Source of the DNA: Roseibium algicola
GTDB lineage: Bacteria; Pseudomonadota; Alphaproteobacteria; Rhizobiales; Stappiaceae
Reading direction: 5' to 3'
Assembly: GCF_001999245.1 (NCBI RefSeq)
Contig: NZ_CP019630.1
Location: 3,439,001-3,503,000 of the forward strand
Length of the DNA stretch: 64,000 nt
Part shown: in pieces, positions 1 through 64,000 of the stretch
Position numbering within the stretch: position 1 is the stretch's first letter
Layout of the letters: every line of letters starts with the position of its first letter
Program-made: the position numbers and the translations under genes
Notes under the pieces: generated by a model
The model's input: the letters and a program-made list of their open reading frames with translations, nothing else
Database searches by the model: none
Told to the model about the DNA's origin: nothing

Positions 1-1
1 T

Positions 2-1270
2 CAGACACGGCAACGGGAAGGGAAGGGGACACGCGCCGCCTCGCTTCGGGTTGTCGTATCCCTTGGCCTTGCACTTGTTGCCTGCTCTGCCGGAATCTCT
101 GCCGCACAGGACGCGCAACGCGGTGAAATCGTGGTTGCGCAGAACGGGCCCTTCCGGGGGTTCAATCCGTTTGCTCCATTGCAGCGGCTATTTGGCGGTG
201 GGGGCGAGAAGCGCAGAAAGCAGCCACAAAAGACACAGCAGAAGCCGCGGGTTTCCCGGCCCGCGGGTGCACCGCCCAAATTCGACGTTCTCGAAAAGGA
301 CCCCAATGCCGGCCTGATCCTGGTCGTTGGGGACCGCATGGCACGCGGTGTCGCCGACGGTTTGAAATACACACTCGCGCAAAAACCACAGATCCGTGTC
401 GAAGCCATTACCGAGGACAAGGAAGGCTTTGTCGGGGAAGGTTCGCCGGACTGGGCGACGCAGGTGGTTTCCAGGATCCGGGGGGCGGACGTTCAGGCCG
501 TTGTGGTGATGATCGGCCGGCAGGACCTGGGTAAATCCTTTTCCGGTGAACCGCCCGTTGAATTCATGACTGCAGAGTGGCTGGAGAGCTACCGCAGGAA
601 GGTCGACGGGCTTGTGCGTGTGGTGCGACAGGAAAAGAAACCGCTTGTGTGGGCCGGCCTGCCGCCCACGGGCGACGAACTGGTAAACGCGGATTTCACG
701 CAGCTCAACTCGATCTTCCAGGGCGCGTCAGAGGACAGACGGGTCCGCTATGTCGACATATGGGATATCTTCCTGGCTGAAGACGGCAGCTTTTCCTCTT
801 ACGGACCAGATGTTGACGGCAAGAACACGCGTCTGCGCACGAACGACAAGATCGATTTCACATGGGCAGGCTATCGGAAAGTCGCATTCTTCGTGGAACG
901 CGAACTGTCCCGCCTGCTCGGAGGCTATGGCGGGCTAGCTTTCGAAGGCGTGGAGGATGATCCGAACTTCATCGTCCTGACCGGACGTACGACGTCGCCG
1001 GAAGCACTGCTTCTGGGTGGTGAGGATGAAGAAGAGATCAATTCGGCCAGCAGGACCTATCGTTTCTTTGTCAAAGGCGAGCCCTTGCCACCCATGCAGG
1101 GACGTGTGGACGATCCAAGGATGCCTGCCGTAGCGGTATCTGCGCCGGCTGCCGCTGTTGAGGAAGTGTTTGCCCCGACGAGCGCCGATTTGCGTGAGAG
1201 CTTGAGCTCAACAGCCAGCCAGGATGCGCAAGGCCGCGTTTCTGTGACTGTGCGCCCGGGATCGCAATGA
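2..1270 (+). CDS. DUF459 family exported SGNH-fold protein, 5'-truncated by the window edge
   Basis: The frame is open from base 2, so the true start lies outside the window; 422 codons are visible. The first codons read as the end of a signal peptide (a hydrophobic run, then SAGISAAQ), so the protein is exported. The body matches the DUF459 type of SGNH/GDSL fold: VVGDRM near 320-340, a central region with MIGRQDLG, and a late block KIDFTWAGYRK near 848-880 before a variable Ala/Pro-rich tail. In active SGNH enzymes the first block carries a catalytic Ser and the last a His; here they read Arg (codon 335-337) and Asp (codon 854-856). It is therefore probably not a hydrolase by the usual mechanism. 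DUF459 proteins are usually envelope or polysaccharide associated; no precise role can be assigned. Confidence 0.75.
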   Translation, partial: QTRQREGKGTRAASLRVVVSLGLALVACSAGISAAQDAQRGEIVVAQNGPFRGFNPFAPLQRLFGGGGEKRRKQPQKTQQKPRVSRPAGAPPKFDVLEKDPNAGLILVVGDRMARGVADGLKYTLAQKPQIRVEAITEDKEGFVGEGSPDWATQVVSRIRGADVQAVVVMIGRQDLGKSFSGEPPVEFMTAEWLESYRRKVDGLVRVVRQEKKPLVWAGLPPTGDELVNADFTQLNSIFQGASEDRRVRYVDIWDIFLAEDGSFSSYGPDVDGKNTRLRTNDKIDFTWAGYRKVAFFVERELSRLLGGYGGLAFEGVEDDPNFIVLTGRTTSPEALLLGGEDEEEINSASRTYRFFVKGEPLPPMQGRVDDPRMPAVAVSAPAAAVEEVFAPTSADLRESLSSTASQDAQGRVSVTVRPGSQ

Positions 1271-1296
1271 GCCTTTGAAATAGGTTTGAAAAACAC

Positions 1297-1330
1297 AAAA
1301 CCCCGCAGGCGTTTGCCGGCGGGGTTTTTT
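1297..1330. terminator. Bidirectional rho-independent terminator
   Basis: CCCCGC pairs with GCGGGG around a short inner GGC/GCC stem, flanked by AAAA on the left and TTTTTT on the right. It sits between the converging DUF459 gene and gltD and can serve both strands. Confidence 0.8.
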
Positions 1331-1348
1331 CATTTCCGGATGAAGAGT

Positions 1349-2779
1349 TCAGCGCGGCAGGTCGGTCGAGCCGGTCAGGAACTCGTCAACAGCGCGCGCT
1401 GCCTGACGGCCTTCGCGGATCGCCCAGACAACCAGGGACTGACCCTTGCGCACGTCGCCGGCAGCATAGACCTTGTCCAGGCTGGTCTTGTAATCGTCGG
1501 TGTTGGCCTTGACGTTGGTGCGGCCATCCAGCTCCAGCTTGTCGCCGGCTTCGGCGATGTAGGTTTCCAGCAGCGGGCCGGAGAAGCCGATAGCCGCCAG
1601 AACGAGGTCGGCGCGCAGGATGAATTCGGTGCCTTCGATCGGGCGGCGTTTTTCATCCACGCGGGCGCATTTGACGCCGGTAACCTTGCCGTCTTCGCCG
1701 ACTAGGGCAAGTGTTGCTGCGGAGAACTCACGTTCAGCGCCTTCAGCCTGCGACGACGAGGTGCGGAACTTGGTCGGCCAGTACGGCCAGATCGCCAGCT
1801 TGTCTTCCTTCAGCGGCGGGATCGGGCGGATGTCGAGCTGCGTCACCGACAGGGCTCCCTGACGGAATGCGGTGCCGACACAGTCGGATGCGGTGTCGCC
1901 GCCGCCGATGACGACGACATGCTTGCCACCGGCCCAGATCGGGGCCTCGTCGCCTTCCGGCTCACCGCCGACCCGGCGGTTCTGCTGGACCAGGTAAGGC
2001 ATCGCCCAATGGCAGCCTTCCAGTTCCATGCCGGAGACACCCGGATCACGCGGACGTTCGGCACCTGCGCACAGGATAACCGCGTCATGACGCTCGGCCA
2101 GTTCTTCCAGGGCAACGGTTACGCCGACATTGACGCCGTAATGGAACGTCACGCCTTCAGCTTCCATCTGCTTCACGCGGCGGTCGATGTAGTGCTTTTC
2201 CATCTTGAAGTCGGGAATGCCATAGCGCAGCAGGCCACCGGCCTTCGGCTCACGTTCATAGACATGCACGGTGTGACCAGCGCGGGCGAGCTGCTGGGCG
2301 GCCGCCATGCCTGCGGGGCCGGAGCCGATGATCGCCACTGCCTTGCCGGTCTTGGTTGCCGACAGCTCCGGTACGATCCAGCCTTCTTCCCAACCCTTGT
2401 CGGCAATCGCCTGTTCCACGCTCTTGATGTTGACCGGAATGTCTTCCAGGTTCAGCGTGCAGGCTTCCTCGCAAGGAGCCGGGCAGATGCGCCCGGTGAA
2501 CTCGGGGAAGTTGTTGGTGGAATGCAGGTTCTTGAGCGCGTAGTCCCAGTCGCCCTGGTAGACCAGATCGTTCCAGTCCGGGATCTGGTTGTTGACCGGA
2601 CAGCCGGTCGGGCCATGGCAGAACGGAATGCCGCAATCCATGCAGCGGGCCGCCTGATTGGTGACGTCCTGGTCGTTCAGCGGAATGGTGAACTCGCGGA
2701 AATGGCGAATACGGTCAGAGGCAGGCTGATACTTCTGTTCCTGCCGATCGATTTCCATAAAACCGGTTACCTTGCCCAA
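1349..2779 (-). CDS. gltD: Glutamate synthase (NADPH) small subunit
   Basis: 476 aa. It supplies electrons from NADPH through FAD and Fe-S clusters to the large subunit for conversion of glutamine and 2-oxoglutarate to two glutamates. The N-terminus carries the ferredoxin-like cysteine sets [17 protein letters not shown] and CPAPCEEAC; two Rossmann motifs follow, [10 protein letters not shown] (FAD) and GGGDTASDC (NADPH). The start is a TTG: AGGAGG lies 5 nt before it, and the resulting N-terminus MGKVTGF is the family's usual one, while the next ATG (residue 8) has no ribosome binding site at proper distance. It lies 91 nt downstream of gltB on the same strand and ends at the shared terminator near 1310. 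Confidence 0.96.
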
Positions 2780-2825
2780 GGCGACCTCCTCAAAATTTCA
2801 TGCGTCTGTCCAGGGTGGCTGCAAT

Positions 2826-2844
2826 CGGCCGCGTCATGCGGCCG
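2826..2844 (-). other. Intercistronic hairpin between gltB and gltD
   Basis: A perfect 7-bp stem CGGCCGC/GCGGCCG with a 5-nt loop lies in the 91-nt gap between gltB and gltD. There is no T-run, so it is not a terminator. It may stabilise or process the mRNA and set the ratio of the two subunits; that role is inferred. Confidence 0.45.
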
Positions 2845-2870
2845 AGAGCCAGTTCGTGCGTTTGGCCGGA

Positions 2871-5800
2871 TTATTCGGCGGCGACCATGCCGAGGCGCTG
2901 CTCTTCCATTTCGCGCAGGGCCCGGCGGTATTCGACCGGCATCACCTTGACGAACTTGGGCCGGTACTGGGTCCAGTTGTCGAGGATTGCCTCGGCCTTT
3001 GTCGAGCCGGTCAGTTCCAGATGTTTCGTCAGCATCTGGCGCAGGCGCTCATCGTCATGGCGGGTCATGTCGCAGGAAAGGTCCACGCGGCCCTTGTGCT
3101 CGATATCGCCACCATGGTGGTGCAGCTTCTCCAGAAGATCGTCTTCTTCGGTCACCGGTTCCAGTTCGACCATGGCCAGGTTGCAGCGGGAGCCGAATGT
3201 GCCGTCTTCATCGAGCACATAGGCAATGCCGCCGGACATGCCGGCCGCGAAGTTGCGTCCGGTCTGGCCGATCACGACGACGACGCCGCCGGTCATGTAT
3301 TCGCAGCCGTGGTCACCCACGCCTTCGACAACGGCAACAGCGCCGGAGTTGCGAACTGCAAAGCGTTCCCCGGCAACACCGCGGAAGTAGCATTCACCTT
3401 CGGTTGCGCCGTAGAGCACCGTGTTGCCGACAATGATCGAGTTTTCCGGCACGATCCGGGTGTTCTCCGGTGGGCGGACGATCAGCTTGCCACCGGCAAG
3501 ACCCTTGCCGACATAGTCGTTGGCATCGCCGACAAGATCAATGGTGACGCCGCGGGCGACGAAGGCGCCGAACGCCTGGCCTGCCGTACCCTTCAGATTG
3601 ATCTTCAGGGTGTCGGGGTGTTTCAGGCCCTTGTTGCCGTACCGCTTGGCGATTTCACCGGAGAGCATGGCACCAACCGACCGGTCGACGGAACAGATCG
3701 TCTCGTCGACAATTGTCGGTTCCTTGCTGTCCAGGGCCGGCTTGGAAGCGGCAATCAGGCGACGGTCCAGGATGTCGTGGATCGGGTGATCCTGACGCGT
3801 CGTCCAGCGGGTCTCTTCCGGTTTTGCTTCCGGCTGGAAGAAAATACGGGAGAAATCGAGACCCTTGGCCTTCCAGTGATCGATCGCGGCTTCCTTGTCG
3901 AGGAAGTCGGACCGGCCAATCATGTCTTCCATCGTTTTGAAGCCGAGGTTGGCCATCAGCTCGCGCACTTCTTCGGCGACGAAGAAGAAGTAGTTGATGA
4001 CGTGTTCCGGGGTGCCCTTGAAGCGCTTGCGCAGGACCGGGTCCTGGGTCGCGATGCCGACCGGGCAGGTGTTGAGATGGCACTTGCGCATCATCAGGCA
4101 GCCCGCGGCAATCAGCGGAGCGGTCGAGAAGCCGAATTCGTCGGCACCAAGAAGCGCACCGATGATGACGTCCCGGCCTGTGCGGATGCCGCCGTCGACC
4201 TGAAGGGCGATGCGCGAGCGCAGTCCGTTCAGCACCAGGGTCTGCTGGGTTTCAGCAAGGCCGATTTCCCAGGGAGAGCCGGCGTGTTTGATCGAGGTCA
4301 GCGGTGATGCACCGGTACCGCCGTCGTAACCGGAAATCGTGATGTGGTCTGCGCGTGCCTTGGCAACGCCGGCAGCAACCGTTCCGACCCCCACTTCCGA
4401 CACCAGCTTGACCGAGATATCGGCTTCCGGGTTGACGTTTTTCAGGTCGTAGATCAGCTGCGCCAGATCTTCGATGGAGTAGATGTCATGGTGCGGCGGG
4501 GGCGAAATCAGGCCGACGCCCGGGGTCGAGTGACGCACCTTGGCGATAACCGCATCCACCTTGTGACCCGGCAACTGGCCGCCTTCGCCGGGCTTTGCAC
4601 CCTGGGCGACCTTAATCTGGATCATGTCGGAGTTGACCAGATATTCCGTGGTCACGCCGAAGCGGCCGGAAGCAACCTGCTTGATGGCGGAGCGCTGCGG
4701 GTTGGACGAGCCGTCCGGCAACGGATTGAAGCGCTCCGGCTCCTCGCCGCCTTCACCGGTGTTCGACTTGCCGCCGATCTGGTTCATGGCGATTGCCAGG
4801 GTCGTGTGAGCTTCACGCGAAATCGAGCCGAAGGACATGGCGCCGGTGACGAAGCGCTTGACGATGGCTTCTGCGGGTTCCACCTGGTCGAGCGCGATCG
4901 GCGAGCGGCCGATTTCGTCCGCGGACTTGATCCGGAACAGGCCGCGGATCGCGTAGCGTCCGCTCTTTTCGTTCACTTCCTTGGCGAAGGCGCGATAGGT
5001 GTCCGGGAGCTTCGCGCGCACTGCATGCTGCAGCAGCGCGACGGAGTCCGGGGTCCACATATGGCTTTCACCGCGAGTCCGGTAAGCGTATTCACCGCCA
5101 ACTTCCAGCGAGCGGCGCAGGATGGCGACGTCGCCGAAGGCCTGCTCGTGGCGCAGAACGGTTTCATCGGCGACTTCGGCAAGGCCGATGCCTTCGATCA
5201 TGGTTGCCGTGCCGAAGAAGTACTTCTTCACGAAGGACGAGCCGAGACCGACAGCGTCGAAAATCTGCGCGCCGCAATAGGACTGGTAGGTCGAAATGCC
5301 CATCTTGGACATGACCTTGAGGATGCCCTTGTCGATGGACTTGATGTAGCGATAGACGACTTCGTCCTGATCGACTTCCTCCGGGAAGTCCATTTCCATG
5401 TGCATGGAAAGCAGCGTTTCAAACGCGAGATAAGGGTTGATCGCTTCCGCGCCATAGCCGGCCAGAACACAGAAATGGTGGACTTCGCGCGCTTCACCGG
5501 TTTCCACCACCAGGCCAACAGAGGTTCTCAGACCCTTGCGGATGAGGTGATGGTGCACGGCAGCGGTTGCCAGCAGCGCCGGGATCGCGATGCGTGAGCG
5601 GCTGATCAGGCGATCGGACAGGATGATGATGTTGTATCCGTCCAGAACCGCTTTTTCTGCGCGCTCGCACAATTCGTCGAGAGCGCCTTCCATACCGACA
5701 GCGCCTTTTTCGGAATTGTAGGTGATGTCCAGCGTCTTGGCGGAGAACTGGTTGTCGGCGATGTCGCCGATGGCGCGGATCTTCTCAAGGTCCTCATTGG

Positions 5801-7547
5801 TGAGGATCGGCTGGCGCACTTCCAGGCGCTTGGAGGTCGACAGGCCTTCAAGGTCGAAGATGTTCGGACGCGGGCCGATGAAGGAGACAAGGCTCATCAC
5901 CAGCTCCTCGCGGATCGGGTCGATCGGCGGGTTGGTGACCTGAGCGAAGTTCTGCTTGAAGTAGGTGTAAAGCAGCTTGGACTTGTCGGAGAGCGCTGAA
6001 ATCGGCGTGTCCGTGCCCATGGAGCCGATGGCTTCCTGGCCGACGGTTGCCATCGGCGTCATCAGAAGCTTGATGTCTTCTTCCGTGTAGCCGAAGGCCT
6101 GCTGGCGGTCGAGAAGGCTTTCGCCGGCTACCGGCGCGCGCTGGCGCACGCCCGGAAGGTCTTCCAGTACGATCTGGGACCGGTGCAGCCAGTCCTTGTA
6201 CGGGTTGGCCGTGGAAAGCTGCCGCTTGATTTCGTCGTCGGAAACGATCCGGCCTTCGTCCATGTCGATCAGCAGCATCTTGCCCGGCTGCAGACGCCAT
6301 TTCTGGACAATGCGCTCTTCTTCGACCGGCAGGACGCCAACCTCGGAAGACATGATGACGAAGTCGTCGTCAGTAACGATGTAGCGGGCAGGACGCAGGC
6401 CGTTCCGGTCCAGCGTTGCGCCGATCTGGCGGCCATCGGTGAAGGCAACGGCTGCCGGGCCGTCCCACGGCTCCATCAGGGCCGCGTGGTATTCGTAGAA
6501 GGCACGACGGTTGTCGTCCATCAGCGGGTTGCCGGCCCAGGCTTCCGGGATCAGCATCATGGCCGCATGGGCGAGCGAATAACCACCCATGACCAGGAAC
6601 TCGAGGGCGTTGTCGAAGCAGGCTGTGTCCGACTGGCCTTCATAGGAAATCGGCCAGAGCTTGGAGATGTCGTCGCCGAGCAGCGCCGACGATACGGACG
6701 CCTGACGCGCCGCCATCCAGTTGACGTTGCCGCGCAGCGTGTTGATCTCACCGTTGTGCGCAACCATCCTGTAGGGGTGCGACAGATCCCAGGACGGGAA
6801 CGTGTTGGTGGAAAAACGCTGGTGGACAAGGGCCAGGGCCGACGAAAAGCGCTCGTCCTTCAGGTCGGCGTAATAGGCACCAAGCTGATAGGCGAGGAAC
6901 ATGCCTTTGTAGACAATGGTCCGGCTGGACATTGAAACGATATAAAAGCCTTTCGAAACCGCATCGGTTTCGGCACGCACACGGTTCGAGATGACCTTGC
7001 GCAGTACATAAAGGCGGCGTTCGAAGGCATCTGCCTCACCGCCGGTCTTGCGGATGAAGACCTGACGGGAAACCGGTTCGGTGGCAGCGATGTCAGGTGC
7101 CTTGGAAAGCGATGAATTGTCGACGGGCACGTCACGCCAGCCAATCAGTTCCTTGCCTTCGTCTTCAATGACACGCTCGACGATGGCTTCGCACTTGGCG
7201 CGCAGCTCATCATCCTGCGGCATGAAGATGAAACCGACACCATATTCACCGGCATCGGGAAGCGGTGTGCCGGCGTTCGCGAGTTCTTCTGCAAAGAACG
7301 CGTGCGGGATCTGCACCAGCATGCCTGCGCCATCGCCCATCAACGGGTCGGCACCAACCGCGCCGCGGTGCGTGAGGTTTTCAAGAACCTGCAGACCGTC
7401 GGCAATAATCTTGTGGGACTTCTCGCCTTTCATGTGGGCGACAAAGCCGACACCGCAGGCGTCGTGTTCGCGCGACGGATTATAGAGCCCTTTGTCGGCG
7501 GCCGTGCTCAGTCGTTCCGCAAGTGTAGCGGTTGCGGTGGTCTTCAT
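2871..7547 (-). CDS. gltB: Glutamate synthase large subunit
   Basis: About 1558 aa from this start, the normal size for bacterial GltB. Order of domains: class II glutaminase (catalytic Cys in DACGVGF, exposed after removal of a 30-residue propeptide), central domain, FMN-binding synthase domain with a 3Fe-4S site CHLNTCPVG, and a C-terminal beta-helix (GXXGXXXG-like repeats near GGDIEHKG). It makes glutamate from ammonia-derived glutamine and, with glutamine synthetase, is the main ammonia-assimilation route. The start ATG at 7547 has GGGAG 7 nt upstream. An alternative ATG at 7601 has GAGGG 5 nt upstream and would add 18 residues; the frame stays open to 7733. Followed by gltD as an operon. 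Confidence 0.95.
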
Positions 7548-8215
7548 GTCCACGCTCCCAGCTTGCATGGCTGTGCTCGTCGTCAGCTCTATCTTCGTCA
7601 TGTGCGCCCTCACTGTTGACCCCAGTGCCGCCGTGGCTGGGAGCGTCCGGTTCCGTTCGGGTCGCATTCCATCAAGAATGCGGTCCGGCGAACCCTGGCT
7701 TTCCTGCCCCGGCTCTGTTGTTGTATTAACCACGGCCGTTTATCAAAGCAAACCGCCGCATTGACGCAGCGGTCCTCCGCTGCCGAAACGTTCCGTCTCG
7801 CTTCCTTGCGGATCCTCCCCGGATCCGCCCAGTGGTCAGCCTGGCTATCACCGATGCCTTTTTGTCCTGCGCCCTGTCCGGGCCGTTTTGGGCATGGCGA
7901 TAATTGGGACAGCATACCTGTCCTATTCCAAGCGGCGCGAACATGACAGATTTCGCCGTCGTGAGCAAGAGTGTTTCTGCGTCGCCGCATTATAATTGTT
8001 TCGCGCGAAAAGTGCCAATCGTCCGGAAAGGTCAAAACCGACGATAAATATGTAAGAATCTTGCGTTTGTTAAACTTTGTGCAGTTATGCTCGCAAAACA
8101 GTCACATGCGTTTGATTTCCTATTTATCTTCAATAGGGTCATCTACGGTGGGTGACTGGCGGCCCAGCAAAAACGCCGGTACGCAGTGATTTTTCAACGA
8201 CGAGAGGAGATCGAG
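7548..8215. other. Intergenic region between divergent gltB and bufferin genes
   Basis: 668 nt between divergently read genes. The half nearest gltB is GC-rich, its frames do not resemble protein, and some of it could be N-terminal extension of GltB if the ATG at 7601 is used. The half nearest the bufferin cassette (about 7970-8150) is clearly AT-richer and holds the promoter-like elements for both directions. No RNA gene or conserved riboswitch was recognised. Confidence 0.5.
7989..8018 (-). promoter_or_regulatory. Candidate sigma-70 promoter toward gltB, palindromic spacer
   Basis: On the minus strand TTGGCA and a perfect TATAAT are 18 nt apart. The spacer contains the 12-bp palindrome TTTCGCGCGAAA (7999-8010), a possible operator. 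Initiation here would give gltB an untranslated leader of roughly 400 nt. Prediction from motif match only. Confidence 0.45.
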
Positions 8216-8515
8216 ATGAAGCATAAGGCCATGTCTGCAGCAATTGTTGCCGGTGCGGTGGCAACCGCGGTTGCGGGTCTGTCGTCAACCGTTCCGGCCC
8301 ACGCCCAGGCCAAGGAAAAATGCTATGGTGTGTCCCTGAAAGGTCAGAACGACTGCAAGGCGGGTGCAGGTACGACTTGCGCCGGTACGTCGACCGTCGA
8401 CTATCAGGGCAACGCCTGGACCCTCGTTCCGAAGGGCACCTGCGTGACGATGGATGTTCCTGGTGGCCGTCACGGCTCTTTGACCGAACTTACGCGCGAC
8501 CTGCCGGAAGCCTGA
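8216..8515 (+). CDS. bufA1: Bufferin-type RiPP metallophore precursor (DUF2282, BufA1 type)
   Basis: 99 aa. An unusually long peptide precursor with a Sec signal peptide (hydrophobic residues about 7-25, cleavage likely after AHA at residue 30) followed by a core with exactly four cysteines, C36, C47, C55 and C76, in the DUF2282 pattern [28 protein letters not shown]. In characterised bufferins and their Haemophilus HvfA relatives, the MNIO enzyme oxidises core cysteines to thiooxazoles and the exported product binds copper or other metals. The ATG at 8216 follows AGAGGAGA at good spacing; the frame continues upstream to 8186 without a better site. The modification enzymes follow directly, which supports the assignment. 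Confidence 0.92.
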
Positions 8516-8542
8516 TAGGCTTCAGACGGCCGCAACTGCGGC
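8507..8542 (+). other. Tandem stem-loops at the bufA1 stop codon
   Basis: Two perfect hairpins in a row: GAAGCCT/AGGCTTC (8507-8523, 7 bp, overlapping the stop codon) and GCCGC/GCGGC (8529-8542, 5 bp). No T-run follows, so transcription probably continues into bufB1. Such elements after a small precursor gene often protect the upstream message so that precursor exceeds enzyme; that use is inferred. Confidence 0.5.
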
Positions 8543-8705
8543 AATCTGGTCAGGCAGGCACCTGCTTATCCCGCACTTGGTGCCGAGGCGGGCAGGGTGC
8601 CAGCCCTTTCAAAGTCATGAGCCATGGTGCTTCAGTCAGCCCAGTCTGAAGATGTCCTCAGCCAGTGTGCCTGCCTGACAAAACTTATTCCACCCGGAGG
8701 GCTCC

Positions 8706-9602
8706 ATGGTTTCCGATACCCGATCAAACCCGGTTCAGCGCTGCGAGGCGGCTGTTCCCGCGCGCGCCGGAGCCGGTCTGAAGCCGGAGCATGTCGCGGC
8801 TATTCTGGAAACGTCCGCGGATATCGGTTTTTTTGAAGTTCATGCCGAAAACTACATGGGGGGCGGCGGTCCGCCGCACCGGCAACTGGAGGCAATCCGC
8901 GAGCGGTATCCCCTGTCTCTTCATGGTGTCGGTCTTTCGATCGGCGGTGAACAGCCACTGGACAAGGATCACCTGCGGCGCTTGTCAGACCTGAACAAGC
9001 GATATGAGCCGGGACTGTTTTCCGAGCATCTGGCATGGTCGACGCACGACACGACTTATTTCAACGACCTGTTGCCGGTGCCCTATGACGAAGCCACGCT
9101 GAACCGTGTGTGCGATCACATAGATGAAGTGCAGGAGACCGTCGGACGGCAGATGCTTCTGGAAAATCCTTCGACTTACGTCGCCTTTGCACAGAGCACG
9201 ATGAGCGAACTGGATTTTCTGAGCGAGATCGCGCGCCGGACCGGCTGTGGCCTGTTGCTCGACATCAACAACGTGCATGTGTCCTGCACGAACCACGAGA
9301 GATCTGCCACAGACTATCTTGCCGCCTTCCCGATGGCTGCCGTCGGTGAAATACATCTGGGCGGTCATGCCCCTGACCGGGATGACGCTGGCCGGCCATT
9401 GTTGATCGACGCGCACGACCGGGAGGTGGATCTTGCGGTCTGGCAGCTTTATGAAGATGTCATTCGTTTACAGGGGCCGCTGCCGACCCTGATCGAGTGG
9501 GACAACAATGTTCCTGCCTGGCCGGTTCTGCTTGCCGAGGCACAAGCCGCGGATCGCATTCTGGCGCAGCCTGCAGAGGCTGGCAGAAAGCAAGCAGTCT
9601 GA
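8706..9602 (+). CDS. bufB1: MNIO family multinuclear iron oxidative enzyme (DUF692), bufferin maturase
   Basis: 298 aa TIM-barrel enzyme of the DUF692 family, which uses two or three iron ions and oxygen to rearrange cysteines in a peptide substrate. Visible family blocks: [11 protein letters not shown] at the N-terminus, [55 protein letters not shown] and IEWDNNVP; their His, Glu, Asp and Asn residues are the expected iron ligands. The ATG is preceded by GGAGG with 5 nt spacing. It lies 190 nt after the precursor gene and one base before bufC1, so enzyme and partner are translated together. Assignment to the BufB/HvfB branch rests on the neighbours. Confidence 0.93.
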
Positions 9603-9603
9603 C

Positions 9604-10389
9604 ATGCGTGGTCCGCTGTCCCTGTCGCAGGTCAATGCCGCCTCGTTTGGGCGTGCGCTGCTCGACCCGCAAATGGCAACGCCCGATGGACTGACTGGTC
9701 CGGACGGAGAAACGGCGCCGAAGCGATTCAATGTCTACCGCAACAACGTCATCGTCAGTCTGTGCGAAGCGCTCGGTGAAAGCTTTCCTGCGGTGAAGGC
9801 GCTGTTGGGGGAAGAGTATTTCAGGGCGCTTGCCCAGGCCTTCGTGACAGCTCATCCGCCGGTGTCGCCCGTGTTGATCTGGTACGGCGCCGGTTTCGCC
9901 GATTTCCTGGACGCGTTTCCGCCTCTCAAGGCATATCCTTATCTCGGCGATGTTGCCCGGCTGGAATGGTCTTGGCTCCAGGCCTATCATGCTGCGGATG
10001 CCGCGCCTCTCGATCCGGCAATCCTGGGCAGCATCGATCCGCAAAGACTCGGGCGCGTTCGCTTCGTACCGCATCCGGCGGCGCACGTCGTGACATCTGC
10101 CTGGCCGATCTGGGCGATTGCGCGAGCCAACAGGTTTGAACCCGATGGGGCTGAAGCTGTCGATCTTGACGAGCCGCAATCGGTAATGATCACCCGGCCG
10201 GACATGGAAGTGGATGTCTATCTGCTGCGTCCGGGCGGGGCTGTTTTCACGATGGATCTCCTGCAAGGGCAGACGCTTGCAGCGGCGGCAAGCCGGGCTC
10301 AGGAGGACGACGACGGTTTTTCCTTGTCCGATTGCCTTTCGGACTGTCTTGCAGCTGGTGCATTTTCCGCCCTGCAACTGGATGACTAA
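9604..10389 (+). CDS. bufC1: DUF2063 family partner of the MNIO enzyme (BufC/HvfC type)
   Basis: 261 aa. The N-terminal half is a DUF2063 domain with the family blocks FNVYRNNV, ALGESFPAVKALLG, PPVSPVLIWYG, YPYLGDVARLEWSW; the C-terminal half is a second, RRE-like domain. In related systems this protein binds the precursor leader or signal peptide and presents it to the MNIO enzyme. The ATG lies one base after the bufB1 stop codon and has no strong ribosome binding site of its own, which points to translational coupling. A longer in-frame reading from 9508 would overlap bufB1 by about 95 nt and is unlikely. Confidence 0.9.
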   Translation: MRGPLSLSQVNAASFGRALLDPQMATPDGLTGPDGETAPKRFNVYRNNVIVSLCEALGESFPAVKALLGEEYFRALAQAFVTAHPPVSPVLIWYGAGFADFLDAFPPLKAYPYLGDVARLEWSWLQAYHAADAAPLDPAILGSIDPQRLGRVRFVPHPAAHVVTSAWPIWAIARANRFEPDGAEAVDLDEPQSVMITRPDMEVDVYLLRPGGAVFTMDLLQGQTLAAAASRAQEDDDGFSLSDCLSDCLAAGAFSALQLDD

Positions 10390-10432
10390 CACGCATGCGG
10401 CAAATGGATGCCGCTTGATCATGGGGGATTAG

Positions 10433-11017
10433 ATGGGTGTGTTGATTGGGTTTTTTGTCAGGCTCTACACGATGGTGTTCGGAGCTCTGGAACGGCTGAC
10501 AAATGGCTGGTTCATCGGGCTTGCTGCCCGGTTCATTTTTGCCGCGATCCTGCTGCAGTTCTTCCTGAACTCGGCGATGACGAAAATCGGCGGCAACATC
10601 ATGAACATCTTCACGCCAACCGCAGGTGCCTATGCGCAGATGCTGCCCAAGATGATGGAGCAGGTCAGCTACGACACCAGCCAGATTGCGTTCTTCCCGT
10701 ATGGTCTCATGGTGCTTCTGGGCACCTGGGGTGAATTTGTCCTGCCGGTGATGGTGGTTGTCGGTCTATTCACCCGCTTCGCCAGCCTCGGCATGATCGT
10801 CTTCATCTGCGTCATGACCTATGTCGACATCTATGGCCATGGGGCTGATGCAAAGACGATCGGGGCGCTGTTCGACGGTGAACCCTATGCGATCATCGCC
10901 GATGACCGGTTGCTCTGGATCTTCCTGTTGCTGGTGCCGGTGCTCAAGGGGCCGGGTGTCGTCTCGCTGGACTGGCTGCTCGGCCGGTCCTATCGCAAGC
11001 GCGAGATGTACTACTGA
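10433..11017 (+). CDS. DoxX family inner-membrane protein of the bufferin cassette
   Basis: 194 aa with four hydrophobic segments: about 28-47, 85-110, 115-132 and 157-175. This is the DoxX fold, here with the longer N-terminus seen in cassettes that follow DUF692-DUF2063 genes. DoxX proteins of these operons are thought to link the system to redox chemistry at the membrane, but their exact role is not settled. It starts 43 nt after bufC1 behind GGGGGA, so it is probably cotranscribed. No terminator is visible between it and the following aldolase gene. Confidence 0.88.
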   Translation: MGVLIGFFVRLYTMVFGALERLTNGWFIGLAARFIFAAILLQFFLNSAMTKIGGNIMNIFTPTAGAYAQMLPKMMEQVSYDTSQIAFFPYGLMVLLGTWGEFVLPVMVVVGLFTRFASLGMIVFICVMTYVDIYGHGADAKTIGALFDGEPYAIIADDRLLWIFLLLVPVLKGPGVVSLDWLLGRSYRKREMYY

Positions 11018-11060
11018 AAAATCGGTTGCCGGTTGTGATGCCAAGTGATTAAACCGGCAC

Positions 11061-12119
11061 ATGAATTTTGCCAGTGACAATTGGGCGGGTGCGGCTCCGG
11101 CGGTGATGTCGGCGCTGGCCCGCCATAATGACGGGTTCTCGCCGGCCTACGGCACCGACCCGTTGACCGATTCCGTCTCCGCCACGTTCAACGAGATCTT
11201 CGAACGCGAGGTTGCCGTCTTCTTCGTGGCGACCGGTTCAGCGGCGAATTCTTTGGCGCTGGCTTCCTGTGCCAAGCCGGGCGGGGCGATCTTCTGCCAT
11301 TCCGGTGCGCATATTCAGGTTGATGAATGCAATTGTCCCGAGTTCATGACCGGCGGCAACAAGCTGTTGAGCGTGAAGGGACCAAACGGCCGGTTCTCCG
11401 CCGATGCCCTTCGCGAAAAGATGGCACAGGTTCCTGACGGTGTTGTCCACCATGGTCAGGTCGCATCCGTTTCCATCAGCCAGGCAACCGAATGCGGCAC
11501 CGTCTATACGCTGGATGAAATCGGCGCGATCAAGGATGTCTGCCGGTCCCGTTCGGTGCCGCTTCACATGGACGGCGCACGATTTGCCAATGCGCTTGTG
11601 ACGCTCGGCTGTTCGGCAGCCGACATGACATGGAAAGCGGGGGTGGACCTGCTTTCCTTCGGAGCCACCAAAAACGGCTGCTGGTGCGCGGAGGCCGTGG
11701 TTTTCTTTGATCTGGACGCCGCAAAATCCTTTGAGTATTTCCGCAAGCGCGGCGGTCATCTTTTCTCCAAGAGCCGCTTCGTGGCGGCCCAGTTCGAAGG
11801 CTATTTCCAGGATGACACCTGGCTGACGACCGCAAGCCACGCCAACGGCATGGCGACCCGTCTTGCTGAAGGCATTAGGCAGGCCGGAGGGCGTACTGCC
11901 TGGGCGGTGGAAGCCAATGAACTGTTCCCGATCCTGAAACGCAGCCAGATGGAAGCGCTTCAGGCGGCCGGTGCCAAGCTCTATGAATGGCCGGCAGAGG
12001 GCCTCGCCGAAGGCCACGCCCCGGCGTCGGACGAAGTCTGTGTACGTCTCGTCACCAGTTTCGCAACGACGGATGAAGACGTCGATGCGTTTTTGAAAGT
12101 GCTGTCCGGGACGGTCTGA
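11061..12119 (+). CDS. ltaE: Low-specificity L-threonine aldolase
   Basis: 352 aa PLP-dependent fold-type I enzyme that splits threonine or allo-threonine to glycine and acetaldehyde. Visible blocks: FASDNWAG at the N-terminus, ATGSAANSLAL (cofactor phosphate site), HMDGARFANAL and SFGATKNG, whose Lys is the Schiff-base residue. The family's usual length is about 340-350. It starts 43 nt after the DoxX gene with a weak ribosome binding site and could be read through from the bufferin operon; I see no functional link. It converges with the hsp20 gene. Confidence 0.9.
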   Translation: MNFASDNWAGAAPAVMSALARHNDGFSPAYGTDPLTDSVSATFNEIFEREVAVFFVATGSAANSLALASCAKPGGAIFCHSGAHIQVDECNCPEFMTGGNKLLSVKGPNGRFSADALREKMAQVPDGVVHHGQVASVSISQATECGTVYTLDEIGAIKDVCRSRSVPLHMDGARFANALVTLGCSAADMTWKAGVDLLSFGATKNGCWCAEAVVFFDLDAAKSFEYFRKRGGHLFSKSRFVAAQFEGYFQDDTWLTTASHANGMATRLAEGIRQAGGRTAWAVEANELFPILKRSQMEALQAAGAKLYEWPAEGLAEGHAPASDEVCVRLVTSFATTDEDVDAFLKVLSGTV

Positions 12120-12166
12120 GGGCCGCCTCTCGTGTGCCGAGATGTCTCGTGACGCGCAGGAACATC

Positions 12167-12194
12167 AAAAAAGGCGCCTGGTTTCCCAGGCGCC
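12167..12194 (-). terminator. Rho-independent terminator of the hsp20 gene
   Basis: A perfect 9-bp stem GGCGCCTGG/CCAGGCGCC with a TTTC loop is followed, on the minus strand, by six T residues. It ends the small heat-shock gene. Confidence 0.85.
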
Positions 12195-12228
12195 CCGATG
12201 ATGCGATTGCCGCAGTTGAACCAGACGG

Positions 12229-12675
12229 CTAGTGAGCCGTGGTTTCGATCTGCTTGGTTTCACCACTGGTGATTTCGATCTTGCGCGGCTTCATGGCTTC
12301 CGGGATTTCCCGAACAAGATCAACGTGCAGCAAGCCGTTTTCGAGGCTTGCCCCTTCCACGCGAACATGTTCGGCAATCTGGAAGCGGCGTTCAAAGGTG
12401 CGCGAGGCAATGCCGCGGTAGAGAATTTCCCGGCTGGCATCTTCTTCAGCTTTTTCACCCTTGATGGTGAGTGTGTGCTCCTTGGCTTCGACGCTCAGTT
12501 CGTCGTCGGAGAAGCCTGCCACGGCCATCGTGATGCGGTAGGCGTTTTCGCCCGTGCGCTCGATGTTATAGGGCGGATAGCTCGGCGCTTCGTTGCCGGC
12601 GGCATCGAGCATCGAGAAAAGCCGGTCGAAACCGACGGTGGAGCGGTAAAGCGGAGAAAAGTCGAAGTGACGCAT
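12229..12675 (-). CDS. Small heat-shock protein, Hsp20/alpha-crystallin family
   Basis: 148 aa, IbpA-like. The alpha-crystallin domain covers about residues 36-125: it opens with YPPYNIERTGENAYRI, includes AVAGF and the AKEHTLTIKG strand, and ends with the ASLENGLLHVDLVREIPE segment. A short C-terminal tail follows (PRKIEI, the I-x-I-like contact). The protein holds unfolding proteins under heat stress for refolding by DnaK/ClpB. The start ATG is preceded by GAGAGGA at 7 nt, and that site is embedded in a small hairpin that resembles a ROSE thermometer, so control is probably at translation. Confidence 0.93.
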   Translation of the reverse strand: MRHFDFSPLYRSTVGFDRLFSMLDAAGNEAPSYPPYNIERTGENAYRITMAVAGFSDDELSVEAKEHTLTIKGEKAEEDASREILYRGIASRTFERRFQIAEHVRVEGASLENGLLHVDLVREIPEAMKPRKIEITSGETKQIETTAH

Positions 12676-12780
12676 GTGTCTGTCCTCTCTTGAGCAACTG
12701 ATACTTCACTGATGTTGAGCAGTCCTTGGTCCCCCGGATTGGCGGGACAGGCTGCGGTGCAAACCCGGTCTGGCGCTTGC
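12676..12780 (-). promoter_or_regulatory. ROSE-like RNA thermometer in the hsp20 leader
   Basis: Directly before the hsp20 start the minus strand reads GTTGCTC-AAGA-GAGGACA (12698-12681). TTGCTC can pair with the Shine-Dalgarno GAGGA with one internal G-G opposition, the arrangement known for ROSE elements of rhizobial small heat-shock genes (UUGCU against AGGA). The rest of the leader (to about 12780) is GC-rich and may form the upstream ROSE hairpins, which I did not fold. Call rests on the hairpin and the gene it controls. Confidence 0.55.
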
Positions 12781-12949
12781 ATGAAGAGATTTGGTAATTC
12801 GGATTTTCATTTCAAGAGGCGGGAAATGTGGGGCGTCGTGGAAACATGAACGCCACATGAACAGTGCCTTCCGGTTGCGTTCAAGTGGCCCGGTGCATCT
12901 TCAATCCAACGTCAGCACGGCGCTGGCGGAACAAACTGGAGATTTGAAG

Positions 12950-13369
12950 ATGTTTGCCAATGTTTCGAAATTGTCCGCCCCGATCGCCGGTGCCATTCTG
13001 CTGGTGTCCGCAGGTTTCATCACCACCGCATCCGCTGCCCCGCTGGTCGGAAAGACCCAGATCGAACCGGCAAAAGCCGAGCTGGTGGTCAAGGTCGATC
13101 ATCGCCGTGGTAACGGGCGCAGTGGCAACTGGAACGGCCGTCACGGTGGTCGCCATTTCGAAATGGGTCCGCGCCAGATCCGCCGCAGCCTGCGTCACCG
13201 CGGTTTCGACCATATCAAGATCCTCGACCGCCGTGGTCCGATGTACATCGTACGGGCAAAAGGCTGGCGCGGCATGCCGGTTCGGCTGGTCGTCGATTCC
13301 CGCAATGCCAACATTGTCCGCAGCCATCCGATCGGTAAGCGTGGTCACTGGCAGCGCCGCTGGTACTAA
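12950..13369 (+). CDS. Small exported basic protein, PepSY-like C-terminus
   Basis: 139 aa. A clear signal peptide (residues 1-28, cleavage near TASA-AP) is followed by a stretch very rich in Arg, Gly, His and Asn (about residues 50-75). The end resembles short PepSY-like repeats (RQIRRSLRHRGFDHI, RRGPMYIVRAKG, VRLVVDSRNANIV), a pattern seen in many small periplasmic proteins of this order. The ATG at 12950 has GGAG about 9 nt upstream; upstream starts in the same frame lack a signal sequence at the N-terminus. Function unknown. No obvious operon partner. Confidence 0.7.
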   Translation: MFANVSKLSAPIAGAILLVSAGFITTASAAPLVGKTQIEPAKAELVVKVDHRRGNGRSGNWNGRHGGRHFEMGPRQIRRSLRHRGFDHIKILDRRGPMYIVRAKGWRGMPVRLVVDSRNANIVRSHPIGKRGHWQRRWY

Positions 13370-13395
13370 GCAGCAGCTACAAGCTGTCTGACACT

Positions 13396-13428
13396 TTCAG
13401 GGCCGGCTTCCCAGGGAGCCGGCCTGAA
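13396..13428 (+). terminator. Strong hairpin after the exported basic protein gene
   Basis: TTCAGGCCGGCT-type arms pair over 12 bp with one bulged G, loop TCCCAGGG, starting 27 nt after the stop codon. It lacks a proper T-run (GCTTGTTGT follows), so it is a weak terminator or a 3'-end stabiliser. Confidence 0.45.
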
Positions 13429-13584
13429 GCTTGTTGTGAGGGGCGCCTGGCACGGGTATCACTTGACGATGCAAGACAACGCCGGACGGTGCCGGCAGGA
13501 TCTGCAGGCGTGACGAGTTGTTGACGAAAAACCATTATCTGTTTGAAAAACAAACTCTCAACGAGCCCGAGTGATTCGCAGCGC

Positions 13585-14658
13585 ATGACCTTGATCGACC
13601 ATCCCGACAATCCGGTGCCCGAAGGGGCGCGATCCGGGTTCGTCACGACGCCGGATGACAAGAAGATCCGGTATGCGCATTGGCCCGCCGCCGGTGCCCG
13701 GCGCAAAGGTACGGTGACACTGCTTCAGGGGCGGGCGGAGTTCATCGAGAAATACTTCGAAGTGATCGAGGATCTGCGACAGCGGGGCTTTGCGGTCATC
13801 GCCTTCGACTGGCGCGGGCAGGGCGGGTCGCAACGCCTTACCCGCAATCCCCGGCGCGGGCACGTTTCGAACTTCAACAAGTACAAGCTGGATTTGCGCA
13901 CCGTTCTGAAGGAAGTCTCACTGGCGACCTACCCCGGGCCTCACTTTGCGCTTGCCCACTCTACCGGAGCGCTGGTTGTCCTGTCCGATACGGACCGTCT
14001 GCGGACGATGCTGGACCGCGCGGTGCTGACAGCGCCGCTGCTGGGGCTGCCGACGGGAACATGGTCTCCCGGCCTGGTGTCCGGGTTCCGGTCGATCCTG
14101 CGCAAGCTCACTCTGGGGCTGTTTGGCCGCCCGGGCCTGAAGGCAACCTCTCCAAAGACGTCCTGGCTGATCGAAAAGGTTGCCATTCCGGTTGCCCGCC
14201 TGTTGTCGATGTTCGGTCTTGGCAGATTGTTTGTGCCAGGGGGCAACGCTGAAATTTCAGTGCCCTATGAAAGCAACCGGCAAACGACGGACAAGGCGCG
14301 GTTCGAGCGGTTCAACAAGGTGCTGGAACAGGCGCCAGAGCTGGGTGTCGGGTCTCCCACTCTCGGTTGGCTGGGTGCGACCGGTCGCGCCATGCTGGCG
14401 CTGCGCCGGCGGGAGGCCGGGCCGAATATCAAATTACCCTGTCTGGTGCTGGCTGCGGGCAACGACCGGATCGTCTCCACACCCATGATCGAGGACTTCG
14501 TGGCACGGGCGAAGGCGGCTGCCTATGTGGAAATCGCGGGCGCCGAACATGAGCTGATGATGGAACGCGATGCCTTCCGCGACCAGTTCTGGGCGGCGTT
14601 CGATGCCTTTGTGCCCGGTCTTGAAGCCGAACAGGCGCTGGAACGGGCTGGAAGCTGA
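13585..14658 (+). CDS. Alpha/beta hydrolase, lysophospholipase-like (PldB type)
   Basis: 357 aa. Serine aminopeptidase S33 / lysophospholipase L2 type hydrolase. Visible: oxyanion region TLLQGRAEFIEKY, FDWRGQGGS, nucleophile elbow AHSTGA (Ser in a G/A-H-S-x-G setting), the acid region LVLAAGNDRIVS and the catalytic His in AGAEHELMME. Such enzymes cleave acyl esters of lysophospholipids or related lipids; the substrate here is unknown. The chosen ATG gives MTLIDHPDNPVPEGA, which fits the family's usual start; an upstream TTG at 13543 in the same frame is possible. Neither has a strong ribosome binding site. Confidence 0.85.
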   Translation: MTLIDHPDNPVPEGARSGFVTTPDDKKIRYAHWPAAGARRKGTVTLLQGRAEFIEKYFEVIEDLRQRGFAVIAFDWRGQGGSQRLTRNPRRGHVSNFNKYKLDLRTVLKEVSLATYPGPHFALAHSTGALVVLSDTDRLRTMLDRAVLTAPLLGLPTGTWSPGLVSGFRSILRKLTLGLFGRPGLKATSPKTSWLIEKVAIPVARLLSMFGLGRLFVPGGNAEISVPYESNRQTTDKARFERFNKVLEQAPELGVGSPTLGWLGATGRAMLALRRREAGPNIKLPCLVLAAGNDRIVSTPMIEDFVARAKAAAYVEIAGAEHELMMERDAFRDQFWAAFDAFVPGLEAEQALERAGS

Positions 14659-14688
14659 TCCCGCGCCCTGATATGGCCGTGTGGCCGG

Positions 14689-15492
14689 TCAGGCTGCCTT
14701 TGCGAGGTCCCGCAGGAGGATTTCATGCAGACGCGGGTCGCCTGACGCAACGATCTGGCCGCCGTCGGCCGGAGAGCCGCCGGTCCACGTCGTGACAACA
14801 CCACCTGCTCCTTCAATAATCGGCACAAGTGCAACGATATCATAGGCTTGCAGACCGGATTCGATTACCGCGTCGCCGTGGCCGGCTGCGACCATGCAGT
14901 AGGCATAGCAGTCTGTGCCATAGCGGGATAACTGAACGGCCGCTTCGATCTGGTCGAACGCCTGGCGTTCGCCATTCTTGAAAAGTGCCGGTGTGGTGGT
15001 GAAAATAGTGGCATCTTCCAGCTTCTCACAGGGCCGGGTTTTGAGCTGCCTGGCACCCAGAGGTCCATCGTACCAGGCCGTCTTGCCGTCGCCACCGAAC
15101 CGTTCGCCGATATAGGGCTGAACCATCATGCCGAGGCTCGGGACGCCATTGGTCCGCAGGCCGATCAGCGTCCCCCAGGTGGGCAGGCCGGTGATGAAGG
15201 CACGGGTACCGTCAATCGGGTCCAGCACCCACACATGTTCAGCGTCGAGATTTTCCGGGCCGTGTTCTTCGCCAAGGATTCCGTGGTCCGGATAGGTCTC
15301 GTTGATCAGGGCGCGCATTGCCGTTTCACCGTTCTTGTCGGCGATGGTGACCGGGTCGAAGCCGGCTTTCCACTTGTTGTCGATTGCAAAGCCCTGGCGG
15401 AAATGCGGCATGATCGCACCGCTGGCTGCTTCCGCCAGCCTGTCCAGAAACGGGGCAAACAAATTGGAACTGGAAACAGGCCCTGCCGACAT
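14689..15492 (-). CDS. hisN: Inositol monophosphatase family, histidinol-phosphatase type (HisN)
   Basis: 267 aa. Mg-dependent, Li-sensitive phosphatase fold. Metal-binding blocks: GEEHGPE, DPIDGTRAFITG (metal and phosphate site) and QAYDIVALVPIIEGAGG. The HisN branch, common in alphaproteobacteria, hydrolyses histidinol phosphate in histidine synthesis; the sequence (GTRAFITGLPTWGTLI) fits that branch better than the SuhB type, which is present separately near 59.5 kb. Two ATGs stand side by side; AGGAGG is 2 nt from the first and 5 nt from the second, so the second (15492) is chosen. Convergent with the hydrolase gene. Confidence 0.87.
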   Translation of the reverse strand: MSAGPVSSSNLFAPFLDRLAEAASGAIMPHFRQGFAIDNKWKAGFDPVTIADKNGETAMRALINETYPDHGILGEEHGPENLDAEHVWVLDPIDGTRAFITGLPTWGTLIGLRTNGVPSLGMMVQPYIGERFGGDGKTAWYDGPLGARQLKTRPCEKLEDATIFTTTPALFKNGERQAFDQIEAAVQLSRYGTDCYAYCMVAAGHGDAVIESGLQAYDIVALVPIIEGAGGVVTTWTGGSPADGGQIVASGDPRLHEILLRDLAKAA

Positions 15493-15632
15493 CATTACCT
15501 CCTGGCTGCGGAAACCGCTCAAAACCCAAATCAACGTGAATTGCCGCTTGTATAACCGGTTCTGCAAAAAAATGAATCTGCAAAACCTGAATGACTGCTC
15601 ATACTTTGATCAGTTTGAAAGGGCTGTCGGGC

Positions 15633-15661
15633 TTGACCTTTGTGCGGTGCAATGCGATTTT
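15633..15661 (+). promoter_or_regulatory. Candidate promoter of the sRNA at 15665
   Basis: TTGACC (15633-15638), 17-nt spacer, GATTTT (15656-15661). The -10 match is weak. TGCGGTGC occurs as a direct repeat at 15643-15650 and 15664-15671, spanning the spacer and the start, which may be a regulator site. Confidence 0.4.
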
Positions 15662-15664
15662 ATT

Positions 15665-15748
15665 GCGGTGCGATACGTTGTGTCGTACCGCCCTCCTTGG
15701 GCGTTTCCTCCCTAGACTCGGGCCGCCTCTTTTGAGAGCGGCCTTTTT
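15665..15748 (+). ncRNA. Candidate trans-acting sRNA with anti-Shine-Dalgarno motifs
   Basis: About 84 nt in a 271-nt gene-free gap. Order: a 12-bp stem-loop (arms 15665-15676 and 15680-15691, two G-U pairs, loop GTT); a linker with CCTCC (15692-15696) and TTCCTCCCT (15705-15713); then a terminator hairpin (GGCCGC...GCGGCC with one bulge) and eight T residues. A strong terminator with no coding gene upstream on this strand, together with CCUCC-rich single-stranded stretches, is the signature of alphaproteobacterial anti-SD sRNAs (alpha-r14 or cuckoo-like families). Family placement is inference. The second candidate near 50.1 kb shares CCTCCCT, GACTC and the terminator layout. Confidence 0.6.
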
Positions 15749-15763
15749 TTTGGGTCCGGGGTT

Positions 15764-16684
15764 TTATTCCGCTGCGATGGAGTCCGCCGGCAAGGCTGCA
15801 TCCGGCATGGAGGTCAGTTCGCGGGCAAACTGGCAAAGGTTGTGGAAGAGATCCCCGAAGCCGGGGGTCGGCTGGTGGGTTGCCTCGTCCATATAGAGCC
15901 CGCGATTGATTTCGATCTGCAGGGCATGCAGACCGCTTGTGGGGCGGCCGTAGTGTTCGGTGATGAAACCGCCCGCATACGGTTTGTTGCGCGAGACGGT
16001 GTAGCCCATCTCCTTCAGCACCGAGCAGGCGAACTCCGTCAGGTCGCTGCTGCAGCTGGTGCCATAGCGGTCACCCAGGATGAAATCCGGCCGCGTGTCG
16101 GTGGTCTGGCATTTCACGCTTGAAGGCATGGAATGACAATCGATCAGCACGGCGTAGCCGAAGGTGACATGGGTCTGGGCCAGAAGCCGGCGCAACGTGG
16201 TGTGGTAAGGCTTGTAGATCTCCTCTACCCGGCTGAGGGCTTCGGATACCGGCAGCTTGTGCCTGTAGATCTCGTGGTTCTCGCTGACGATGCGCGCCAC
16301 GGTGCCAAGCCCGCCGGCCACGCGGATCGAACGGCTGTTGGCATAGGTCGGCAGACGCCCGTCGAACATCTTCGGGTCGAGCTCATAGGGCTCGCGGTTC
16401 ACATCAAGGTAGGCCCTGGGGAAATGCGCACGCAGGAGCGGCGCGCCGAGCGGCACGACATGGGCAAACAGATCGTCGACATAAGCATCCTCCGACCGCC
16501 GAATGGCTGTTTCGTCCAGGCGGGAAGACGCTAGAAAGCTTTTGGAATATTGCCTGCCGGAATGGGGCGAATTGAAAACGAACGGAACCCTTTGGTCCGC
16601 AGGACACAAAACTTCAAACGCTGGGAAGCCGTTAAAGTCCGCCTCGAAAGAGGCTTGTGAAGAAGGCTGCTTGTCGTCCGTCAA
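15764..16684 (-). CDS. N-formylglutamate amidohydrolase family protein
   Basis: About 306 aa from the proposed start. Zn-dependent amidohydrolase of the HutG/FGase family. Blocks seen: VFNSPHSGR, IRRSEDAYVDDLF, LLRAHFPRAYLDVNREP, KPYHTTL, LIDCHSMPSS and LQIEINRGLYMDE; the His, Asp and Glu residues in these are the likely metal ligands. It would release glutamate from N-formylglutamate in histidine breakdown or from similar N-acyl compounds. The start is unclear: a TTG at 16684 with AGGA 7 nt upstream gives the usual length; an ATG at 16792 without ribosome binding site and a still longer reading to 16948 are possible. No hut genes are nearby. Confidence 0.85.
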   Translation of the reverse strand: MTDDKQPSSQASFEADFNGFPAFEVLCPADQRVPFVFNSPHSGRQYSKSFLASSRLDETAIRRSEDAYVDDLFAHVVPLGAPLLRAHFPRAYLDVNREPYELDPKMFDGRLPTYANSRSIRVAGGLGTVARIVSENHEIYRHKLPVSEALSRVEEIYKPYHTTLRRLLAQTHVTFGYAVLIDCHSMPSSVKCQTTDTRPDFILGDRYGTSCSSDLTEFACSVLKEMGYTVSRNKPYAGGFITEHYGRPTSGLHALQIEINRGLYMDEATHQPTPGFGDLFHNLCQFARELTSMPDAALPADSIAAE

Positions 16685-17053
16685 TGGTGTGTCCTGGTTG
16701 CCGCCCGGTGCAGGCCATGGCCCATGGTGCCAAGGAATCGCGGCGCAGTCCACCTTGGTGGGATCAAAAGCCCCGCGGCTGTGGGGAAACATCTGGTGAT
16801 CGAGGGCAGGAATGGCCAGATGCCACGAATGCCGCAGCCGTACCAATGGCCCGGGAATGCATACGCCACGACGATTTTCCCCGACGTGAGAAGCCGACAG
16901 GTTCTCACGAGGCAAGTGATGGTTCGTTCTCAACAAGAGCCTATCCACACCGTGGGGTCGTGATCCAATTCACCCTATCATTCTGTGGAATTCGAGCTAT
17001 AACCGGCAGAAAGGGAACCGAACCCACACGAACAAAGGACCTGGTCAATTACG
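16685..17053. other. Intergenic region between divergent amidohydrolase and cpdR
   Basis: 369 nt. Part may be coding for an extended N-terminus of the amidohydrolase (frame open to 16948), although that extension does not look like conserved protein. The end nearest cpdR is AT-richer and carries AAAGGA ahead of the cpdR start. No hairpin terminator or RNA gene seen. Confidence 0.4.
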
Positions 17054-17413
17054 ATGCCGCGTATCCTGCTTGCCGAAGATGATAATGACATGCGCCGCTT
17101 TCTGGCGAAGGCGCTGGAAAATGCCGGTCATGACGTCGTTTCGTTCGATAACGGCAGAAGCGCCTACGAGCGCCTGCGCGAGGAACCGTTTTCTCTGCTT
17201 CTGACCGATATCGTGATGCCGGAGATGGACGGGATCGAGCTGGCGCGCCGGGCTACGGAACTCGATCCGGACTTGAAGGTGATGTTCATTACCGGTTTTG
17301 CCGCCGTTGCCCTCAATCCGGAATCAGATGCTCCCAAGGATGCCAAGGTTCTTTCCAAGCCATTCCATCTTAAAGATCTTGTCCAGGAAGTGGAGCGCAT
17401 GCTGGCCGCCTGA
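17054..17413 (+). CDS. cpdR: Single-domain response regulator CpdR
   Basis: 119 aa, receiver domain only. Acidic pocket EDD (residues 8-10), phospho-acceptor D52 in LTDIVMPEMDG, Thr in MFITGFA and Lys in LSKPFHL. CpdR, when unphosphorylated, acts as a ClpXP adaptor that primes degradation of PdeA and, with RcdA and PopA, of CtrA; the CckA-ChpT relay controls its phosphorylation. The length, the lack of an output domain and the match of the receiver (MPRILLAEDDNDMRRFL) support CpdR rather than a generic receiver. It ends in two alanines, a ClpXP-friendly tail (inference). An RcdA homologue lies near 49.5 kb. Confidence 0.93.
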   Translation: MPRILLAEDDNDMRRFLAKALENAGHDVVSFDNGRSAYERLREEPFSLLLTDIVMPEMDGIELARRATELDPDLKVMFITGFAAVALNPESDAPKDAKVLSKPFHLKDLVQEVERMLAA

Positions 17414-17490
17414 CAAGGTGTTGACGCGGCGGAAAACAGGGGTTGCGAACCGGGCTGGGGAAATTTTGACAGTTCGGTGAAAAAGGGGGG

Positions 17491-17519
17491 TTGCACAGTT
17501 TGCGGATCCCCGTTATATC
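17491..17519 (+). promoter_or_regulatory. Promoter of the tRNA-Val gene
   Basis: TTGCAC (17491-17496), 17-nt spacer, TATATC (17514-17519), 44 nt before the tRNA. This is a good match to alphaproteobacterial housekeeping promoters. Confidence 0.65.
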
Positions 17520-17562
17520 GCACTCCACCACGGCGCTGGGGCGTCGGACTACCGAGAAATTC

Positions 17563-17637
17563 GGGCGTGTAGCTCAGCGGGAGAGCACTTCGTTGACATC
17601 GAAGGGGTCACAGGTTCAATCCCTGTCACGCCCACCA
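17563..17637 (+). tRNA. tRNA-Val (anticodon GAC)
   Basis: 75 nt including an encoded CCA. Acceptor arm GGGCGTG/CACGCCC is perfect; D arm GCTC...GAGC; anticodon stem CTTCG/CGAAG encloses the 7-nt loop TTGACAT with anticodon GAC; T arm carries GGTTCAATCC. No intron, and no integrase or flanking repeat suggesting use as an attachment site. Confidence 0.97.
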
Positions 17638-17729
17638 TTATTGCGCTGATTGAAGTTTCAAGAGGCGCGGATTGATCAGAAGACAGGCGCAGGACCTGCC
17701 GCAGCTTCTAGACCAATCCAGTCAAACGT

Positions 17730-17750
17730 GAGCGCCTTTGGCGCTCATTT
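17730..17750 (+). terminator. Probable terminator after tRNA-Val
   Basis: A perfect 7-bp stem GAGCGCC/GGCGCTC with a TTT loop, followed by ATTTGGTTT, lies 93 nt after the tRNA and just before rpmJ. The T-run is interrupted, so it is of moderate strength. Confidence 0.5.
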
Positions 17751-17786
17751 GGTTTAAAGAAGCAGGGCCCTTGTGGGGACAGTGAC

Positions 17787-17912
17787 ATGAAGATCAAAAA
17801 CTCGCTCAAAGCGCTCATGACCCGCCACCGCGACAACCGCATGGTTCGCCGTAAAGGCCGCGTCTACATCATCAACAAGAAAAACCCGCGTTTCAAAGCA
17901 CGCCAGGGCTAA
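17787..17912 (+). CDS. rpmJ: 50S ribosomal protein L36, type B
   Basis: 41 aa, beginning [17 protein letters not shown] and ending RFKARQG. It is the basic L36 form that lacks the zinc-binding cysteines (C- paralogue, also called YkgO), usual as the only L36 in alphaproteobacteria. It is too short for many gene finders. It sits between tRNA-Val and a TPR gene. Confidence 0.97.
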
Positions 17913-18074
17913 TCTTGTTGCCGCGCATCGCGTGGCGGAAGAACTGAAAATCTCTTCCTGAACAAGGCTTTATCTTGTTGCTGGGAGAGGTGGCCAGGTC
18001 CCTGCCACCGTAGCGCACGAAGATGTGTCAAATTCCCGGATTGACCGCCGCATCCAACGATCCATAATCGTCGG

Positions 18075-18737
18075 ATGCGGATTTTTGTGTTTGCCCTCCT
18101 GTTTCTCGCCGGCGTCAGTCTAGCCAGCGCCCAGCCTGTTCCAGATCTCGGTCCGGAAGCAGAGCCACCTTCTGCCGAAGACTTCAATGCACTTCCCGAC
18201 GATCTTCCAGAAGACGGCGGGCAGGTGGTCGTCGATGAGAATGATCCGGAAGACGAGAAGTCGCGTCTGGACGAACTCTTTGCCAATCTGGCCAAATCGG
18301 ACAATCCGAAGGAAGCCGAGCGTATCAGCCGGGAAATCCAGATGCTCTGGATGGATTCGGGCAGTGATACGGTGGATGTGCTGATGTCGCGGGCCGGCAA
18401 GGCGATCCAGGCTGACGATCATGCGTTGGCGCTGGACCTTCTGGACACAGTGGTCATCCTGAAGCCGACTTATGCGGAAGGCTGGAACCGGCGTGCGACA
18501 GTCCACTACATGACGGAAGATTTCGGCAAGTCCCTGGTCGATATCGAGCGCACACTGGCGTTGGAGCCCCGTCATTGGGGGGCCTTGTCGGGGCTCGCCA
18601 TCATCCAGCGGCGTCTGGGGTTCGAAAGCGAAGCGCTGGCGACGTTCCGGCGGGCTCTTGAAGTCAACCCGAGCCTGGAAAATGCCACCAAGGCCGTGAA
18701 CGATCTGGAAAAGGAAGCCGAGGGCGAACCCGCTTGA
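18075..18737 (+). CDS. Exported tetratricopeptide-repeat protein
   Basis: 220 aa. A signal peptide (residues 1-19, cleavage near ASA-QP) precedes an acidic, Pro-rich stretch (20-60) and then TPR units from about 68 to 205, the clearest being YAEGWNRRATVHYMTEDFGKS and HWGALSGLAIIQRRLGFESEA, each followed by LxLxP-type turns. TPRs bind other proteins, so it is probably a periplasmic scaffold. No catalytic domain seen. A 15-bp imperfect tandem repeat begins at its stop codon and contains a second in-frame stop. Confidence 0.8.
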   Translation: MRIFVFALLFLAGVSLASAQPVPDLGPEAEPPSAEDFNALPDDLPEDGGQVVVDENDPEDEKSRLDELFANLAKSDNPKEAERISREIQMLWMDSGSDTVDVLMSRAGKAIQADDHALALDLLDTVVILKPTYAEGWNRRATVHYMTEDFGKSLVDIERTLALEPRHWGALSGLAIIQRRLGFESEALATFRRALEVNPSLENATKAVNDLEKEAEGEPA

Positions 18738-18779
18738 GGCAAGCCCGCCTGAGGTAAGCCCACTCGAGTAAGCTTGTTC
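18735..18779 (+). repeat. Three imperfect 15-bp tandem units at a stop codon
   Basis: Units start at 18735, 18750 and 18765 (TGAGGCAAGCCCGCC, TGAGGTAAGCCCACT, CGAGTAAGCTTGTTC). The first begins with the stop codon of the TPR gene and the second repeats it in frame; the third is degenerate. Confidence 0.6.
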
Positions 18780-18836
18780 GGTCTGTCTTTATGCCGCCAG
18801 GCTTGATTGCTGCGAGCGCGGTGCTATGTCCGGGCT

Positions 18837-19844
18837 ATGATCCCGTTCCTGATTGCTCTTCTTGTCGCCGCCTGTCTGTTTGTCGCCTACTCGCTTTTCA
18901 GGGCAAGGCAGATTTCGCGCACCTACACACCTGACGGCAGTCTTGCCGAGGTGAACGGTGCGCAGATGCACTATCACTTCATTCCTGCGTCACAGGCGGC
19001 CAGCGAGCGGCCTGTGCTGGTGTTCCTGCATGGGGCCAGTGGCAACGCCTACGACATGAAGTTGGCTTTTGAAGGCGCATTCAAGGGGCGCTATTCGCTT
19101 CTTTTCATCGATCGTCCGGGGCTTGGGTTCTCGCAGCGCTCCAGAACGGGCCGGAACACGCCTGAAAGCCAAGCGGAACTGATTACCGGATTGCTCGCGA
19201 AACTCGGCATTGGGACATCAGTGGTGGTGGGGCATTCGCTCGGCGGAGCCGTGACGGCAGCTGTGGGCCTTGCTGCTCAGGAGCGGGTGAAGGGGCTGGT
19301 CTTCCTGGCTCCTGTCAGCCATGTGTGGCCGGGCGGCGTCAACTGGTACTACAAGGTTGCCGCGATGCCTGTCATCGGTTGGCTGTTTGCCTGGACGCTG
19401 ACGATCCCTGTCGGCGAGCGGCTGGTGCCACAAATGCTGAAGCATGTTTTCCATCCGGATCCGCCACTTGCCGGCTATGCGGCGTCTGTCCGTCTGCCGC
19501 TGCTTTTCCGTCCCGAAAGCTTCCGCTCGAACGCGGCGGACATCTGCAGCCTGAAGGAAGCTGTCCGGCAACAGTCCCGGCAGTATGGAAAGCTGGGGCA
19601 GCCGTCGCTGATCATCACGGGTACGAAAGATACGGTGGTCTGGCCATCGATCCATTGTGAAGGCCTTTTGCAGGATCTGCCGGATGTGGAGCTGCTTATG
19701 CTGGGCGCGGCCGGTCATATGCCCCAGCATACGCATGCGGATGAAATCGTGTCCGGTATCGACAGACTGGTGGCGCGGATAGAGGCATCAGAGGACAAGG
19801 CGGGAGCGGCTGAAGCCAGGGCCGGGACATTGCGCACGGCATGA
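18837..19844 (+). CDS. Membrane-anchored alpha/beta hydrolase
   Basis: 335 aa. The N-terminal 17 residues form one transmembrane anchor (IPFLIALLVAACLFVAY), so the catalytic domain is likely periplasmic. Hydrolase blocks: oxyanion hole VFLHGASGN, FIDRPGLGFS, nucleophile GHSLGGAV, acid residue in ITGTKDTVVWP and His in AAGHMPQHTH. Close to the epoxide-hydrolase/haloperoxidase-like esterases; the substrate cannot be inferred. The ATG at 18837 is preferred over the in-frame TTG-type start at 18807 because it puts the anchor at the N-terminus. Confidence 0.82.
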   Translation: MIPFLIALLVAACLFVAYSLFRARQISRTYTPDGSLAEVNGAQMHYHFIPASQAASERPVLVFLHGASGNAYDMKLAFEGAFKGRYSLLFIDRPGLGFSQRSRTGRNTPESQAELITGLLAKLGIGTSVVVGHSLGGAVTAAVGLAAQERVKGLVFLAPVSHVWPGGVNWYYKVAAMPVIGWLFAWTLTIPVGERLVPQMLKHVFHPDPPLAGYAASVRLPLLFRPESFRSNAADICSLKEAVRQQSRQYGKLGQPSLIITGTKDTVVWPSIHCEGLLQDLPDVELLMLGAAGHMPQHTHADEIVSGIDRLVARIEASEDKAGAAEARAGTLRTA

Positions 19845-19869
19845 AAAAGGCGGCCTTGAAGCCGCCTTT
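19845..19869. terminator. Bidirectional terminator between hydrolase and pyk
   Basis: A perfect 6-bp stem GGCGGC/GCCGCC with loop CTTGAA, preceded by AAAA and followed by TTT, so it can act for the hydrolase on the plus strand and pyk on the minus strand. Confidence 0.75.
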
Positions 19870-19901
19870 CGTCATCCGGTTTGTTTTAACCGATTAGATC
19901 G

Positions 19902-21338
19902 TCAAATGCCGCCCTGGCCGTCGTTGCCGACGAAGGCAATCCGCAGCATGTTCGTGGAGCCCGGAGTGCCGAACGGCACACCTGCGGTCACGATAATGCG
20001 CTGACCCGGTTTCGCAAACCCTTCGGAGAAGGAGATGCGGCAGGCGCGGTCGATCATGTCTTCCTCGTTGGCGGCGTCTTCACTGACCACACAGTGCAAG
20101 CCCCAGCCGAGCGACAGGCGGCGTGCAGTTGCAAGCACCGGCGACAGAACGATCACCGGGCTAGCCGGACGTTCACGTGAGGCGCGCAGGCCCGTTGCGC
20201 CAGACGTCGTGTAGCAGACGACAGCAGCAAGGTTCAGTGTTTCGGCAATCTGCCGGGCCGCTGCCGAAATCGCGTCGGCGCCGGTGGCTTCCGGCTCGGT
20301 CCGCTGTGCGTAGATGATCGTGCGGTAGTTGGGATCCTGTTCCACCTGCTGGGCGATCTTGTCCATGGTGGACACTGCCTCAATCGGGAATTCGCCTGCA
20401 GCGGATTCGGCCGACAGCATGACGGCGTCTGCGCCTTCGAACACGGCGGTGGCAACGTCGGACACCTCGGCGCGGGTAGGCACCGGTGCGTTGATCATGG
20501 ATTCCAGCATCTGTGTGGCGATCACAACCGGCTTGCCGGCACGGCGGCAGGCGCGGGTGATGCGCTTCTGAAGGCCGGGAACCTGTTCCAGAGGCAGTTC
20601 AACACCCAGGTCGCCACGGGCAACCATGATGGCGTCGGACAGTTCGATGATCTCGTCCAGCCGGCCGATGGCCTGCGGCTTTTCGATCTTGGCCAGGACG
20701 CCGGCGCGGCCACGGGTGATCTTGCGCACTTCGGCAATGTCGTCCGGGCGCTGCACGAAGGACAGGGCCACCCAGTCGACGTTCTGGTCGAGGGCGGCGA
20801 TCAGGTCCTTGTGGTCCTTCTCGGTCATGGCGCTGGTTGCGATTTCCGAATCGGGAACGCTGACGCCCTTGCGGTCGGACAGCTTGCCGCCGACGACGAC
20901 TTCCGTCACGGCCCTGGTGCGGTCGGCTTCCAGAACCTTGAGCTGGATCTTGCCGTCATCGAGCAGCAGGCGGTGGCCCGGCTCGAGAGCCTGAAGAATT
21001 TCGGGATGCGGCAGGTGTACCCTGTCGACACTGCCGCCGGACTTGTCGGCGTCCAGCGTGAACGTTGCGCCGTTTTCCAGCATGACCGGACCGTCGGCAA
21101 ACGTTCCCACACGCAGCTTGGGTCCCTGCAGATCGGCCAGAATGCCGATTGGTCGTCCAACCTTCTCCTCAACAGAACGGATGCGTTCAACGAGCATCTT
21201 CAGACGATCATGATCGGTATGGCTCATGTTGATGCGGAACACGTCCGCACCGGAGCGATACAATTTTTCGATGATGTCTTGTTCTGAGGAGGAGGGTCCG
21301 AGAGTTGCAAGAATTTTGACTCGCCGGTTACGCCTCAT
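19902..21338 (-). CDS. pyk: Pyruvate kinase
   Basis: 478 aa. It makes pyruvate and ATP from phosphoenolpyruvate and ADP, the last glycolytic step. Blocks: KILATLGPSS at the N-terminus, FRINMSH, DLQGPKLRVG, the catalytic segment VLAKIEKPQAI, MVARGDLGVELP, and the C-terminal domain with TTSGATGLRASRERPASP. Full length, with no deletion in the B domain. It overlaps the upstream DUF1036 gene by 4 nt (ATGA), so the two are translationally coupled, an arrangement common in this order. Confidence 0.96.
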   Translation of the reverse strand: MRRNRRVKILATLGPSSSEQDIIEKLYRSGADVFRINMSHTDHDRLKMLVERIRSVEEKVGRPIGILADLQGPKLRVGTFADGPVMLENGATFTLDADKSGGSVDRVHLPHPEILQALEPGHRLLLDDGKIQLKVLEADRTRAVTEVVVGGKLSDRKGVSVPDSEIATSAMTEKDHKDLIAALDQNVDWVALSFVQRPDDIAEVRKITRGRAGVLAKIEKPQAIGRLDEIIELSDAIMVARGDLGVELPLEQVPGLQKRITRACRRAGKPVVIATQMLESMINAPVPTRAEVSDVATAVFEGADAVMLSAESAAGEFPIEAVSTMDKIAQQVEQDPNYRTIIYAQRTEPEATGADAISAAARQIAETLNLAAVVCYTTSGATGLRASRERPASPVIVLSPVLATARRLSLGWGLHCVVSEDAANEEDMIDRACRISFSEGFAKPGQRIIVTAGVPFGTPGSTNMLRIAFVGNDGQGGI

Positions 21339-21823
21339 CGCCCACCTGTCCCCTGTTGCACGGGTTCGGTCAGCTGGACCGTCCAGCTGCTCTGTTCGCC
21401 CGTGTCGATTTCAAAAAAGCCTGTCCGCTCGAATCCGCGAGCCACACAGTCCTCAATTCCACGAATGGTGAATTCCTTTTCCCGGGTGCACATGAACGCC
21501 CGGCCACCCCATTCGCCGAATTGGTCATAATCAACTGCGTAGATGTAATAGTATCGTGACACCAGCGCCCCGGGTACCAGGGTCTCGCAGGAATTGGAAG
21601 CAAGGTTCCACCAGCCTTCGGTGACCCAGTCGGTCTTGTCCTTGTAGCCGATGGCTACACCAACCTGACTGTCGGTCTTGTTGCAAAGGCGCAGATCAGC
21701 TCTGGCTTCGTCACTGGATGCGGAGAAAAACAGCACGGTGAGGAATGCAGCAAAGGCAAATTTCACAGGCACGCTGATACATGCCCGAGACTCGCCCTGG
21801 TTCCGTTCCCCAACCTTAAACAT
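21335..21823 (-). CDS. DUF1036 family exported protein
   Basis: 162 aa from the proposed start. After a hydrophobic export signal (FAFAAFLTVLFFSASS) the mature domain begins ADLRLCNKT and contains GYKDKTDWVTEGWWNL, the conserved W-x-x-E-G-W-W core of DUF1036, plus four cysteines that may pair in the periplasm. Function unknown. The 4-nt overlap with pyk is conserved in relatives, but no mechanistic link is known. Start uncertain: ATGs at 21823 and 21856 are both without a good ribosome binding site, and the frame extends to 21889. Confidence 0.8.
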   Translation of the reverse strand: MFKVGERNQGESRACISVPVKFAFAAFLTVLFFSASSDEARADLRLCNKTDSQVGVAIGYKDKTDWVTEGWWNLASNSCETLVPGALVSRYYYIYAVDYDQFGEWGGRAFMCTREKEFTIRGIEDCVARGFERTGFFEIDTGEQSSWTVQLTEPVQQGTGGR

Positions 21824-22233
21824 ATGCAGTCGTTCGCTTTGCTGCTTTACAGACATTCGCTTTTTGCGTCGACAAGGGGGCCTTGTCAACGTCGTTAACG
21901 GGATACGGAGCCTTTCGCCCAGACTTGTTTCCCGAACCGTCCGGATTTTTTGTCCAAATGAACAGTCCCACCCCCTATGCCGTCAGAAATGGGGCGGGAA
22001 CATGGCCGCTCCGCCTCAGATCGGTGTTAGCTGTCAATAAAGCGTATACCGCGTTGTACACACCTTGGCAAAAACACAGGTGCCTTGATTGCAAGGAAGG
22101 GTGTGGAAGGTGTGGATGGCCTGCGGTGTTGCCGCCGGAAAGCGGTGTTTTCGGGCTTGGTTCCTTCGCCGGTTTGCCGTAAACCTGACCGCCTGCGCGA
22201 TAGCGAGCCATAAAAGTTTCCACGAAGCGAGAC
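21824..22233. other. Intergenic region between divergent DUF1036 and amidohydrolase genes
   Basis: Up to 410 nt. The first 60 may code for an N-terminal extension of the DUF1036 protein. The remainder should hold two divergent promoters, but I see no convincing -35/-10 pair, palindrome or stable hairpin. Confidence 0.35.
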
Positions 22234-23043
22234 ATGATAGAACCAGCAGCCGAAACCGGCCGGGCCTTTCAGCCGACCGAATACGTAAAGGGCGATTTTA
22301 CTTCCGGATTGCTGCTCTTGTGCGATCACGCCCGCAACACGGTCCCTGAGCCTTATGGCGATCTCGGCGTTCCGGCCGAACAGTTCGAACGCCATATCGG
22401 TTATGACATCGGTGCGCGCGCGGTCACGCTCGAACTTGCAAAGCGACTCAATGCACCAGCTTGCCTGACCACCTATTCTCGGCTGCTGATCGATCCGAAC
22501 CGGGGCGATGACGACCCTACACTGATCATGCGCCTGTCGGACGGTGCCGTCGTGCCGGGCAATGCAAAGGTCGACACGAAGGAGCGGGCGATCCGCATCG
22601 ACCGATTCCACAAGCCTTATCACGACCTCATCGACCAGACGCTGGATGCCATGATGGAAGTGAGCGAGCCGCCGGTGATCGTCTCCATTCACAGTTTCAC
22701 GCCGGTCTGGCGCGGCGTGCCGCGGCCCTGGCATGTCACCGTTCTGTGGGACAGCGACCCACGAGCCGTTCAGCCCATGCTTGAAGGCTTGAGAGCGCAG
22801 GAAGACATCGTCGTCGGTGACAATGAACCCTACGACGGAGCTCTCAAAAACGACACAATGTACCGGCACGCAACCCGCCGGGGAGTGGCACATGCGCTTC
22901 TGGAACTGCGGCAGGATCTGATTGCCGACGCGGCTGGAGCGCTTGAATGGGCGGACCGACTCGAGCCGGTTCTGAGAAAAATTGCCGGCATGTCCGACTG
23001 CCGGCGGATTCAGCATTTCAAGTCGCGTAGCGACGCTGCTTAA
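22234..23043 (+). CDS. N-formylglutamate amidohydrolase family protein (second paralogue)
   Basis: 269 aa. Same family as the gene at 15.8-16.7 kb but a distinct branch: LLLCDHARNTVP (metal His), HIGYDIGARAV, TYSRLLIDPNRG, HKPYHDLID, VSIHSFTPVW and LLELRQDLI. Many alphaproteobacteria carry both branches. The substrate is an N-acyl amino acid of uncertain identity. It is followed by DUF1244, possibly as an operon (37 nt gap). Confidence 0.88.
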   Translation: MIEPAAETGRAFQPTEYVKGDFTSGLLLLCDHARNTVPEPYGDLGVPAEQFERHIGYDIGARAVTLELAKRLNAPACLTTYSRLLIDPNRGDDDPTLIMRLSDGAVVPGNAKVDTKERAIRIDRFHKPYHDLIDQTLDAMMEVSEPPVIVSIHSFTPVWRGVPRPWHVTVLWDSDPRAVQPMLEGLRAQEDIVVGDNEPYDGALKNDTMYRHATRRGVAHALLELRQDLIADAAGALEWADRLEPVLRKIAGMSDCRRIQHFKSRSDAA

Positions 23044-23080
23044 GGCCGGGCCACCGGTCCGGGACAGGGAGACCTTCGGG

Positions 23081-23377
23081 ATGGACGATCAGACGAAACT
23101 CGAACTGGAAGCTGCGGTTTTCAGACGCCTTGTGGAACATCTGCGTGGACGGACGGACGTTCAGAACATCGACATGATGAATCTGGCCGGTTTCTGCCGT
23201 AACTGCCTGTCCAACTGGTATCAGGACGCGGCACAGGACAAGGGCGTTTCCCTGGAAAAATCCGAGGCCCGCGAAATCGTCTACGGCATGCCTTACGACG
23301 ATTGGAAGGCCAAATACCAGACCGAGGCGACTGCGGATCAGCAGGCCGCCTTTGAAAAGAACAAACCCCAACACTGA
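23081..23377 (+). CDS. DUF1244 family protein
   Basis: 98 aa, alpha-helical soluble protein of the DUF1244 family, with the conserved FRRLVEHLRGRTDVQNIDMMNL and FCRNCLSNWYQDAA blocks; the two cysteines (C-R-N-C) and the W-Y-D cluster are family hallmarks. Function unknown. The ATG at 23081 has GGGAGA about 11 nt upstream; the longer in-frame reading from 22982 runs through the end of the preceding gene and is unlikely. The C-terminus is charged and probably disordered. Confidence 0.9.
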   Translation: MDDQTKLELEAAVFRRLVEHLRGRTDVQNIDMMNLAGFCRNCLSNWYQDAAQDKGVSLEKSEAREIVYGMPYDDWKAKYQTEATADQQAAFEKNKPQH

Positions 23378-23529
23378 GCCGGAAGTTGCGTCGGCTTGCT
23401 TGGCTGCTTGACGGCCAATGCGGAGTCTGGCAACGCACGGCCAGGTTATTGACGGCGGCTCATATCAGCCGCGGCCATTGAGACCGCGCACTGCGCGACA
23501 AGGAAGTACGAGAAGGAGAAACAGAAAAC

Positions 23530-23799
23530 ATGTCCGATCCCGGTGGAGTGGCAGGCGACCAGCTGCGCGCGTTTGTAGAGCGTATCGAGCGTCTTGAAGA
23601 AGAAAAGAAAGTCATCTCCGATGACATCAAGGACGTCTATGCCGAAGCCAAGGGCAACGGCTTTGACGTCAAGATCCTGCGGAAGGTCGTTTCCCTGCGC
23701 AAGAAGCAGCCGCATGAGCGTGAAGAGGAAGAGGCGGTTCTCGACCTCTACCTGCATGCACTTGGCATGGCTGGTGGTGCTGGCGGCGGCGAAGGCTGA
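23530..23799 (+). CDS. gapR: Nucleoid-associated protein GapR (DUF2312)
   Basis: 89 aa, the full DUF2312 domain: [46 protein letters not shown] and [13 protein letters not shown]. GapR is a coiled-coil dimer or tetramer that clamps overtwisted, AT-rich DNA ahead of replication and transcription and supports gyrase; it is essential or nearly so in Caulobacter. The short Gly/Ala tail is variable. Ends before a strong bidirectional terminator. Confidence 0.95.
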
Positions 23800-23828
23800 C
23801 AAGCTGCGGTAACCGCGGTTCACGACAA

Positions 23829-23861
23829 GAAAAAAGAGCGGCTGAAAAGCCGCTCTTTTTT
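23829..23861. terminator. Bidirectional terminator after gapR
   Basis: A perfect 9-bp stem AGAGCGGCT/AGCCGCTCT with a GAAA tetraloop, flanked by five A on the left and a T-run on the right. It serves gapR and the converging DUF882 gene. Confidence 0.9.
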
Positions 23862-23888
23862 ATGCTCAATCTTTTACTGGTCGATGCT

Positions 23889-25712
23889 TCAGCGCGCGAA
23901 GCGTACCGGAAGGATGACCACTGCCGGACCGTCGAATCGGTCTGTGCGCAGGTCGCCGTAAGGATTGTTTTCAAAGCTGGCGGAGACAAAGCGGTTGCCC
24001 GGCATCATCACATTCTTCAGCTGGCGCTGGTTGGGATGGCTGAGCCACGCGAAGGTCTGATGACGCGTGGTGCCTGCGCCGGACAGAAGCGTCGGAGCGG
24101 ATTTGTCCGGCAGGCTTGCAAACCCGGCAAGCGGATCGACAATCTGATCACGCGGGATGCGGCCTGAAACGGACTGCTGGCGTGCAGGGGCTGTCTTGGC
24201 GGTGGCACCGGCTGCCGGCCGATTGGCCTGTGCCCGTGCCGGTTCGCTTACCGACGGACGCAGCGAGCGGCTCAGGCTCGTCGGTGCTGCAGAGGCCGAA
24301 GCATAGGCGAGCGTCGTTTCCGAACGCGGTGCAGGCACCGGAGAAGGTACGGAAGTACCCGTTGCCGCGGCAATGGCTGCGACCGGATCATCGGTCGGAG
24401 CGGAGCCCGGAACGGGGACATCGCCGGTCAGGCCGAGATTAGCCGCTGCAACCTTGGCAGCATCGCTAAGACCCTTGCTGGGTTTCTGCTGCGGCGTGCG
24501 CGAGGCTACCTGGAACCGCGAGTCGATTGCTTTCTCGGGAGCCGGGTTTGCACCTTGTGTCGGCGCGCCCGGTTGCCCGGTCTCGATTGCAAACCGCTGT
24601 GCATCAAGCGTGTTCGGTGCGGGCGGAGGCGTCTTGCTTGCCGCCACGGCGGGAATATCTGCAGGCGGTTTCACGATCGGCGCGTTGCTGGCCACGACAA
24701 TCGGTGCTGCTGCCGGTGCTTCCGGTTCGCTTTCCAGGACCTTCCGGCTGGGAACAGGCGGATTTTCGATCACCACAGCCGGGGCTTCGGCAACCGGTGC
24801 CGGCGTCGTGTTGCCAACTGCGCCCGGACGTTTGGATGTGTTGTCACGGTTGTTGCCGCCGCCAAAGAGGCTGGCAAACAGGTTGCCGCCACCGGAGGAC
24901 GCATTGTCATCCTGCGCGGTTACCGGAATCGGTTTGCCCGGGCGGGTCAGATTCTGGTCGCGCGTGCTCAGGCCATTGGAAGAGCTTGAGCGCGTGTTGG
25001 ACGCGACGATCGTCGGTTTGGAACTTCTCGACCGGCCGGACTTGCTTTCGGCGAGCGCAACCTTGTAGCCGCTCATAGGTTTGCCGTCGGACGGAAAGTG
25101 GAGTGTCTTGCCGTCCGGGAACACGCGAGCCAGTTCGGAACGGCTCATGCGCGGCCAGTGACGGACACTGCCGGTGTCCATGTGCACGAAGGGGGAACCG
25201 GATCTCGGATAATAGCCGACGCCGCCCACTTCCTTGCGCAGGCCGGTGGCACGCAGGGTGGCAAGTTTCACGCCGGGAATGAAAAAGTCCATCGCCTTGC
25301 CGAGCGTGTGCTGGCTGTTCTTGGCAACGCCAGAGGACCGCTTGCGCAGCATGTTGTTGGTTGCGGGAGACCGGTAGCTGGAGACGACGTGGATCGGCTG
25401 GCTTGCGCCCACCTTCTGGTATACTTCCCAGACCAGATCCAGCAGTTCCGGATCGATCTTGGTCATTTCGTTACGGCGCCAGTCGCGCAGGAAGCGGTTG
25501 GCTTCGCGCAGACCATCCGGCAGATAGCGGCCGTTTTTCTTGAAAGTAATCGACACACGCTCTTTGGTATGCGTGTTGTACAGCTTCAGGGTACGCGTCT
25601 CGGCCTGGGCAAAGGTCACCAGGCACACAGACACAACAGCAAACGCGCCGGCCGCTTTCGCGGCACGCTTCAGCCAACCGACGGCGTCGAAATCAACTAA
25701 CCGTGTACGCAA
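23889..25712 (-). CDS. DUF882 (M15-like) exported peptidoglycan peptidase with long Pro/Ala tail
   Basis: 607 aa. Signal peptide about residues 15-37 (ends AQA-ET). The catalytic domain, about 40-200, is the YcbK/M15 fold with the Zn pattern H-x6-D in QHTLGKAMDFFIP and a third ligand in FVHMDTGSVRHWP, suggesting cleavage of peptidoglycan cross-links. Residues from about 225 to the end are a low-complexity Pro/Ala/Ser region, probably a flexible linker across the periplasm, ending in a short conserved segment near HQTFAWLSHPNQRQL. The start is a TTG; no ATG occurs before the signal peptide, and GAGATAGAGA precedes it. Confidence 0.85.
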   Translation of the reverse strand: MRTRLVDFDAVGWLKRAAKAAGAFAVVSVCLVTFAQAETRTLKLYNTHTKERVSITFKKNGRYLPDGLREANRFLRDWRRNEMTKIDPELLDLVWEVYQKVGASQPIHVVSSYRSPATNNMLRKRSSGVAKNSQHTLGKAMDFFIPGVKLATLRATGLRKEVGGVGYYPRSGSPFVHMDTGSVRHWPRMSRSELARVFPDGKTLHFPSDGKPMSGYKVALAESKSGRSRSSKPTIVASNTRSSSSNGLSTRDQNLTRPGKPIPVTAQDDNASSGGGNLFASLFGGGNNRDNTSKRPGAVGNTTPAPVAEAPAVVIENPPVPSRKVLESEPEAPAAAPIVVASNAPIVKPPADIPAVAASKTPPPAPNTLDAQRFAIETGQPGAPTQGANPAPEKAIDSRFQVASRTPQQKPSKGLSDAAKVAAANLGLTGDVPVPGSAPTDDPVAAIAAATGTSVPSPVPAPRSETTLAYASASAAPTSLSRSLRPSVSEPARAQANRPAAGATAKTAPARQQSVSGRIPRDQIVDPLAGFASLPDKSAPTLLSGAGTTRHQTFAWLSHPNQRQLKNVMMPGNRFVSASFENNPYGDLRTDRFDGPAVVILPVRFAR

Positions 25713-25947
25713 TCTCTATCTCGCCGTTTTCAGAGGGCTTTCACCCATCCCGTGCTCCCCAGCAGGATGCATAGCCTAGCTGCCGCAGGTTAAGAAGTTT
25801 TTACCCTATTTTCGCTTCGCTGATAATCGTTGCAGAACTGCAACGGCGCAAGCGCGTAGTGCAAAAACGCTCCGGTAGCGGTGGTTACCCGGAGAATGCG
25901 TCAAAATATCGTCGAAATCGACAGTTTGCGCTATGATTTGCCTCAAT

Positions 25948-27522
25948 TCAGGCTGCCGCGTCCTTGCCGCTCTCGTCCAATCCGTATTCCTTGAGCTTGC
26001 GATAGAGCGTGGATCGGCCGATTCCCAACCGTTTGGCAACTTCTGTCATGCGTCCGGAATAATGATTGATCGCTGCGCGAATCAGTTCCTCCTCGATATC
26101 GGTCAACTTGCGGACATGACCGTCCTGATCGAGGTTGCGCATGAAACCGAAGGGCGCCGCTTGCTCAAAACCTGCCTGAGGGGCAGGAGCCGAGGGGGTG
26201 TGGTGCGGCGGAACCGAGGGTTCGCTCGGGCGGACCGGTGCTGCGGCAAGATCGCCTCCGGACAATCGATCCGGATAGGCCGTCTGTGCCTGAGGCTGGA
26301 GCATTGCGCCCGGGGTGGCGGTCTGTTCCGTTGCCGCGGCAACCTGCGGAAAATCGTTGATCGTCAGTTGCGGGCCGTCGCACAAGACGACAGCGCGGAA
26401 TACCGCGTTCTCCAGCTGCCTGATATTGCCCGGCCAGTGATACTCCTGGAGCATCGCGAGCGTGTCCGCGGTGACGCCGGCCACCTGAGGCTTGCCTTCC
26501 TCTGCCGCGAACCGGGCCAGGAAATGGCGGGTAAGCGCGGGAATGTCCTCTCGCCGGTCGCGCAACGGCGGGATCCATATCGGGAAAACGTTGAGCCGGT
26601 AATAAAGGTCTTCCCGGAAGACACCTTCCTTCACCTGGTCGATCAGGCGGCGGTTGGTTGCCGAGATCAGACGGAAATCCACTTTCACCGGACGGCGAGC
26701 GCCGATCGGGTCGATCTCGCTTTCCTGCAGGGCGCGCAGCAGCTTGACCTGAACTTCCTGAGGCAGTTCGCCAACCTCGTCCAGGAACAGCGTTCCGCCA
26801 TGAGCTTCCTGAAACTTGCCGACATGCTTGTCGACCGCGCCGGTGAACGCGCCTTTCTCGTGGCCGAAGAGAATCGATTCGACCAGATTGTCGGGAATCG
26901 CACCGCAGTTGACCGTGACCAGAGGTTTGGATTTGCGGTCGCTGGATCCCTGAATGGCGCTGGCGATCATTTCCTTGCCGACGCCGCTTTCCCCCTCGAT
27001 CAGGATCGGAATGTTCGACGCGGCGGCGCGCTTGCCCAGATTGATCACCCGTTCCATGGCCGGCGAGTGGGTGATGATGTCGGCGAAGGTCAGTGTGCCC
27101 GAAGCCTGTTTGCGGATCCGGGTGATCTCGCCTTCCAGAGCGGATGTCTTCAGAAGATTGCGGATCGAGACATTGAGCCGTTCCGGCGCCACCGGTTTGA
27201 CCACGAAATCCTGCGCGCCCGCATTCATGACGTTGACCACGGTATCGATGCCGCCATGGGCGGTCTGAACGATGACCGGCGTTGCGTTCTTGTCGGAGCG
27301 CAGACGTTCCAGAACGCCCAGGCCGTCAAGCTCGGGCATCACCATGTCGAGAATGATCAGGTCGATCTCGCTGGCTTCCGGGCTCGACATGATGCGCACC
27401 GCTTCGGCACCATTCTCGGCCGTTTTCGACCGGTAGCCGAATTTTTTCACGGCTTCCTGAAGCAACCTGCGCTGGATGGGATCGTCGTCAACAATGAGAA
27501 TTTTGCCGCTGAGTGCTTGCAT
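25948..27522 (-). CDS. Sigma-54-dependent response regulator, NtrC family
   Basis: 524 aa. Receiver domain 1-120 with phospho-acceptor D59 in IILDMVMPELDG; AAA+ sigma-54 activator domain about 145-375 with Walker A GESGVGKE, the sigma-54 contact GAFTGA, Walker B TLFLDEVGEL and the arginine finger region; a Pro-rich linker; and a Fis-type HTH at the C-terminus (AAINHYSGRMTEVAKRLGIGRSTLYRKL). It activates sigma-54 promoters on phosphorylation. No sensor kinase lies beside it, so the signal is unknown. The start at 27522 is the ATG before QALSGKILIVDDD; a longer reading to 27735 has no family support. Confidence 0.9.
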   Translation of the reverse strand: MQALSGKILIVDDDPIQRRLLQEAVKKFGYRSKTAENGAEAVRIMSSPEASEIDLIILDMVMPELDGLGVLERLRSDKNATPVIVQTAHGGIDTVVNVMNAGAQDFVVKPVAPERLNVSIRNLLKTSALEGEITRIRKQASGTLTFADIITHSPAMERVINLGKRAAASNIPILIEGESGVGKEMIASAIQGSSDRKSKPLVTVNCGAIPDNLVESILFGHEKGAFTGAVDKHVGKFQEAHGGTLFLDEVGELPQEVQVKLLRALQESEIDPIGARRPVKVDFRLISATNRRLIDQVKEGVFREDLYYRLNVFPIWIPPLRDRREDIPALTRHFLARFAAEEGKPQVAGVTADTLAMLQEYHWPGNIRQLENAVFRAVVLCDGPQLTINDFPQVAAATEQTATPGAMLQPQAQTAYPDRLSGGDLAAAPVRPSEPSVPPHHTPSAPAPQAGFEQAAPFGFMRNLDQDGHVRKLTDIEEELIRAAINHYSGRMTEVAKRLGIGRSTLYRKLKEYGLDESGKDAAA

Positions 27523-27711
27523 TGGCGGTTTCGCTCGTCCCGAATTGTCTCGTTTCGAACCATTCTGGTCGCAATTGGGTAAACAAATCGTCCAAGTGCA
27601 GGCAAAAAAGTTTTCACAGTCAGATTGCAGGCGGGCCTTTTCCCGGCCTACTAATTCTAACAACAGAAGATTGCCGGACCCGTTCGTCCGCAGACGCACC
27701 GGAGAAAAAAC

Positions 27712-29538
27712 TTGCCCATCCCACATCCCGTCCATGCCCCCCAGGCCGCCGCTTCAGGAGATCTCGGAGCGCTTCCCGAATGGGACCTCACGGATCTCTA
27801 TCCCGCGGTCGACGCGCCGGAGGTTGCTGCCGACCTGAAGGAGATCCTGGAGCGGTCGAAAACCTTCGAGACGTCCTACAAGGGGCGACTGGCCGACATG
27901 GCCCAGACCAATGTTCCCGCGCTGGTCACGGCAATTCGCGCCTATGAGGAACTTGAAGACCTGATGGGCAGGCTGATTTCCTTCGCCGGCCTGGTCTATT
28001 CGGAAAACACGATCAAACCTGCGTCGCAGAAATTCTACGGCGACGTGCAGGAGCAGATCACGACGGCAAGTTCGCATCTTCTGTTCTTCACGCTGGAGAT
28101 GAACAAGATCGATGACGGCGTGATGGAAACTGCGCTTCAGGACAGCCAGTTTGCACATTACCTGCCGTGGATCGAGGATCTGCGCAAAGGCAAGCCCTAT
28201 CAGCTGGAAGACCGGGTGGAGCAATTGTTCCACGAAAAGTCCGTCACGGGCGCGGGTGCCTGGAACAGGCTCTTCGACGAGACGATGGCCTCGCTGACCT
28301 TCGATGTCGACGGTCAGGAACTGTCGATTGAACCGACGCTCAACATGCTGGTGGATCCTTCGCCCGATACCCGCCGCAAGGCGTCGGAAGCTCTGACGCA
28401 GACCTTCAAGGAAAACCTGCGCACCTTCACGCTGATCACCAACACGCTGGCCAAGGACAAGGAAATCTCCGATCGCTGGCGGAATTTCACGGACATTGCC
28501 GACAGCCGCCATCTTTCCAACCGGGTCGAGCGGGAAGTTGTCGATGCGCTGGTGGCAGCCGTGCGCGACGCCTATCCGCGCCTGTCGCATCGCTACTACA
28601 AGCTGAAGGCAAAGTGGCTGGGTATGGACCAGCTCAACACCTGGGACCGCAACGCACCTCTGCCAAATGCCGACACGCGAGTGATCCCCTGGGATGAAGC
28701 GAAGGACACGGTGCTGTCCGCCTACAGTGCCTTTTCACCCGACATGGCGGAAATCGCAGGCCGGTTCTTCGACCGGCGCTGGATCGATGCGCCGGCCCGC
28801 TCCGGCAAGGCGCCCGGTGCGTTTGCGCATCCGACAGTGCCAAGCGCACACCCCTATGTGCTGGTCAACTACCAGGGCAAGATCCGCGACGTGATGACCC
28901 TTGCCCATGAACTGGGCCACGGCGTTCACCAGGTGCTGGCGGCACCCAACGGACCGCTGATGGCGCCGACACCGCTGACCCTGGCGGAAACGGCCAGTGT
29001 CTTCGGCGAGATGCTGACGTTCAAATCCCTGCTTGCCAAGGCGGACAACCCGCAGACCCGCAAAGTGATGCTGGCCTCCAAGGCGGAGGACATGATCAAC
29101 ACGGTGGTGCGCCAGATCGCCTTCTACACCTTTGAGCGCAAGGTTCACACGGAACGGCGCAATGGCGAGCTGACGTCGGACAAGATCGGTGAATTGTGGC
29201 TGTCCGTGCAGGGCGAAAGCCTTGGTCCGGCGATCAAGTTGAGCGAAGGCTATGAAACCTTCTGGACCTATATTCCGCACTTCATCCATTCGCCGTTCTA
29301 TGTCTATGCGTATGCCTTTGGCGATTGCCTGGTGAACTCGCTTTATGCGGTTTACGAGGAAGCGGAGACCGGATTCCAGGAGAAGTATTTCGATCTGCTG
29401 AAGGCTGGTGGTACCAAACACCATTCCGAACTTCTGGCTCCGTTCGGACTGAGCGCGGTCGATCCGGATTTCTGGAAAAAGGGCCTGTCGGTGATCGAGC
29501 GGATCATCGACGAACTCGAAGCTCTGGAAGAGGCTTGA
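27712..29538 (+). CDS. pepF: M3 family oligoendopeptidase F
   Basis: 608 aa cytoplasmic zinc peptidase that degrades short peptides. N-terminal helical domain about 25-200 and the catalytic M3 domain with H399-E-L-G-H403 (zinc ligands and catalytic Glu), a downstream Glu ligand in ETASVFGEM and the substrate Tyr/His region near YIPHFIHSPFYVYAY. The start is TTG, with GGAG 8 nt upstream; there is no ATG before residue 63, which would remove conserved residues. It is followed after 11 nt by the DUF3445 gene. Confidence 0.94.
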   Translation: MPIPHPVHAPQAAASGDLGALPEWDLTDLYPAVDAPEVAADLKEILERSKTFETSYKGRLADMAQTNVPALVTAIRAYEELEDLMGRLISFAGLVYSENTIKPASQKFYGDVQEQITTASSHLLFFTLEMNKIDDGVMETALQDSQFAHYLPWIEDLRKGKPYQLEDRVEQLFHEKSVTGAGAWNRLFDETMASLTFDVDGQELSIEPTLNMLVDPSPDTRRKASEALTQTFKENLRTFTLITNTLAKDKEISDRWRNFTDIADSRHLSNRVEREVVDALVAAVRDAYPRLSHRYYKLKAKWLGMDQLNTWDRNAPLPNADTRVIPWDEAKDTVLSAYSAFSPDMAEIAGRFFDRRWIDAPARSGKAPGAFAHPTVPSAHPYVLVNYQGKIRDVMTLAHELGHGVHQVLAAPNGPLMAPTPLTLAETASVFGEMLTFKSLLAKADNPQTRKVMLASKAEDMINTVVRQIAFYTFERKVHTERRNGELTSDKIGELWLSVQGESLGPAIKLSEGYETFWTYIPHFIHSPFYVYAYAFGDCLVNSLYAVYEEAETGFQEKYFDLLKAGGTKHHSELLAPFGLSAVDPDFWKKGLSVIERIIDELEALEEA

Positions 29539-29549
29539 CGCGGTTTCCG

Positions 29550-30452
29550 ATGACACGGCCAGCGTTGCCACCCTTCCACCACACGCCCTATGACGGCACC
29601 AGCCAGCCTTTCACCGTCGGTCTGAAGCCGATCGGTGAGGAGGTCTGGCTGGAACCCGATCCCTTTCTGGCGAAACATCTGGGTGAGAAGAAACGGCTGT
29701 TTTCCGATCATCTGGAAACGGTTTTCCGTGCAGAGCCGGACACAGATGCCGCGCAGCACGAGGTCCTGGACCTCCTCACGGAGAACCTCTCGCGGTTTCA
29801 TGCAGATACCCACCGGGTCGGGGATGCCGAAGTCGAGATTGTCGCCAACGGCGCGCGTATCCCGCTTGCCGGGGCTCCCGCACTCGTAACGGCTGCAAGT
29901 CTTGTGCAGGAAGATCTTGTCTTGATGCGGCCCGGGCAGGACGGCTACAGGCTCACGGCTGCCGCGCTCTGTTTTCCCTCGTCCTGGTCTCTGGCGGAGA
30001 AGTTCGGCCAGTCCATGACGGGCATTCATGACAATGTTCCCGGCTTCAACGGAAGCCGCATGGGAATGATGGTGGCCCGGATATTCGACAATCTGAAAGC
30101 CGGACAGTTTCTGGAGCGCTTCAACTGGTCGATCTATCCCGACGGCGATCTTCACCATCCCTTGCCGAAACAGATCCGCGTCAAGATTGACGACGGTGCA
30201 CTGGCCCAGCTTTTCCTCCGGGTCGAGCGGCAAACCTTGCGGCGTCTACCCGGGTCCGGCGATATCCTGTTCACCATCAAGATCCATCACGATCCGTTGG
30301 CGGCACTGGAAGCGCAGGAAGGGCGTGCAGGGCTGGCGGAAGGGCTTCGCAAGCAGCTTCTTGCGCTTGATCCGGATCAGCTTGCCTACAAGGGCCTTGT
30401 GGCAACACGGGACGATCTGGCCCGGGCGCTGGAAAAAATCAGTCTCGGCTAG
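29550..30452 (+). CDS. DUF3445 haem-dependent oxidative N-demethylase family protein
   Basis: 300 aa. DUF3445 proteins include the alpha subunit of haem-dependent oxidative N-demethylase, which removes methyl groups from dimethylamine using a b-type haem. Visible blocks: PYDGTSQPFTVGLKPI, YRLTAAALCFPSSWSLAEK, IHDNVPG and WSIYPDGDLHHP, with conserved His residues that may bind haem. The flavin and ferredoxin subunits of the full enzyme are not in the window, so this may act alone or with remote partners. It begins 11 nt after pepF and its last 14 bases overlap the convergent regulator gene. Confidence 0.85.
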   Translation: MTRPALPPFHHTPYDGTSQPFTVGLKPIGEEVWLEPDPFLAKHLGEKKRLFSDHLETVFRAEPDTDAAQHEVLDLLTENLSRFHADTHRVGDAEVEIVANGARIPLAGAPALVTAASLVQEDLVLMRPGQDGYRLTAAALCFPSSWSLAEKFGQSMTGIHDNVPGFNGSRMGMMVARIFDNLKAGQFLERFNWSIYPDGDLHHPLPKQIRVKIDDGALAQLFLRVERQTLRRLPGSGDILFTIKIHHDPLAALEAQEGRAGLAEGLRKQLLALDPDQLAYKGLVATRDDLARALEKISLG

Positions 30453-31296
30453 CGGAAGATCGTGCTGTGTGCTGAGCGTCAATCAGTGCCCTGACCTTTT
30501 CCCGGTCTTCAGCGCTCGCCGGGTGGTAGACCATCATCGCAAGGTCCGCACGGCCGTCGACGGCAAAGGTCGAACATTCAAGGCTCATCCAGCCGGCCAC
30601 AGGGTGTTTCAACCGCTTGGTAAGGTCGTCTGTGGCGAGGACGTCATGGTCCTTCCACAGGCGTTCGAAATCCTGGCTCAGCTGGCACAATTCCTCTACC
30701 AGGGTTGTGGTTTCATATGCGGCGCCGGCGCGTACCACATCGGCCCGAAAAGCACCGACGACGAAACGGGCGACGCTTTCCCAATCCGCCTGAATATTGC
30801 GGACCCTCGGGTCGCTGAAGATCAGCCGCAAAATGTTGCGTTCGCCGGGGGGCAAGCTGGCGTAGTCGGTCAGGACGGCCGAAGAAGCGCGGTTCCAGGC
30901 GACGACGTCCCAGGTGTGGGTCCTGATCATGGCAGGGGTCTGTTCCAGGGCATCCAGAATGTTCTGGAGCCGGGGCGACACACCTTGCTGCGGTTGGTAG
31001 CGAACGTCAGGGGCACGGCCGAGCCCGATAAGATAAAGATGCTCGCGTTCGACATCCGTCAGCATCAGGGCCTTTGAAACCCGGTCAAGGACGTCGGCCG
31101 AAGGCGCACCGCCACGTCCCTGTTCAAGCCATGTGTACCAGGTGACGCTTACATTCGCGCGTTGTGCGACTTCTTCGCGCCTCAGGCCCGGCGTTCGCCG
31201 GCGGGTGAGGGGAATGCCGAATGCGGCGGGATCCAGTTTTGCCCTGCGATCCTTCAGAAACCGGCCTAGTCTATTGTCTTCCTGGATATCCGCCAT
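30439..31296 (-). CDS. XRE-family regulator with MmyB-like ligand-binding domain
   Basis: 285 aa. An N-terminal helix-turn-helix (about 30-70: RRTPGLRREEVAQRANVSVTWYTWLEQGR) is followed by the MmyB-like domain (residues 105-275; blocks ILDALEQTPAMIRTHTWDVVAWNRAS and DWESVARFVVGAFRADVVR). These regulators often control the divergent neighbouring gene in response to a small ligand, here an SDR epimerase at 31394. The palindrome at 31313-31326 between them is the likely operator. Its 3' end overlaps the convergent DUF3445 gene by 14 bases. Confidence 0.9.
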   Translation of the reverse strand: MADIQEDNRLGRFLKDRRAKLDPAAFGIPLTRRRTPGLRREEVAQRANVSVTWYTWLEQGRGGAPSADVLDRVSKALMLTDVEREHLYLIGLGRAPDVRYQPQQGVSPRLQNILDALEQTPAMIRTHTWDVVAWNRASSAVLTDYASLPPGERNILRLIFSDPRVRNIQADWESVARFVVGAFRADVVRAGAAYETTTLVEELCQLSQDFERLWKDHDVLATDDLTKRLKHPVAGWMSLECSTFAVDGRADLAMMVYHPASAEDREKVRALIDAQHTARSSASRD

Positions 31297-31312
31297 CTTA
31301 TCCTGTCAGTTA

Positions 31313-31326
31313 TTATACCTGTATAA
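31313..31326. promoter_or_regulatory. Palindromic operator candidate in the regulator/SDR intergenic region
   Basis: TTATAC-CT-GTATAA, a perfect inverted repeat with a 2-bp centre, 16 bp before the regulator start and 67 bp before the SDR start in a 97-bp divergent gap. It also contains a possible -10 (TATAAA). Likely site of the neighbouring MmyB-like regulator (inference). Confidence 0.5.
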
Positions 31327-31393
31327 AGTCACTACTTTAACTGGATAAATATTGCCGCAAGACTGCTCGCCGTTCAACCAACGGAGTGTTTTC

Positions 31394-32284
31394 ATGCGAG
31401 TATTCGTTACCGGCGCAACAGGGTTTGTTGGCTCCGCCGTCGTTTCGGAGTTGTTGCAGGCAGGCCATCAGGTGCTTGGCCTCAGCCGATCGGAAAGGGG
31501 GGCTGCACTCCTCCGGTCTCAAGGAGCACAAGTGCAGATCGGGTCGCTGGAGGACCTCGACAGCCTTCGTGATGGAGCAAGAGCAAGTGACGCTGTCGTG
31601 CACACGGCGTTCAATCATGATTTTTCGCGCTTTGCCGCAAGCTGTGAGGAAGACCGTGCCGCCATTCTGGCCCTCGGCGAGGGGCTATCCGGAACAGACC
31701 GGCCGCTGCTGGTTACCTCGGGTGTTGCCGTTGTCCGGTCCGGACCGGTGGCAACTGAAGCCGATCCGGCGGTTCCAACCTCACCGGCCTATCCCAGAGC
31801 TACCGAGGCCGCGACGGCCGAATTGGTGCAGGCCGGGATCAACGCCAGGGTGGTCCGCCTGCCGTTCTCGGTTCATGGACCGGGTGATCATGGTTTTGTT
31901 CCGATGCTGATCGGCATCGCCCGGGAGAAGGGGTTTGCCGCCTATGTTGGCGATGGTGAAAACCGCTGGCCGGCAGTGCACCGTCTGGATGCGGCAAGGG
32001 CTTATCGTCTGGCACTTGAAACACCGGAGACAGATGGTCCTTTTCACGCAATCGGCGAAGAAGGCATTCCCTTCCGCGCAATCGCCGAGGCAATCGGCCA
32101 GGGGTTGGACCTTCCCGTGCGCTCGCTCACTCCGGACGACGCAGGATCCTATTTCGGCTTCCTGGGTATCTTTGCCGGAATGGATGGTCCTGCGTCCTGC
32201 GGCAGGACCGGGGCTGCGCTCGGCTGGCAGCCGGCAGAATGCGGTCTGCTGGCGGACATCGGCAGGAGCGACTATTTCGGATAA
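31394..32284 (+). CDS. NAD(P)-dependent epimerase/SDR family oxidoreductase
   Basis: 296 aa extended SDR. NAD(P) motif GATGFVG (residues 7-13), then ASDAVVHTAFNHD and TSGVAVV; the active-site Tyr is probably that in PAYPRATEAATAEL. Close to YwnB/atypical SDR proteins annotated as NAD-dependent epimerases that act on unknown small molecules. It diverges from the MmyB-like regulator and is probably its target, as in many similar gene pairs. The ATG at 31394 lies just after TTTTC with weak ribosome binding; an upstream start at 31352 is less likely because the Rossmann strand would be displaced. Confidence 0.86.
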   Translation: MRVFVTGATGFVGSAVVSELLQAGHQVLGLSRSERGAALLRSQGAQVQIGSLEDLDSLRDGARASDAVVHTAFNHDFSRFAASCEEDRAAILALGEGLSGTDRPLLVTSGVAVVRSGPVATEADPAVPTSPAYPRATEAATAELVQAGINARVVRLPFSVHGPGDHGFVPMLIGIAREKGFAAYVGDGENRWPAVHRLDAARAYRLALETPETDGPFHAIGEEGIPFRAIAEAIGQGLDLPVRSLTPDDAGSYFGFLGIFAGMDGPASCGRTGAALGWQPAECGLLADIGRSDYFG

Positions 32285-32448
32285 TAGCCGGGCGTTGCCA
32301 GGCAGTTGGACGCCTGCGTCGGAATAGCGGCTGGTGGAGCTGGATATTGTTGCGGTAGTTCATATGTAGTGCCAGGAGACCGTATCCAACGGTTCGATGC
32401 ATCGGGCGTTCCCGGAACGCCAGTTGTTACAAGGGAGCCCGCCACCGC

Positions 32449-33828
32449 ATGGCCGACAGCAAAGACCGTGAAAGCAACCGCCTCAGCGCCCGCATGGGGC
32501 GCTACGCCAAAGTCGGCACCAACATGGGTGGCATTGCCGCAAAGGTGGCCGGGGCACGGTTGTTCGGCATGGAACTCGACAATGCCAAGAACGCGGCCGA
32601 ACTGGCCGCGGCCCTTGGCGGGCTGAAAGGCCCCTTGATGAAGGTGGCGCAGCTCTTGTCGACGATCCCGGATGCATTGCCGCCGGAATATACGACCGAA
32701 CTTGCCAAGCTGCAGGCCAGTGCACCGCCCATGGGCTGGGCCTTCGTCAAACGCCGGATGCGGGCCGAGCTCGGTGCGGACTGGCAAGGCCGGTTTGCCG
32801 AATTCGGCAAGGAGCCGGCCGCAGCGGCTTCCCTTGGACAGGTGCACCGGGCCACCGGCCATGATGGGCGCGTTCTGGCCTGCAAGCTGCAATATCCGGA
32901 CATGGCTTCTGCAGTCGAGGCGGATCTCAAGCAACTGCAGATGCTGTTTTCGTTGCACCGGCGCATGAGCCCGGCCATCGATACACGCGAGATCGCCAAG
33001 GAAATCAGCGCCCGGGTCCGCGAGGAGCTGGACTATGCCAGGGAGGCGGCACATATCGCCGTCTATCAGGGCATCCTGGGAGACTTCGACCGTATCCGCG
33101 TACCCGAAGTGATCCCGGAGCTGTCGACCAAACGCCTGCTCACAATGGGGTGGCTCACCGGAAAACCTCTGCTCGACTACAAGGAACACAGCCAGGACGA
33201 GCGCAATCTGCTCGCCAGAACCATGTTCCATGCCTGGTGGCATCCGTTCAGTCATTTCGGCGTCATTCACGGTGACCCGCATCTGGGCAACTATACCGTG
33301 TTCGAGCAGGAAGGCGCTCCGGCGGGCATCAATCTGCTGGACTACGGCTGCATCCGCATCTTCCCCGAGGCGTTTGTCGAGGGCGTCGTCGAACTCTATC
33401 GTGGCCTTCTGGAAGAAAATGACGATCGTGTCGTCGCGGCCTATGAGCGCTGGGGCTTCAAGGACCTGAAAAAGGAAGTCATCGAGGTTCTGAACATCTG
33501 GGCAAGGTTCATCTACGGTCCTCTGCTCAGTGACCGCGTCCGATCGATCGCGGACGGCGTGTCGGCCGCCGAATACGGACGCAAGGAAGCCTTCCGCGTT
33601 CATTCCGCCCTGAAGCAACTGGGGCCGCTGACGGTGCCGCAGGAGTTCGTCTTCATGGACCGGGCGGCAATCGGGTTGGGCGGGGTGTTCCTGCACCTGC
33701 GGGCGGAACTCAATTTCTTTGAGCTGTTCAACGAGCAGATCGACGGTTTTGAAGCGGCAACCGTACGCAAGCGCCAGAACGATGTACTGGCTTCAGCCGG
33801 GCTTGCCGGAGCCTCACATGCTGCCTGA
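32449..33828 (+). CDS. ABC1/AarF (UbiB-like) atypical kinase
   Basis: 459 aa. The ABC1 fold: an inhibitory KxGQ-type segment (KGPLMKVAQLLSTIPD, here KVAQ), an Ala-rich nucleotide loop (PAAAASLGQVHRA), Lys in CKLQYP, Glu-rich helix EISARVREELDYAREA, catalytic loop HGDPHLGNYTV and metal site LLDYGC. These proteins support ubiquinone or other isoprenoid lipid metabolism through ATPase-like activity. No membrane segment follows the domain, unlike UbiB. It stands alone; start ATG with GGGAG upstream. Confidence 0.88.
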   Translation: MADSKDRESNRLSARMGRYAKVGTNMGGIAAKVAGARLFGMELDNAKNAAELAAALGGLKGPLMKVAQLLSTIPDALPPEYTTELAKLQASAPPMGWAFVKRRMRAELGADWQGRFAEFGKEPAAAASLGQVHRATGHDGRVLACKLQYPDMASAVEADLKQLQMLFSLHRRMSPAIDTREIAKEISARVREELDYAREAAHIAVYQGILGDFDRIRVPEVIPELSTKRLLTMGWLTGKPLLDYKEHSQDERNLLARTMFHAWWHPFSHFGVIHGDPHLGNYTVFEQEGAPAGINLLDYGCIRIFPEAFVEGVVELYRGLLEENDDRVVAAYERWGFKDLKKEVIEVLNIWARFIYGPLLSDRVRSIADGVSAAEYGRKEAFRVHSALKQLGPLTVPQEFVFMDRAAIGLGGVFLHLRAELNFFELFNEQIDGFEAATVRKRQNDVLASAGLAGASHAA

Positions 33829-33983
33829 TTGTGCGAAGGTTTTCAGTGCGAAAAGGGATGCCAAAGCCAAAGCTGTCAAAAAGTCGCGACCTGTGTGACG
33901 AATTGTGCACTTCCCGTCATTGCCGAACCGGCAGGCTTTATTGTATGTAGGCTGCCGACTATCGAATTTTCCTGGGGGACTTC

Positions 33984-34265
33984 ATGTCTGACGAAACTGC
34001 GCCCGCAATGGACTATGACGCTCACGAGCAGACTTACGAGGGGTTCATCAACTTCTCCAAGATCGGCACGATCGCAGTCCTGACCATTGTCGTCTGCCTG
34101 ATCATGTTCGCCTTTGGCGGCACCGCTGCTACCGTTTTTGGCTGGCTGCTGCTGATCGCAACCCTCATTGCCACCGCTGTCGGCATGGCTCTGGGTGCAT
34201 CCGGCTGGATCCCGCCTGCAGCTGTCTTCGTTCTGAGCGGCATCCTGGCGATCCTGACCGTCTGA
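33984..34265 (+). CDS. aa3-type cytochrome c oxidase subunit IV
   Basis: 93 aa. N-terminal signature MDYDAHEQTYEGFINFSK, then three hydrophobic stretches. The first (about 27-45) is the single helix expected for the small bacterial subunit IV that packs against subunits I and III of the aa3 oxidase; the other two (47-67 and 72-92) make this copy longer than the minimal one-helix form. It is encoded away from the oxidase operon. A strong terminator follows at 34320. Confidence 0.88.
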   Translation: MSDETAPAMDYDAHEQTYEGFINFSKIGTIAVLTIVVCLIMFAFGGTAATVFGWLLLIATLIATAVGMALGASGWIPPAAVFVLSGILAILTV

Positions 34266-34319
34266 GCTAAGCCTCCGGCCTTCATGGTCCGGCCAGCACA
34301 GACGAACACATCTGTTTTT

Positions 34320-34353
34320 GGAAAGGCGCGGTCAGATCCGCGCCTTTCCTTTT
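34320..34353 (+). terminator. Terminator after cytochrome oxidase subunit IV
   Basis: An 11-bp stem GAAAGGCGCGG/CCGCGCCTTTC with loop TCAGAT, extended by one G-C pair and followed by CTTTTG. It ends before the rluA start. Confidence 0.85.
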
Positions 34354-34373
34354 GTTCTCGGACCCCAAGTGCG

Positions 34374-35045
34374 ATGAGCCAAGCCGCGCCAGCATCCTTT
34401 GTCTATGACCCGCCGCTGGAGCCGTTTCTGACGGTGCTGCACGCAGATGACGATCTTCTGGTCATCGACAAGCCGAGCGGGCTTTTGAGCGTGCCAGGCA
34501 AGGCTGCCGAACATGGCGACTGCGTCGAAAGCCGCGCGCGGGAGCGCTTCCCAGATGCGCGGATCGTTCACCGGCTCGACATGGATACGTCCGGTGTCAT
34601 GGTTCTGGCAAGGAACCCCGCAGCACATCGGCATCTGGGGCTTCAGTTCGAACGGCGCAAGACGCTCAAGACCTACATTGCCGATATCTGGGGGAGCCCG
34701 TCAGAAGACGAGGGAGAAATTGATCTGCCGCTCGTTTGCGACTGGCCGAACAGGCCCAAGCAGATGGTCAGCTTCGAGTTTGGCAAACCTGCGCTAACCA
34801 GGTGGAAGGTACTTGAGCGGAAAGAACTGACGACGCGGGTCCGGCTGTTTCCCCATACGGGACGGTCGCATCAACTGCGTGTCCACATGCTTTCGCTCGG
34901 GCATCCAATCACCGGCGACAGGTTCTATTCGGAAGGTGAGGCGCTGACAGCCTCCAGCAGGCTTGCGCTTCACGCCGAAACGCTTGAACTGCACCATCCG
35001 GCGCATGGGGAGCGAATCTGTTTCCGGTCCGAAGTACCGTTCTAG
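34374..35045 (+). CDS. rluA: RluA-family pseudouridine synthase
   Basis: 223 aa, lacking an S4 domain, as in RluA, which modifies U746 of 23S rRNA and U32 of some tRNAs. Blocks: LLVIDKPSGLLSVPG, the catalytic Asp in HRLDMDTSGVM, RRKTLKTYIAD and PHTGRSHQLRVHM. RluC/RluD would carry an N-terminal S4 domain, so the length favours RluA. The ATG at 34374 is 20 nt after the upstream terminator, without a strong ribosome binding site. Confidence 0.88.
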   Translation: MSQAAPASFVYDPPLEPFLTVLHADDDLLVIDKPSGLLSVPGKAAEHGDCVESRARERFPDARIVHRLDMDTSGVMVLARNPAAHRHLGLQFERRKTLKTYIADIWGSPSEDEGEIDLPLVCDWPNRPKQMVSFEFGKPALTRWKVLERKELTTRVRLFPHTGRSHQLRVHMLSLGHPITGDRFYSEGEALTASSRLALHAETLELHHPAHGERICFRSEVPF

Positions 35046-35174
35046 ATAGACATTCGGCCTGAGTGGTGCCTCGGCCAACTTCAGCCGTTACCGAGCGAGA
35101 CACCGCAAACAGGTCTGGGTAGTCACCGCACATGATGACTTCAGGTCTTTTGGAAAGCTTACGTTTGGGCCGGA

Positions 35175-36035
35175 TTAGCCGTTGCCGACGCGGCCAAGAC
35201 CTTCGCGGGCGATCTTGTTGGAGTTGTCCAGCGTGATCGCGCGGGTGTAGCTCCGGCGGGCATCCTTCGGATTGTTGAGCATTTCCTGGGCAAGGCCCCG
35301 GTTTGCCCACGCAATAGCGGAATCCCGGTCGAGGTTGACGGCCATCGACAGGTCCGAGAAGGCGGCGTTCGGGTCGTTTACAGCGATGTAGGAGATGCCG
35401 CGAGCGATATAGGGAGCGCTTGCCTTCGGGTTCAGGCCGATGGCAGTCGCGAAGTCCTCGATCGCGCGTTGATGCTGGTTCTGCGCCTGGTAGATCAGGC
35501 CACGATTGTAGAACGCACGGGCATCGCTGCTGTCACGGGTGATGACGGAATTGAAGTCGGCAAGGGCAGCGTTGTAGTTGCCCTGCTGGCGATAGATGTT
35601 GCCGCGCCCGACATAGGCCACGTCATAGTCCGGCTTGATGTTGATCGCGCGGGTGTAGTCGGAGACCGCCTGATCGTTCTGGCCCATGCGGCGATAGACA
35701 AGACCGCGGTTGGCATAGGTCTGGTAGGACTGCGGGTTGAGCTGCAGAGCCCGATTGAAGTCCTCGACCGCCTTGTCCAGCTTGCCGGCCTGGCCGTAGG
35801 CAATGCCGCGGGTGCTGTAGGCGCTTGCATCGTTCGGATTGGCATCGATCACCGCCGTCAGAGAGGCGATGTTGGTCGAAGATCCGGCCGAAGCATTGGT
35901 CGGCACATCGTCGTAGACGCCCGTGGTGCAGGCCGACAGCACGGCAGCAAGGCCAAGCAACGTTGCATGGGGCAGAAACTTGCGCATGCGGCACATACGA
36001 TCTCTAAGGGTCAAGCGATTAGACATGCCGTTCAT
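35175..36035 (-). CDS. TPR lipoprotein, NlpI-like
   Basis: 286 aa. A lipobox LSAC (Cys 36 from this start) predicts an acylated envelope protein, followed by about six TPR units (ASAYSTRGIAYGQAGKLDKA, YQTYANRGLVYRRMGQNDQA, VAYVGRGNIYRQQGNYNAA, ARAFYNRGLIYQAQNQHQRA and two weaker), each with the usual 34-residue period. NlpI-type lipoproteins serve as adaptors for periplasmic proteases and peptidoglycan enzymes. The ATG at 36035 has GGAGG 3 nt upstream; internal ATGs at 36026, 35996 and 35987 are also possible and the last gives a more typical 20-residue signal. Confidence 0.85.
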   Translation of the reverse strand: MNGMSNRLTLRDRMCRMRKFLPHATLLGLAAVLSACTTGVYDDVPTNASAGSSTNIASLTAVIDANPNDASAYSTRGIAYGQAGKLDKAVEDFNRALQLNPQSYQTYANRGLVYRRMGQNDQAVSDYTRAINIKPDYDVAYVGRGNIYRQQGNYNAALADFNSVITRDSSDARAFYNRGLIYQAQNQHQRAIEDFATAIGLNPKASAPYIARGISYIAVNDPNAAFSDLSMAVNLDRDSAIAWANRGLAQEMLNNPKDARRSYTRAITLDNSNKIAREGLGRVGNG

Positions 36036-36110
36036 CTGCCTCCAATAGGGCGGGAGTATGGCTGCTTCACGCTCTTTGAACCGAGCCGGAAGCATTCCCC
36101 GCAAAACGCC

Positions 36111-36138
36111 AAAAGCCGACCGGAACTTCGGTCGGCCT
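36111..36138 (-). terminator. Terminator of rpsU
   Basis: A perfect 8-bp stem GCCGACCG/CGGTCGGC with a 6-nt loop, followed by TTTT on the minus strand, 57 nt after the rpsU stop codon. Confidence 0.8.
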
Positions 36139-36194
36139 TAGGGCAGTTTTGAGAAGATTGGCGGCCAAATCCGCCAAAAACGCTCAAGCCGAAC

Positions 36195-36422
36195 TTAGCG
36201 GCGAGCGGACTTGCCCGGGAGCAGGCCTTCACGCTGTGCCCGCTTGCGAGCCAGCTTGCGTGCACGGCGAATTGCTTCAGCCTTTTCACGCGCCTTCTTT
36301 TCAGACGGTTTTTCAAAGTGACCGCGAAGTTTCATTTCACGGAAGATGCCTTCGCGCTGCATCTTTTTCTTGAGCGCCTTCAGCGCTTGATCGACATTGT
36401 TGTCGCGAACCAGAACCTGCAC
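36195..36422 (-). CDS. rpsU: 30S ribosomal protein S21
   Basis: 75 aa from a GTG start, [19 protein letters not shown], the normal S21 N-terminus, ending in a basic tail ([22 protein letters not shown]) that contacts 16S rRNA. The frame is open for 18 more codons to an ATG at 36476, but that start has no ribosome binding site and the extra residues do not belong to S21. GGGA lies 9 nt before the GTG. S21 helps base pairing of the mRNA with 16S rRNA at initiation. Confidence 0.9.
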
Positions 36423-36825
36423 GCGTTTTTTCCCGTTTTCGATGCGCTGCAGAGGATCCGCAGCAAGAATAACCATGATGGAAGCGAGGCTTCGCCAACG
36501 AACCTTACGGTGGTTTCAAAAACACATGCGAATGCCCATCGGTTTACCGATCAACCAAGCATCCACTTGTGTACAGAGACCTTATCGCCGCTGACGCGTC
36601 GCTCACTTTGGCGCGCTTAATACCAGAGCAAACCCTATGTGTCCACAGGCATTCGCAAAGAAACCCGCCAAAATCGGATTCCGGCACCTGCGCCGGAGCG
36701 TGTCCCCAACCCGTAGAACAAGTGTGGACACCGGACAGTATCACGACTAGAGGTGGATGTCTCACCCCGGTCAGAAGAGCCTCGTGCAAGAAGGCGTGAC
36801 CTTGCCCACATTGTTGGAGGAAACA
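36423..36825. other. Divergent rpsU / MATE intergenic region with a palindrome
   Basis: 403 nt, largely without protein character. It contains the perfect palindrome ATCGGT-TT-ACCGAT at 36538-36551, a possible operator for rpsU or the exporter. No RNA gene recognised. Confidence 0.4.
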
Positions 36826-38223
36826 ATGGCGCAGAACGCGTCAAGGGCTCCCGATTCGGACAAGAGCCAGTCCCTTTGGCGGAGCGACATACGGCCTACC
36901 CTTTCTCTAGGGTTGCCGCTTGCCGGGGCCCAGTTGGCCCAGATGGCCATCAATACCACGGACGTTCTGATGATCGGACGTCTCGGCGCGCAGGAGCTTG
37001 CTGCCTCCGTGCTGGCCTTCAATTTCTACATGCTGGTCTGGTTTTTCGGCATGGGTGTGCTGCAGGCGGTGATTCCGCTTGCCGCCCGCGCCCGTGGCCA
37101 GAGAAAGCTGCGCGACCTGCGCCGGGCCGTGCGCATGGGCTTCTGGATTTCCGTCCTGTTCTGCATCCCGGTCTGGGGCATCCTGATCTTCATTGAGCCT
37201 ATCCTGCTGATGTTGGGGCAGGAGCCGGAACTGGCCATGCTCGCGGGGGTCTACATGGTCTATCTGCAATGGACCATGTTGCCGGCTCTGTTGATCATGG
37301 CCGTGCGCGGCTTCCTGACCGTAATGGAGCGGACGCAGGTGGTGCTCTGGGCGACGATTGCCGGTGCCATCGCGAATGCGTTCCTGGATTATGTGCTGAT
37401 TTTCGGCGAACTCGGTTTCCCGCGCCTGGAACTGGTTGGGGCGGGGATTGCCTCGGTCATCAGTGCGACAACGACATTCCTGTTCCTGCTGGCATATGCC
37501 GTGCTGCACCCCAGGCTGCGGCGCTACAACATTCTTGGCCGTATCTGGCGGTCGGACTGGCCTGTCTTCTTCCAGATCGTCCGGCTGGGAACGCCGATTG
37601 CACTGACCATCATTGCAGAGGGCTCCCTGTTCACGGCCTCGTCGGTGATGATCGGCTGGCTGGGCACGCTGCCGCTCGCCGGTCACGGCATCGCCCTGCA
37701 GATCGCATCCATCACCTTCATGGTGCCTGTCGGTCTGTCCGTGGCCGCCATGACCCGCGTCAGCCTTGCTTCCGGGCGGGACGACCACAAGGGGGTCGGC
37801 CGCGCCGGCTGGACCGCGTTGGTCGTGACCATGCTGTTCATGGGCCTATTTGCCATTCTGTTCTGGACGATCCCGGAGCAGCTGGTGGGCGCATATCTCG
37901 ACCTCAGCGACCCTGAAGCCAGGGAAGTGATGGCCTATGGCGTCTCGTTCCTGACGGTTGCGGCACTGTTCCAGCTTGCCGATGGCGGCCAGATTATCGG
38001 CGTCAATAACCTGCGCGGCCTGGGCGATACCACGATACCGCTTTTCTATGCCCTGTTTGGATATTGGGTCGTCGGCATCAGCCTGTCGCTTGGACTGGGT
38101 TTCGTGGCCGAATGGGGCGGGGTCGGTGTCTGGTGCGGCCTGGCGGGTGGCCTTGCCTCCGTCGCGGTGCTGGCGAACCTGCGCTTTGCCCAGCGGGAGA
38201 AACTGGGTCTCGTGCCCGGCTGA
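36826..38223 (+). CDS. MATE family multidrug exporter
   Basis: 465 aa with about 12 membrane segments in two pseudo-symmetric halves (for example IRPTLSLGLPLAGAQLAQM with helix 1, LVWFFGMGVLQAVIPLAARA, and the second half from RLGTPIALTIIAEGSLF). It exchanges Na+ or H+ for cationic drugs; NorM/MdtK branch. The ATG at 36826 has GGAGG 5 nt upstream; a longer frame to 36757 is open. It ends at a strong terminator shared with purK. No regulator is adjacent. Confidence 0.92.
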   Translation: MAQNASRAPDSDKSQSLWRSDIRPTLSLGLPLAGAQLAQMAINTTDVLMIGRLGAQELAASVLAFNFYMLVWFFGMGVLQAVIPLAARARGQRKLRDLRRAVRMGFWISVLFCIPVWGILIFIEPILLMLGQEPELAMLAGVYMVYLQWTMLPALLIMAVRGFLTVMERTQVVLWATIAGAIANAFLDYVLIFGELGFPRLELVGAGIASVISATTTFLFLLAYAVLHPRLRRYNILGRIWRSDWPVFFQIVRLGTPIALTIIAEGSLFTASSVMIGWLGTLPLAGHGIALQIASITFMVPVGLSVAAMTRVSLASGRDDHKGVGRAGWTALVVTMLFMGLFAILFWTIPEQLVGAYLDLSDPEAREVMAYGVSFLTVAALFQLADGGQIIGVNNLRGLGDTTIPLFYALFGYWVVGISLSLGLGFVAEWGGVGVWCGLAGGLASVAVLANLRFAQREKLGLVPG

Positions 38224-38259
38224 GCCAGCCCCGTTTTGGCAACGTATCGGCGTCAAAAC

Positions 38260-38292
38260 CAGAAAGCCCCGGCTCGTGTCCGGGGCTTTTTC
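38260..38292. terminator. Bidirectional terminator between MATE exporter and purK
   Basis: A perfect 10-bp stem AAAGCCCCGG/CCGGGGCTTT with loop CTCGTGT followed by TTT; on the minus strand the mirrored A-rich flank gives T residues for purK. Confidence 0.9.
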
Positions 38293-38314
38293 AATCCTTT
38301 TCAGATGGTCCTGT

Positions 38315-39406
38315 TCAGGACTTTAACGAGATCCGGTTGACGTGGCCCATCTTGCGGCCTTCGCGGGTTTCGGCCTTGCCGTAAAGATGCAGACGGGCAG
38401 CGGGTTCCTTGAGAACCTCGTGCCAGCTGTCGGCGTCGAAGCCGATGAGATTTTCCATGACGGCATCCGAATGCCGCTCGGCAGAGCCAAGAGGCCAGCC
38501 GGCGACAGCACGAATGTGCTGGTCGAACTGGGACGTCAGGCAGGCGTCCTGCGTCCAGTGGCCGGAATTGTGAACGCGCGGCGCAATCTCGTTGACCAGC
38601 AGCCTTTCGCCAGCTTCCTTGCGCACCAGGAACATTTCAACGCCCATGACACCGATATAATCCAGACCGGCAACAATCTTCCCGGCCATCGCACGGGCTG
38701 CGTCCAGCGTTGCCTGCGAGACGCCGGCCGGAACGGTCGAGGTCTTCAGGATGTGGTTTTCGTGGTGGTTCCGGGCAACGTCGTAGCAGGCAATGCCGCC
38801 GTCCAGGTCGCGTGAGACAATCACGGAGACTTCACACTCGAAGGGGATAAGCGCTTCGAGCACCATCGGTACCGCACCGAGTTTTTCGAAGGCGCCGTCG
38901 GTATCCTCGGGCTTGCGGATCATCTGCTGCCCTTTGCCGTCATAGCCGAAGCGGCGGGTCTTCAGTACGCCCTTACCGCCAAAACGCGCGACGGCTTCAT
39001 CGAGATCCTGCTGCGAGGCAATGTCGGCGAAGTCGGCAATGGCAACACCGGCACCGGAAAGAAACTGCTTTTCGAAAAGCCGATCCTGGGAAACCTCCAG
39101 CGCGCGTACACCGGGGCGCACCGGAACCTTGGCGTCGAGATGGGCAGCGGTCGGACCCGGCACGTTTTCGAATTCATAGGTGACGGCGTCGACGGAAGAG
39201 GCGAAGCGGTCGAGCGCATCGATGTCCTCGTAGGGCGCAACCGTGAAGGTGGCGCTGACGTCAAAAGCGGGACTGTTCGGATCCGGGCAGAAGATATGTG
39301 TCTTCAGACCAAGACTGGCGGCCGACTGCGCCAGCATCCGGCCGAGCTGGCCTCCACCAAGGATGCCGATGGTGTCGCCTGGGCTCAAACGGGTTTTGGC
39401 GTTCAT
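38315..39406 (-). CDS. purK: N5-carboxyaminoimidazole ribonucleotide synthase
   Basis: 363 aa ATP-grasp enzyme that makes N5-CAIR from AIR, bicarbonate and ATP in purine synthesis. N-terminal GILGGGQLGRM, AVTYEFENVP, VLKTRRFGYDGKGQ (ATP site), PFECEVSVIVSR and the metal site NEIAPRVHNSGHWT. It follows purE after 29 nt on the same strand as a two-gene operon. Confidence 0.96.
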   Translation of the reverse strand: MNAKTRLSPGDTIGILGGGQLGRMLAQSAASLGLKTHIFCPDPNSPAFDVSATFTVAPYEDIDALDRFASSVDAVTYEFENVPGPTAAHLDAKVPVRPGVRALEVSQDRLFEKQFLSGAGVAIADFADIASQQDLDEAVARFGGKGVLKTRRFGYDGKGQQMIRKPEDTDGAFEKLGAVPMVLEALIPFECEVSVIVSRDLDGGIACYDVARNHHENHILKTSTVPAGVSQATLDAARAMAGKIVAGLDYIGVMGVEMFLVRKEAGERLLVNEIAPRVHNSGHWTQDACLTSQFDQHIRAVAGWPLGSAERHSDAVMENLIGFDADSWHEVLKEPAARLHLYGKAETREGRKMGHVNRISLKS

Positions 39407-39435
39407 GGTATGGATCCTGCCCGCGTCGGGCTATT

Positions 39436-39924
39436 TCAGTCGTTGGATGGCGTTTCGGCGACGGCGGCAGTGCGCTCGGCGCGGAAGGCGGTGAGGGCGG
39501 CGTCGATCGCCGGATCATGCAGGGCCAGGACAGCAGCTGCCAGCAGGGCGGCGTTGGTGGCACCCGCCTTGCCGATGGCAAGCGTGCCGACCGGAATGCC
39601 GGCGGGCATCTGCACGATGGACAGGAGACTGTCCTCGCCGGAAAGCGCCTTGCTTTCGACCGGAACACCGAAGACGGGCAGCGGCGTCAGGGCCGCAGTC
39701 ATGCCTGGAAGATGGGCTGCACCGCCTGCGCCTGCGATGATGATCTTGAAGCCTTCGGCCTTTGCGCTCTTGGCGAAGTCGTACATCCGGTCCGGCGTGC
39801 GGTGGGCGGAGACGATGCGTGCCTCGTAGCTGACACCGAGCTGGTCCAGCGTGTCGGCGGCGTGTTTCATTGTCGGCCAGTCCGACTGACTTCCCATGAT
39901 GATGGCGACATCCGCTTTGGCCAT
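39436..39924 (-). CDS. purE: N5-CAIR mutase, class I
   Basis: 162 aa. It moves the carboxyl group of N5-CAIR to give CAIR. Blocks: [36 protein letters not shown] and GVPVESKAL. Forms octamers in known cases. It is first in the purE-purK operon. Confidence 0.96.
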
Positions 39925-40072
39925 AAAATGCTCCAGTTTCCGGCGGGCTCAGAAGAGCCGCGGAGTATAGGCAGCGCGCCGCGCATCGCAAGCGCGAATC
40001 GGCAGATTTCGTGTCGGAAATTCACATTCGGGGTGCATGGTGCCGATGCGGGAAACCCGGTGGCAGGCAAGC

Positions 40073-40279
40073 TCAGGCGATGATGTCCGGGAACAGCTGA
40101 TCCTCAAGTGCCGTGATCCGGTCCTTGATCATCAGTTTCTTCTTCTTCAGCCGCTGCAGCTGCAAGGCATCTTGGTTCGAAGTTGAGGCGAGTGCCTCGA
40201 CGGCCGCATCAAGATCTCTGTGTTCCTGGCGAAGCTGCGCCAGTTGCAAACGCAACGCATCACTATCCATCTGCGCCAT
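40073..40279 (-). CDS. DUF465 (YdcH-like) small protein
   Basis: 68 aa, almost wholly helical and charged: LQLAQLRQEHRDLDAAVEALA, then LQRLKKKKLMIKDRITALEDQL. It matches the DUF465 hairpin of two helices found in small bacterial proteins of unknown role. A second copy, divergently read, starts at 40635. The pair is 355 nt apart. Confidence 0.87.
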   Translation of the reverse strand: MAQMDSDALRLQLAQLRQEHRDLDAAVEALASTSNQDALQLQRLKKKKLMIKDRITALEDQLFPDIIA

Positions 40280-40634
40280 CTATGTCCCCCAAACAGGAGA
40301 TAAGTCCTAATCCATTTTGCCGATGACGGGCAAGATATCATCTTAGGCCAGCCGGTGGCCGGTTTTCAAAAGTCCCTTGCTTTCGTCACGCGAACCGGGG
40401 TGCAGGTCACGATTTCGTATGTTGAAAACTTGTGAACTGGCAAATCTTTCAAGGGTAATTTTCGTGAGTTTTAAGTGTCTTAATTGGGGTCGCTTCTTCA
40501 GGGTTTCCTAAGGATAGCAGCGAGAATGCATAATTTGACGGCGAAACGCTCAAGCTATGCGCAAAGAACAATCGACAACGTCGGAATTCCTGTGGCACGA
40601 TGAAAATGTTGAGCCAACAGACAGGAGGTTATCC
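40280..40634. other. Intergenic region between two divergent DUF465 genes
   Basis: 355 nt, AT-richer than its neighbours. A small hairpin GGCCA/TGGCC (40346-40360) is followed by GGTTTTC. A TTGACG at about 40535 may be a -35 for the plus-strand gene, but I could not place a good -10. No other structure seen. Confidence 0.4.
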
Positions 40635-40814
40635 ATGTCAATGCAGTCGCATCTCGCAGAACTTGAGCGCCGTCACGCGGAAATGGAACGCAAGATTGAA
40701 GACGCTCAGTTACATCCGAGTACAGACTCCCTGCAATTGGCTGACATGAAGCGTCAAAAGCTCAAGATCAAGGATGAGATTACGCGAATACGGGAAAAGG
40801 AAACGCTCCATTAG
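40635..40814 (+). CDS. DUF465 small protein, second copy
   Basis: 59 aa, MSMQSHLAELERRHAEMERKI followed by LQLADMKRQKLKIKDEITRI. Same helical hairpin as the gene at 40073 but only moderately similar. The start is decided by AGGAGG 6 nt upstream; the frame is open to 40557 with no other signal. A terminator follows at 40836. Confidence 0.9.
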   Translation: MSMQSHLAELERRHAEMERKIEDAQLHPSTDSLQLADMKRQKLKIKDEITRIREKETLH

Positions 40815-40835
40815 AGGGCAGTTCCTCTGAGATTG

Positions 40836-40864
40836 AACGCCGCGCATTGCGCGGCGTTTTTGTT
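40836..40864. terminator. Bidirectional terminator after the DUF465 gene
   Basis: A 10-bp stem AACGCCGCGC/GCGCGGCGTT with a 3-nt loop ATT, then TTTTTGTTTT on the plus strand. Confidence 0.85.
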
Positions 40865-40872
40865 TTCAGCCC

Positions 40873-42507
40873 CTAGAGCGCCTTTGCCTGCTCACGCAGG
40901 GCGAATTTCTGGATTTTGCCTGTCGAGGTCTTGGGCAATTCGCAGAAGACAACAGTCTTCGGAGCCTTGAAGCTGGCAAGGTGCTGCCTGCAGAAGGCAA
41001 TCAGGTCGGCCTCGCTAACCGTTGAACCGTCCTTCAGCTCGACAAAGGCACAAGGGGTTTCGCCCCATTTCTCGTCCGGTTTCGCCACCACAGCCGCGGC
41101 CTGCACGTCGGTGTGCTTGTAGAGCACTTCTTCCACTTCGATGGAAGAGATGTTCTCACCGCCGGAGATGATGATGTCCTTGGACCGGTCCTTCAGCTGG
41201 ACATAGCCGTCGGGGTGCAGGACGCCGAGGTCTCCGGAATGGAACCAGCCGCCCTTGAAGGCCTTCTCGGTCGCTTCCGGGTTTTTCAGGTAGCCCTTCA
41301 TCACGACATTGCCGCGGAACATGACCTCGCCAAGGGTCTCGCCATCGGCGGGCACCGGCTCCAGCGTTTCCGGGTCGAGCACCGTCAGACCTTCCAGCGC
41401 GACATAGCGTACGCCCTGGCGTGCCTTTTTCTGTGCCTGTTCGGCAAGCGGCAGGTCGTTCCATTCGACCTTCCAGTCGTTGACGACCGCCGGGCCGTAG
41501 ACTTCCGTAAGGCCATAGAGATGGGTGACGTTAAAACCGGCGGTCTTCATGGCTGCGAGCACGCTTTCCGGCGGCGGGGCGGCGGCTGTGAAGAATTCCA
41601 CTTCGCGGTCAAGATCGCGCTTGTGCTCGGGCGCTGCGTTGAGGAGCGTCGACATGATGATTGGCGCGCCGCACAGGTGGGTGACGCCTTCATCGGCAAT
41701 CAGGTCCCACATGGTTTGCGGGCGGACCCAGCGCAGACAGACATGGGTTCCGGCGACAAGCGACAGGGACCAGGGAAAGCACCAGCCGTTGCAATGGAAC
41801 ATCGGCAGGGTCCAGAGGTAGACCGGGTGCTTGGCCATGGAGGCGGTAATCACATTCGCCTGGGCCAGCAGATAGGCGCCGCGGTGGTGGTAGACCACGC
41901 CCTTCGGATTGCCCGTGGTGCCGGAGGTGTAGTTGAGCGCGATCGCATCCCATTCGTCATCCGGAAGCGACCAGGCAAAGTCCGGGTCGCCCGATTGCAC
42001 GAATTCCTCATAGTCGAGGCTGCCGAGACGTTCGCCTTCCTGCGGAAATTCGGTGTCGGAAAAGTCGATCACGGTAGGTGTCACCGTCGCAATCGACAGG
42101 GCTTCCTTGACGACCGGCGCATATTCACGATCGGTGATCAGCACCTTGCAATCGGCATGGTCGAGCTGGAAGGCAATGATAGCAGCATCGAGGCGTGTGT
42201 TCATGGAATGCAGAACCGCACCGGCCATGGGCACCCCGTAGTGGGCTTCCAGCATCGGCGGCACGTTGGACAGCATGACGCTGACCGTATCGTTCTTGCC
42301 GATTCCGAGCCGCGTCAATGCGGATCCAAGCTGGCGCGCCCGCCGGTGAAAGGTCCGGTAGTCGGTCCGCTGACGGCCATGGACGATCGCAACCGTGTCC
42401 GGAAACACATCCGCCGCCCTCGCCAGGAAGCTCAGCGGACTGAGCGGTGCATAATTGGCGGTGTTCTTGTCGAGACCCCGGGCGAAGGGGTTGACGCTGG
42501 CATCCAT
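40873..42507 (-). CDS. Acyl-CoA synthetase, AMP-binding family
   Basis: 544 aa. Adenylates a carboxylic acid and transfers it to CoA. AMP-binding P-loop YTSGTTGNPKG, TEVYGPAV, and the A8/A10 hinge motifs KDIIISGGENISSIEVEE and SFKAPKTVVFCELPKTSTGKIQK. The sequence is of the medium-chain or aryl-acid branch that also contains DmdB (methylmercaptopropionate-CoA ligase), so a DMSP-related substrate is possible, but this is not provable here. The second of two near ATGs (42507) has GGAGG 6 nt upstream. Followed by a shared terminator. Confidence 0.85.
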   Translation of the reverse strand: MDASVNPFARGLDKNTANYAPLSPLSFLARAADVFPDTVAIVHGRQRTDYRTFHRRARQLGSALTRLGIGKNDTVSVMLSNVPPMLEAHYGVPMAGAVLHSMNTRLDAAIIAFQLDHADCKVLITDREYAPVVKEALSIATVTPTVIDFSDTEFPQEGERLGSLDYEEFVQSGDPDFAWSLPDDEWDAIALNYTSGTTGNPKGVVYHHRGAYLLAQANVITASMAKHPVYLWTLPMFHCNGWCFPWSLSLVAGTHVCLRWVRPQTMWDLIADEGVTHLCGAPIIMSTLLNAAPEHKRDLDREVEFFTAAAPPPESVLAAMKTAGFNVTHLYGLTEVYGPAVVNDWKVEWNDLPLAEQAQKKARQGVRYVALEGLTVLDPETLEPVPADGETLGEVMFRGNVVMKGYLKNPEATEKAFKGGWFHSGDLGVLHPDGYVQLKDRSKDIIISGGENISSIEVEEVLYKHTDVQAAAVVAKPDEKWGETPCAFVELKDGSTVSEADLIAFCRQHLASFKAPKTVVFCELPKTSTGKIQKFALREQAKAL

Positions 42508-42708
42508 GACCATCCTCCCTGAAGCATCCCGCCAGCAGATGGGAACGGGATGCCAAAAACGTCTTGAGACCAATCTGGTCCCCTCCGCCAAATGGGGGGA
42601 AGGCACGGTGACCGGTTGATTTTGGCCGTATCAAAACCGGAAACGGTTTGCCGTGCAATTGGTCATTGGCGGGGGTATCCCCTTAGACGATCCACCCTGC
42701 ACGCCTTG

Positions 42709-43473
42709 TCAGGCAAGAAGGCCGACAATTCCATCATAAGTCAGCTTGGCGCCGATCACGCCCATGAAGATATAGATGATGGCGTAGAACATTTCCGCCT
42801 TGACGATGCGCACCAGCCAGACGCCGACAAGAGTTGCCACCAGCGCAACTGGAAACAGCGTGACGGAAGTCGACAGGTTGGTGGCGTCGAATTGTCCCAG
42901 CAGGAAATAAGGCACCAGCTTGATCGCATTCACGGTGGCGAAAAAGATGACCGCCGTTCCGGCAAACAGCATGGGCGCCATGCGCAGCGGCAGCATGTAC
43001 ATCTGAAAGGGTGGACCGCCGGTGTGGCTGATGAAGCTGGTGAAGCCTGCCATCATGCCCCAGAACGTGCCTTTCGGCAGATTGTGGCCGCTCGCGGTGG
43101 TGATCTTGCGCTGCTTGAAGAGATAATCGGCGACGAACGCCAGGGACATTATGCCGATCAGGAAGATGACGAAGGAGTCGTTGACATAGGCGGCCGTGGC
43201 CCAGCCGATGCCAATGCCCATCACGGCCGCAGGCAGCAGAATGCTGAGGGTTTTCCAGTCAGCACGGCCGCGATAGGCAATCAGCGCGACAATGTCCATC
43301 ACGATCAGGATCGGCAACATGATGCCGGCGGCCTGCAGCGGTGAAATGACGAGCGCCATGATCGGCACTCCAAGCATGGCGAAGGTGCCGCCGAACCCGC
43401 CCTTGGACAGGCCGACCAGAAAGACCGACGGAATGGCGGCTGCATAGAACCAGGGATCAGTAATTGGGATCAT
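42709..43473 (-). CDS. TauE/SafE family sulfite-type anion exporter
   Basis: 254 aa, seven to eight hydrophobic segments. The TauE/SafE signature shows as PSVFLVGLSKGGFGG at the N-terminus and FTSFISHTGGPPFQMYMLP in the middle, two half repeats. Members export sulfite, sulfoacetate or organic anions; the substrate here is unknown. The start ATG at 43473 is followed by IPITDPWFYAAA; a TTG at 43518 would add 15 hydrophilic residues. It diverges from the propionyl-CoA ligase gene. Confidence 0.88.
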   Translation of the reverse strand: MIPITDPWFYAAAIPSVFLVGLSKGGFGGTFAMLGVPIMALVISPLQAAGIMLPILIVMDIVALIAYRGRADWKTLSILLPAAVMGIGIGWATAAYVNDSFVIFLIGIMSLAFVADYLFKQRKITTASGHNLPKGTFWGMMAGFTSFISHTGGPPFQMYMLPLRMAPMLFAGTAVIFFATVNAIKLVPYFLLGQFDATNLSTSVTLFPVALVATLVGVWLVRIVKAEMFYAIIYIFMGVIGAKLTYDGIVGLLA

Positions 43474-43658
43474 GTGCTGAGAAACGCGAGGAGTAGAACG
43501 GACAGGCCCGGCAGACAATCATGCCAGAGTGCTTACGTAAAGTCCCGAAGGCCGAATTGCCTATAAGCGGAGGCTTGCAATTTCGGGTGCCCTTACAGCA
43601 CTCTAGGCCTCAAAAGCCGGAGCTGTGTCTCCGGGCTTGTGTTTGGGAGGACATTGTC

Positions 43659-45566
43659 ATGGCAAGCCGGTATCACGAGATCTACCAGGGCTGGAAACAG
43701 GATCCGCTCGGGTTCTGGAAAGAGGCCGCTGAGGAAATCGACTGGGTCTCGACGGGCGACAAGGTGTTCGATCCCGATCAGGGGCAATATGGCCGCTGGT
43801 ATCCGGATTGGGAGTGCAACACCTGCTACAATTGCCTGGACCGGCACGTGGAGCGCGGTCGTCCCGGCCAGCCGGCACTTATCTACGACAGCCCGATTAC
43901 CGGACGGACGGCAAGCTACACCTATGCGGAGCTTCTGGAAGAAGTGGAGGCCATGGCCTGCGTTCTGGCCGACCAGGGCCTCGTCAAGGGCGACCGGGCC
44001 ATCATCTACATGCCGATGATCCCCCAGGCCGTGATGGCGATGCTGGCTTGCGCGCGTCTTGGTGTCATTCATTCCGTCGTCTTCGGCGGGTTCGCCGCAA
44101 ACGAGCTGGCAACGCGAATCGATGATGCAACCCCGAAGGCAATCATCGCAGCGTCCTGCGGCATCGAGCCGGGCCGCGTCATTGCCTACAAGCCCCTGAT
44201 CGATCAGGCCATCGACATTGCCAGGCACAAGCCGGACAGCTGCCTCGTCTTCCAGCGCGAGGAACTGACGGCGGACCTGAAAGCGGGCAGGGACCACGAT
44301 CTCGGAACTCTTCAGGCAGATGCTGTCGCGGCCGGGCGCAGGATCGCACCGGTTCCGGTGAAGGCAACCGACCCGCTCTATATTCTCTACACTTCCGGCA
44401 CGACCGGTCAGCCCAAGGGTGTCGTTCGCGATAACGGCGGCCACATGGTGGCGCTGAAATGGTCGATGCAGAACCTTTACGACATTCAGCCGGGGGAAGT
44501 TTTCTGGGCGGCATCAGACGTCGGCTGGGTGGTTGGCCATTCCTACATCTGCTACGCGCCGCTATTGCACGGCTGCACCACGATCGTGTTCGAGGGCAAG
44601 CCTGTGGGGACGCCGGATGCGGGAACGTTCTGGCGGGTTATTTCCGACCATAACATCGTATCGCTGTTCACGGCGCCGACTGCCTTCAGGGCGATTCGTA
44701 AGGAAGACCCGAAAGGCGAGCTGATCCAGAAATATGATCTGTCCCAGTTCCGGTCCCTGTTTCTGGCGGGAGAGCGTGCGGACCCTGAAACGGTCAACTG
44801 GGCCATCGACCAATTGCAGGTGCCGGTGATCGACCACTGGTGGCAGACGGAAACCGGCTGGTGCATCGTCGGCAATCCGGTTGGTCTCGGCCAGTTGCCG
44901 GTCAAGCCGGGGTCTCCCACCGTGCCGATGCCCGGCTACGACGTCCAGGTGCTGGACGATGCCGGCCATCCGCTGGGCGCCAATACACTTGGCAACATCG
45001 TGGTGCAACTGCCGTTGCCGCCGGGTTCATTGCCGACTTTGTGGAATGCGGACAAGCGATTCTTCGATGCCTATCTCGCCGAGTTCCCCGGGTACTACAA
45101 GACGGCGGATGCCGGGATCATTGATGATGACGGGTATCTGTCGATCATGGCGCGGACCGACGACATCATCAACGTTGCCGGCCACCGACTGTCGACCGGC
45201 GGCATGGAAGAGGTGCTGGCCACGCATCCCGATGTTGCCGAATGTGCCGTCATCGGCATTGCAGACAAACTGAAAGGCCAGCTGCCTTGCGGGTTCGTTG
45301 TTCTGAAAGCCGGTGTCGACCGGACCCACGACGAGATCGAGAAGGAGCTTATCAAGCTGGTGCGCGACAAGATCGGCCCGGTGGCGGCGTTCAAGATCGC
45401 GATCACCGTCGACCGGTTGCCGAAAACGCGTTCCGGGAAGATCCTTCGAGGCACCATGCGCCAGATCGCCGACGGAGAAAGCTGGAAAATGCCGGCCACG
45501 ATCGATGATCCGGCAATCCTGGACGAGATTACCGAAGCGCTCAAAACACACGGAATTTCCGTCTGA
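43659..45566 (+). CDS. prpE: Propionate-CoA ligase
   Basis: 635 aa acyl-CoA synthetase of the ACS/PrpE type: MASRYHEIYQGWKQDP, ACS-type N-terminal domain, NCLDRHVERGR, ILYTSGTTGQPKG, WWQTETGW and the C-terminal hinge RTDDIINVAGHRLSTGGMEE with KTRSGKILRG (Lys is the acetylation/catalytic site). The start ATG at 43659 follows GGGAGG at 8 nt; upstream in-frame starts are unconvincing. It converts propionate to propionyl-CoA for methylmalonyl or methylcitrate pathways. Confidence 0.9.
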   Translation: MASRYHEIYQGWKQDPLGFWKEAAEEIDWVSTGDKVFDPDQGQYGRWYPDWECNTCYNCLDRHVERGRPGQPALIYDSPITGRTASYTYAELLEEVEAMACVLADQGLVKGDRAIIYMPMIPQAVMAMLACARLGVIHSVVFGGFAANELATRIDDATPKAIIAASCGIEPGRVIAYKPLIDQAIDIARHKPDSCLVFQREELTADLKAGRDHDLGTLQADAVAAGRRIAPVPVKATDPLYILYTSGTTGQPKGVVRDNGGHMVALKWSMQNLYDIQPGEVFWAASDVGWVVGHSYICYAPLLHGCTTIVFEGKPVGTPDAGTFWRVISDHNIVSLFTAPTAFRAIRKEDPKGELIQKYDLSQFRSLFLAGERADPETVNWAIDQLQVPVIDHWWQTETGWCIVGNPVGLGQLPVKPGSPTVPMPGYDVQVLDDAGHPLGANTLGNIVVQLPLPPGSLPTLWNADKRFFDAYLAEFPGYYKTADAGIIDDDGYLSIMARTDDIINVAGHRLSTGGMEEVLATHPDVAECAVIGIADKLKGQLPCGFVVLKAGVDRTHDEIEKELIKLVRDKIGPVAAFKIAITVDRLPKTRSGKILRGTMRQIADGESWKMPATIDDPAILDEITEALKTHGISV

Positions 45567-45701
45567 ATTGACCAGGTGACGTTGCTGGAGGGCGATAACA
45601 GCCATCGACACAGCCGTTTTTGACACTTAATGTCGGGCCGCCGCGAAGCGGCCCGCGCTATTTGCGCATCAGAATTAAACTCAAGCAGCCGTGAGGTTTC
45701 C

Positions 45702-46493
45702 GTGTCTTTGGAGAATAAGGTCGCCATCATTACCGGGGCAGCCCGTGGGATCGGATTTGCAGTCGCCAAGCGCTTTGTCGCCGATGGCGCGAAGGTCGTG
45801 ATTGCCGATGTGGATGACGAAGCCGGTGAAGCCGCGGCTGAAGATCTGAAATCGCAGGGCGAGGCAATGTACATCCATTGCAACGTCGCTGAACGTCTGG
45901 ACGTTCGCAATCTGGTTGCCGAAACGCTGAACGCCTATGGCGATATCGATGTACTGGTCAACAACGCCGGCATCGTGGTCGGCGCGGATTTCCTCGACCT
46001 GGAAGAAGAGGATTTCGAGCGCGTCCTGTCGATCAACCTGAAGGGTGCATTCCTGTGCTCGCAGGCCGTTGCCCGCCATATGGTGGAAAAGGTTCAGAAC
46101 GGTGGCGAGCCGGGCTGCATCGTCAACATGTCGTCGGTCAACTCGGTGCTCGCGATCCCGAATCAGATCCCCTACTGCGTTTCCAAGGGTGGCATGTCGC
46201 AGCTTACCAAGACGACCGCCCTGTCGCTTGCCCAGTACGGTATCCGCGTCAACGCCATCGGGCCGGGCTCGATCATGACCGAGATGCTGGCGTCGGTGAA
46301 CAGCGATCCGGCGGCGAAGAACCGCATCCTGTCGCGGACGCCGATGCTGCGCGTTGGCGAACCGTCCGAAATCGCCAGCGTCGCCGCGTTCCTGGCGTCC
46401 AGCGATGCCAGCTACGTCACCGGTCAGACGATCTTCGCCGACGGTGGCCGCATGCCGCTCAACTACACGGTCGCGGTTCCCGACGACGCGTGA
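45702..46493 (+). CDS. Classical SDR oxidoreductase
   Basis: 263 aa. NAD(P) motif TGAARGIG, NNAG, catalytic SSVNS and YCVSK (Tyr-x-x-x-Lys), then the C-terminal GPGSIMTEML and YVTGQTIFADGG. The D in VIADVDD after strand 2 favours NAD over NADP. Substrate unknown; glucose/ribitol-dehydrogenase-like. The GTG start has GAGG 5 nt upstream; an open frame runs back to 45630 without signal. The gap to prpE contains a 7-bp hairpin GGGCCGC/GCGGCCC at 45635. Confidence 0.88.
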   Translation: MSLENKVAIITGAARGIGFAVAKRFVADGAKVVIADVDDEAGEAAAEDLKSQGEAMYIHCNVAERLDVRNLVAETLNAYGDIDVLVNNAGIVVGADFLDLEEEDFERVLSINLKGAFLCSQAVARHMVEKVQNGGEPGCIVNMSSVNSVLAIPNQIPYCVSKGGMSQLTKTTALSLAQYGIRVNAIGPGSIMTEMLASVNSDPAAKNRILSRTPMLRVGEPSEIASVAAFLASSDASYVTGQTIFADGGRMPLNYTVAVPDDA

Positions 46494-46518
46494 TTTGACA
46501 TCGGCATTCATCAGCCAA

Positions 46519-46546
46519 GAAGGGCGGCAATCGTGCCGCCCTTTTC
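46519..46546. terminator. Terminator between the SDR gene and the ABC exporter gene
   Basis: A perfect 9-bp stem AGGGCGGCA/TGCCGCCCT with loop ATCG and TTTT on the plus strand. Convergent genes on both sides. Confidence 0.85.
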
Positions 46547-46558
46547 ACATTTGACGGG

Positions 46559-48367
46559 CTATGCGGTTTCCGCGTCCAGCTCGGCACCAAACTGGAGCCT
46601 CGCCAGTTTGGCATAAAGGCCACCGGCAGCGGTCAGTTCGCCGTGTGTTCCGGTTTCGACAATCCGTCCGTTTTCCATCACCACGATCCTGTCTGCCTTG
46701 AGAACCGTCGCCAGCCGGTGCGCGATCACCAGCGTGGTCCTGTTCTCCATCAGCCGGTCGAGGGCTTGCTGGACCAGATTTTCGCTTTCCGCATCGAGCG
46801 CGCTCGTGGCTTCGTCCAGCAGCAGCACGGGTGCGTGTTTCAGGACGGCACGGGCAATGGCAATGCGCTGGCGCTGGCCGCCGGACAGGGTAATGCCGCG
46901 TTCGCCGACGATGGTGTCGTAGCCGTCCGACATCTTCTCGATGAAGGGGGCTGCAAGCGCTGCTTCAGCGGCGGCGATGACTTCCTCCTGGCTGGCGTCC
47001 GGCCGTCCGTAGGCGATATTCTCCGCAATGCTGGCGCCAAAGATAGCCGTGTCCTGCGGCACCAGTGCGATATGGCGGCGCAGGTCTTCCGGGTCGAGAT
47101 CCGGCAGGGCAACGCCATTGAGGCGGATGTCACCCGAGACGGGATCGTAGAACCGCATCAGCAGGCTGAAGAGGGTCGATTTGCCCGCGCCGGAGGGCCC
47201 GACCACGGCAACGGTCTCGCCCGGCGATATGGTGAGGCTGAGGTCGCGGACGACAGGCATTTTCTCCGCGTTGCGATAGGCGAAAGACACATCCTGGAAG
47301 ACGATCTCGCCGCGTGGCGTCTCGGGCAGGCTGACCGGGTTTTCAGGTGCGGCGATTTCCGGCTGGATTTCCAGAAGTTCCGACAGGCGCTCTGCCGCGC
47401 CGGCTGCCTGTGAGAGTTCGCCCCAGACTTCGGAGAGCGCAGCCAGGGATCCAGCCGCCAGAATGGAATAGAGCAGGAACTGGCTGAGTTCACCGCCGGT
47501 TATCCTGCCGGAGAAGACGTCGCTCGCACCGATCCAGAGGACGGCGACGATGCTGGCCCCGATCACCATGATGGCAAAACCGGTCAGCGCAGCGCGGGCG
47601 ACGATTGCCTGGCGGGCAGCCTGGAAGGCGGCATTGACGGCATCTGCGTAGCGGCCTGCGCTGCGGCTTTCATGGGTAAAGGCCTGAAGCGTGCGGACCG
47701 AGCCCAACATCTCGCTTGCATAGGCAGACGCTTCAGCAAGGGTATCCTGGGCAAAGCGGGACCTTCTGCGCACCTGGCGCCCGAAGCCGAGGATGGGAAT
47801 GAGAATGACCGGGATAGCTGCCAGGACGATGACGGAAAGCCGTGGACTGGTGACGACCATCATCACGGCAGCGCCCAGGAACATGATCAGGTTGCGCATG
47901 GCAAGTGACGCGCTGGAGCCGAAGGCAGCCTTGATCTGGGTGGTGTCGGCCGTCAAACGGGAGAGGATTTCCCCGGATTTGGCGCTGTCGTAAAAGACCG
48001 GGCTGAGCCTGGTCATATGAGCAAAGACATCGGAGCGCACATCGGCGACGACCCGTTCGCCAATCCACATGACCAGGAAATAGCGAACGGAACTGGCAGT
48101 TGCCAGGGCACACACCACGCCGATCAGCACGGCGAAATAGGAATTGACCAGCGCGGGGTCATCGGCGCCGAAGCCGAAGTCGATCATCCGGCGGACCGCC
48201 GCAGGAAGGACAAGCGTTATGACGGCGGCCGAGAACAGGGCTGCGACTGCCGCTGCAACCATGGTCTTGTGCCGGAAGAGATACGGCAGCAGCCGGGTAA
48301 GCGGGCGAAGCGATCTGCGGGACTTTCCGGATGGGGATTGGGTTTCGTTGGCAGGGGCGTCGGCCAC
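46559..48367 (-). CDS. MsbA-like ABC exporter, fused permease and ATPase
   Basis: 602 aa half-transporter. Six membrane helices up to about residue 310, then the nucleotide-binding domain with Walker A GPSGAGKST, Q-loop VPQDTAIF, signature LSGGQRQR, Walker B LLLDEATSALD and H-loop VIAHR. Homodimer expected; lipid, peptide or drug export. The GTG start at 48367 has AAGGAG 6 nt upstream and gives VADAPANETQ; the longer open frame to 48442 begins at a TTG without ribosome binding site. Confidence 0.9.
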   Translation of the reverse strand: MADAPANETQSPSGKSRRSLRPLTRLLPYLFRHKTMVAAAVAALFSAAVITLVLPAAVRRMIDFGFGADDPALVNSYFAVLIGVVCALATASSVRYFLVMWIGERVVADVRSDVFAHMTRLSPVFYDSAKSGEILSRLTADTTQIKAAFGSSASLAMRNLIMFLGAAVMMVVTSPRLSVIVLAAIPVILIPILGFGRQVRRRSRFAQDTLAEASAYASEMLGSVRTLQAFTHESRSAGRYADAVNAAFQAARQAIVARAALTGFAIMVIGASIVAVLWIGASDVFSGRITGGELSQFLLYSILAAGSLAALSEVWGELSQAAGAAERLSELLEIQPEIAAPENPVSLPETPRGEIVFQDVSFAYRNAEKMPVVRDLSLTISPGETVAVVGPSGAGKSTLFSLLMRFYDPVSGDIRLNGVALPDLDPEDLRRHIALVPQDTAIFGASIAENIAYGRPDASQEEVIAAAEAALAAPFIEKMSDGYDTIVGERGITLSGGQRQRIAIARAVLKHAPVLLLDEATSALDAESENLVQQALDRLMENRTTLVIAHRLATVLKADRIVVMENGRIVETGTHGELTAAGGLYAKLARLQFGAELDAETA

Positions 48368-48686
48368 TGGGGTCTCCTTGTTGTTCCTTCCCGTCTTAGC
48401 ATGTTCCGCAGTGCGGACAATGACTTTGGACAAAGCCGCCAAGAGCTTTAAAAGGGCTTTGCCGGAGGAAAGCGGGCCGTGTCGGCGAGGGGTTGAAATC
48501 CTTTGCCGGAGATAGCTGGAAATTGCCGGAATTTGCCCCTTGTCTTGGCTCCTTCCATGGGGTATATCCCCGCCTCATGTTTCTGAGGGCGGCGTCCGCA
48601 ACCGGATCGGCGGCCCCTCATTTCGTTTTGCGTTTGCTTGGCGGCTTTCCCGGAAGGTTGTCACAGGGCGCTTGAAAGGACCGGCC

Positions 48687-48911
48687 ATGAAAGCGGATAT
48701 TCATCCCGACTACCACACCATCAAGGTCGTCATGACCGATGGCACCGAATACACCACCCGCTCCACTTATGGTGCGGAAGGCGACACCCTGACGCTCGAC
48801 ATCGACCCGACGTCCCACCCGGCATGGACCGGTGGTGACCGTCAGCTGATGGACCGCGGCGGCCGCGTGTCCCGCTTCAAGAACAAGTTCGCTGGCTTCC
48901 TGGGCTCCTAA
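48687..48911 (+). CDS. rpmE: 50S ribosomal protein L31, type A without CxxC
   Basis: 74 aa, [26 protein letters not shown], with a C-terminal [12 protein letters not shown] block that binds the ribosome. The zinc cysteines of the classical L31 are absent, as is usual in alphaproteobacteria. The ATG follows AAAGGA at 7 nt. A long frame upstream to 48540 is noise. A terminator follows. Confidence 0.96.
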
Positions 48912-48935
48912 GCTTCAGCCACGACAGTTTCAAAC

Positions 48936-48965
48936 GAAAAACCCGGCCTCTGGCCGGGTTTTTTG
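48936..48965 (+). terminator. Terminator after rpmE
   Basis: AACCCGGCC/GGCCGGGTT stem with a 3-nt loop TCT, flanked by AAAA and followed by TTTTTT. Confidence 0.92.
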
Positions 48966-49047
48966 TGTTTTGAGGTCCGCAGGAAACGCAGCAAGTACAA
49001 TGTCACCCAGGGCGAGCACCGCGAGATCCGGGGTTTACCCGTTTCCT

Positions 49048-49107
49048 GAGAGCTGGCCAGAGAGCTGACCAGAGACCTGGCTAGTGACTTGGCCAGAAAA
49101 CTGGAGC
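49048..49107. repeat. Five imperfect 12-bp tandem repeats
   Basis: Units of 12 bp starting at 49048, 49060, 49072, 49084 and 49096: GAGAGCTGGCCA, GAGAGCTGACCA, GAGACCTGGCTA, GTGACTTGGCCA, GAAAACTGGAGC. The period is three codons, but the frames across it are not convincing genes. It lies in the 375-nt gap between rpmE and rcdA, whose remainder holds only the two flanking terminators. Confidence 0.75.
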
Positions 49108-49235
49108 GTGTTGACCTTCATCAGCAAACCCTGGCGCTTCGGCACTCGGCGTTGAGTATAGGCTTCGGATCTACGCTTCGCTACTCGGGAGGCATCCTGG
49201 GGCTTTACTGGGATCCGGCGCAGGCTCACCCAAAA

Positions 49236-49262
49236 CAAAAAGCCGCCTTGCGGCGGCTTTTC
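49236..49262 (-). terminator. Terminator of rcdA
   Basis: AAAGCCGCC/GGCGGCTTT stem (9 bp, loop TTGC); on the minus strand TTTGTTTTG follows. It lies 25 nt after the rcdA stop codon. Confidence 0.85.
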
Positions 49263-49286
49263 GAATTCGAAAGAGGTTGATCGGAC

Positions 49287-49826
49287 TTAGCCGAACTTGC
49301 CGAATGCGGCGTGCAGCTTGTTGATCTGGGAAGCGACCGGATTGTCGTTCGTTGCTTCCTCGACCTGCTCTGCGTCCTTGCGGTACAGCATCTTGTCGAG
49401 GTGGACGACGCGTTCCTGCAGCCGGGAAGAGCGGTCAACCAGCTCGCGCAACGTTTCCGGCAGATCAGTCCAGGTTGGGCCGCCCGCGGCTGTGGACAGC
49501 TTGTCGAGGCGAACCTTGTTCTTCTCGCTGCCGGCCTGCTCACGGGACATCTCGCCCTCGTTAACCGCACGCTGCAGCAGCAGCCAGGAGGCCAGCTGCA
49601 TGAGCCGGGTGGTCAGACGCATGGACTCCGTCGCGTAGGCGAGGGAGGCAGGACGCGGAAGCTGCTTGGCTTCTTCGCGGCCGTTGCCGTCCAGGTACAT
49701 TGCCGTTTCCTCGACCAGCGACATGCCTTCCTGAAACAGGCTCTGGAAGCTGTCGGAGCTGGCAAGGTGATGCGCGATATGAACTGCGCTTCCTGTGTCA
49801 CCGGCTTTTTTGATGTCGTCCGTCAT
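49287..49826 (-). CDS. rcdA: DUF1465 family, regulator of CtrA degradation
   Basis: 179 aa helical-bundle protein of the DUF1465 family, to which RcdA of Caulobacter belongs: FQSLFQEGMSLVEETAMYLDG, SMRLTTRLMQLASWLLLQRAVNEGEM and a C-terminal disordered stretch with VASQINKLHAAF. RcdA is a ClpXP adaptor that, with CpdR (17.1 kb) and PopA, delivers CtrA and other substrates. A start ATG at 49826 is chosen; ribosome binding is weak (GAGG 12 nt upstream) and an in-frame TTG at 49844 is possible. Confidence 0.88.
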   Translation of the reverse strand: MTDDIKKAGDTGSAVHIAHHLASSDSFQSLFQEGMSLVEETAMYLDGNGREEAKQLPRPASLAYATESMRLTTRLMQLASWLLLQRAVNEGEMSREQAGSEKNKVRLDKLSTAAGGPTWTDLPETLRELVDRSSRLQERVVHLDKMLYRKDAEQVEEATNDNPVASQINKLHAAFGKFG

Positions 49827-50025
49827 AGGATTGCTAAGCCTCAATTACTCTTCCGGTTATCCTGCCATCTCTTCTTTGTCTGTCCCGGGATATGACATCC
49901 CGTTTCAGGTGTTCCTTTTTGGAACGATGCAGGTCTTCATGGCCTGTATCCAGCAAAGCGCGTGCCAAACGGACAAGTAAACGGCCATTAACCAGAACAT
50001 TGACAAGATACTATGAGGCGTTGGC

Positions 50026-50119
50026 AAAAAAAAGAGCCGCTTGGTTGCGGCTCTGAGTCTTTAACAGGGAGGCGTCAAACAGAGTGGACAGGAGCCACTC
50101 ACATCCAGATGACTGGATA
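50026..50119 (-). ncRNA. Candidate sRNA or structured 3' end with CCTCCCT motif
   Basis: In the gap between rcdA and DUF1192 the minus strand shows three hairpins in a row: ATCCAG/CTGGAT (50118-50103), GAGTGG/CCACTC (50100-50082) and a terminator AGAGCCGC/GCGGCTCT (50054-50033) followed by eight T residues (to 50026 and beyond). Between the second and the terminator is a single-stranded stretch with GCCTCCCT and GACTC. AT-rich DNA with a TATAAA-like -10 (about 50130) precedes it. Either an independent sRNA, or the 3' end of the DUF1192 transcript. Confidence 0.5.
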
Positions 50120-50240
50120 GCTATGTTTATATTTTAGAAAGATTAATAAGAGGTAAACGAGTAAATTTTTACCTATCAGCTTTACTGTAAGTGCGTGTCA
50201 AAAAAGGACATAAACTCAAGTTCTGTAATAATTTACAGGG

Positions 50241-50438
50241 TCACTTCTGGAAAATTGAGTTGGCTGCATCGCGAATAGTGCCGCGTTGCTCAAGCTCCTT
50301 CTGGGTACGGTTAATTTCACCCTTCAGGGCTTCGATCCGTTCCTGCAGCTCGGCCTCGGAAAGACGAGACAGTTCTTCCCCTACGGCAACCGCGCCAAGT
50401 GGTGATTTTTTGGGGACATCTTCATCAAACAGGTTCAT
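50241..50438 (-). CDS. DUF1192 small protein
   Basis: 65 aa: MNLFDEDVPKKSPLGAVAVGEELS followed by a helix LQERIEALKGEINRTQKELEQRG. This is the compact DUF1192 family, common in Rhizobiales, function unknown. GAGGAGG lies about 5 nt before the ATG. The transcript could extend into the hairpins at 50026-50119. Confidence 0.9.
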   Translation of the reverse strand: MNLFDEDVPKKSPLGAVAVGEELSRLSEAELQERIEALKGEINRTQKELEQRGTIRDAANSIFQK

Positions 50439-50621
50439 CGGTTTCCTCCTCTGCGATGCCAGATCGGGGTCCGGCCGCGTTTCCGACCGTTATTTAACCC
50501 GAGCCCGGGCGGGTTGCCTCGCCGGGCTGTTTTCCTGCAAATAGACAGACGCTCGATTTACCATATGCCAGGCACAGTTGGCCTAGCCAGTCCCAAAATG
50601 AACCAAAAAGGAAACGCCTCT

Positions 50622-51626
50622 ATGCAGAATCTGCCGGATCGCATGACCGCCGTTGCCATTTCAGAGCCCGGAGGACCGGAGGTTCTGCGCGTTGAAGAGC
50701 GGTCCATTCCCGAATTGGGACAAGGCGAGATCCTGATCAAGGTGGCGGCTGCCGGTGTCAACCGGCCGGATGTCCTGCAGCGCAAGGGGGCCTATCCGCC
50801 GCCGAAGGGCGCGTCCGACCTGCCGGGGCTAGAAGTCTCTGGCGAAGTGGTGGCTCTGGGCGAAGGAGCAGGTCGGCACAAGATCGGTGACAAGGTAACG
50901 GCGCTCGCCCCTGGTGGCGGCTATGCGACCTACTGCAAGGTGCCGGAAGGACATGCCCTGCCGGTTCCCAAAGGGCTTTCCATGGTGGAGGCCGCAGCCG
51001 TTCCGGAAACCTTCTTCACTGTCTGGACCAATGTGTTCGATCGCTGCGGCCTGAAAAGCGGAGAGCGCTTCCTGGTGCATGGCGGCACTTCGGGTATCGG
51101 CACAACGGCAATCCAGCTCGCGAAGGCATTCGGCGCCGAAGTATTCACCACCGTCGGGTCGGCGGAAAAGGCCGAGGCGGTGAAAAAGCTCGGAGCGGAC
51201 CACGCCATCAACTACCGTGAAGCGGAGTTCGAAAAGGTGATCCTGGAGATCACGGGCGGCGAAGGGGTTGACGTGATCCTGGACATGGTCGGTGGTGACT
51301 ATGTTGAACGGAACTGGAAAGCCGCAGCGGTGGAAGGGCGTATCTGCCAGATCGCGACGCTGAACGGCATTGCGGAGAACGTCAATTTCTCTCGCCTGAT
51401 GGTCAAGCGCCTGACCCATACGGGGTCGACTCTGCGTCCACGCAGCGATGCGTTCAAGACGGCAATTGCCGAAAGCCTGAGGGAGAAGGTTTGGCCGCTG
51501 CTCGAATCGGGCAAAGTCGCGCCCGTGATGGATTCCACCTACCCCTTGGCCGAGGCCGCGGAAGCCCATCGGCGCATGGAAGGCTCTGGCCATATTGGAA
51601 AAATCGTCCTGACGGTGGATGTCTGA
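50622..51626 (+). CDS. NAD(P)H quinone oxidoreductase, PIG3/zeta-crystallin family
   Basis: 334 aa medium-chain reductase without catalytic zinc. GroES-like domain with AVAISEPGGPEVLRVE and AAAGVNRPDVLQRKGAYPPP, cofactor motif VHGGTSGIGTTAIQLAKAFG and GGDYVERNWKAAAVEGRICQIA. NADPH-dependent reduction of quinones. The ATG at 50622 follows AAAAGGAA; the frame extends upstream to 50514 without other support. Confidence 0.9.
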   Translation: MQNLPDRMTAVAISEPGGPEVLRVEERSIPELGQGEILIKVAAAGVNRPDVLQRKGAYPPPKGASDLPGLEVSGEVVALGEGAGRHKIGDKVTALAPGGGYATYCKVPEGHALPVPKGLSMVEAAAVPETFFTVWTNVFDRCGLKSGERFLVHGGTSGIGTTAIQLAKAFGAEVFTTVGSAEKAEAVKKLGADHAINYREAEFEKVILEITGGEGVDVILDMVGGDYVERNWKAAAVEGRICQIATLNGIAENVNFSRLMVKRLTHTGSTLRPRSDAFKTAIAESLREKVWPLLESGKVAPVMDSTYPLAEAAEAHRRMEGSGHIGKIVLTVDV

Positions 51627-51781
51627 TGCCGGATGGAAACCTGCAACTGGGCGATTGTTACGCGAGTATTTGCGTTTCCGTGTTTTTCGACATATATTCC
51701 GGCCACTTTCCAGGAAACTGATCAAGGAACACCGCTTTTTCGCCCTGCCGGGCGAGAGAGCAGACGAGAGGAATTTATCTG

Positions 51782-52522
51782 ATGGCGAACACGCCGCTTA
51801 TGCCGAAGGCAACCGCCGTCTGGCTCGTGGACAATACCGCGCTGAGTTTCACTCAGATCGCCTCCTTCTGCAAACTGCACCCGCTTGAAGTGAAGGCAAT
51901 TGCCGATGGCGAAGCCGCACAGGGGATCAAGGGACTTGATCCGATCCTGACCGGCCAGCTCTCCCGTGAAGAAGTCGAAAAGGCTCAGAGAGATCCGAAC
52001 TATCAGCTGAAGCTTCAGGGTTCGAAGGTGGTCGTGCCTGAATCCAAGCGCAAGGGACCGCGTTACACGCCGGTATCCCGTCGTCAGGACCGTCCGAATG
52101 CGATCCTGTGGCTGGTGCGCAACCATCCGGAACTGAAGGATGCGCAGATCATGCGCCTTGTCGGCACCACCAAGCCGACCATTGCCGCAATCCGCGACCG
52201 GACCCACTGGAACTCTGCCAACCTGACGCCGTCCGACCCGGTTACCCTGGGCTTGTGCAGCCAGCTTGAGCTGGACATGGAAGTCGAAAAGGCTGCGAAG
52301 AATGCTCCGCTGCCGATGGCAGGCGAAGTGAACGAGACCCTGATGTCCGTCGAAGACAGCACCAGCGAAGACGCTATCGCAGCTGCTTTCTCGCTCGATC
52401 CGTCGAAGCCGATCCAGCGCGAGGAAGAAGAGGAAATCGACGCCGATGCCGTGTTCGCCAAACTGAACTCGCTGAAGAGCGAAACTCAGGACGAAGACGA
52501 AGAAGACGACGAAAACCGCTGA
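51782..52522 (+). CDS. trcR: Cell-cycle transcriptional regulator TrcR (DUF1013)
   Basis: 246 aa. The DUF1013 domain spans about 1-170: MPKATAVWLVDNTALSFTQIASFC, IADGEAAQGIKGLDPI, QDRPNAILWLVRNHPELKDAQIMRLVGTTK and RDRTHWNSANLTPSDP, the last with a helix-turn-helix-like TKPTIAAIRDRTHW. TrcR is a conserved alphaproteobacterial regulator associated with RNA polymerase. The C-terminus is an acidic tail rich in Glu and Asp. Followed by a strong terminator. Confidence 0.92.
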   Translation: MANTPLMPKATAVWLVDNTALSFTQIASFCKLHPLEVKAIADGEAAQGIKGLDPILTGQLSREEVEKAQRDPNYQLKLQGSKVVVPESKRKGPRYTPVSRRQDRPNAILWLVRNHPELKDAQIMRLVGTTKPTIAAIRDRTHWNSANLTPSDPVTLGLCSQLELDMEVEKAAKNAPLPMAGEVNETLMSVEDSTSEDAIAAAFSLDPSKPIQREEEEEIDADAVFAKLNSLKSETQDEDEEDDENR

Positions 52523-52547
52523 TCGCTTCCCGCTTTCTGCAAATTCT

Positions 52548-52583
52548 GGAACCGCCGGCTGAGTTCAGCCGGCGGTTTTTGTT
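52548..52583 (+). terminator. Terminator after trcR
   Basis: An 11-bp perfect stem ACCGCCGGCTG/CAGCCGGCGGT with loop AGTT, followed by TTTTGTTT. Confidence 0.92.
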
Positions 52584-52730
52584 TGACCTTCCAGACGCAT
52601 GTTTCCGGCTTGCCCGCCCAGGGTGTGGAATGGCTGAATTTTCGACATGAGCCGTACCCAGATCATATGAAAACGCGTTGCCACGTTGAGGATCACACAA
52701 TAATCTCCCTGAAAAATTCGGGAGACGCTC

Positions 52731-53687
52731 ATGACCTACAGACTTTTGAAACTTGCTTTTGGCCTGACCCTCGCCTTTGGCTCGTTCCAGGCTCACGCGG
52801 AAACGCGGATCACCTATAAATCCGCCAAGACCGGTTCCTCCTATTACCAGATGGGTGTCCAGATCGCGGAAGCCATCAAGGCCGGCAGCAATGGAGACAT
52901 GATTGTCACCGTGGAAGAAAGCCAGGGCTCCGTTCAGAACGTGATGGAAGCCAAGGCGCGCGGTGGTGACTATGTGTTCACGACGCCGCCAGCGCTCGTT
53001 TCCCTTGCCCAGGGCGGCAAGGCCATGTTCGAAGGCAAGGGCGATCCGAAGTTCGATGAAATCCGTGCCCTGTTCCCGATCCCGTCGTTGACCATGCATT
53101 TCGTCATGTCGGCCGATAGCGGTGTTTCCGACTTTGCCGGGATGGAAGGCAAGACGATCCTTCTCGGCAAGGGCTCCTTCGGTGCGACGGAAGGCGAAAA
53201 ATATCTCAAGATGTTCGGCCTTGAAGGCAAGGTGAACATCGCTGACGCGGAACTTTCCAATGCGGTTGCCGCGCTCAAGAATGGCCAGATCGATGGTTTC
53301 GTGACCGCCGGTTCCTGGCCCGCGCCGAATGTTATCGAGGCGGCTGCCTCCGCGGACGTGACGGTGCTTTCGCTCAGCGATGAGCAGATTGCCGAAACCA
53401 AGCGTTCGAAACTGGTTATTCCGGCCGGGACCTATGCCGGCCAGGCCGAGGACATCGTCACCACCTCGCTACCGGTCGTTGCCTATACGACCAGCGCCAT
53501 GGACGACGACACGGCCTATGCCCTGACCAAGACCTTCTGGGACGAAAAAGCCAAGATGGGCGAAGAAGCCCCGTGGTGGAATGGTGTCGATCAGGCGCTG
53601 ATGGCCAATATCACCGGCAAGATCCACCCGGGTGCCGCACGCTACTATCAGGAAGCCGGCATCGAATTGACAGACGCCCAGAAGTAA
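52731..53687 (+). CDS. TAXI-family TRAP transporter solute-binding protein
   Basis: 318 aa periplasmic receptor. Signal peptide residues 1-23 (ends AHA-ET), then TAXI blocks: ITYKSAKTGSSYYQMGVQIAEA, TVEESQGSVQNVMEAKARGGD, GMEGKTILLGKGSFGATE and DGFVTAGSWPAPNVIEAA. It delivers its ligand (glutamate-like or dicarboxylate in known cases; unknown here) to the fused permease downstream. Between the two genes is a 233-nt gap with a strong hairpin at 53704. Confidence 0.92.
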   Translation: MTYRLLKLAFGLTLAFGSFQAHAETRITYKSAKTGSSYYQMGVQIAEAIKAGSNGDMIVTVEESQGSVQNVMEAKARGGDYVFTTPPALVSLAQGGKAMFEGKGDPKFDEIRALFPIPSLTMHFVMSADSGVSDFAGMEGKTILLGKGSFGATEGEKYLKMFGLEGKVNIADAELSNAVAALKNGQIDGFVTAGSWPAPNVIEAAASADVTVLSLSDEQIAETKRSKLVIPAGTYAGQAEDIVTTSLPVVAYTTSAMDDDTAYALTKTFWDEKAKMGEEAPWWNGVDQALMANITGKIHPGAARYYQEAGIELTDAQK

Positions 53688-53703
53688 ATCACAAGACCGA
53701 ACG

Positions 53704-53743
53704 CGGGGCGCCATGGCAGGATCTGCCGGAAAATGGCGCCCCG
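53704..53743 (+). other. Strong hairpin between TRAP receptor and permease genes
   Basis: Outer stem CGGGGCGCCAT/ATGGCGCCCCG (11 bp) with an inner stem GGCAG/CTGCC, 17 nt after the receptor stop codon. No T-run. It probably protects the receptor mRNA so receptor exceeds permease, as in many binding-protein operons; role inferred. Confidence 0.55.
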
Positions 53744-53920
53744 TATCGTTCGTGCAGACACAGTGGTCCGGCGGAAATCGTCCAACGGGCCCTTCCAGGA
53801 CTGTCCAAAAGCATCAGTTCCCTGCCTTGCGCAGGAGAGCGCTCTGACAGAATGAAACCGTGCAGCGGCATGTCGCCCCTTCGGCCGATAAGCTGCGCAA
53901 CCAGATAGAAATACCAGCCC

Positions 53921-55714
53921 ATGATCAGTGGTGACACCGCGACATCGCCCTTCCAGCGAATGGCCATGCTTCTTCTCGCAACGGCGCTTGTCGTATTTCA
54001 TCTCGGGTTGATCTTCTCCGGTCTGGTGCCGAACCTCGTCAGTCGGCCGCTTCATCTTGCACTTGCCCTGCCATGGATCTTCATCTTTGCCAAAGGCGGT
54101 TTTCTCACGCGCTTGAGCGGTGCAATCCTGTGTGCTGCAGGTGTGGCCGTCTGTCTGTGGATCGTGGCCAACCAGTCCGCGCTTTCGGACCAATACGGCT
54201 TTCTGGAAGGTGACTTCCAGTTCTGGATGGCCGGCACCCTGTTGCTGGTTGTGCTTGAGGGCGCGCGTCGCGCAATCGGCTGGCCGCTGCCGGTGGTGGC
54301 GGCGCTGGCACTGGCCTATGGCATGTTCGGTCAGCATATTCCGGGTGAATTCGGTCACTCCGGCACGCCGCTTGCGAGTTTTCTCGGCACGCTGACCATT
54401 GCTGAAGGCGGGGTCTGGGGAAGCCTGACCGGTGTCTCGGTTGGCGTGGTCGCCATTTTCGTGATTTTCGGCGCGGTTCTGAATGCCGGGGAAGCCGGAC
54501 AAGGGTTCATGAACGTCGCTGCGGCGGCGGCAGGCCGGCTCAAGGGCGGGGCGGCCAAGGTGTCCGTGTTGTCCTCGGCGCTGTTCGGCTCCATTTCAGG
54601 CTCCGCGTCTGCCAATGTGGCTTCCACAGGTGCAATCACTCTTCCGGCCATGACGCGGCTCGGCTACCCGAAAAAACTGGCGGCAGCCGTCGAGGCAGTT
54701 GCGTCCTCCGGCGGCCAGATCATGCCGCCTTTGATGGGGGCAGGGGCCTTCGTCATGGTGGAGCTGACACGGGTGCCTTATACTCAGATCATGGCAGCGG
54801 CCTTGCTGCCGGCAATTCTTTATTTCTTCGCGGTCTGGGTGGGCATCAATGCCTATGCCAAGCGGTATGACCTTGCTGCCATCGACCAGGGCGATCAGCC
54901 GCAAATGCGCCAGGTGGCCATTACCTCAGCCTTCTTCCTGGTGCCGTTCTCCGTGCTGCTGTGGGGCATGTTCGTCGCGCGCTATACACCGCAATACGCT
55001 GCCTGCATTGCCATTTTGGCCGGGTTCGCGCTGCTTTTCTTCAACGCCCAAGGAACCTTTGCACTCAAGGACATCCTGCTGCGGCTGGAAAGCGCGGCTT
55101 TGAACTCGGCGCGTCAGGTATCGGTCATCGCGGCGATCATCGTCTGTGCCTCGATCATCATCGGCGTGCTGGCGATCACCGGGCTCGGCGTCAAGATCAC
55201 GTCGCTCATTCTGTCCGGGTCGGGTGGATACCTGTGGCCGTCCTTGTTCCTGACCGCGCTTGCCTGTCTGATCCTCGGCATGGAAGTGCCGACGACCGCG
55301 GCCTATGTCATTTGTGTTTCCGTTGCCGGACCGGCCTTGATGCAACAGGGGTTGGAACCCTTGCAGGCACATCTTTTTGTCTTCTGGTTCGCGCTGCTGT
55401 CGACCATCACGCCGCCGGTCTGCGGAGCCGTCTTCATCGCCGCCGGGATGATTGGCGAAAACTGGCTGAAGGTAGCTCTTTCCGCCATGGCACTCGGCAT
55501 TGGCCTCTACATCATTCCTCTGGCCATGGTCGCCAATCCGGCGGTGCTGGAGCTTGCGGCCCGCCCGCTGCCGGCGCTGCTTGCCGCTGCCAAGATCGGC
55601 CTCGGGCTGGGCCTTGTTTCCTACGGTGTCATAGGCTTCAGAAAGCCCCTGCAGAGACTGGCTGCAAGCGGCGCAGGCCTTCTGATTATCTTTGTCGGGG
55701 GCAATCTGCTCTAG
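53921..55714 (+). CDS. TRAP transporter permease, fused 4TM/12TM subunits
   Basis: 597 aa. The small (DctQ-like, about residues 1-125) and large (DctM-like, from about 140) membrane parts are fused in one chain, as is typical of TAXI systems. Conserved block of the large subunit: SALFGSISGSASANVASTGA and GGQIMPPLMGAGAF, then CGAVFIAAGMIGENW near the C-terminus. It uses the sodium or proton gradient. The ATG at 53921 follows the receptor gene after 233 nt. Confidence 0.92.
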   Translation: MISGDTATSPFQRMAMLLLATALVVFHLGLIFSGLVPNLVSRPLHLALALPWIFIFAKGGFLTRLSGAILCAAGVAVCLWIVANQSALSDQYGFLEGDFQFWMAGTLLLVVLEGARRAIGWPLPVVAALALAYGMFGQHIPGEFGHSGTPLASFLGTLTIAEGGVWGSLTGVSVGVVAIFVIFGAVLNAGEAGQGFMNVAAAAAGRLKGGAAKVSVLSSALFGSISGSASANVASTGAITLPAMTRLGYPKKLAAAVEAVASSGGQIMPPLMGAGAFVMVELTRVPYTQIMAAALLPAILYFFAVWVGINAYAKRYDLAAIDQGDQPQMRQVAITSAFFLVPFSVLLWGMFVARYTPQYAACIAILAGFALLFFNAQGTFALKDILLRLESAALNSARQVSVIAAIIVCASIIIGVLAITGLGVKITSLILSGSGGYLWPSLFLTALACLILGMEVPTTAAYVICVSVAGPALMQQGLEPLQAHLFVFWFALLSTITPPVCGAVFIAAGMIGENWLKVALSAMALGIGLYIIPLAMVANPAVLELAARPLPALLAAAKIGLGLGLVSYGVIGFRKPLQRLAASGAGLLIIFVGGNLL

Positions 55715-55723
55715 GCAGTCGCC

Positions 55724-56002
55724 CTAGGTGCCCTGGCCACAGCCTTCCGGCTTGAAAATCCGTTGTGTCGAAGCTGGATGGCGAAGCAGGGCTGCTGCCG
55801 GCCGAATTGGGCGTTGCTGAAAATTGCCGCCGCAGTTGGGGCATGCGCCATTGAGGACGTTTCGGGCGCAGTCCGCACAGAACGTACATTCGAAAGTACA
55901 GATAAAGGCCTCTTCGGATTCCGGTGGAAGGTCCTTGTTGCAGCATTCACAATTGAGGCGCAGATCCAGTATGGCGGTCTCCGGTAAGAAATTGTCCGCC
56001 AA
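55724..56002 (-). CDS. DUF1272 Cys-rich small protein
   Basis: Up to 92 aa from a TTG. DUF1272 core: LNCECCNKDLPP, FICTFECTFCADCARNV, GACPNCGG, QRPIRPAAALLRHPAST. The cysteines are arranged as two zinc knuckles. The usual family start aligns with M-L-E-L-R; here that position is an ATA codon (55972-55970) with GGAG 6 nt upstream, while the TTG at 56002 lies 30 nt earlier. It is convergent with the TRAP permease gene. Confidence 0.8.
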   Translation of the reverse strand: MADNFLPETAILDLRLNCECCNKDLPPESEEAFICTFECTFCADCARNVLNGACPNCGGNFQQRPIRPAAALLRHPASTQRIFKPEGCGQGT

Positions 56003-56041
56003 GGGTCATCCGTTGCGGTTGGTCAGGTCAAGCGGCAATCG

Positions 56042-56731
56042 CTAGCCCTTTTGAACGCGCTTTCCGAAATCGACGTTGCTGCTCTTCCCGAGGCCGTGTC
56101 TGAGGCACAGGTAGATGATGGCGAGGCTTGCCAGCAGCCAGAGTGCGCCCCAGAAAATCGTGGGGCTGCCAAACTCTTCCGCCAGCATGTAGGCATCGGA
56201 ACGGGCACCTGAGCGACGGATGGTGTCGTCGAAAATGTCGAAGGGCACGTAGAGGATGCTGGTCAGGCCGATGACGCGCAGGATCAGGTCGTTGACCGTG
56301 ACACTGAGATACCTCGCTGCCGCCAGCATGGCCACGCCGGTGCCGATGCAGAAGGCGAGGGCAAAGAGATCGCGGATATAGAGCAGCGCGACCAGCAAGG
56401 TGAAGGCACCGAGCAGGCCCAGCACGATGCGGTCTGCATTTGTTTTCAAGGCAATCATCAAGAGTGCCATGCCGATGGCGAGCGAGCCGAGATACCCGGC
56501 CGTCAACGTCAGGAAACGGCTGCCACCGCGTGTAATCGCATGGCCACCCTGCCAGGGCGAGAGAGAGATTTCCTCCACGGAACCACCGGTCAGGATGGCC
56601 GCCAGCGCGTGGGACAATTCATGCAGATAGACGATCAGGATCTTCAGGGGCACGACCAGGATGGTGTTCCAGAAGAGGAACATCACCGCGGTAATGAGGA
56701 TGAGCTGCCAATGGCCTTTGAGGATCTGCAT
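56042..56731 (-). CDS. M50B-like membrane metallopeptidase
   Basis: 229 aa. HELSH (H37 and H41 zinc ligands, E38 catalytic) lies in the second half of the first long hydrophobic stretch (WNTILVVPLKILIVYLHELSHAL), and six or so membrane helices follow. This is the M50B/peptidase family with a short form; candidates act in membrane proteolysis of unknown substrates. The start ATG at 56731 gives MQILKGHWQLILITA; an in-frame TTG at 56767 would add 12 residues. No PDZ domain is visible. Confidence 0.8.
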   Translation of the reverse strand: MQILKGHWQLILITAVMFLFWNTILVVPLKILIVYLHELSHALAAILTGGSVEEISLSPWQGGHAITRGGSRFLTLTAGYLGSLAIGMALLMIALKTNADRIVLGLLGAFTLLVALLYIRDLFALAFCIGTGVAMLAAARYLSVTVNDLILRVIGLTSILYVPFDIFDDTIRRSGARSDAYMLAEEFGSPTIFWGALWLLASLAIIYLCLRHGLGKSSNVDFGKRVQKG

Positions 56732-56834
56732 GAAGTTGAAAAGTCCGTCTGAGGGCGGAAAAGTCAAGCCGGCATGCCCGGTTCACCCGACATCACGCGT
56801 GCATTCCTCAGGATCCGTTGAGCTGACGTGAGTC

Positions 56835-57875
56835 TCAGCGTTCCGTCAGTTTCAGTTCGATCCGGCGGTTCTTGGCCAGGGCGTCCGGTGTTTCCCCTTC
56901 TTCCAGCGGCTGGAATTCGCCGAACCCAGCTGCGACAAGCCGCTTGGGGTCGACGCCGCGTTCGATCAGGTAGCGGACCACGGAAATGGCGCGGGCGGCG
57001 GAGAGTTCCCAGTTGTTACGCAAGCGTCCGGTGCCCGACAGGGGGCGGGCGTCGGTGTGCCCGTCGACACGCAGCACCCAGTTGATCTCGTCCGGAATTT
57101 GACCGCTGAGCTCCTGGATGGCGTCTGCAAGCTTGTCGAGCTCCTGCCGGCCTTCCGGATTGATGTCTTCCTGACCGCTGTCGAAAAGCACCTCGGACTG
57201 GAACACGAACCGGTCGCCGACAACGGAGATGTCGGAACGCTGGGACAGGATTTCGCGCAGGCGGCCGAAGAAGTCCGAGCGGTAGCGCGACAGTTCCTGC
57301 ACGCGCTGAACCAGTGCGGCGTTCAGCCTCTTGCCGAGGCTGGCGATCTTGGCCTGGCTGTCGGCTTCCTTTGCCTCGGAAGCTTCAAGAGCAGCGTTAG
57401 CGGCAGCTATCTGGCGGCGTAGTGCCGCGATCTGCTGATTGAGCAGCTCCACCTGCGCAAGGGCGTCCTGGCTGATCTGACGTTCGTCGTCGAGCAGGTT
57501 TTCCAGCTGGGTGGCGCGTCCGCCGGCCGCATCGGCTGCACCGGAACTGTTTTCCAGAAGGCCAAGCAGCCGGGTCTGTTCGCTCTGTGCATCGGAAAGG
57601 CTGGCCTGCAGGCCGAGGATCGTGTCTTCCAGCTCCCCGGAATTGGCGCGCTCCAGGGCGAGAAGCTCCGTCAGCTCGCTGATCTGGGCATTCAGCCGGT
57701 TCAGCACCGTGTCGCGGCCCGAGAGCTGCTGCGACAGGAAGAACTGGGCGATCATGAAGATGGACAGCAGGAAGATGATGACGAGCAGCAGTGTCGCCAT
57801 GGCATCAACGAAACCGGGCCAGTAGTCGGTCGACTGGGCCCTTCGGCGAGCGCGCAATCCTGCCAGTCCGGCCAT
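56835..57875 (-). CDS. OmpA/MotB-like stator-type protein with coiled coil
   Basis: 346 aa. A short cytoplasmic N-terminus, one membrane helix (about 20-48) with the MotB-type Asp in PGFVDAMATLLLVI, a long coiled coil (about 55-180), and a C-terminal OmpA-like peptidoglycan-binding domain (about 210-345; FVFQSEVLFDSG, VDGHTDARPL, NNWELSAARAISVV, LVAAGFGEFQPL). It pairs with the MotA-like gene 3 nt upstream in the same operon. The coiled coil is longer than in flagellar MotB. No flagellar genes are nearby, so a non-flagellar ion-driven device is likely. Confidence 0.9.
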   Translation of the reverse strand: MAGLAGLRARRRAQSTDYWPGFVDAMATLLLVIIFLLSIFMIAQFFLSQQLSGRDTVLNRLNAQISELTELLALERANSGELEDTILGLQASLSDAQSEQTRLLGLLENSSGAADAAGGRATQLENLLDDERQISQDALAQVELLNQQIAALRRQIAAANAALEASEAKEADSQAKIASLGKRLNAALVQRVQELSRYRSDFFGRLREILSQRSDISVVGDRFVFQSEVLFDSGQEDINPEGRQELDKLADAIQELSGQIPDEINWVLRVDGHTDARPLSGTGRLRNNWELSAARAISVVRYLIERGVDPKRLVAAGFGEFQPLEEGETPDALAKNRRIELKLTER

Positions 57876-57878
57876 CGT

Positions 57879-58868
57879 CTACTCCTTCGCGCGGTCGAAA
57901 GCGGCGGCGATCGAGGACAGGAGCCCTTCGATGCGCTTTTGCTGTTCGCCCTGGGCCTCGGCCCAGTCGCGCATCATCTGCTGTTCGGAGCGAACGTGTT
58001 TGACGAGGCCCTGAATGCCTTCGGCCAGATTGGCCATGGCCTGGTTGGCATTCTTGCTGCCGCCTTCCTCAACGCTTTTCTGCAGGGCGGAGATCGAGGC
58101 CTGTATCTGTTCGACGCCGGGTGAGTCCGGAGCATTGAACAGGCTTTCTTCCGGATCGATGTCAGTGACAGTTGAGAGCCAGTCTTCAAGCTCGTTGTAG
58201 AACCGGTTCTGGGCCTGCCCCGCCTGCAGATCCAGGAAGCCGAGCACAAGCGAGCCGGTCAGACCGAAGAGCGAGGACGAGAAGGCCGTGCCCATGCCAG
58301 AGAGAGGCGCTTCCAGGCCTGCTTTCAGGTCCTCGAAGATGACGTTGGCATCACCCGAGCCGACGTCGAGCGATTGAATGGTTGCACCGACTGAGCTGAC
58401 GGTCTGCAGCAGACCCCAGAACGTGCCGAGCAGGCCGAGGAACACCAGGAGGCCTGTGAGGTAGCGCGACATCTCGCGGCTTTCCTCAAGACGCATTCCG
58501 ATGGAATCGAGGATCGAACGGGCGGTGGTTGGCGTCAGGGCCATGTCGCCGGACTTGTTGCCGAGCAGGGCAGCCATCGGCGCCAGCAGCACCGGCGAAC
58601 GCGTGTCGAGGCCCGGGTCGCCGATCCGGAAACTGTTGACCCAGGAGATTTCCGGGAACAGTCGGATCACGCGGCCGAAGAGCAGCAGCACACCGAACAC
58701 GCCGACAAGCACGATCAGGCCATTCAGACCCGGGTTGCTCATGAAGGCCGTCGAAATCTGCGGGAACAGGATGAAGGCGATGAAGGCAACGATCACCAGA
58801 AAGATGATCATGAAGGTCAGATAGGCCCGCGGACTGGACAGGCTGTAGGGGTCAAATTCACGGGCCAT
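57879..58868 (-). CDS. MotA/TolQ/ExbB family proton-channel protein
   Basis: 329 aa. Four hydrophobic segments: about 16-38, 45-66, 140-165 and 200-220, with the conserved GLLGTFWGLLQTV and FSSSLFGLTGSLVLGFLDL block of the MotA/ExbB family. A long cytoplasmic tail (about 225-329) is predicted helical. It forms a 5:2 type ion channel with the MotB-like partner encoded 3 nt downstream and could do mechanical work on the envelope. Confidence 0.9.
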   Translation of the reverse strand: MAREFDPYSLSSPRAYLTFMIIFLVIVAFIAFILFPQISTAFMSNPGLNGLIVLVGVFGVLLLFGRVIRLFPEISWVNSFRIGDPGLDTRSPVLLAPMAALLGNKSGDMALTPTTARSILDSIGMRLEESREMSRYLTGLLVFLGLLGTFWGLLQTVSSVGATIQSLDVGSGDANVIFEDLKAGLEAPLSGMGTAFSSSLFGLTGSLVLGFLDLQAGQAQNRFYNELEDWLSTVTDIDPEESLFNAPDSPGVEQIQASISALQKSVEEGGSKNANQAMANLAEGIQGLVKHVRSEQQMMRDWAEAQGEQQKRIEGLLSSIAAAFDRAKE

Positions 58869-59013
58869 ATTGCGTTATCAATCACCTGAATTGGACGTAA
58901 CTGATTGATAGCGTGATTTTTAACGGCTTGGAAACCTCGAATTGCCGAAGAGACCCGAATAAAGTCTGGAAAGCCCGAAAACCGTCGGGTTTATCCAAAG
59001 GCCTTCTCATGAA

Positions 59014-59037
59014 GAGACGGGCCGTGGGTCCCGTCTC
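59014..59037. other. Hairpin in the gap between suhB and the MotA-like gene
   Basis: An 8-bp perfect stem GAGACGGG/CCCGTCTC with an 8-nt loop in the 273-nt gap (58869-59141), next to a weaker CCCGA/TCGGG hairpin followed by TTTA at about 58974. Could be weak terminators or part of the leader of the MotA-like gene. No sRNA family recognised. Confidence 0.35.
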
Positions 59038-59141
59038 CCGGGGTGGGCGGTTTGCGCCGCACATCTTTCAGGTCAGCGTGATGCGCTTTTCGAAGATGAG
59101 GGTGTTCGCGTCGCGGTGCTGCCGGGAAGCGCTGGAGGCAA

Positions 59142-59948
59142 TCAGCCCTGAGCCGGGGTTGCCGCCTTTTTCAGGAGCTGCAGTAGGTATTTGTGGGCGT
59201 CTTCGTTGCCGACAACCACATCGCCGCTTTCCAGCATCTTGTTCTTGCCCTGAAGATCGGTGACGAAACCACCGGCTTCGCGCACCATCAGGAGGCCGGC
59301 CGCAATGTCCCAGCTGTTCAGGTTGCGCTCCCAGAAGCCGTCGAGACGGCCGGACGCAGTCCAGGCAAGATCGAGGGCAGCTGCGCCGCAGCGGCGGATG
59401 CCAGCGACTTCCGGCATGATGTAGCGCAGCTCGCGCAGTGTCCGGCCATGGTCGCCCGACCCGATGAAGGGCAGGCCGGTGCCGAACACCATTTCATGCA
59501 ATTCGGTGCGGCCTGCAACCCGCAGGCGACGGTCGTTCAGGAAGGCGCCGCGACCGCGTTCAGCGGTGTAAAGCTCATCCATCACCGGATTGTAGATGAC
59601 CCCGGCCACGATCTCGCCAGCCCGTTCCAGTGCGATGGAGGTGGCGAAGATCGGAATGCCGTGCAGGAAGTTGGTGGTGCCGTCGAGCGGGTCGACATGC
59701 CAGCGATGCTGGCCGTCGGTTCCCTCGACTTCACCGCTTTCTTCCATGACCAGCCCGAAGGTCGGGCGGGCCTTGGTCAGTTCGGCGCGCACAATGTCCT
59801 CGGCGCGGCGGTCTGCAGCCGAGACGAAATCGCCGGGTCCCTTGCGGGACACCTGAAGGTTTTCAACTTCACCGAAATCGCGAACCAGAGAACGTCCGGC
59901 TTTCGTTGCGGCTTGAACCATCACGTTGAGGAGAGCTGTGCGGGCCAT
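59142..59948 (-). CDS. suhB: Inositol monophosphatase family protein SuhB
   Basis: 268 aa. Mg-dependent phosphatase with EESGEVEG, the metal site DPLDGTTNFLHG and AALDLAWTASGRLDGFWE and WDIAAGLLMVREAGG. SuhB also assists NusA/B/G antitermination of rRNA in E. coli. It is the second gene of an efp-suhB pair, separated by 73 nt with a hairpin between. Confidence 0.93.
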   Translation of the reverse strand: MARTALLNVMVQAATKAGRSLVRDFGEVENLQVSRKGPGDFVSAADRRAEDIVRAELTKARPTFGLVMEESGEVEGTDGQHRWHVDPLDGTTNFLHGIPIFATSIALERAGEIVAGVIYNPVMDELYTAERGRGAFLNDRRLRVAGRTELHEMVFGTGLPFIGSGDHGRTLRELRYIMPEVAGIRRCGAAALDLAWTASGRLDGFWERNLNSWDIAAGLLMVREAGGFVTDLQGKNKMLESGDVVVGNEDAHKYLLQLLKKAATPAQG

Positions 59949-59967
59949 TGTTTGTCACTTGTTGTTG

Positions 59968-59996
59968 GGCGCCGCCCGGCAAAATCCGGGCGCGCC
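59968..59996 (-). other. Hairpin between efp and suhB
   Basis: CGCCCGG/CCGGGCG with a 6-nt loop, extended by GGCG/CGCC around one bulge to 11 bp in total. No T-run on the minus strand. Probably tunes expression of suhB relative to efp. Confidence 0.45.
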
Positions 59997-60021
59997 AATT
60001 TGAAGTCTTGCCGGGAGGAGA

Positions 60022-60585
60022 TCAGTCCGCGCGGCGGACGTATTCCAGTGAACCGGTGTCGACGATGATCTTTTCGCCGGCGGTGATGAACGGAGGTACC
60101 ATCACGCGGACGCCGTTTTCCATGAGCGCGGGCTTGTAGGACGAAGACTGGGTCTGGCCCTTCACCACCGCGTCGGCTTCCCGGATTTCCAGGGTCACGA
60201 ACTGCGGCAGGGTGATGCCGATCGGGCGCTCTTCATGCAGTTCCACGGTCACCATCATGCCGTCCTGCAGGAAAGCGGCGCGGTCGCCAACGAAATCAGC
60301 CTGAAGTTCCAGCTGCTCGTAGGTTTCGGTGTCCATGAAAATCAGCATGTCTTCCTGGGTGAAGAGATACTGGAAGTCTTTCTGCTCCAGACGGACGCGC
60401 TCGACCTTGTCTTCGGAGCGGAAACGCTCGTTGAGCTTGCGGCCATCGAGCAGGTTTTTCATTTCAACCTGTGCGAAGGCACCGCCTTTGCCTGGCTTGA
60501 CGTGTTGGACTTTGACAACCGCCCAAAGCGTGTCCTGGTGCTGAAGCACGTTACCGGGCTTTATTTCGTTTCCGTTGATTTTCAT
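60022..60585 (-). CDS. efp: Translation elongation factor P
   Basis: 187 aa, three beta barrels. It rescues ribosomes stalled at polyproline. N-terminal [14 protein letters not shown], the loop KPGKGGAF with the modified Lys at residue 33 (lysylated by EpmA when that enzyme is present), and the terminal [20 protein letters not shown]. The 3' neighbour suhB follows. Confidence 0.95.
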
Positions 60586-60830
60586 GGAACGACCGACTGT
60601 TTGATTTGTTTGGATCTTAGGGTCTGTTGACCATTAGAAATCCGCCGCGTCCGGTGGAAACTCCACCCAAACCACGACAAAACTCCAAAACTCAAAAGAA
60701 CCTTTAGCAGGGCGAGACCGGCGGGCCGCCGATGCGCCTGAAATTTGCTCGCGCCTGTCCACCACAAAAGCCGGTGGAGTTCAAGGAAAAAAGGCAAACA
60801 TCCTTACGATTCCGCGCTTCCTCGCAAGGT

Positions 60831-61991
60831 TTACGGAGATTCCTTGCCGGGCTCCTCCGACGGGGCCATCAATGTGGCCGAATATTGTTCGGCCAGCTTG
60901 CGCGCTTCATCCATTGTTGTTTCGTCCAGACTTTCGATAATCCGGTCGAGCGAGAAATCGGAAACACCCAAGGTGCGGGCAATCAGGTGCCAGCCCGCTG
61001 CGGCGGCAAAATCCTGTTCCCGACCACGGCCGTAGGCATAGGTCCGTGCCAGCCGGTTCATCGCGACCGGGTTGCCGGACGTGGCGGCCCGCTCGAACCA
61101 GTCGGCGGCTTCCGTCTCGTTCGGATCGACGCCCTTACCCTGGAACCGCAGAATGCCGTAGTAAACCTGCGCGGAGGTGTGTCCGCGGCGGGCTGCACGG
61201 CCAAGCCAGAACGCACCCAGGCCGGGGTCGTTCAGCCCGGTCTGGGCTTCCAGATAGGAAAGGCCGAGCGCGTATTGCGCTTCCGGATCGTTTAGCTGGG
61301 CGGCTTCTTCCAGAAGTTCTCGCGATTTCTTCTCGTCGAAGGGGCGGCCTTCGCCTTCCTCGTAGAGCAGGGCGAGATTGTAGAGCGCAGACGCATTGCC
61401 CGCGTTGGCAGCCTCTTCGAACAGGTCCGCTGCCTTCTTCTTGTCGACTTCGACACCGGTGCCGAGCAGATAGAGCTGGGCCAGCTGCATGGCAGAGCCG
61501 GTATCACCCTTGGCGGCGGCCAGGCTGTACCAGTCGGCAGCCTTGGCCTTGTCCTGATGTATGCCGAGCCCGGCTTCGTGCAGCACGCCTAGCAGGGCTT
61601 GGGCGGCCTTGTCGCCCTGTTCCGCCAAAGGGGTCGCAAGACCGAGCGCGGTCAGGAACCAGCCGCGTTGAAAAGCGGTGTACGCGGTATCAGCGTTGGC
61701 GACTTCGCCTTCTTCCAGTTTCGGCGGACCCGCGTCGACAATGCTCAGCAGTGTCTTGTCCTTGGTCGTGACGTCGATCAGCACCGGTAACGGTTTACCA
61801 TCCGGCCCTACTGGTACGTCCGGCTCTGGCGCCGCGTCACCGGCCTCTGTTGTTTCGCTGGTGCCGGTGTTGTCCTGGGCAATGGCCGGAGAAAACGACA
61901 CGGATGACAGCATTCCAGCTGCCAGCAACCCTGCCGCAAGCAGAAAGGGGGCGTGAAGTTTCCGGCGTAGGCTCGTTTCAGGTGTCGGCAT
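60831..61991 (-). CDS. Exported Sel1-repeat protein
   Basis: 386 aa. A signal peptide (about 12-38, ending AIA-QD) is followed by an acidic linker and about six Sel1-like repeats from residue 105 to 335 (AQALLGVLHEAGLGIHQDKAKA, SAMQLAQLYLLGTGVEVDKKK, SALYNLALLYEEGEGRPFDEKK, AQVYYGILRFQGKGVDPNETE and others). Sel1 repeats bind proteins. It lies 14 nt upstream of the frame order of the ThiE-like gene in transcription and may be co-transcribed with it. Confidence 0.88.
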   Translation of the reverse strand: MPTPETSLRRKLHAPFLLAAGLLAAGMLSSVSFSPAIAQDNTGTSETTEAGDAAPEPDVPVGPDGKPLPVLIDVTTKDKTLLSIVDAGPPKLEEGEVANADTAYTAFQRGWFLTALGLATPLAEQGDKAAQALLGVLHEAGLGIHQDKAKAADWYSLAAAKGDTGSAMQLAQLYLLGTGVEVDKKKAADLFEEAANAGNASALYNLALLYEEGEGRPFDEKKSRELLEEAAQLNDPEAQYALGLSYLEAQTGLNDPGLGAFWLGRAARRGHTSAQVYYGILRFQGKGVDPNETEAADWFERAATSGNPVAMNRLARTYAYGRGREQDFAAAAGWHLIARTLGVSDFSLDRIIESLDETTMDEARKLAEQYSATLMAPSEEPGKESP

Positions 61992-62005
61992 GCATCCAGC
62001 TCTCG

Positions 62006-62647
62006 CTATTCGACTTCAGGAAAGGGATGGGCGTCCAGAATACGATTGGCTTCGGCAATCACGGATGAAATATCCGTGTCCGGTTGCCAGGCAGCATCCT
62101 TGAGGGCAACAAAATCTGCTCCGGTCGCGGCAACGCCTCCCAGGGTTTCTAGCGTGTTGCCGGCAAGTGCGACGCAGGGTGTTTCGAACAGTTCTGCCCA
62201 CCAGGAGGCGCTGGACAGGGTCCTGTCATGGGCCTCGGCCTTTTCAGGCAGGTCCAGCTTGCCGAAGAAGATGTAGTCGACCCCGGTTTCGGCCCATTCC
62301 ATGGAATCATGCTTCAGCTTGGTGCCGCCGGTGCCGACGATACGATCGGGTTTGAAGCTTTCCACGGCCAGCTTCAGGTCTTCCAGAGAGGTGTCGACGT
62401 GGACGCCGTCGGCGCCGCTGCGGCCGGCTGCCTGGGTATCGCGATAGACGATAGCTGCCGCACCACCTTCCTGGATGATCGGGACAAGTTCGCTGGCAGC
62501 GGCTTGCAGATCCTTGGTGCTGGCGCCAGGGCGGTAGATCATCACGCAAGCGATGTCACCACCGGTGAAGGCCTGTTTGAGCTTTTCCGCCATGTCGGCG
62601 GTGTCAAATTCCGGCGGCGTCACGAGAAAGAGGCGGGGACGGTTCAC
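62006..62647 (-). CDS. Thiamine-phosphate synthase-like (ThiE family) protein
   Basis: 213 aa TIM barrel of the ThiE/TenI group: RLFLVTPPEF, AIVYRDTQAAGRSGADGVHVDT, RIVGTGGTKLKHDSMEWAETGVDYIFFG and GVAATGADFVALKDAAW. It lacks some of the strongest ThiE diphosphate-binding residues, so annotation as true thiamine phosphate synthase is uncertain. Its stop codon is 14 nt from the next gene's start on the same strand. An aldolase gene precedes it after a terminator-like hairpin. Confidence 0.75.
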   Translation of the reverse strand: MNRPRLFLVTPPEFDTADMAEKLKQAFTGGDIACVMIYRPGASTKDLQAAASELVPIIQEGGAAAIVYRDTQAAGRSGADGVHVDTSLEDLKLAVESFKPDRIVGTGGTKLKHDSMEWAETGVDYIFFGKLDLPEKAEAHDRTLSSASWWAELFETPCVALAGNTLETLGGVAATGADFVALKDAAWQPDTDISSVIAEANRILDAHPFPEVE

Positions 62648-62697
62648 TTGTGCGGTCCTGATTGATGTCTGATCGGGATTTTGTCCCTAAAGACGGC

Positions 62698-62724
62698 GAA
62701 AGAGGGACGCAAGGCCCCTCTTTC
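62698..62724 (-). terminator. Terminator-like hairpin after fba
   Basis: A perfect 9-bp stem GAAAGAGGG/CCCTCTTTC with a 9-nt loop, 39 nt after the fba stop. The T-run on the minus strand is interrupted, so it is likely only partly efficient, with read-through to the ThiE-like gene. Confidence 0.6.
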
Positions 62725-62763
62725 AATAAAGTGAAAGAATTTCTCTGCCGATCCGGCCGAAAA

Positions 62764-63831
62764 TCAGGCGATCTTCGGATCCAGTTCGCCAGACTGATAG
62801 CGTTTCGCCATGTCGGCAAGCGTAACGATCTTCTTGATCTTGGACGCCTTGCCGGCCGTGTTGAAGGCTTCCAGACGCTCGATGCACAGCTTCTGCATGG
62901 CATCGCGGGCAGGCTTCAGATATTTGCGCGGATCGAACTCGCCCGGGTTCTCGCTCAGGATCTTGCGGATCTGACCGGTCATCGCCATGCGGTTGTCGGT
63001 GTCGATGTTGACCTTGCGCACACCGTTCTTGATGCCGCGCTGGATTTCTTCCACCGGCACACCCCAGGTCTGCGGCATCTGGCCACCATACTGGTTGATG
63101 ATGTCCTGCAGGTCCTGCGGCACGGAAGACGACCCATGCATGACAAGGTGGGTTTCCGGCAGGCGGCGGTGAATTTCCTCGATCACATGCATGGCAAGGA
63201 TTTCGCCGTCCGGCTTGCGGGTGAACTTGTAGGCACCGTGGCTGGTACCCATGGCGATGGCAAGAGCGTCGACCTTGGTTTCCTGCACGAACTTGACGGC
63301 TTCTTCCGGGTCGGTCAGCAGCTGGTCATGGCTGAGCTTGCCTTCCGCGCCGTGGCCGTCTTCCTTGTCGCCCATGCCGGTTTCAAGAGACCCCAGAACA
63401 CCGAGTTCGCCCTCAACGGAGATGCCGCCCAGATGGGACATGTCGGTCACGGTCTTGGTGACGCCGACGTTGTAGTCCCAGTTTGCCGGGGTCTTGCCGT
63501 CGGCTTCGAGGGAACCGTCCATCATCACAGAGGTGAAGCCGGCCTGGATGGCCGTCATGCAGGTTTGCGGAGCATTGCCGTGGTCCAGATGCACGCAGAC
63601 CGGAATATGCGGATAGATTTCCACGACGGCGTCCATCATGTGCTTCAGCATCACGTCGTGGGCATAGGACCTGGCACCGCGAGAGGCCTGGATGATAACC
63701 GGGGCGTCGGTCTGGTCCGCCGCAGCCATGATCGCCAGTGCCTGCTCCATGTTGTTGATATTGAACGCCGGAACGCCGTAGTCGTGTTCAGCAGCATGAT
63801 CAAGAAGCTGGCGGAGGGTGATACGTGCCAT
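62764..63831 (-). CDS. fba: Fructose-bisphosphate aldolase, class II
   Basis: 355 aa, Calvin-cycle/FbaA-type class II aldolase using zinc. [30 protein letters not shown] (first metal His), [18 protein letters not shown] and [16 protein letters not shown]. It cleaves fructose-1,6-bisphosphate to the triose phosphates. The ATG at 63831 follows GGAG at 7 nt; a longer frame to 63930 has no family support. A TTGACG at 63911-63906 on the minus strand may be the -35 of its promoter with an unclear -10. Confidence 0.95.
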
Positions 63832-64000
63832 CAAAAATCTCCAGAGGGTCCGGTTCCAATGAGCCGACAAGGTTCGCGAAAAATCACGACACCTATTTTG
63901 CGGTGCGTCAAGTCCCGCTGGTTCTAACAAGATTTGTGGCCATTTAAAGAGGGCCGGCTTCGCTTAAATCAATTAAAATACAAGGGTCTGCCGGAAATCG

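Follow-up and report, generated by a model that had tools for sequence, protein, structure and literature searches.

A Probable Buf1 Bufferin Operon of Roseibium algicola and a Predicted, Covarying Hairpin between Its Precursor and Maturase Genes

Introduction

Does the four-gene cassette at positions 8216-11017 of a 64,000-nucleotide stretch of Roseibium algicola DNA (contig NZ_CP019630.1, positions 3,439,001 to 3,503,000; hereafter the window) encode a bufferin-type metallophore, to which class does it belong and how might its expression be adjusted? In the Buf1 model published in PMC12452194, as given in the accessible part of that paper, an MNIO enzyme and a DUF2063 partner protein turn the two central cysteines of a precursor into thiooxazoles, a disulfide joins the outer two cysteines and copper is chelated by the peptide after its export. 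The same source describes a strict bufABC order and protection against copper. Excerpts of PMC13097082 support a 5-thiooxazole for the class named "captophorins" and cite from other work an ordered copper binding by DUF2282 products.

Gene Content and Distribution of the Cassette

All four genes are located on the forward strand. The gene bufA1 (8216..8515) encodes a DUF2282 Buf1 precursor of 99 amino acids, bufB (8706..9602) an MNIO (DUF692) bufferin maturase of 298 amino acids, bufC (9604..10389) a DUF2063 partner protein of 261 amino acids and doxX (10433..11017) a DoxX-family membrane protein of 194 amino acids. A mechanical list of open reading frames had placed the start of bufA1 at GTG 8186 and that of bufC at ATG 9508. 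We chose ATG 8216 and position 9604 instead because full-length relatives possess 99 and 261 amino acids, respectively; the motif AGAGGAG immediately precedes the ATG at 8216. Only base 9603 separates the stop of bufB from the start of bufC. Thus, the gene calls reproduced the four-gene order and the one-base spacing that a sequence-only reading of this DNA had described.

That reading had proposed an HMM search against Pfam, and all four proteins scored above the respective cut-off. BufA1 reached 87.8 bits with DUF2282 (PF10048; cut-off 22.4), BufB 353.9 bits with MbnB_TglH_ChrH (cut-off 25), BufC 93.6 bits with DUF2063 (cut-off 27.2) and DoxX, in a narrow pass, 27.6 bits with DoxX (cut-off 23.6). 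The NCBIfam model MNIO_BufB (NF050167) yielded 388.5 bits for BufB at a cut-off of 310. BufB is a sequence relative of PDB entry 3bww, of the DUF692 family chain 8hci and of MbnB chains, and its alignment with 3bww, a solved MNIO, covers motifs that, judged by eye, contain many His, Asp, Glu and Asn residues. A PDB sequence search with BufC returned no match; Buf1 partner proteins carry an RRE-type domain besides DUF2063. PHROGs, consulted with regard to a phage origin, gave no match for any of the four cassette proteins.

A genome-wide search found DUF2282, MNIO and DUF2063 in one copy each in the 6.65 Mb genome. The order bufA-bufB-bufC-doxX was common to all 36 Roseibium genus loci examined, the window included; consequently, the layout of the cassette is not due to chance. 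Of the 37 genomes searched within the genus, 36, the source genome among them, contained DUF2282; G023, an assembly of 680 contigs, did not. Across all 61 genomes searched it was detected in 51. In public records, proteins closely related to BufA1 already bear the name "BufA1 family periplasmic bufferin-type metallophore", and the best protein matches that carry an organism name come mostly from Roseibium, Labrenzia or Stappia, which marks the host as a Roseibium-type member of the Stappiaceae. Because of this occurrence throughout the genus and the existing BufA1 labels we regard the cassette as ordinary. It is very probably a Buf1 bufferin operon of the usual kind, an assignment supported by the family-defining features that were tested on the sequence.

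Divergently oriented upstream of bufA1 lies gltB (glutamate synthase; 2871-7733), present in 36/36 genus loci. A threonine-aldolase-like gene (11061-12119; 35/36) and an Hsp20 gene (12229-12675; 34/36) are located downstream; one of the 36 loci, L033, is a short contig. This complete setting around the bufferin genes was observed in 34 of the 36 genus loci and also in some other families. The neighbourhood is looser in 64 named loci outside Roseibium and Labrenzia, which were selected among the 80 best matches by locus number and record title and include some short contigs: with the proteins of the window as queries (E ≤ 1e-5, at which a distant DoxX may be missed) gltB was found in 9, the aldolase gene in 8 and doxX in 12 of them.

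A Predicted Hairpin in the bufA1-bufB Gap

A branched RNA fold is predicted for the 190 nt (8516..8705) that separate bufA1 from bufB. This gap contains a 13-nt perfect inverted repeat with the 5′ arm GTCAGGCAGGCAC at 8549..8561 and the 3′ arm GTGCCTGCCTGAC at 8667..8679, after which no T-run follows. The arms enclose an expanded loop of 105 nt (8562..8666). Folding of positions 8510-8710 gave a z of -2.53, and 2 of 200 shuffles were as stable. By inspection, only L034 and L057 possess a comparable expanded loop among the 36 genus loci; in relatives the same arms usually make a compact hairpin. Known RNA families gave no match in 7700-11100 up to E = 1. Within the loop lie a ATGGTGCTTCAG...TCTGAAG stretch, which is conserved, and part of an open reading frame (8624-8836) that overlaps bufB in another frame.

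A function as a classical terminator was rejected: a U-run is missing, and the three terminator-like sites, from a scan that performed no better than its shuffles, all lie outside 8516-8705. The absence of a U-run after the hairpin of the window favours RNA protection or processing over termination. The element is a GC-rich palindromic sequence, in the window with a loop about 100 nt wider, and it might instead be a DNA-level or dispersed palindromic repeat which has no role in the operon. The lack of a U-run suits that explanation, too. Against a dispersed repeat, the 190-nt gap sequence occurs once in the genome, and a strict hairpin pattern, too narrow for most known variants, gave six matches in 41 genomes, five of which lie at the DUF2282 site in the five mapped genomes and the sixth in the unmapped G064.

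Pairing in the relatives was examined in several ways. In a short-loop test of the 36 genus gaps, 21 scored better than every one of 40 simple shuffles, and at 1/40 or better the number rose to 24. For the other 12 at least two of 40 shuffles were as good; these include the expanded-loop gaps of the window, L034 and L057, for which 25, 26 and 32 of 40 shuffles, respectively, were as good. Consensus folding of 33 complete genus gaps with RNAalifold gave hardly any structure. Since whole gaps differ in length and align poorly, covariation was tested on 25 of the 36 genus hairpins instead, with bounds set by pairing score (L049 and L051 by hand, L064 trimmed). Left out were the window, L034 and L057 owing to the expanded loop, as well as L033, L040, L047, L048, L050, L054, L056 and L061, each a near-copy of a retained hairpin or with the stem out of register; L050, L054 and L061 have strong hairpins of other sequence.

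The 25 hairpins were 88.1% paired, a figure biased upward because the hairpins were selected and their bounds chosen by pairing. Changes on both sides of a pair, like the slid controls, carry a smaller upward bias. Such changes occurred in 5 of 12 pairs and 14 cells, compared with means of 2.0 pairs and 2.8 cells in shuffles and with at most 3 pairs and 0-4 cells in slid controls. The covariation score exceeded all 500 shuffles, which were uncorrected for relatedness. A measure of further pair types did not rise above the shuffles (132/500), and this result, together with the uncorrected relatedness, speaks in favour of the repeat. The retention of pairing through both-sides changes argues against it, and we consider a repeat with no operon role rather unlikely. 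We conclude that the predicted hairpin in the bufA-bufB gap is a covarying one across the genus.

Stable folds were also enriched in a broader set. Among 75 named loci, 33 gaps had z < -2 versus 6/75 coding and 5/75 upstream controls (one upstream control was not computable); the other 42 gaps were not below -2. Outside Roseibium and Labrenzia the corresponding numbers were 22/59 gaps versus 5 coding and 2 upstream controls. These 75 loci remained from 80 after removal of four gaps under 40 nt and one locus without a bufA match; each gap ended at the first aligned BufB residue and may include a few bufB codons.

In lantibiotic clusters an inverted repeat is found between the precursor and enzyme genes, and its hairpin limits downstream expression. 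The hairpin predicted here resembles these repeats in its position behind the precursor gene but has no U-run. Its probable role is to protect or trim the bufA1 part of the mRNA, which would provide the substrate in excess of the enzyme. With somewhat less than even confidence we extend this proposal to many bufferin operons, in which a selected post-precursor hairpin would ensure a high substrate to enzyme ratio; the branched loop of the window, enlarged by about 100 nt, could make it a regulable RNA. A literature search whose reach did not extend to the original bufferin paper yielded no mention of a hairpin in bufferin or DUF2282 operons, and neither "hairpin" nor "stem-loop" occurs in the text of PMC12452194.

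The Upstream Block and Control of the Operon

A promoter-like block upstream of bufA1, GTCACATGCGTTTGATTTCCTATT (8101..8124, forward strand), is conserved in the genus in the form GTCACNNNCGTTTGATTTCC-ATT. The exact sequence CGTTTGATTTCC was present in 33/36 genus loci, where it lies 104-113 nt ahead of the start of bufA, and was missing from L046, L047 and L048; some other families have weaker forms about as far from the gene. When up to 3 mismatches were allowed, the block matched the genome at a single site (G000:C1:3447101-3447124), and membership in a wider regulon was rejected on this basis. TTGATT within the block could be a -35 box. As the -10 region is poorly conserved, the block is likely used by an activator or another sigma factor. 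On the minus strand, TTGGCA-18-TATAAT (8018-7989) is probably the gltB promoter.

Sigma factor and NrsF genes accompany part of the Buf1 clusters and are not required. No match for NrsF was obtained in the genome at E ≤ 0.001, and no sigma or anti-sigma gene was found among the neighbouring genes scanned. A close counterpart is the Buf1 operon of Caulobacter vibrioides (CCNA_03363-03366; CC3254-CC3257), which, according to the accessible parts of PMC8224329 and PMC3511200, has the same order of DUF2282, DUF692/MNIO, DUF2063 and DoxX genes. According to excerpts of PMC8224329, copper induces the Caulobacter cluster under SigF control and a mutant in sigF is sensitive to copper. Several differences are evident: the sigma-F motif GTAACC-N16-CGAA differs from the GTCACNNNCGTTTGATTTCC block, Caulobacter has two sigma-F-dependent MNIO loci instead of one (both from excerpts of PMC3511200), and NrsF is part of the Caulobacter system. 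The single genomic occurrence of the block and the missing NrsF match indicate that control probably differs from that in Caulobacter. Without an NrsF match, moreover, neither sigma-F control nor induction by copper can be assumed here.

The Precursor, Its Cysteines and the Metal

BufA1 appears to start with a hydrophobic Sec-type leader, for which cleavage after AHA (residue 30) is likely when read by eye. Counting in the sequence located its cysteines at C36, C47, C55 and C76, exactly as the sequence-only reading had listed them, with C36/C76 as the outer and C47/C55 as the central pair. Their spacing of 10-7-20 was found unchanged in 117 of the 120 homologues listed (two have an extra cysteine and one is cut short) and in 60 of 66 precursors of named non-Roseibium loci. 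The loci L101, L145 and L148 possess two DUF2282 precursor genes ahead of one MNIO gene; the central cysteines have 6 residues between them in one precursor of each pair and 7 in the other.

Following the published model, BufA1 would be made in the cytoplasm and presented by BufC to the multi-iron enzyme BufB, which would oxidise C47 and C55 to thiooxazoles. The modified peptide would then be exported by Sec, C36 and C76 would close as a disulfide and mature BufA1 would buffer excess copper in the periplasm, with DoxX as an accessory membrane protein. The mRNA hairpin past the bufA1 stop would keep the substrate above the enzyme by protection or trimming of the bufA1 segment. The sequence-only reading had let the core cysteines in general be converted; by analogy to the model in PMC12452194, as described in its accessible part, this has to be corrected to a modification of C47/C55 only. 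We infer, likewise by analogy, that the thiooxazole chemistry and the copper role apply to the copy in the window, and nothing was found that contradicts the published bufferin model for this copy.

A bufferin-like product for gold, silver, zinc or iron, or one that serves in oxidative or sulfur stress and not in copper handling, is improbable but has some precedent. The gold-induced gig cluster of Cupriavidus metallidurans is likewise a bufferin cluster, by literature identification only (PMC12452194, in part); excerpts of PMC8224329 state that gold, silver and copper all induce it and that copper resistance is unaffected there. The Caulobacter cluster is also induced by chromate and cadmium (accessible part of PMC3511200). 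A genome with no NrsF match would be compatible with such a role. However, the cysteine spacing of the window's copy is the common one given above and none of its features points to another metal. Copper buffering stays the preferred role.

DUF2282 Proteins with Two Cysteines

A natural comparison was provided by a divergent DUF2282 protein of L083, which as a query matched 102 of the 397 genomes searched in the order. For 30 of the best matches the surrounding locus was retrieved. Eight of them (L167-L172, L175 and L176) encode proteins in which exactly the two central cysteines are missing and the outer pair is kept, for example QDDGS...VPGMSTVD versus NDC...TCAGTSTVD. The flanks of all eight (up to 1.5 kb; shorter downstream of L172 because of a contig end) contained no bufB, which was present in 22/22 fetched loci with the full cysteine set. 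L167 is the gene of L083 (L083:4238-4540) and L172 that of L084; bufB was also absent from L084, which stops at the contig end, and from L083, whose longer sequence covers about 4.9 kb downstream. Among 35 protein matches, 32 were devoid of the central cysteine pair (one of these is a fragment) and three contained it.

This pattern fits the central cysteine pair as the predicted target of the enzyme. The cases do not represent independent events because the lineages are related. A gltB gene adjoins six of the eight two-cysteine genes, and two genomes with such a protein (G044 and G047) carry an intact cassette elsewhere. No description of two-cysteine DUF2282 proteins was found in the literature searched, among the matches listed.

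Comparison with Other MNIO Systems

The sequence-only reading had termed the layout "bufferin/Hvf". The first half of this designation stands, given the DUF2282 precursor and the BufB model, and the second does not. BufB stayed under the cut-offs of the NCBIfam HvfB (232.1 bits; cut-off 360), ApyH, MbnB (44.7 bits; cut-off 325) and ChrH models, and the HvfC and HvfX models reached 50.2 of 142 and 20.7 of 80 bits, respectively. The oxazolin/fontiphorin captophorins (HvfABC-X) likewise combine an MNIO with a DUF2063 partner, frequently a DoxX protein and thiooxazole chemistry, as the accessible part of PMC13097082 reports. Their precursors carry EGKCG repeats, which are absent from BufA1. Hence, a Hvf/oxazolin or a methanobactin system, which would share the enzyme superfamily, the DUF2063 partner and DoxX with the cassette and to which the HvfB score lends a certain resemblance, can practically be dismissed, as the HvfB, HvfC and MbnB cut-offs were missed and the precursor family, DUF2282 with a signal peptide and without the repeats, refutes it. 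Assignment to the Buf2 bufferins, which possess 6 or 12 conserved cysteines, was rejected as well: BufA1 has four, and the BufA2 model gave 24.3 bits at a cut-off of 60.

Conclusions

As a bufferin operon the R. algicola cassette is one more member of a large known family. Its genome, in which NrsF had no match, is a place to seek a different metal-responsive control. The two-cysteine DUF2282 proteins with no adjacent MNIO gene may serve as evolutionary controls for which cysteines are modified. Finally, bufferin operons may set the ratio of peptide to enzyme by a conserved RNA hairpin.
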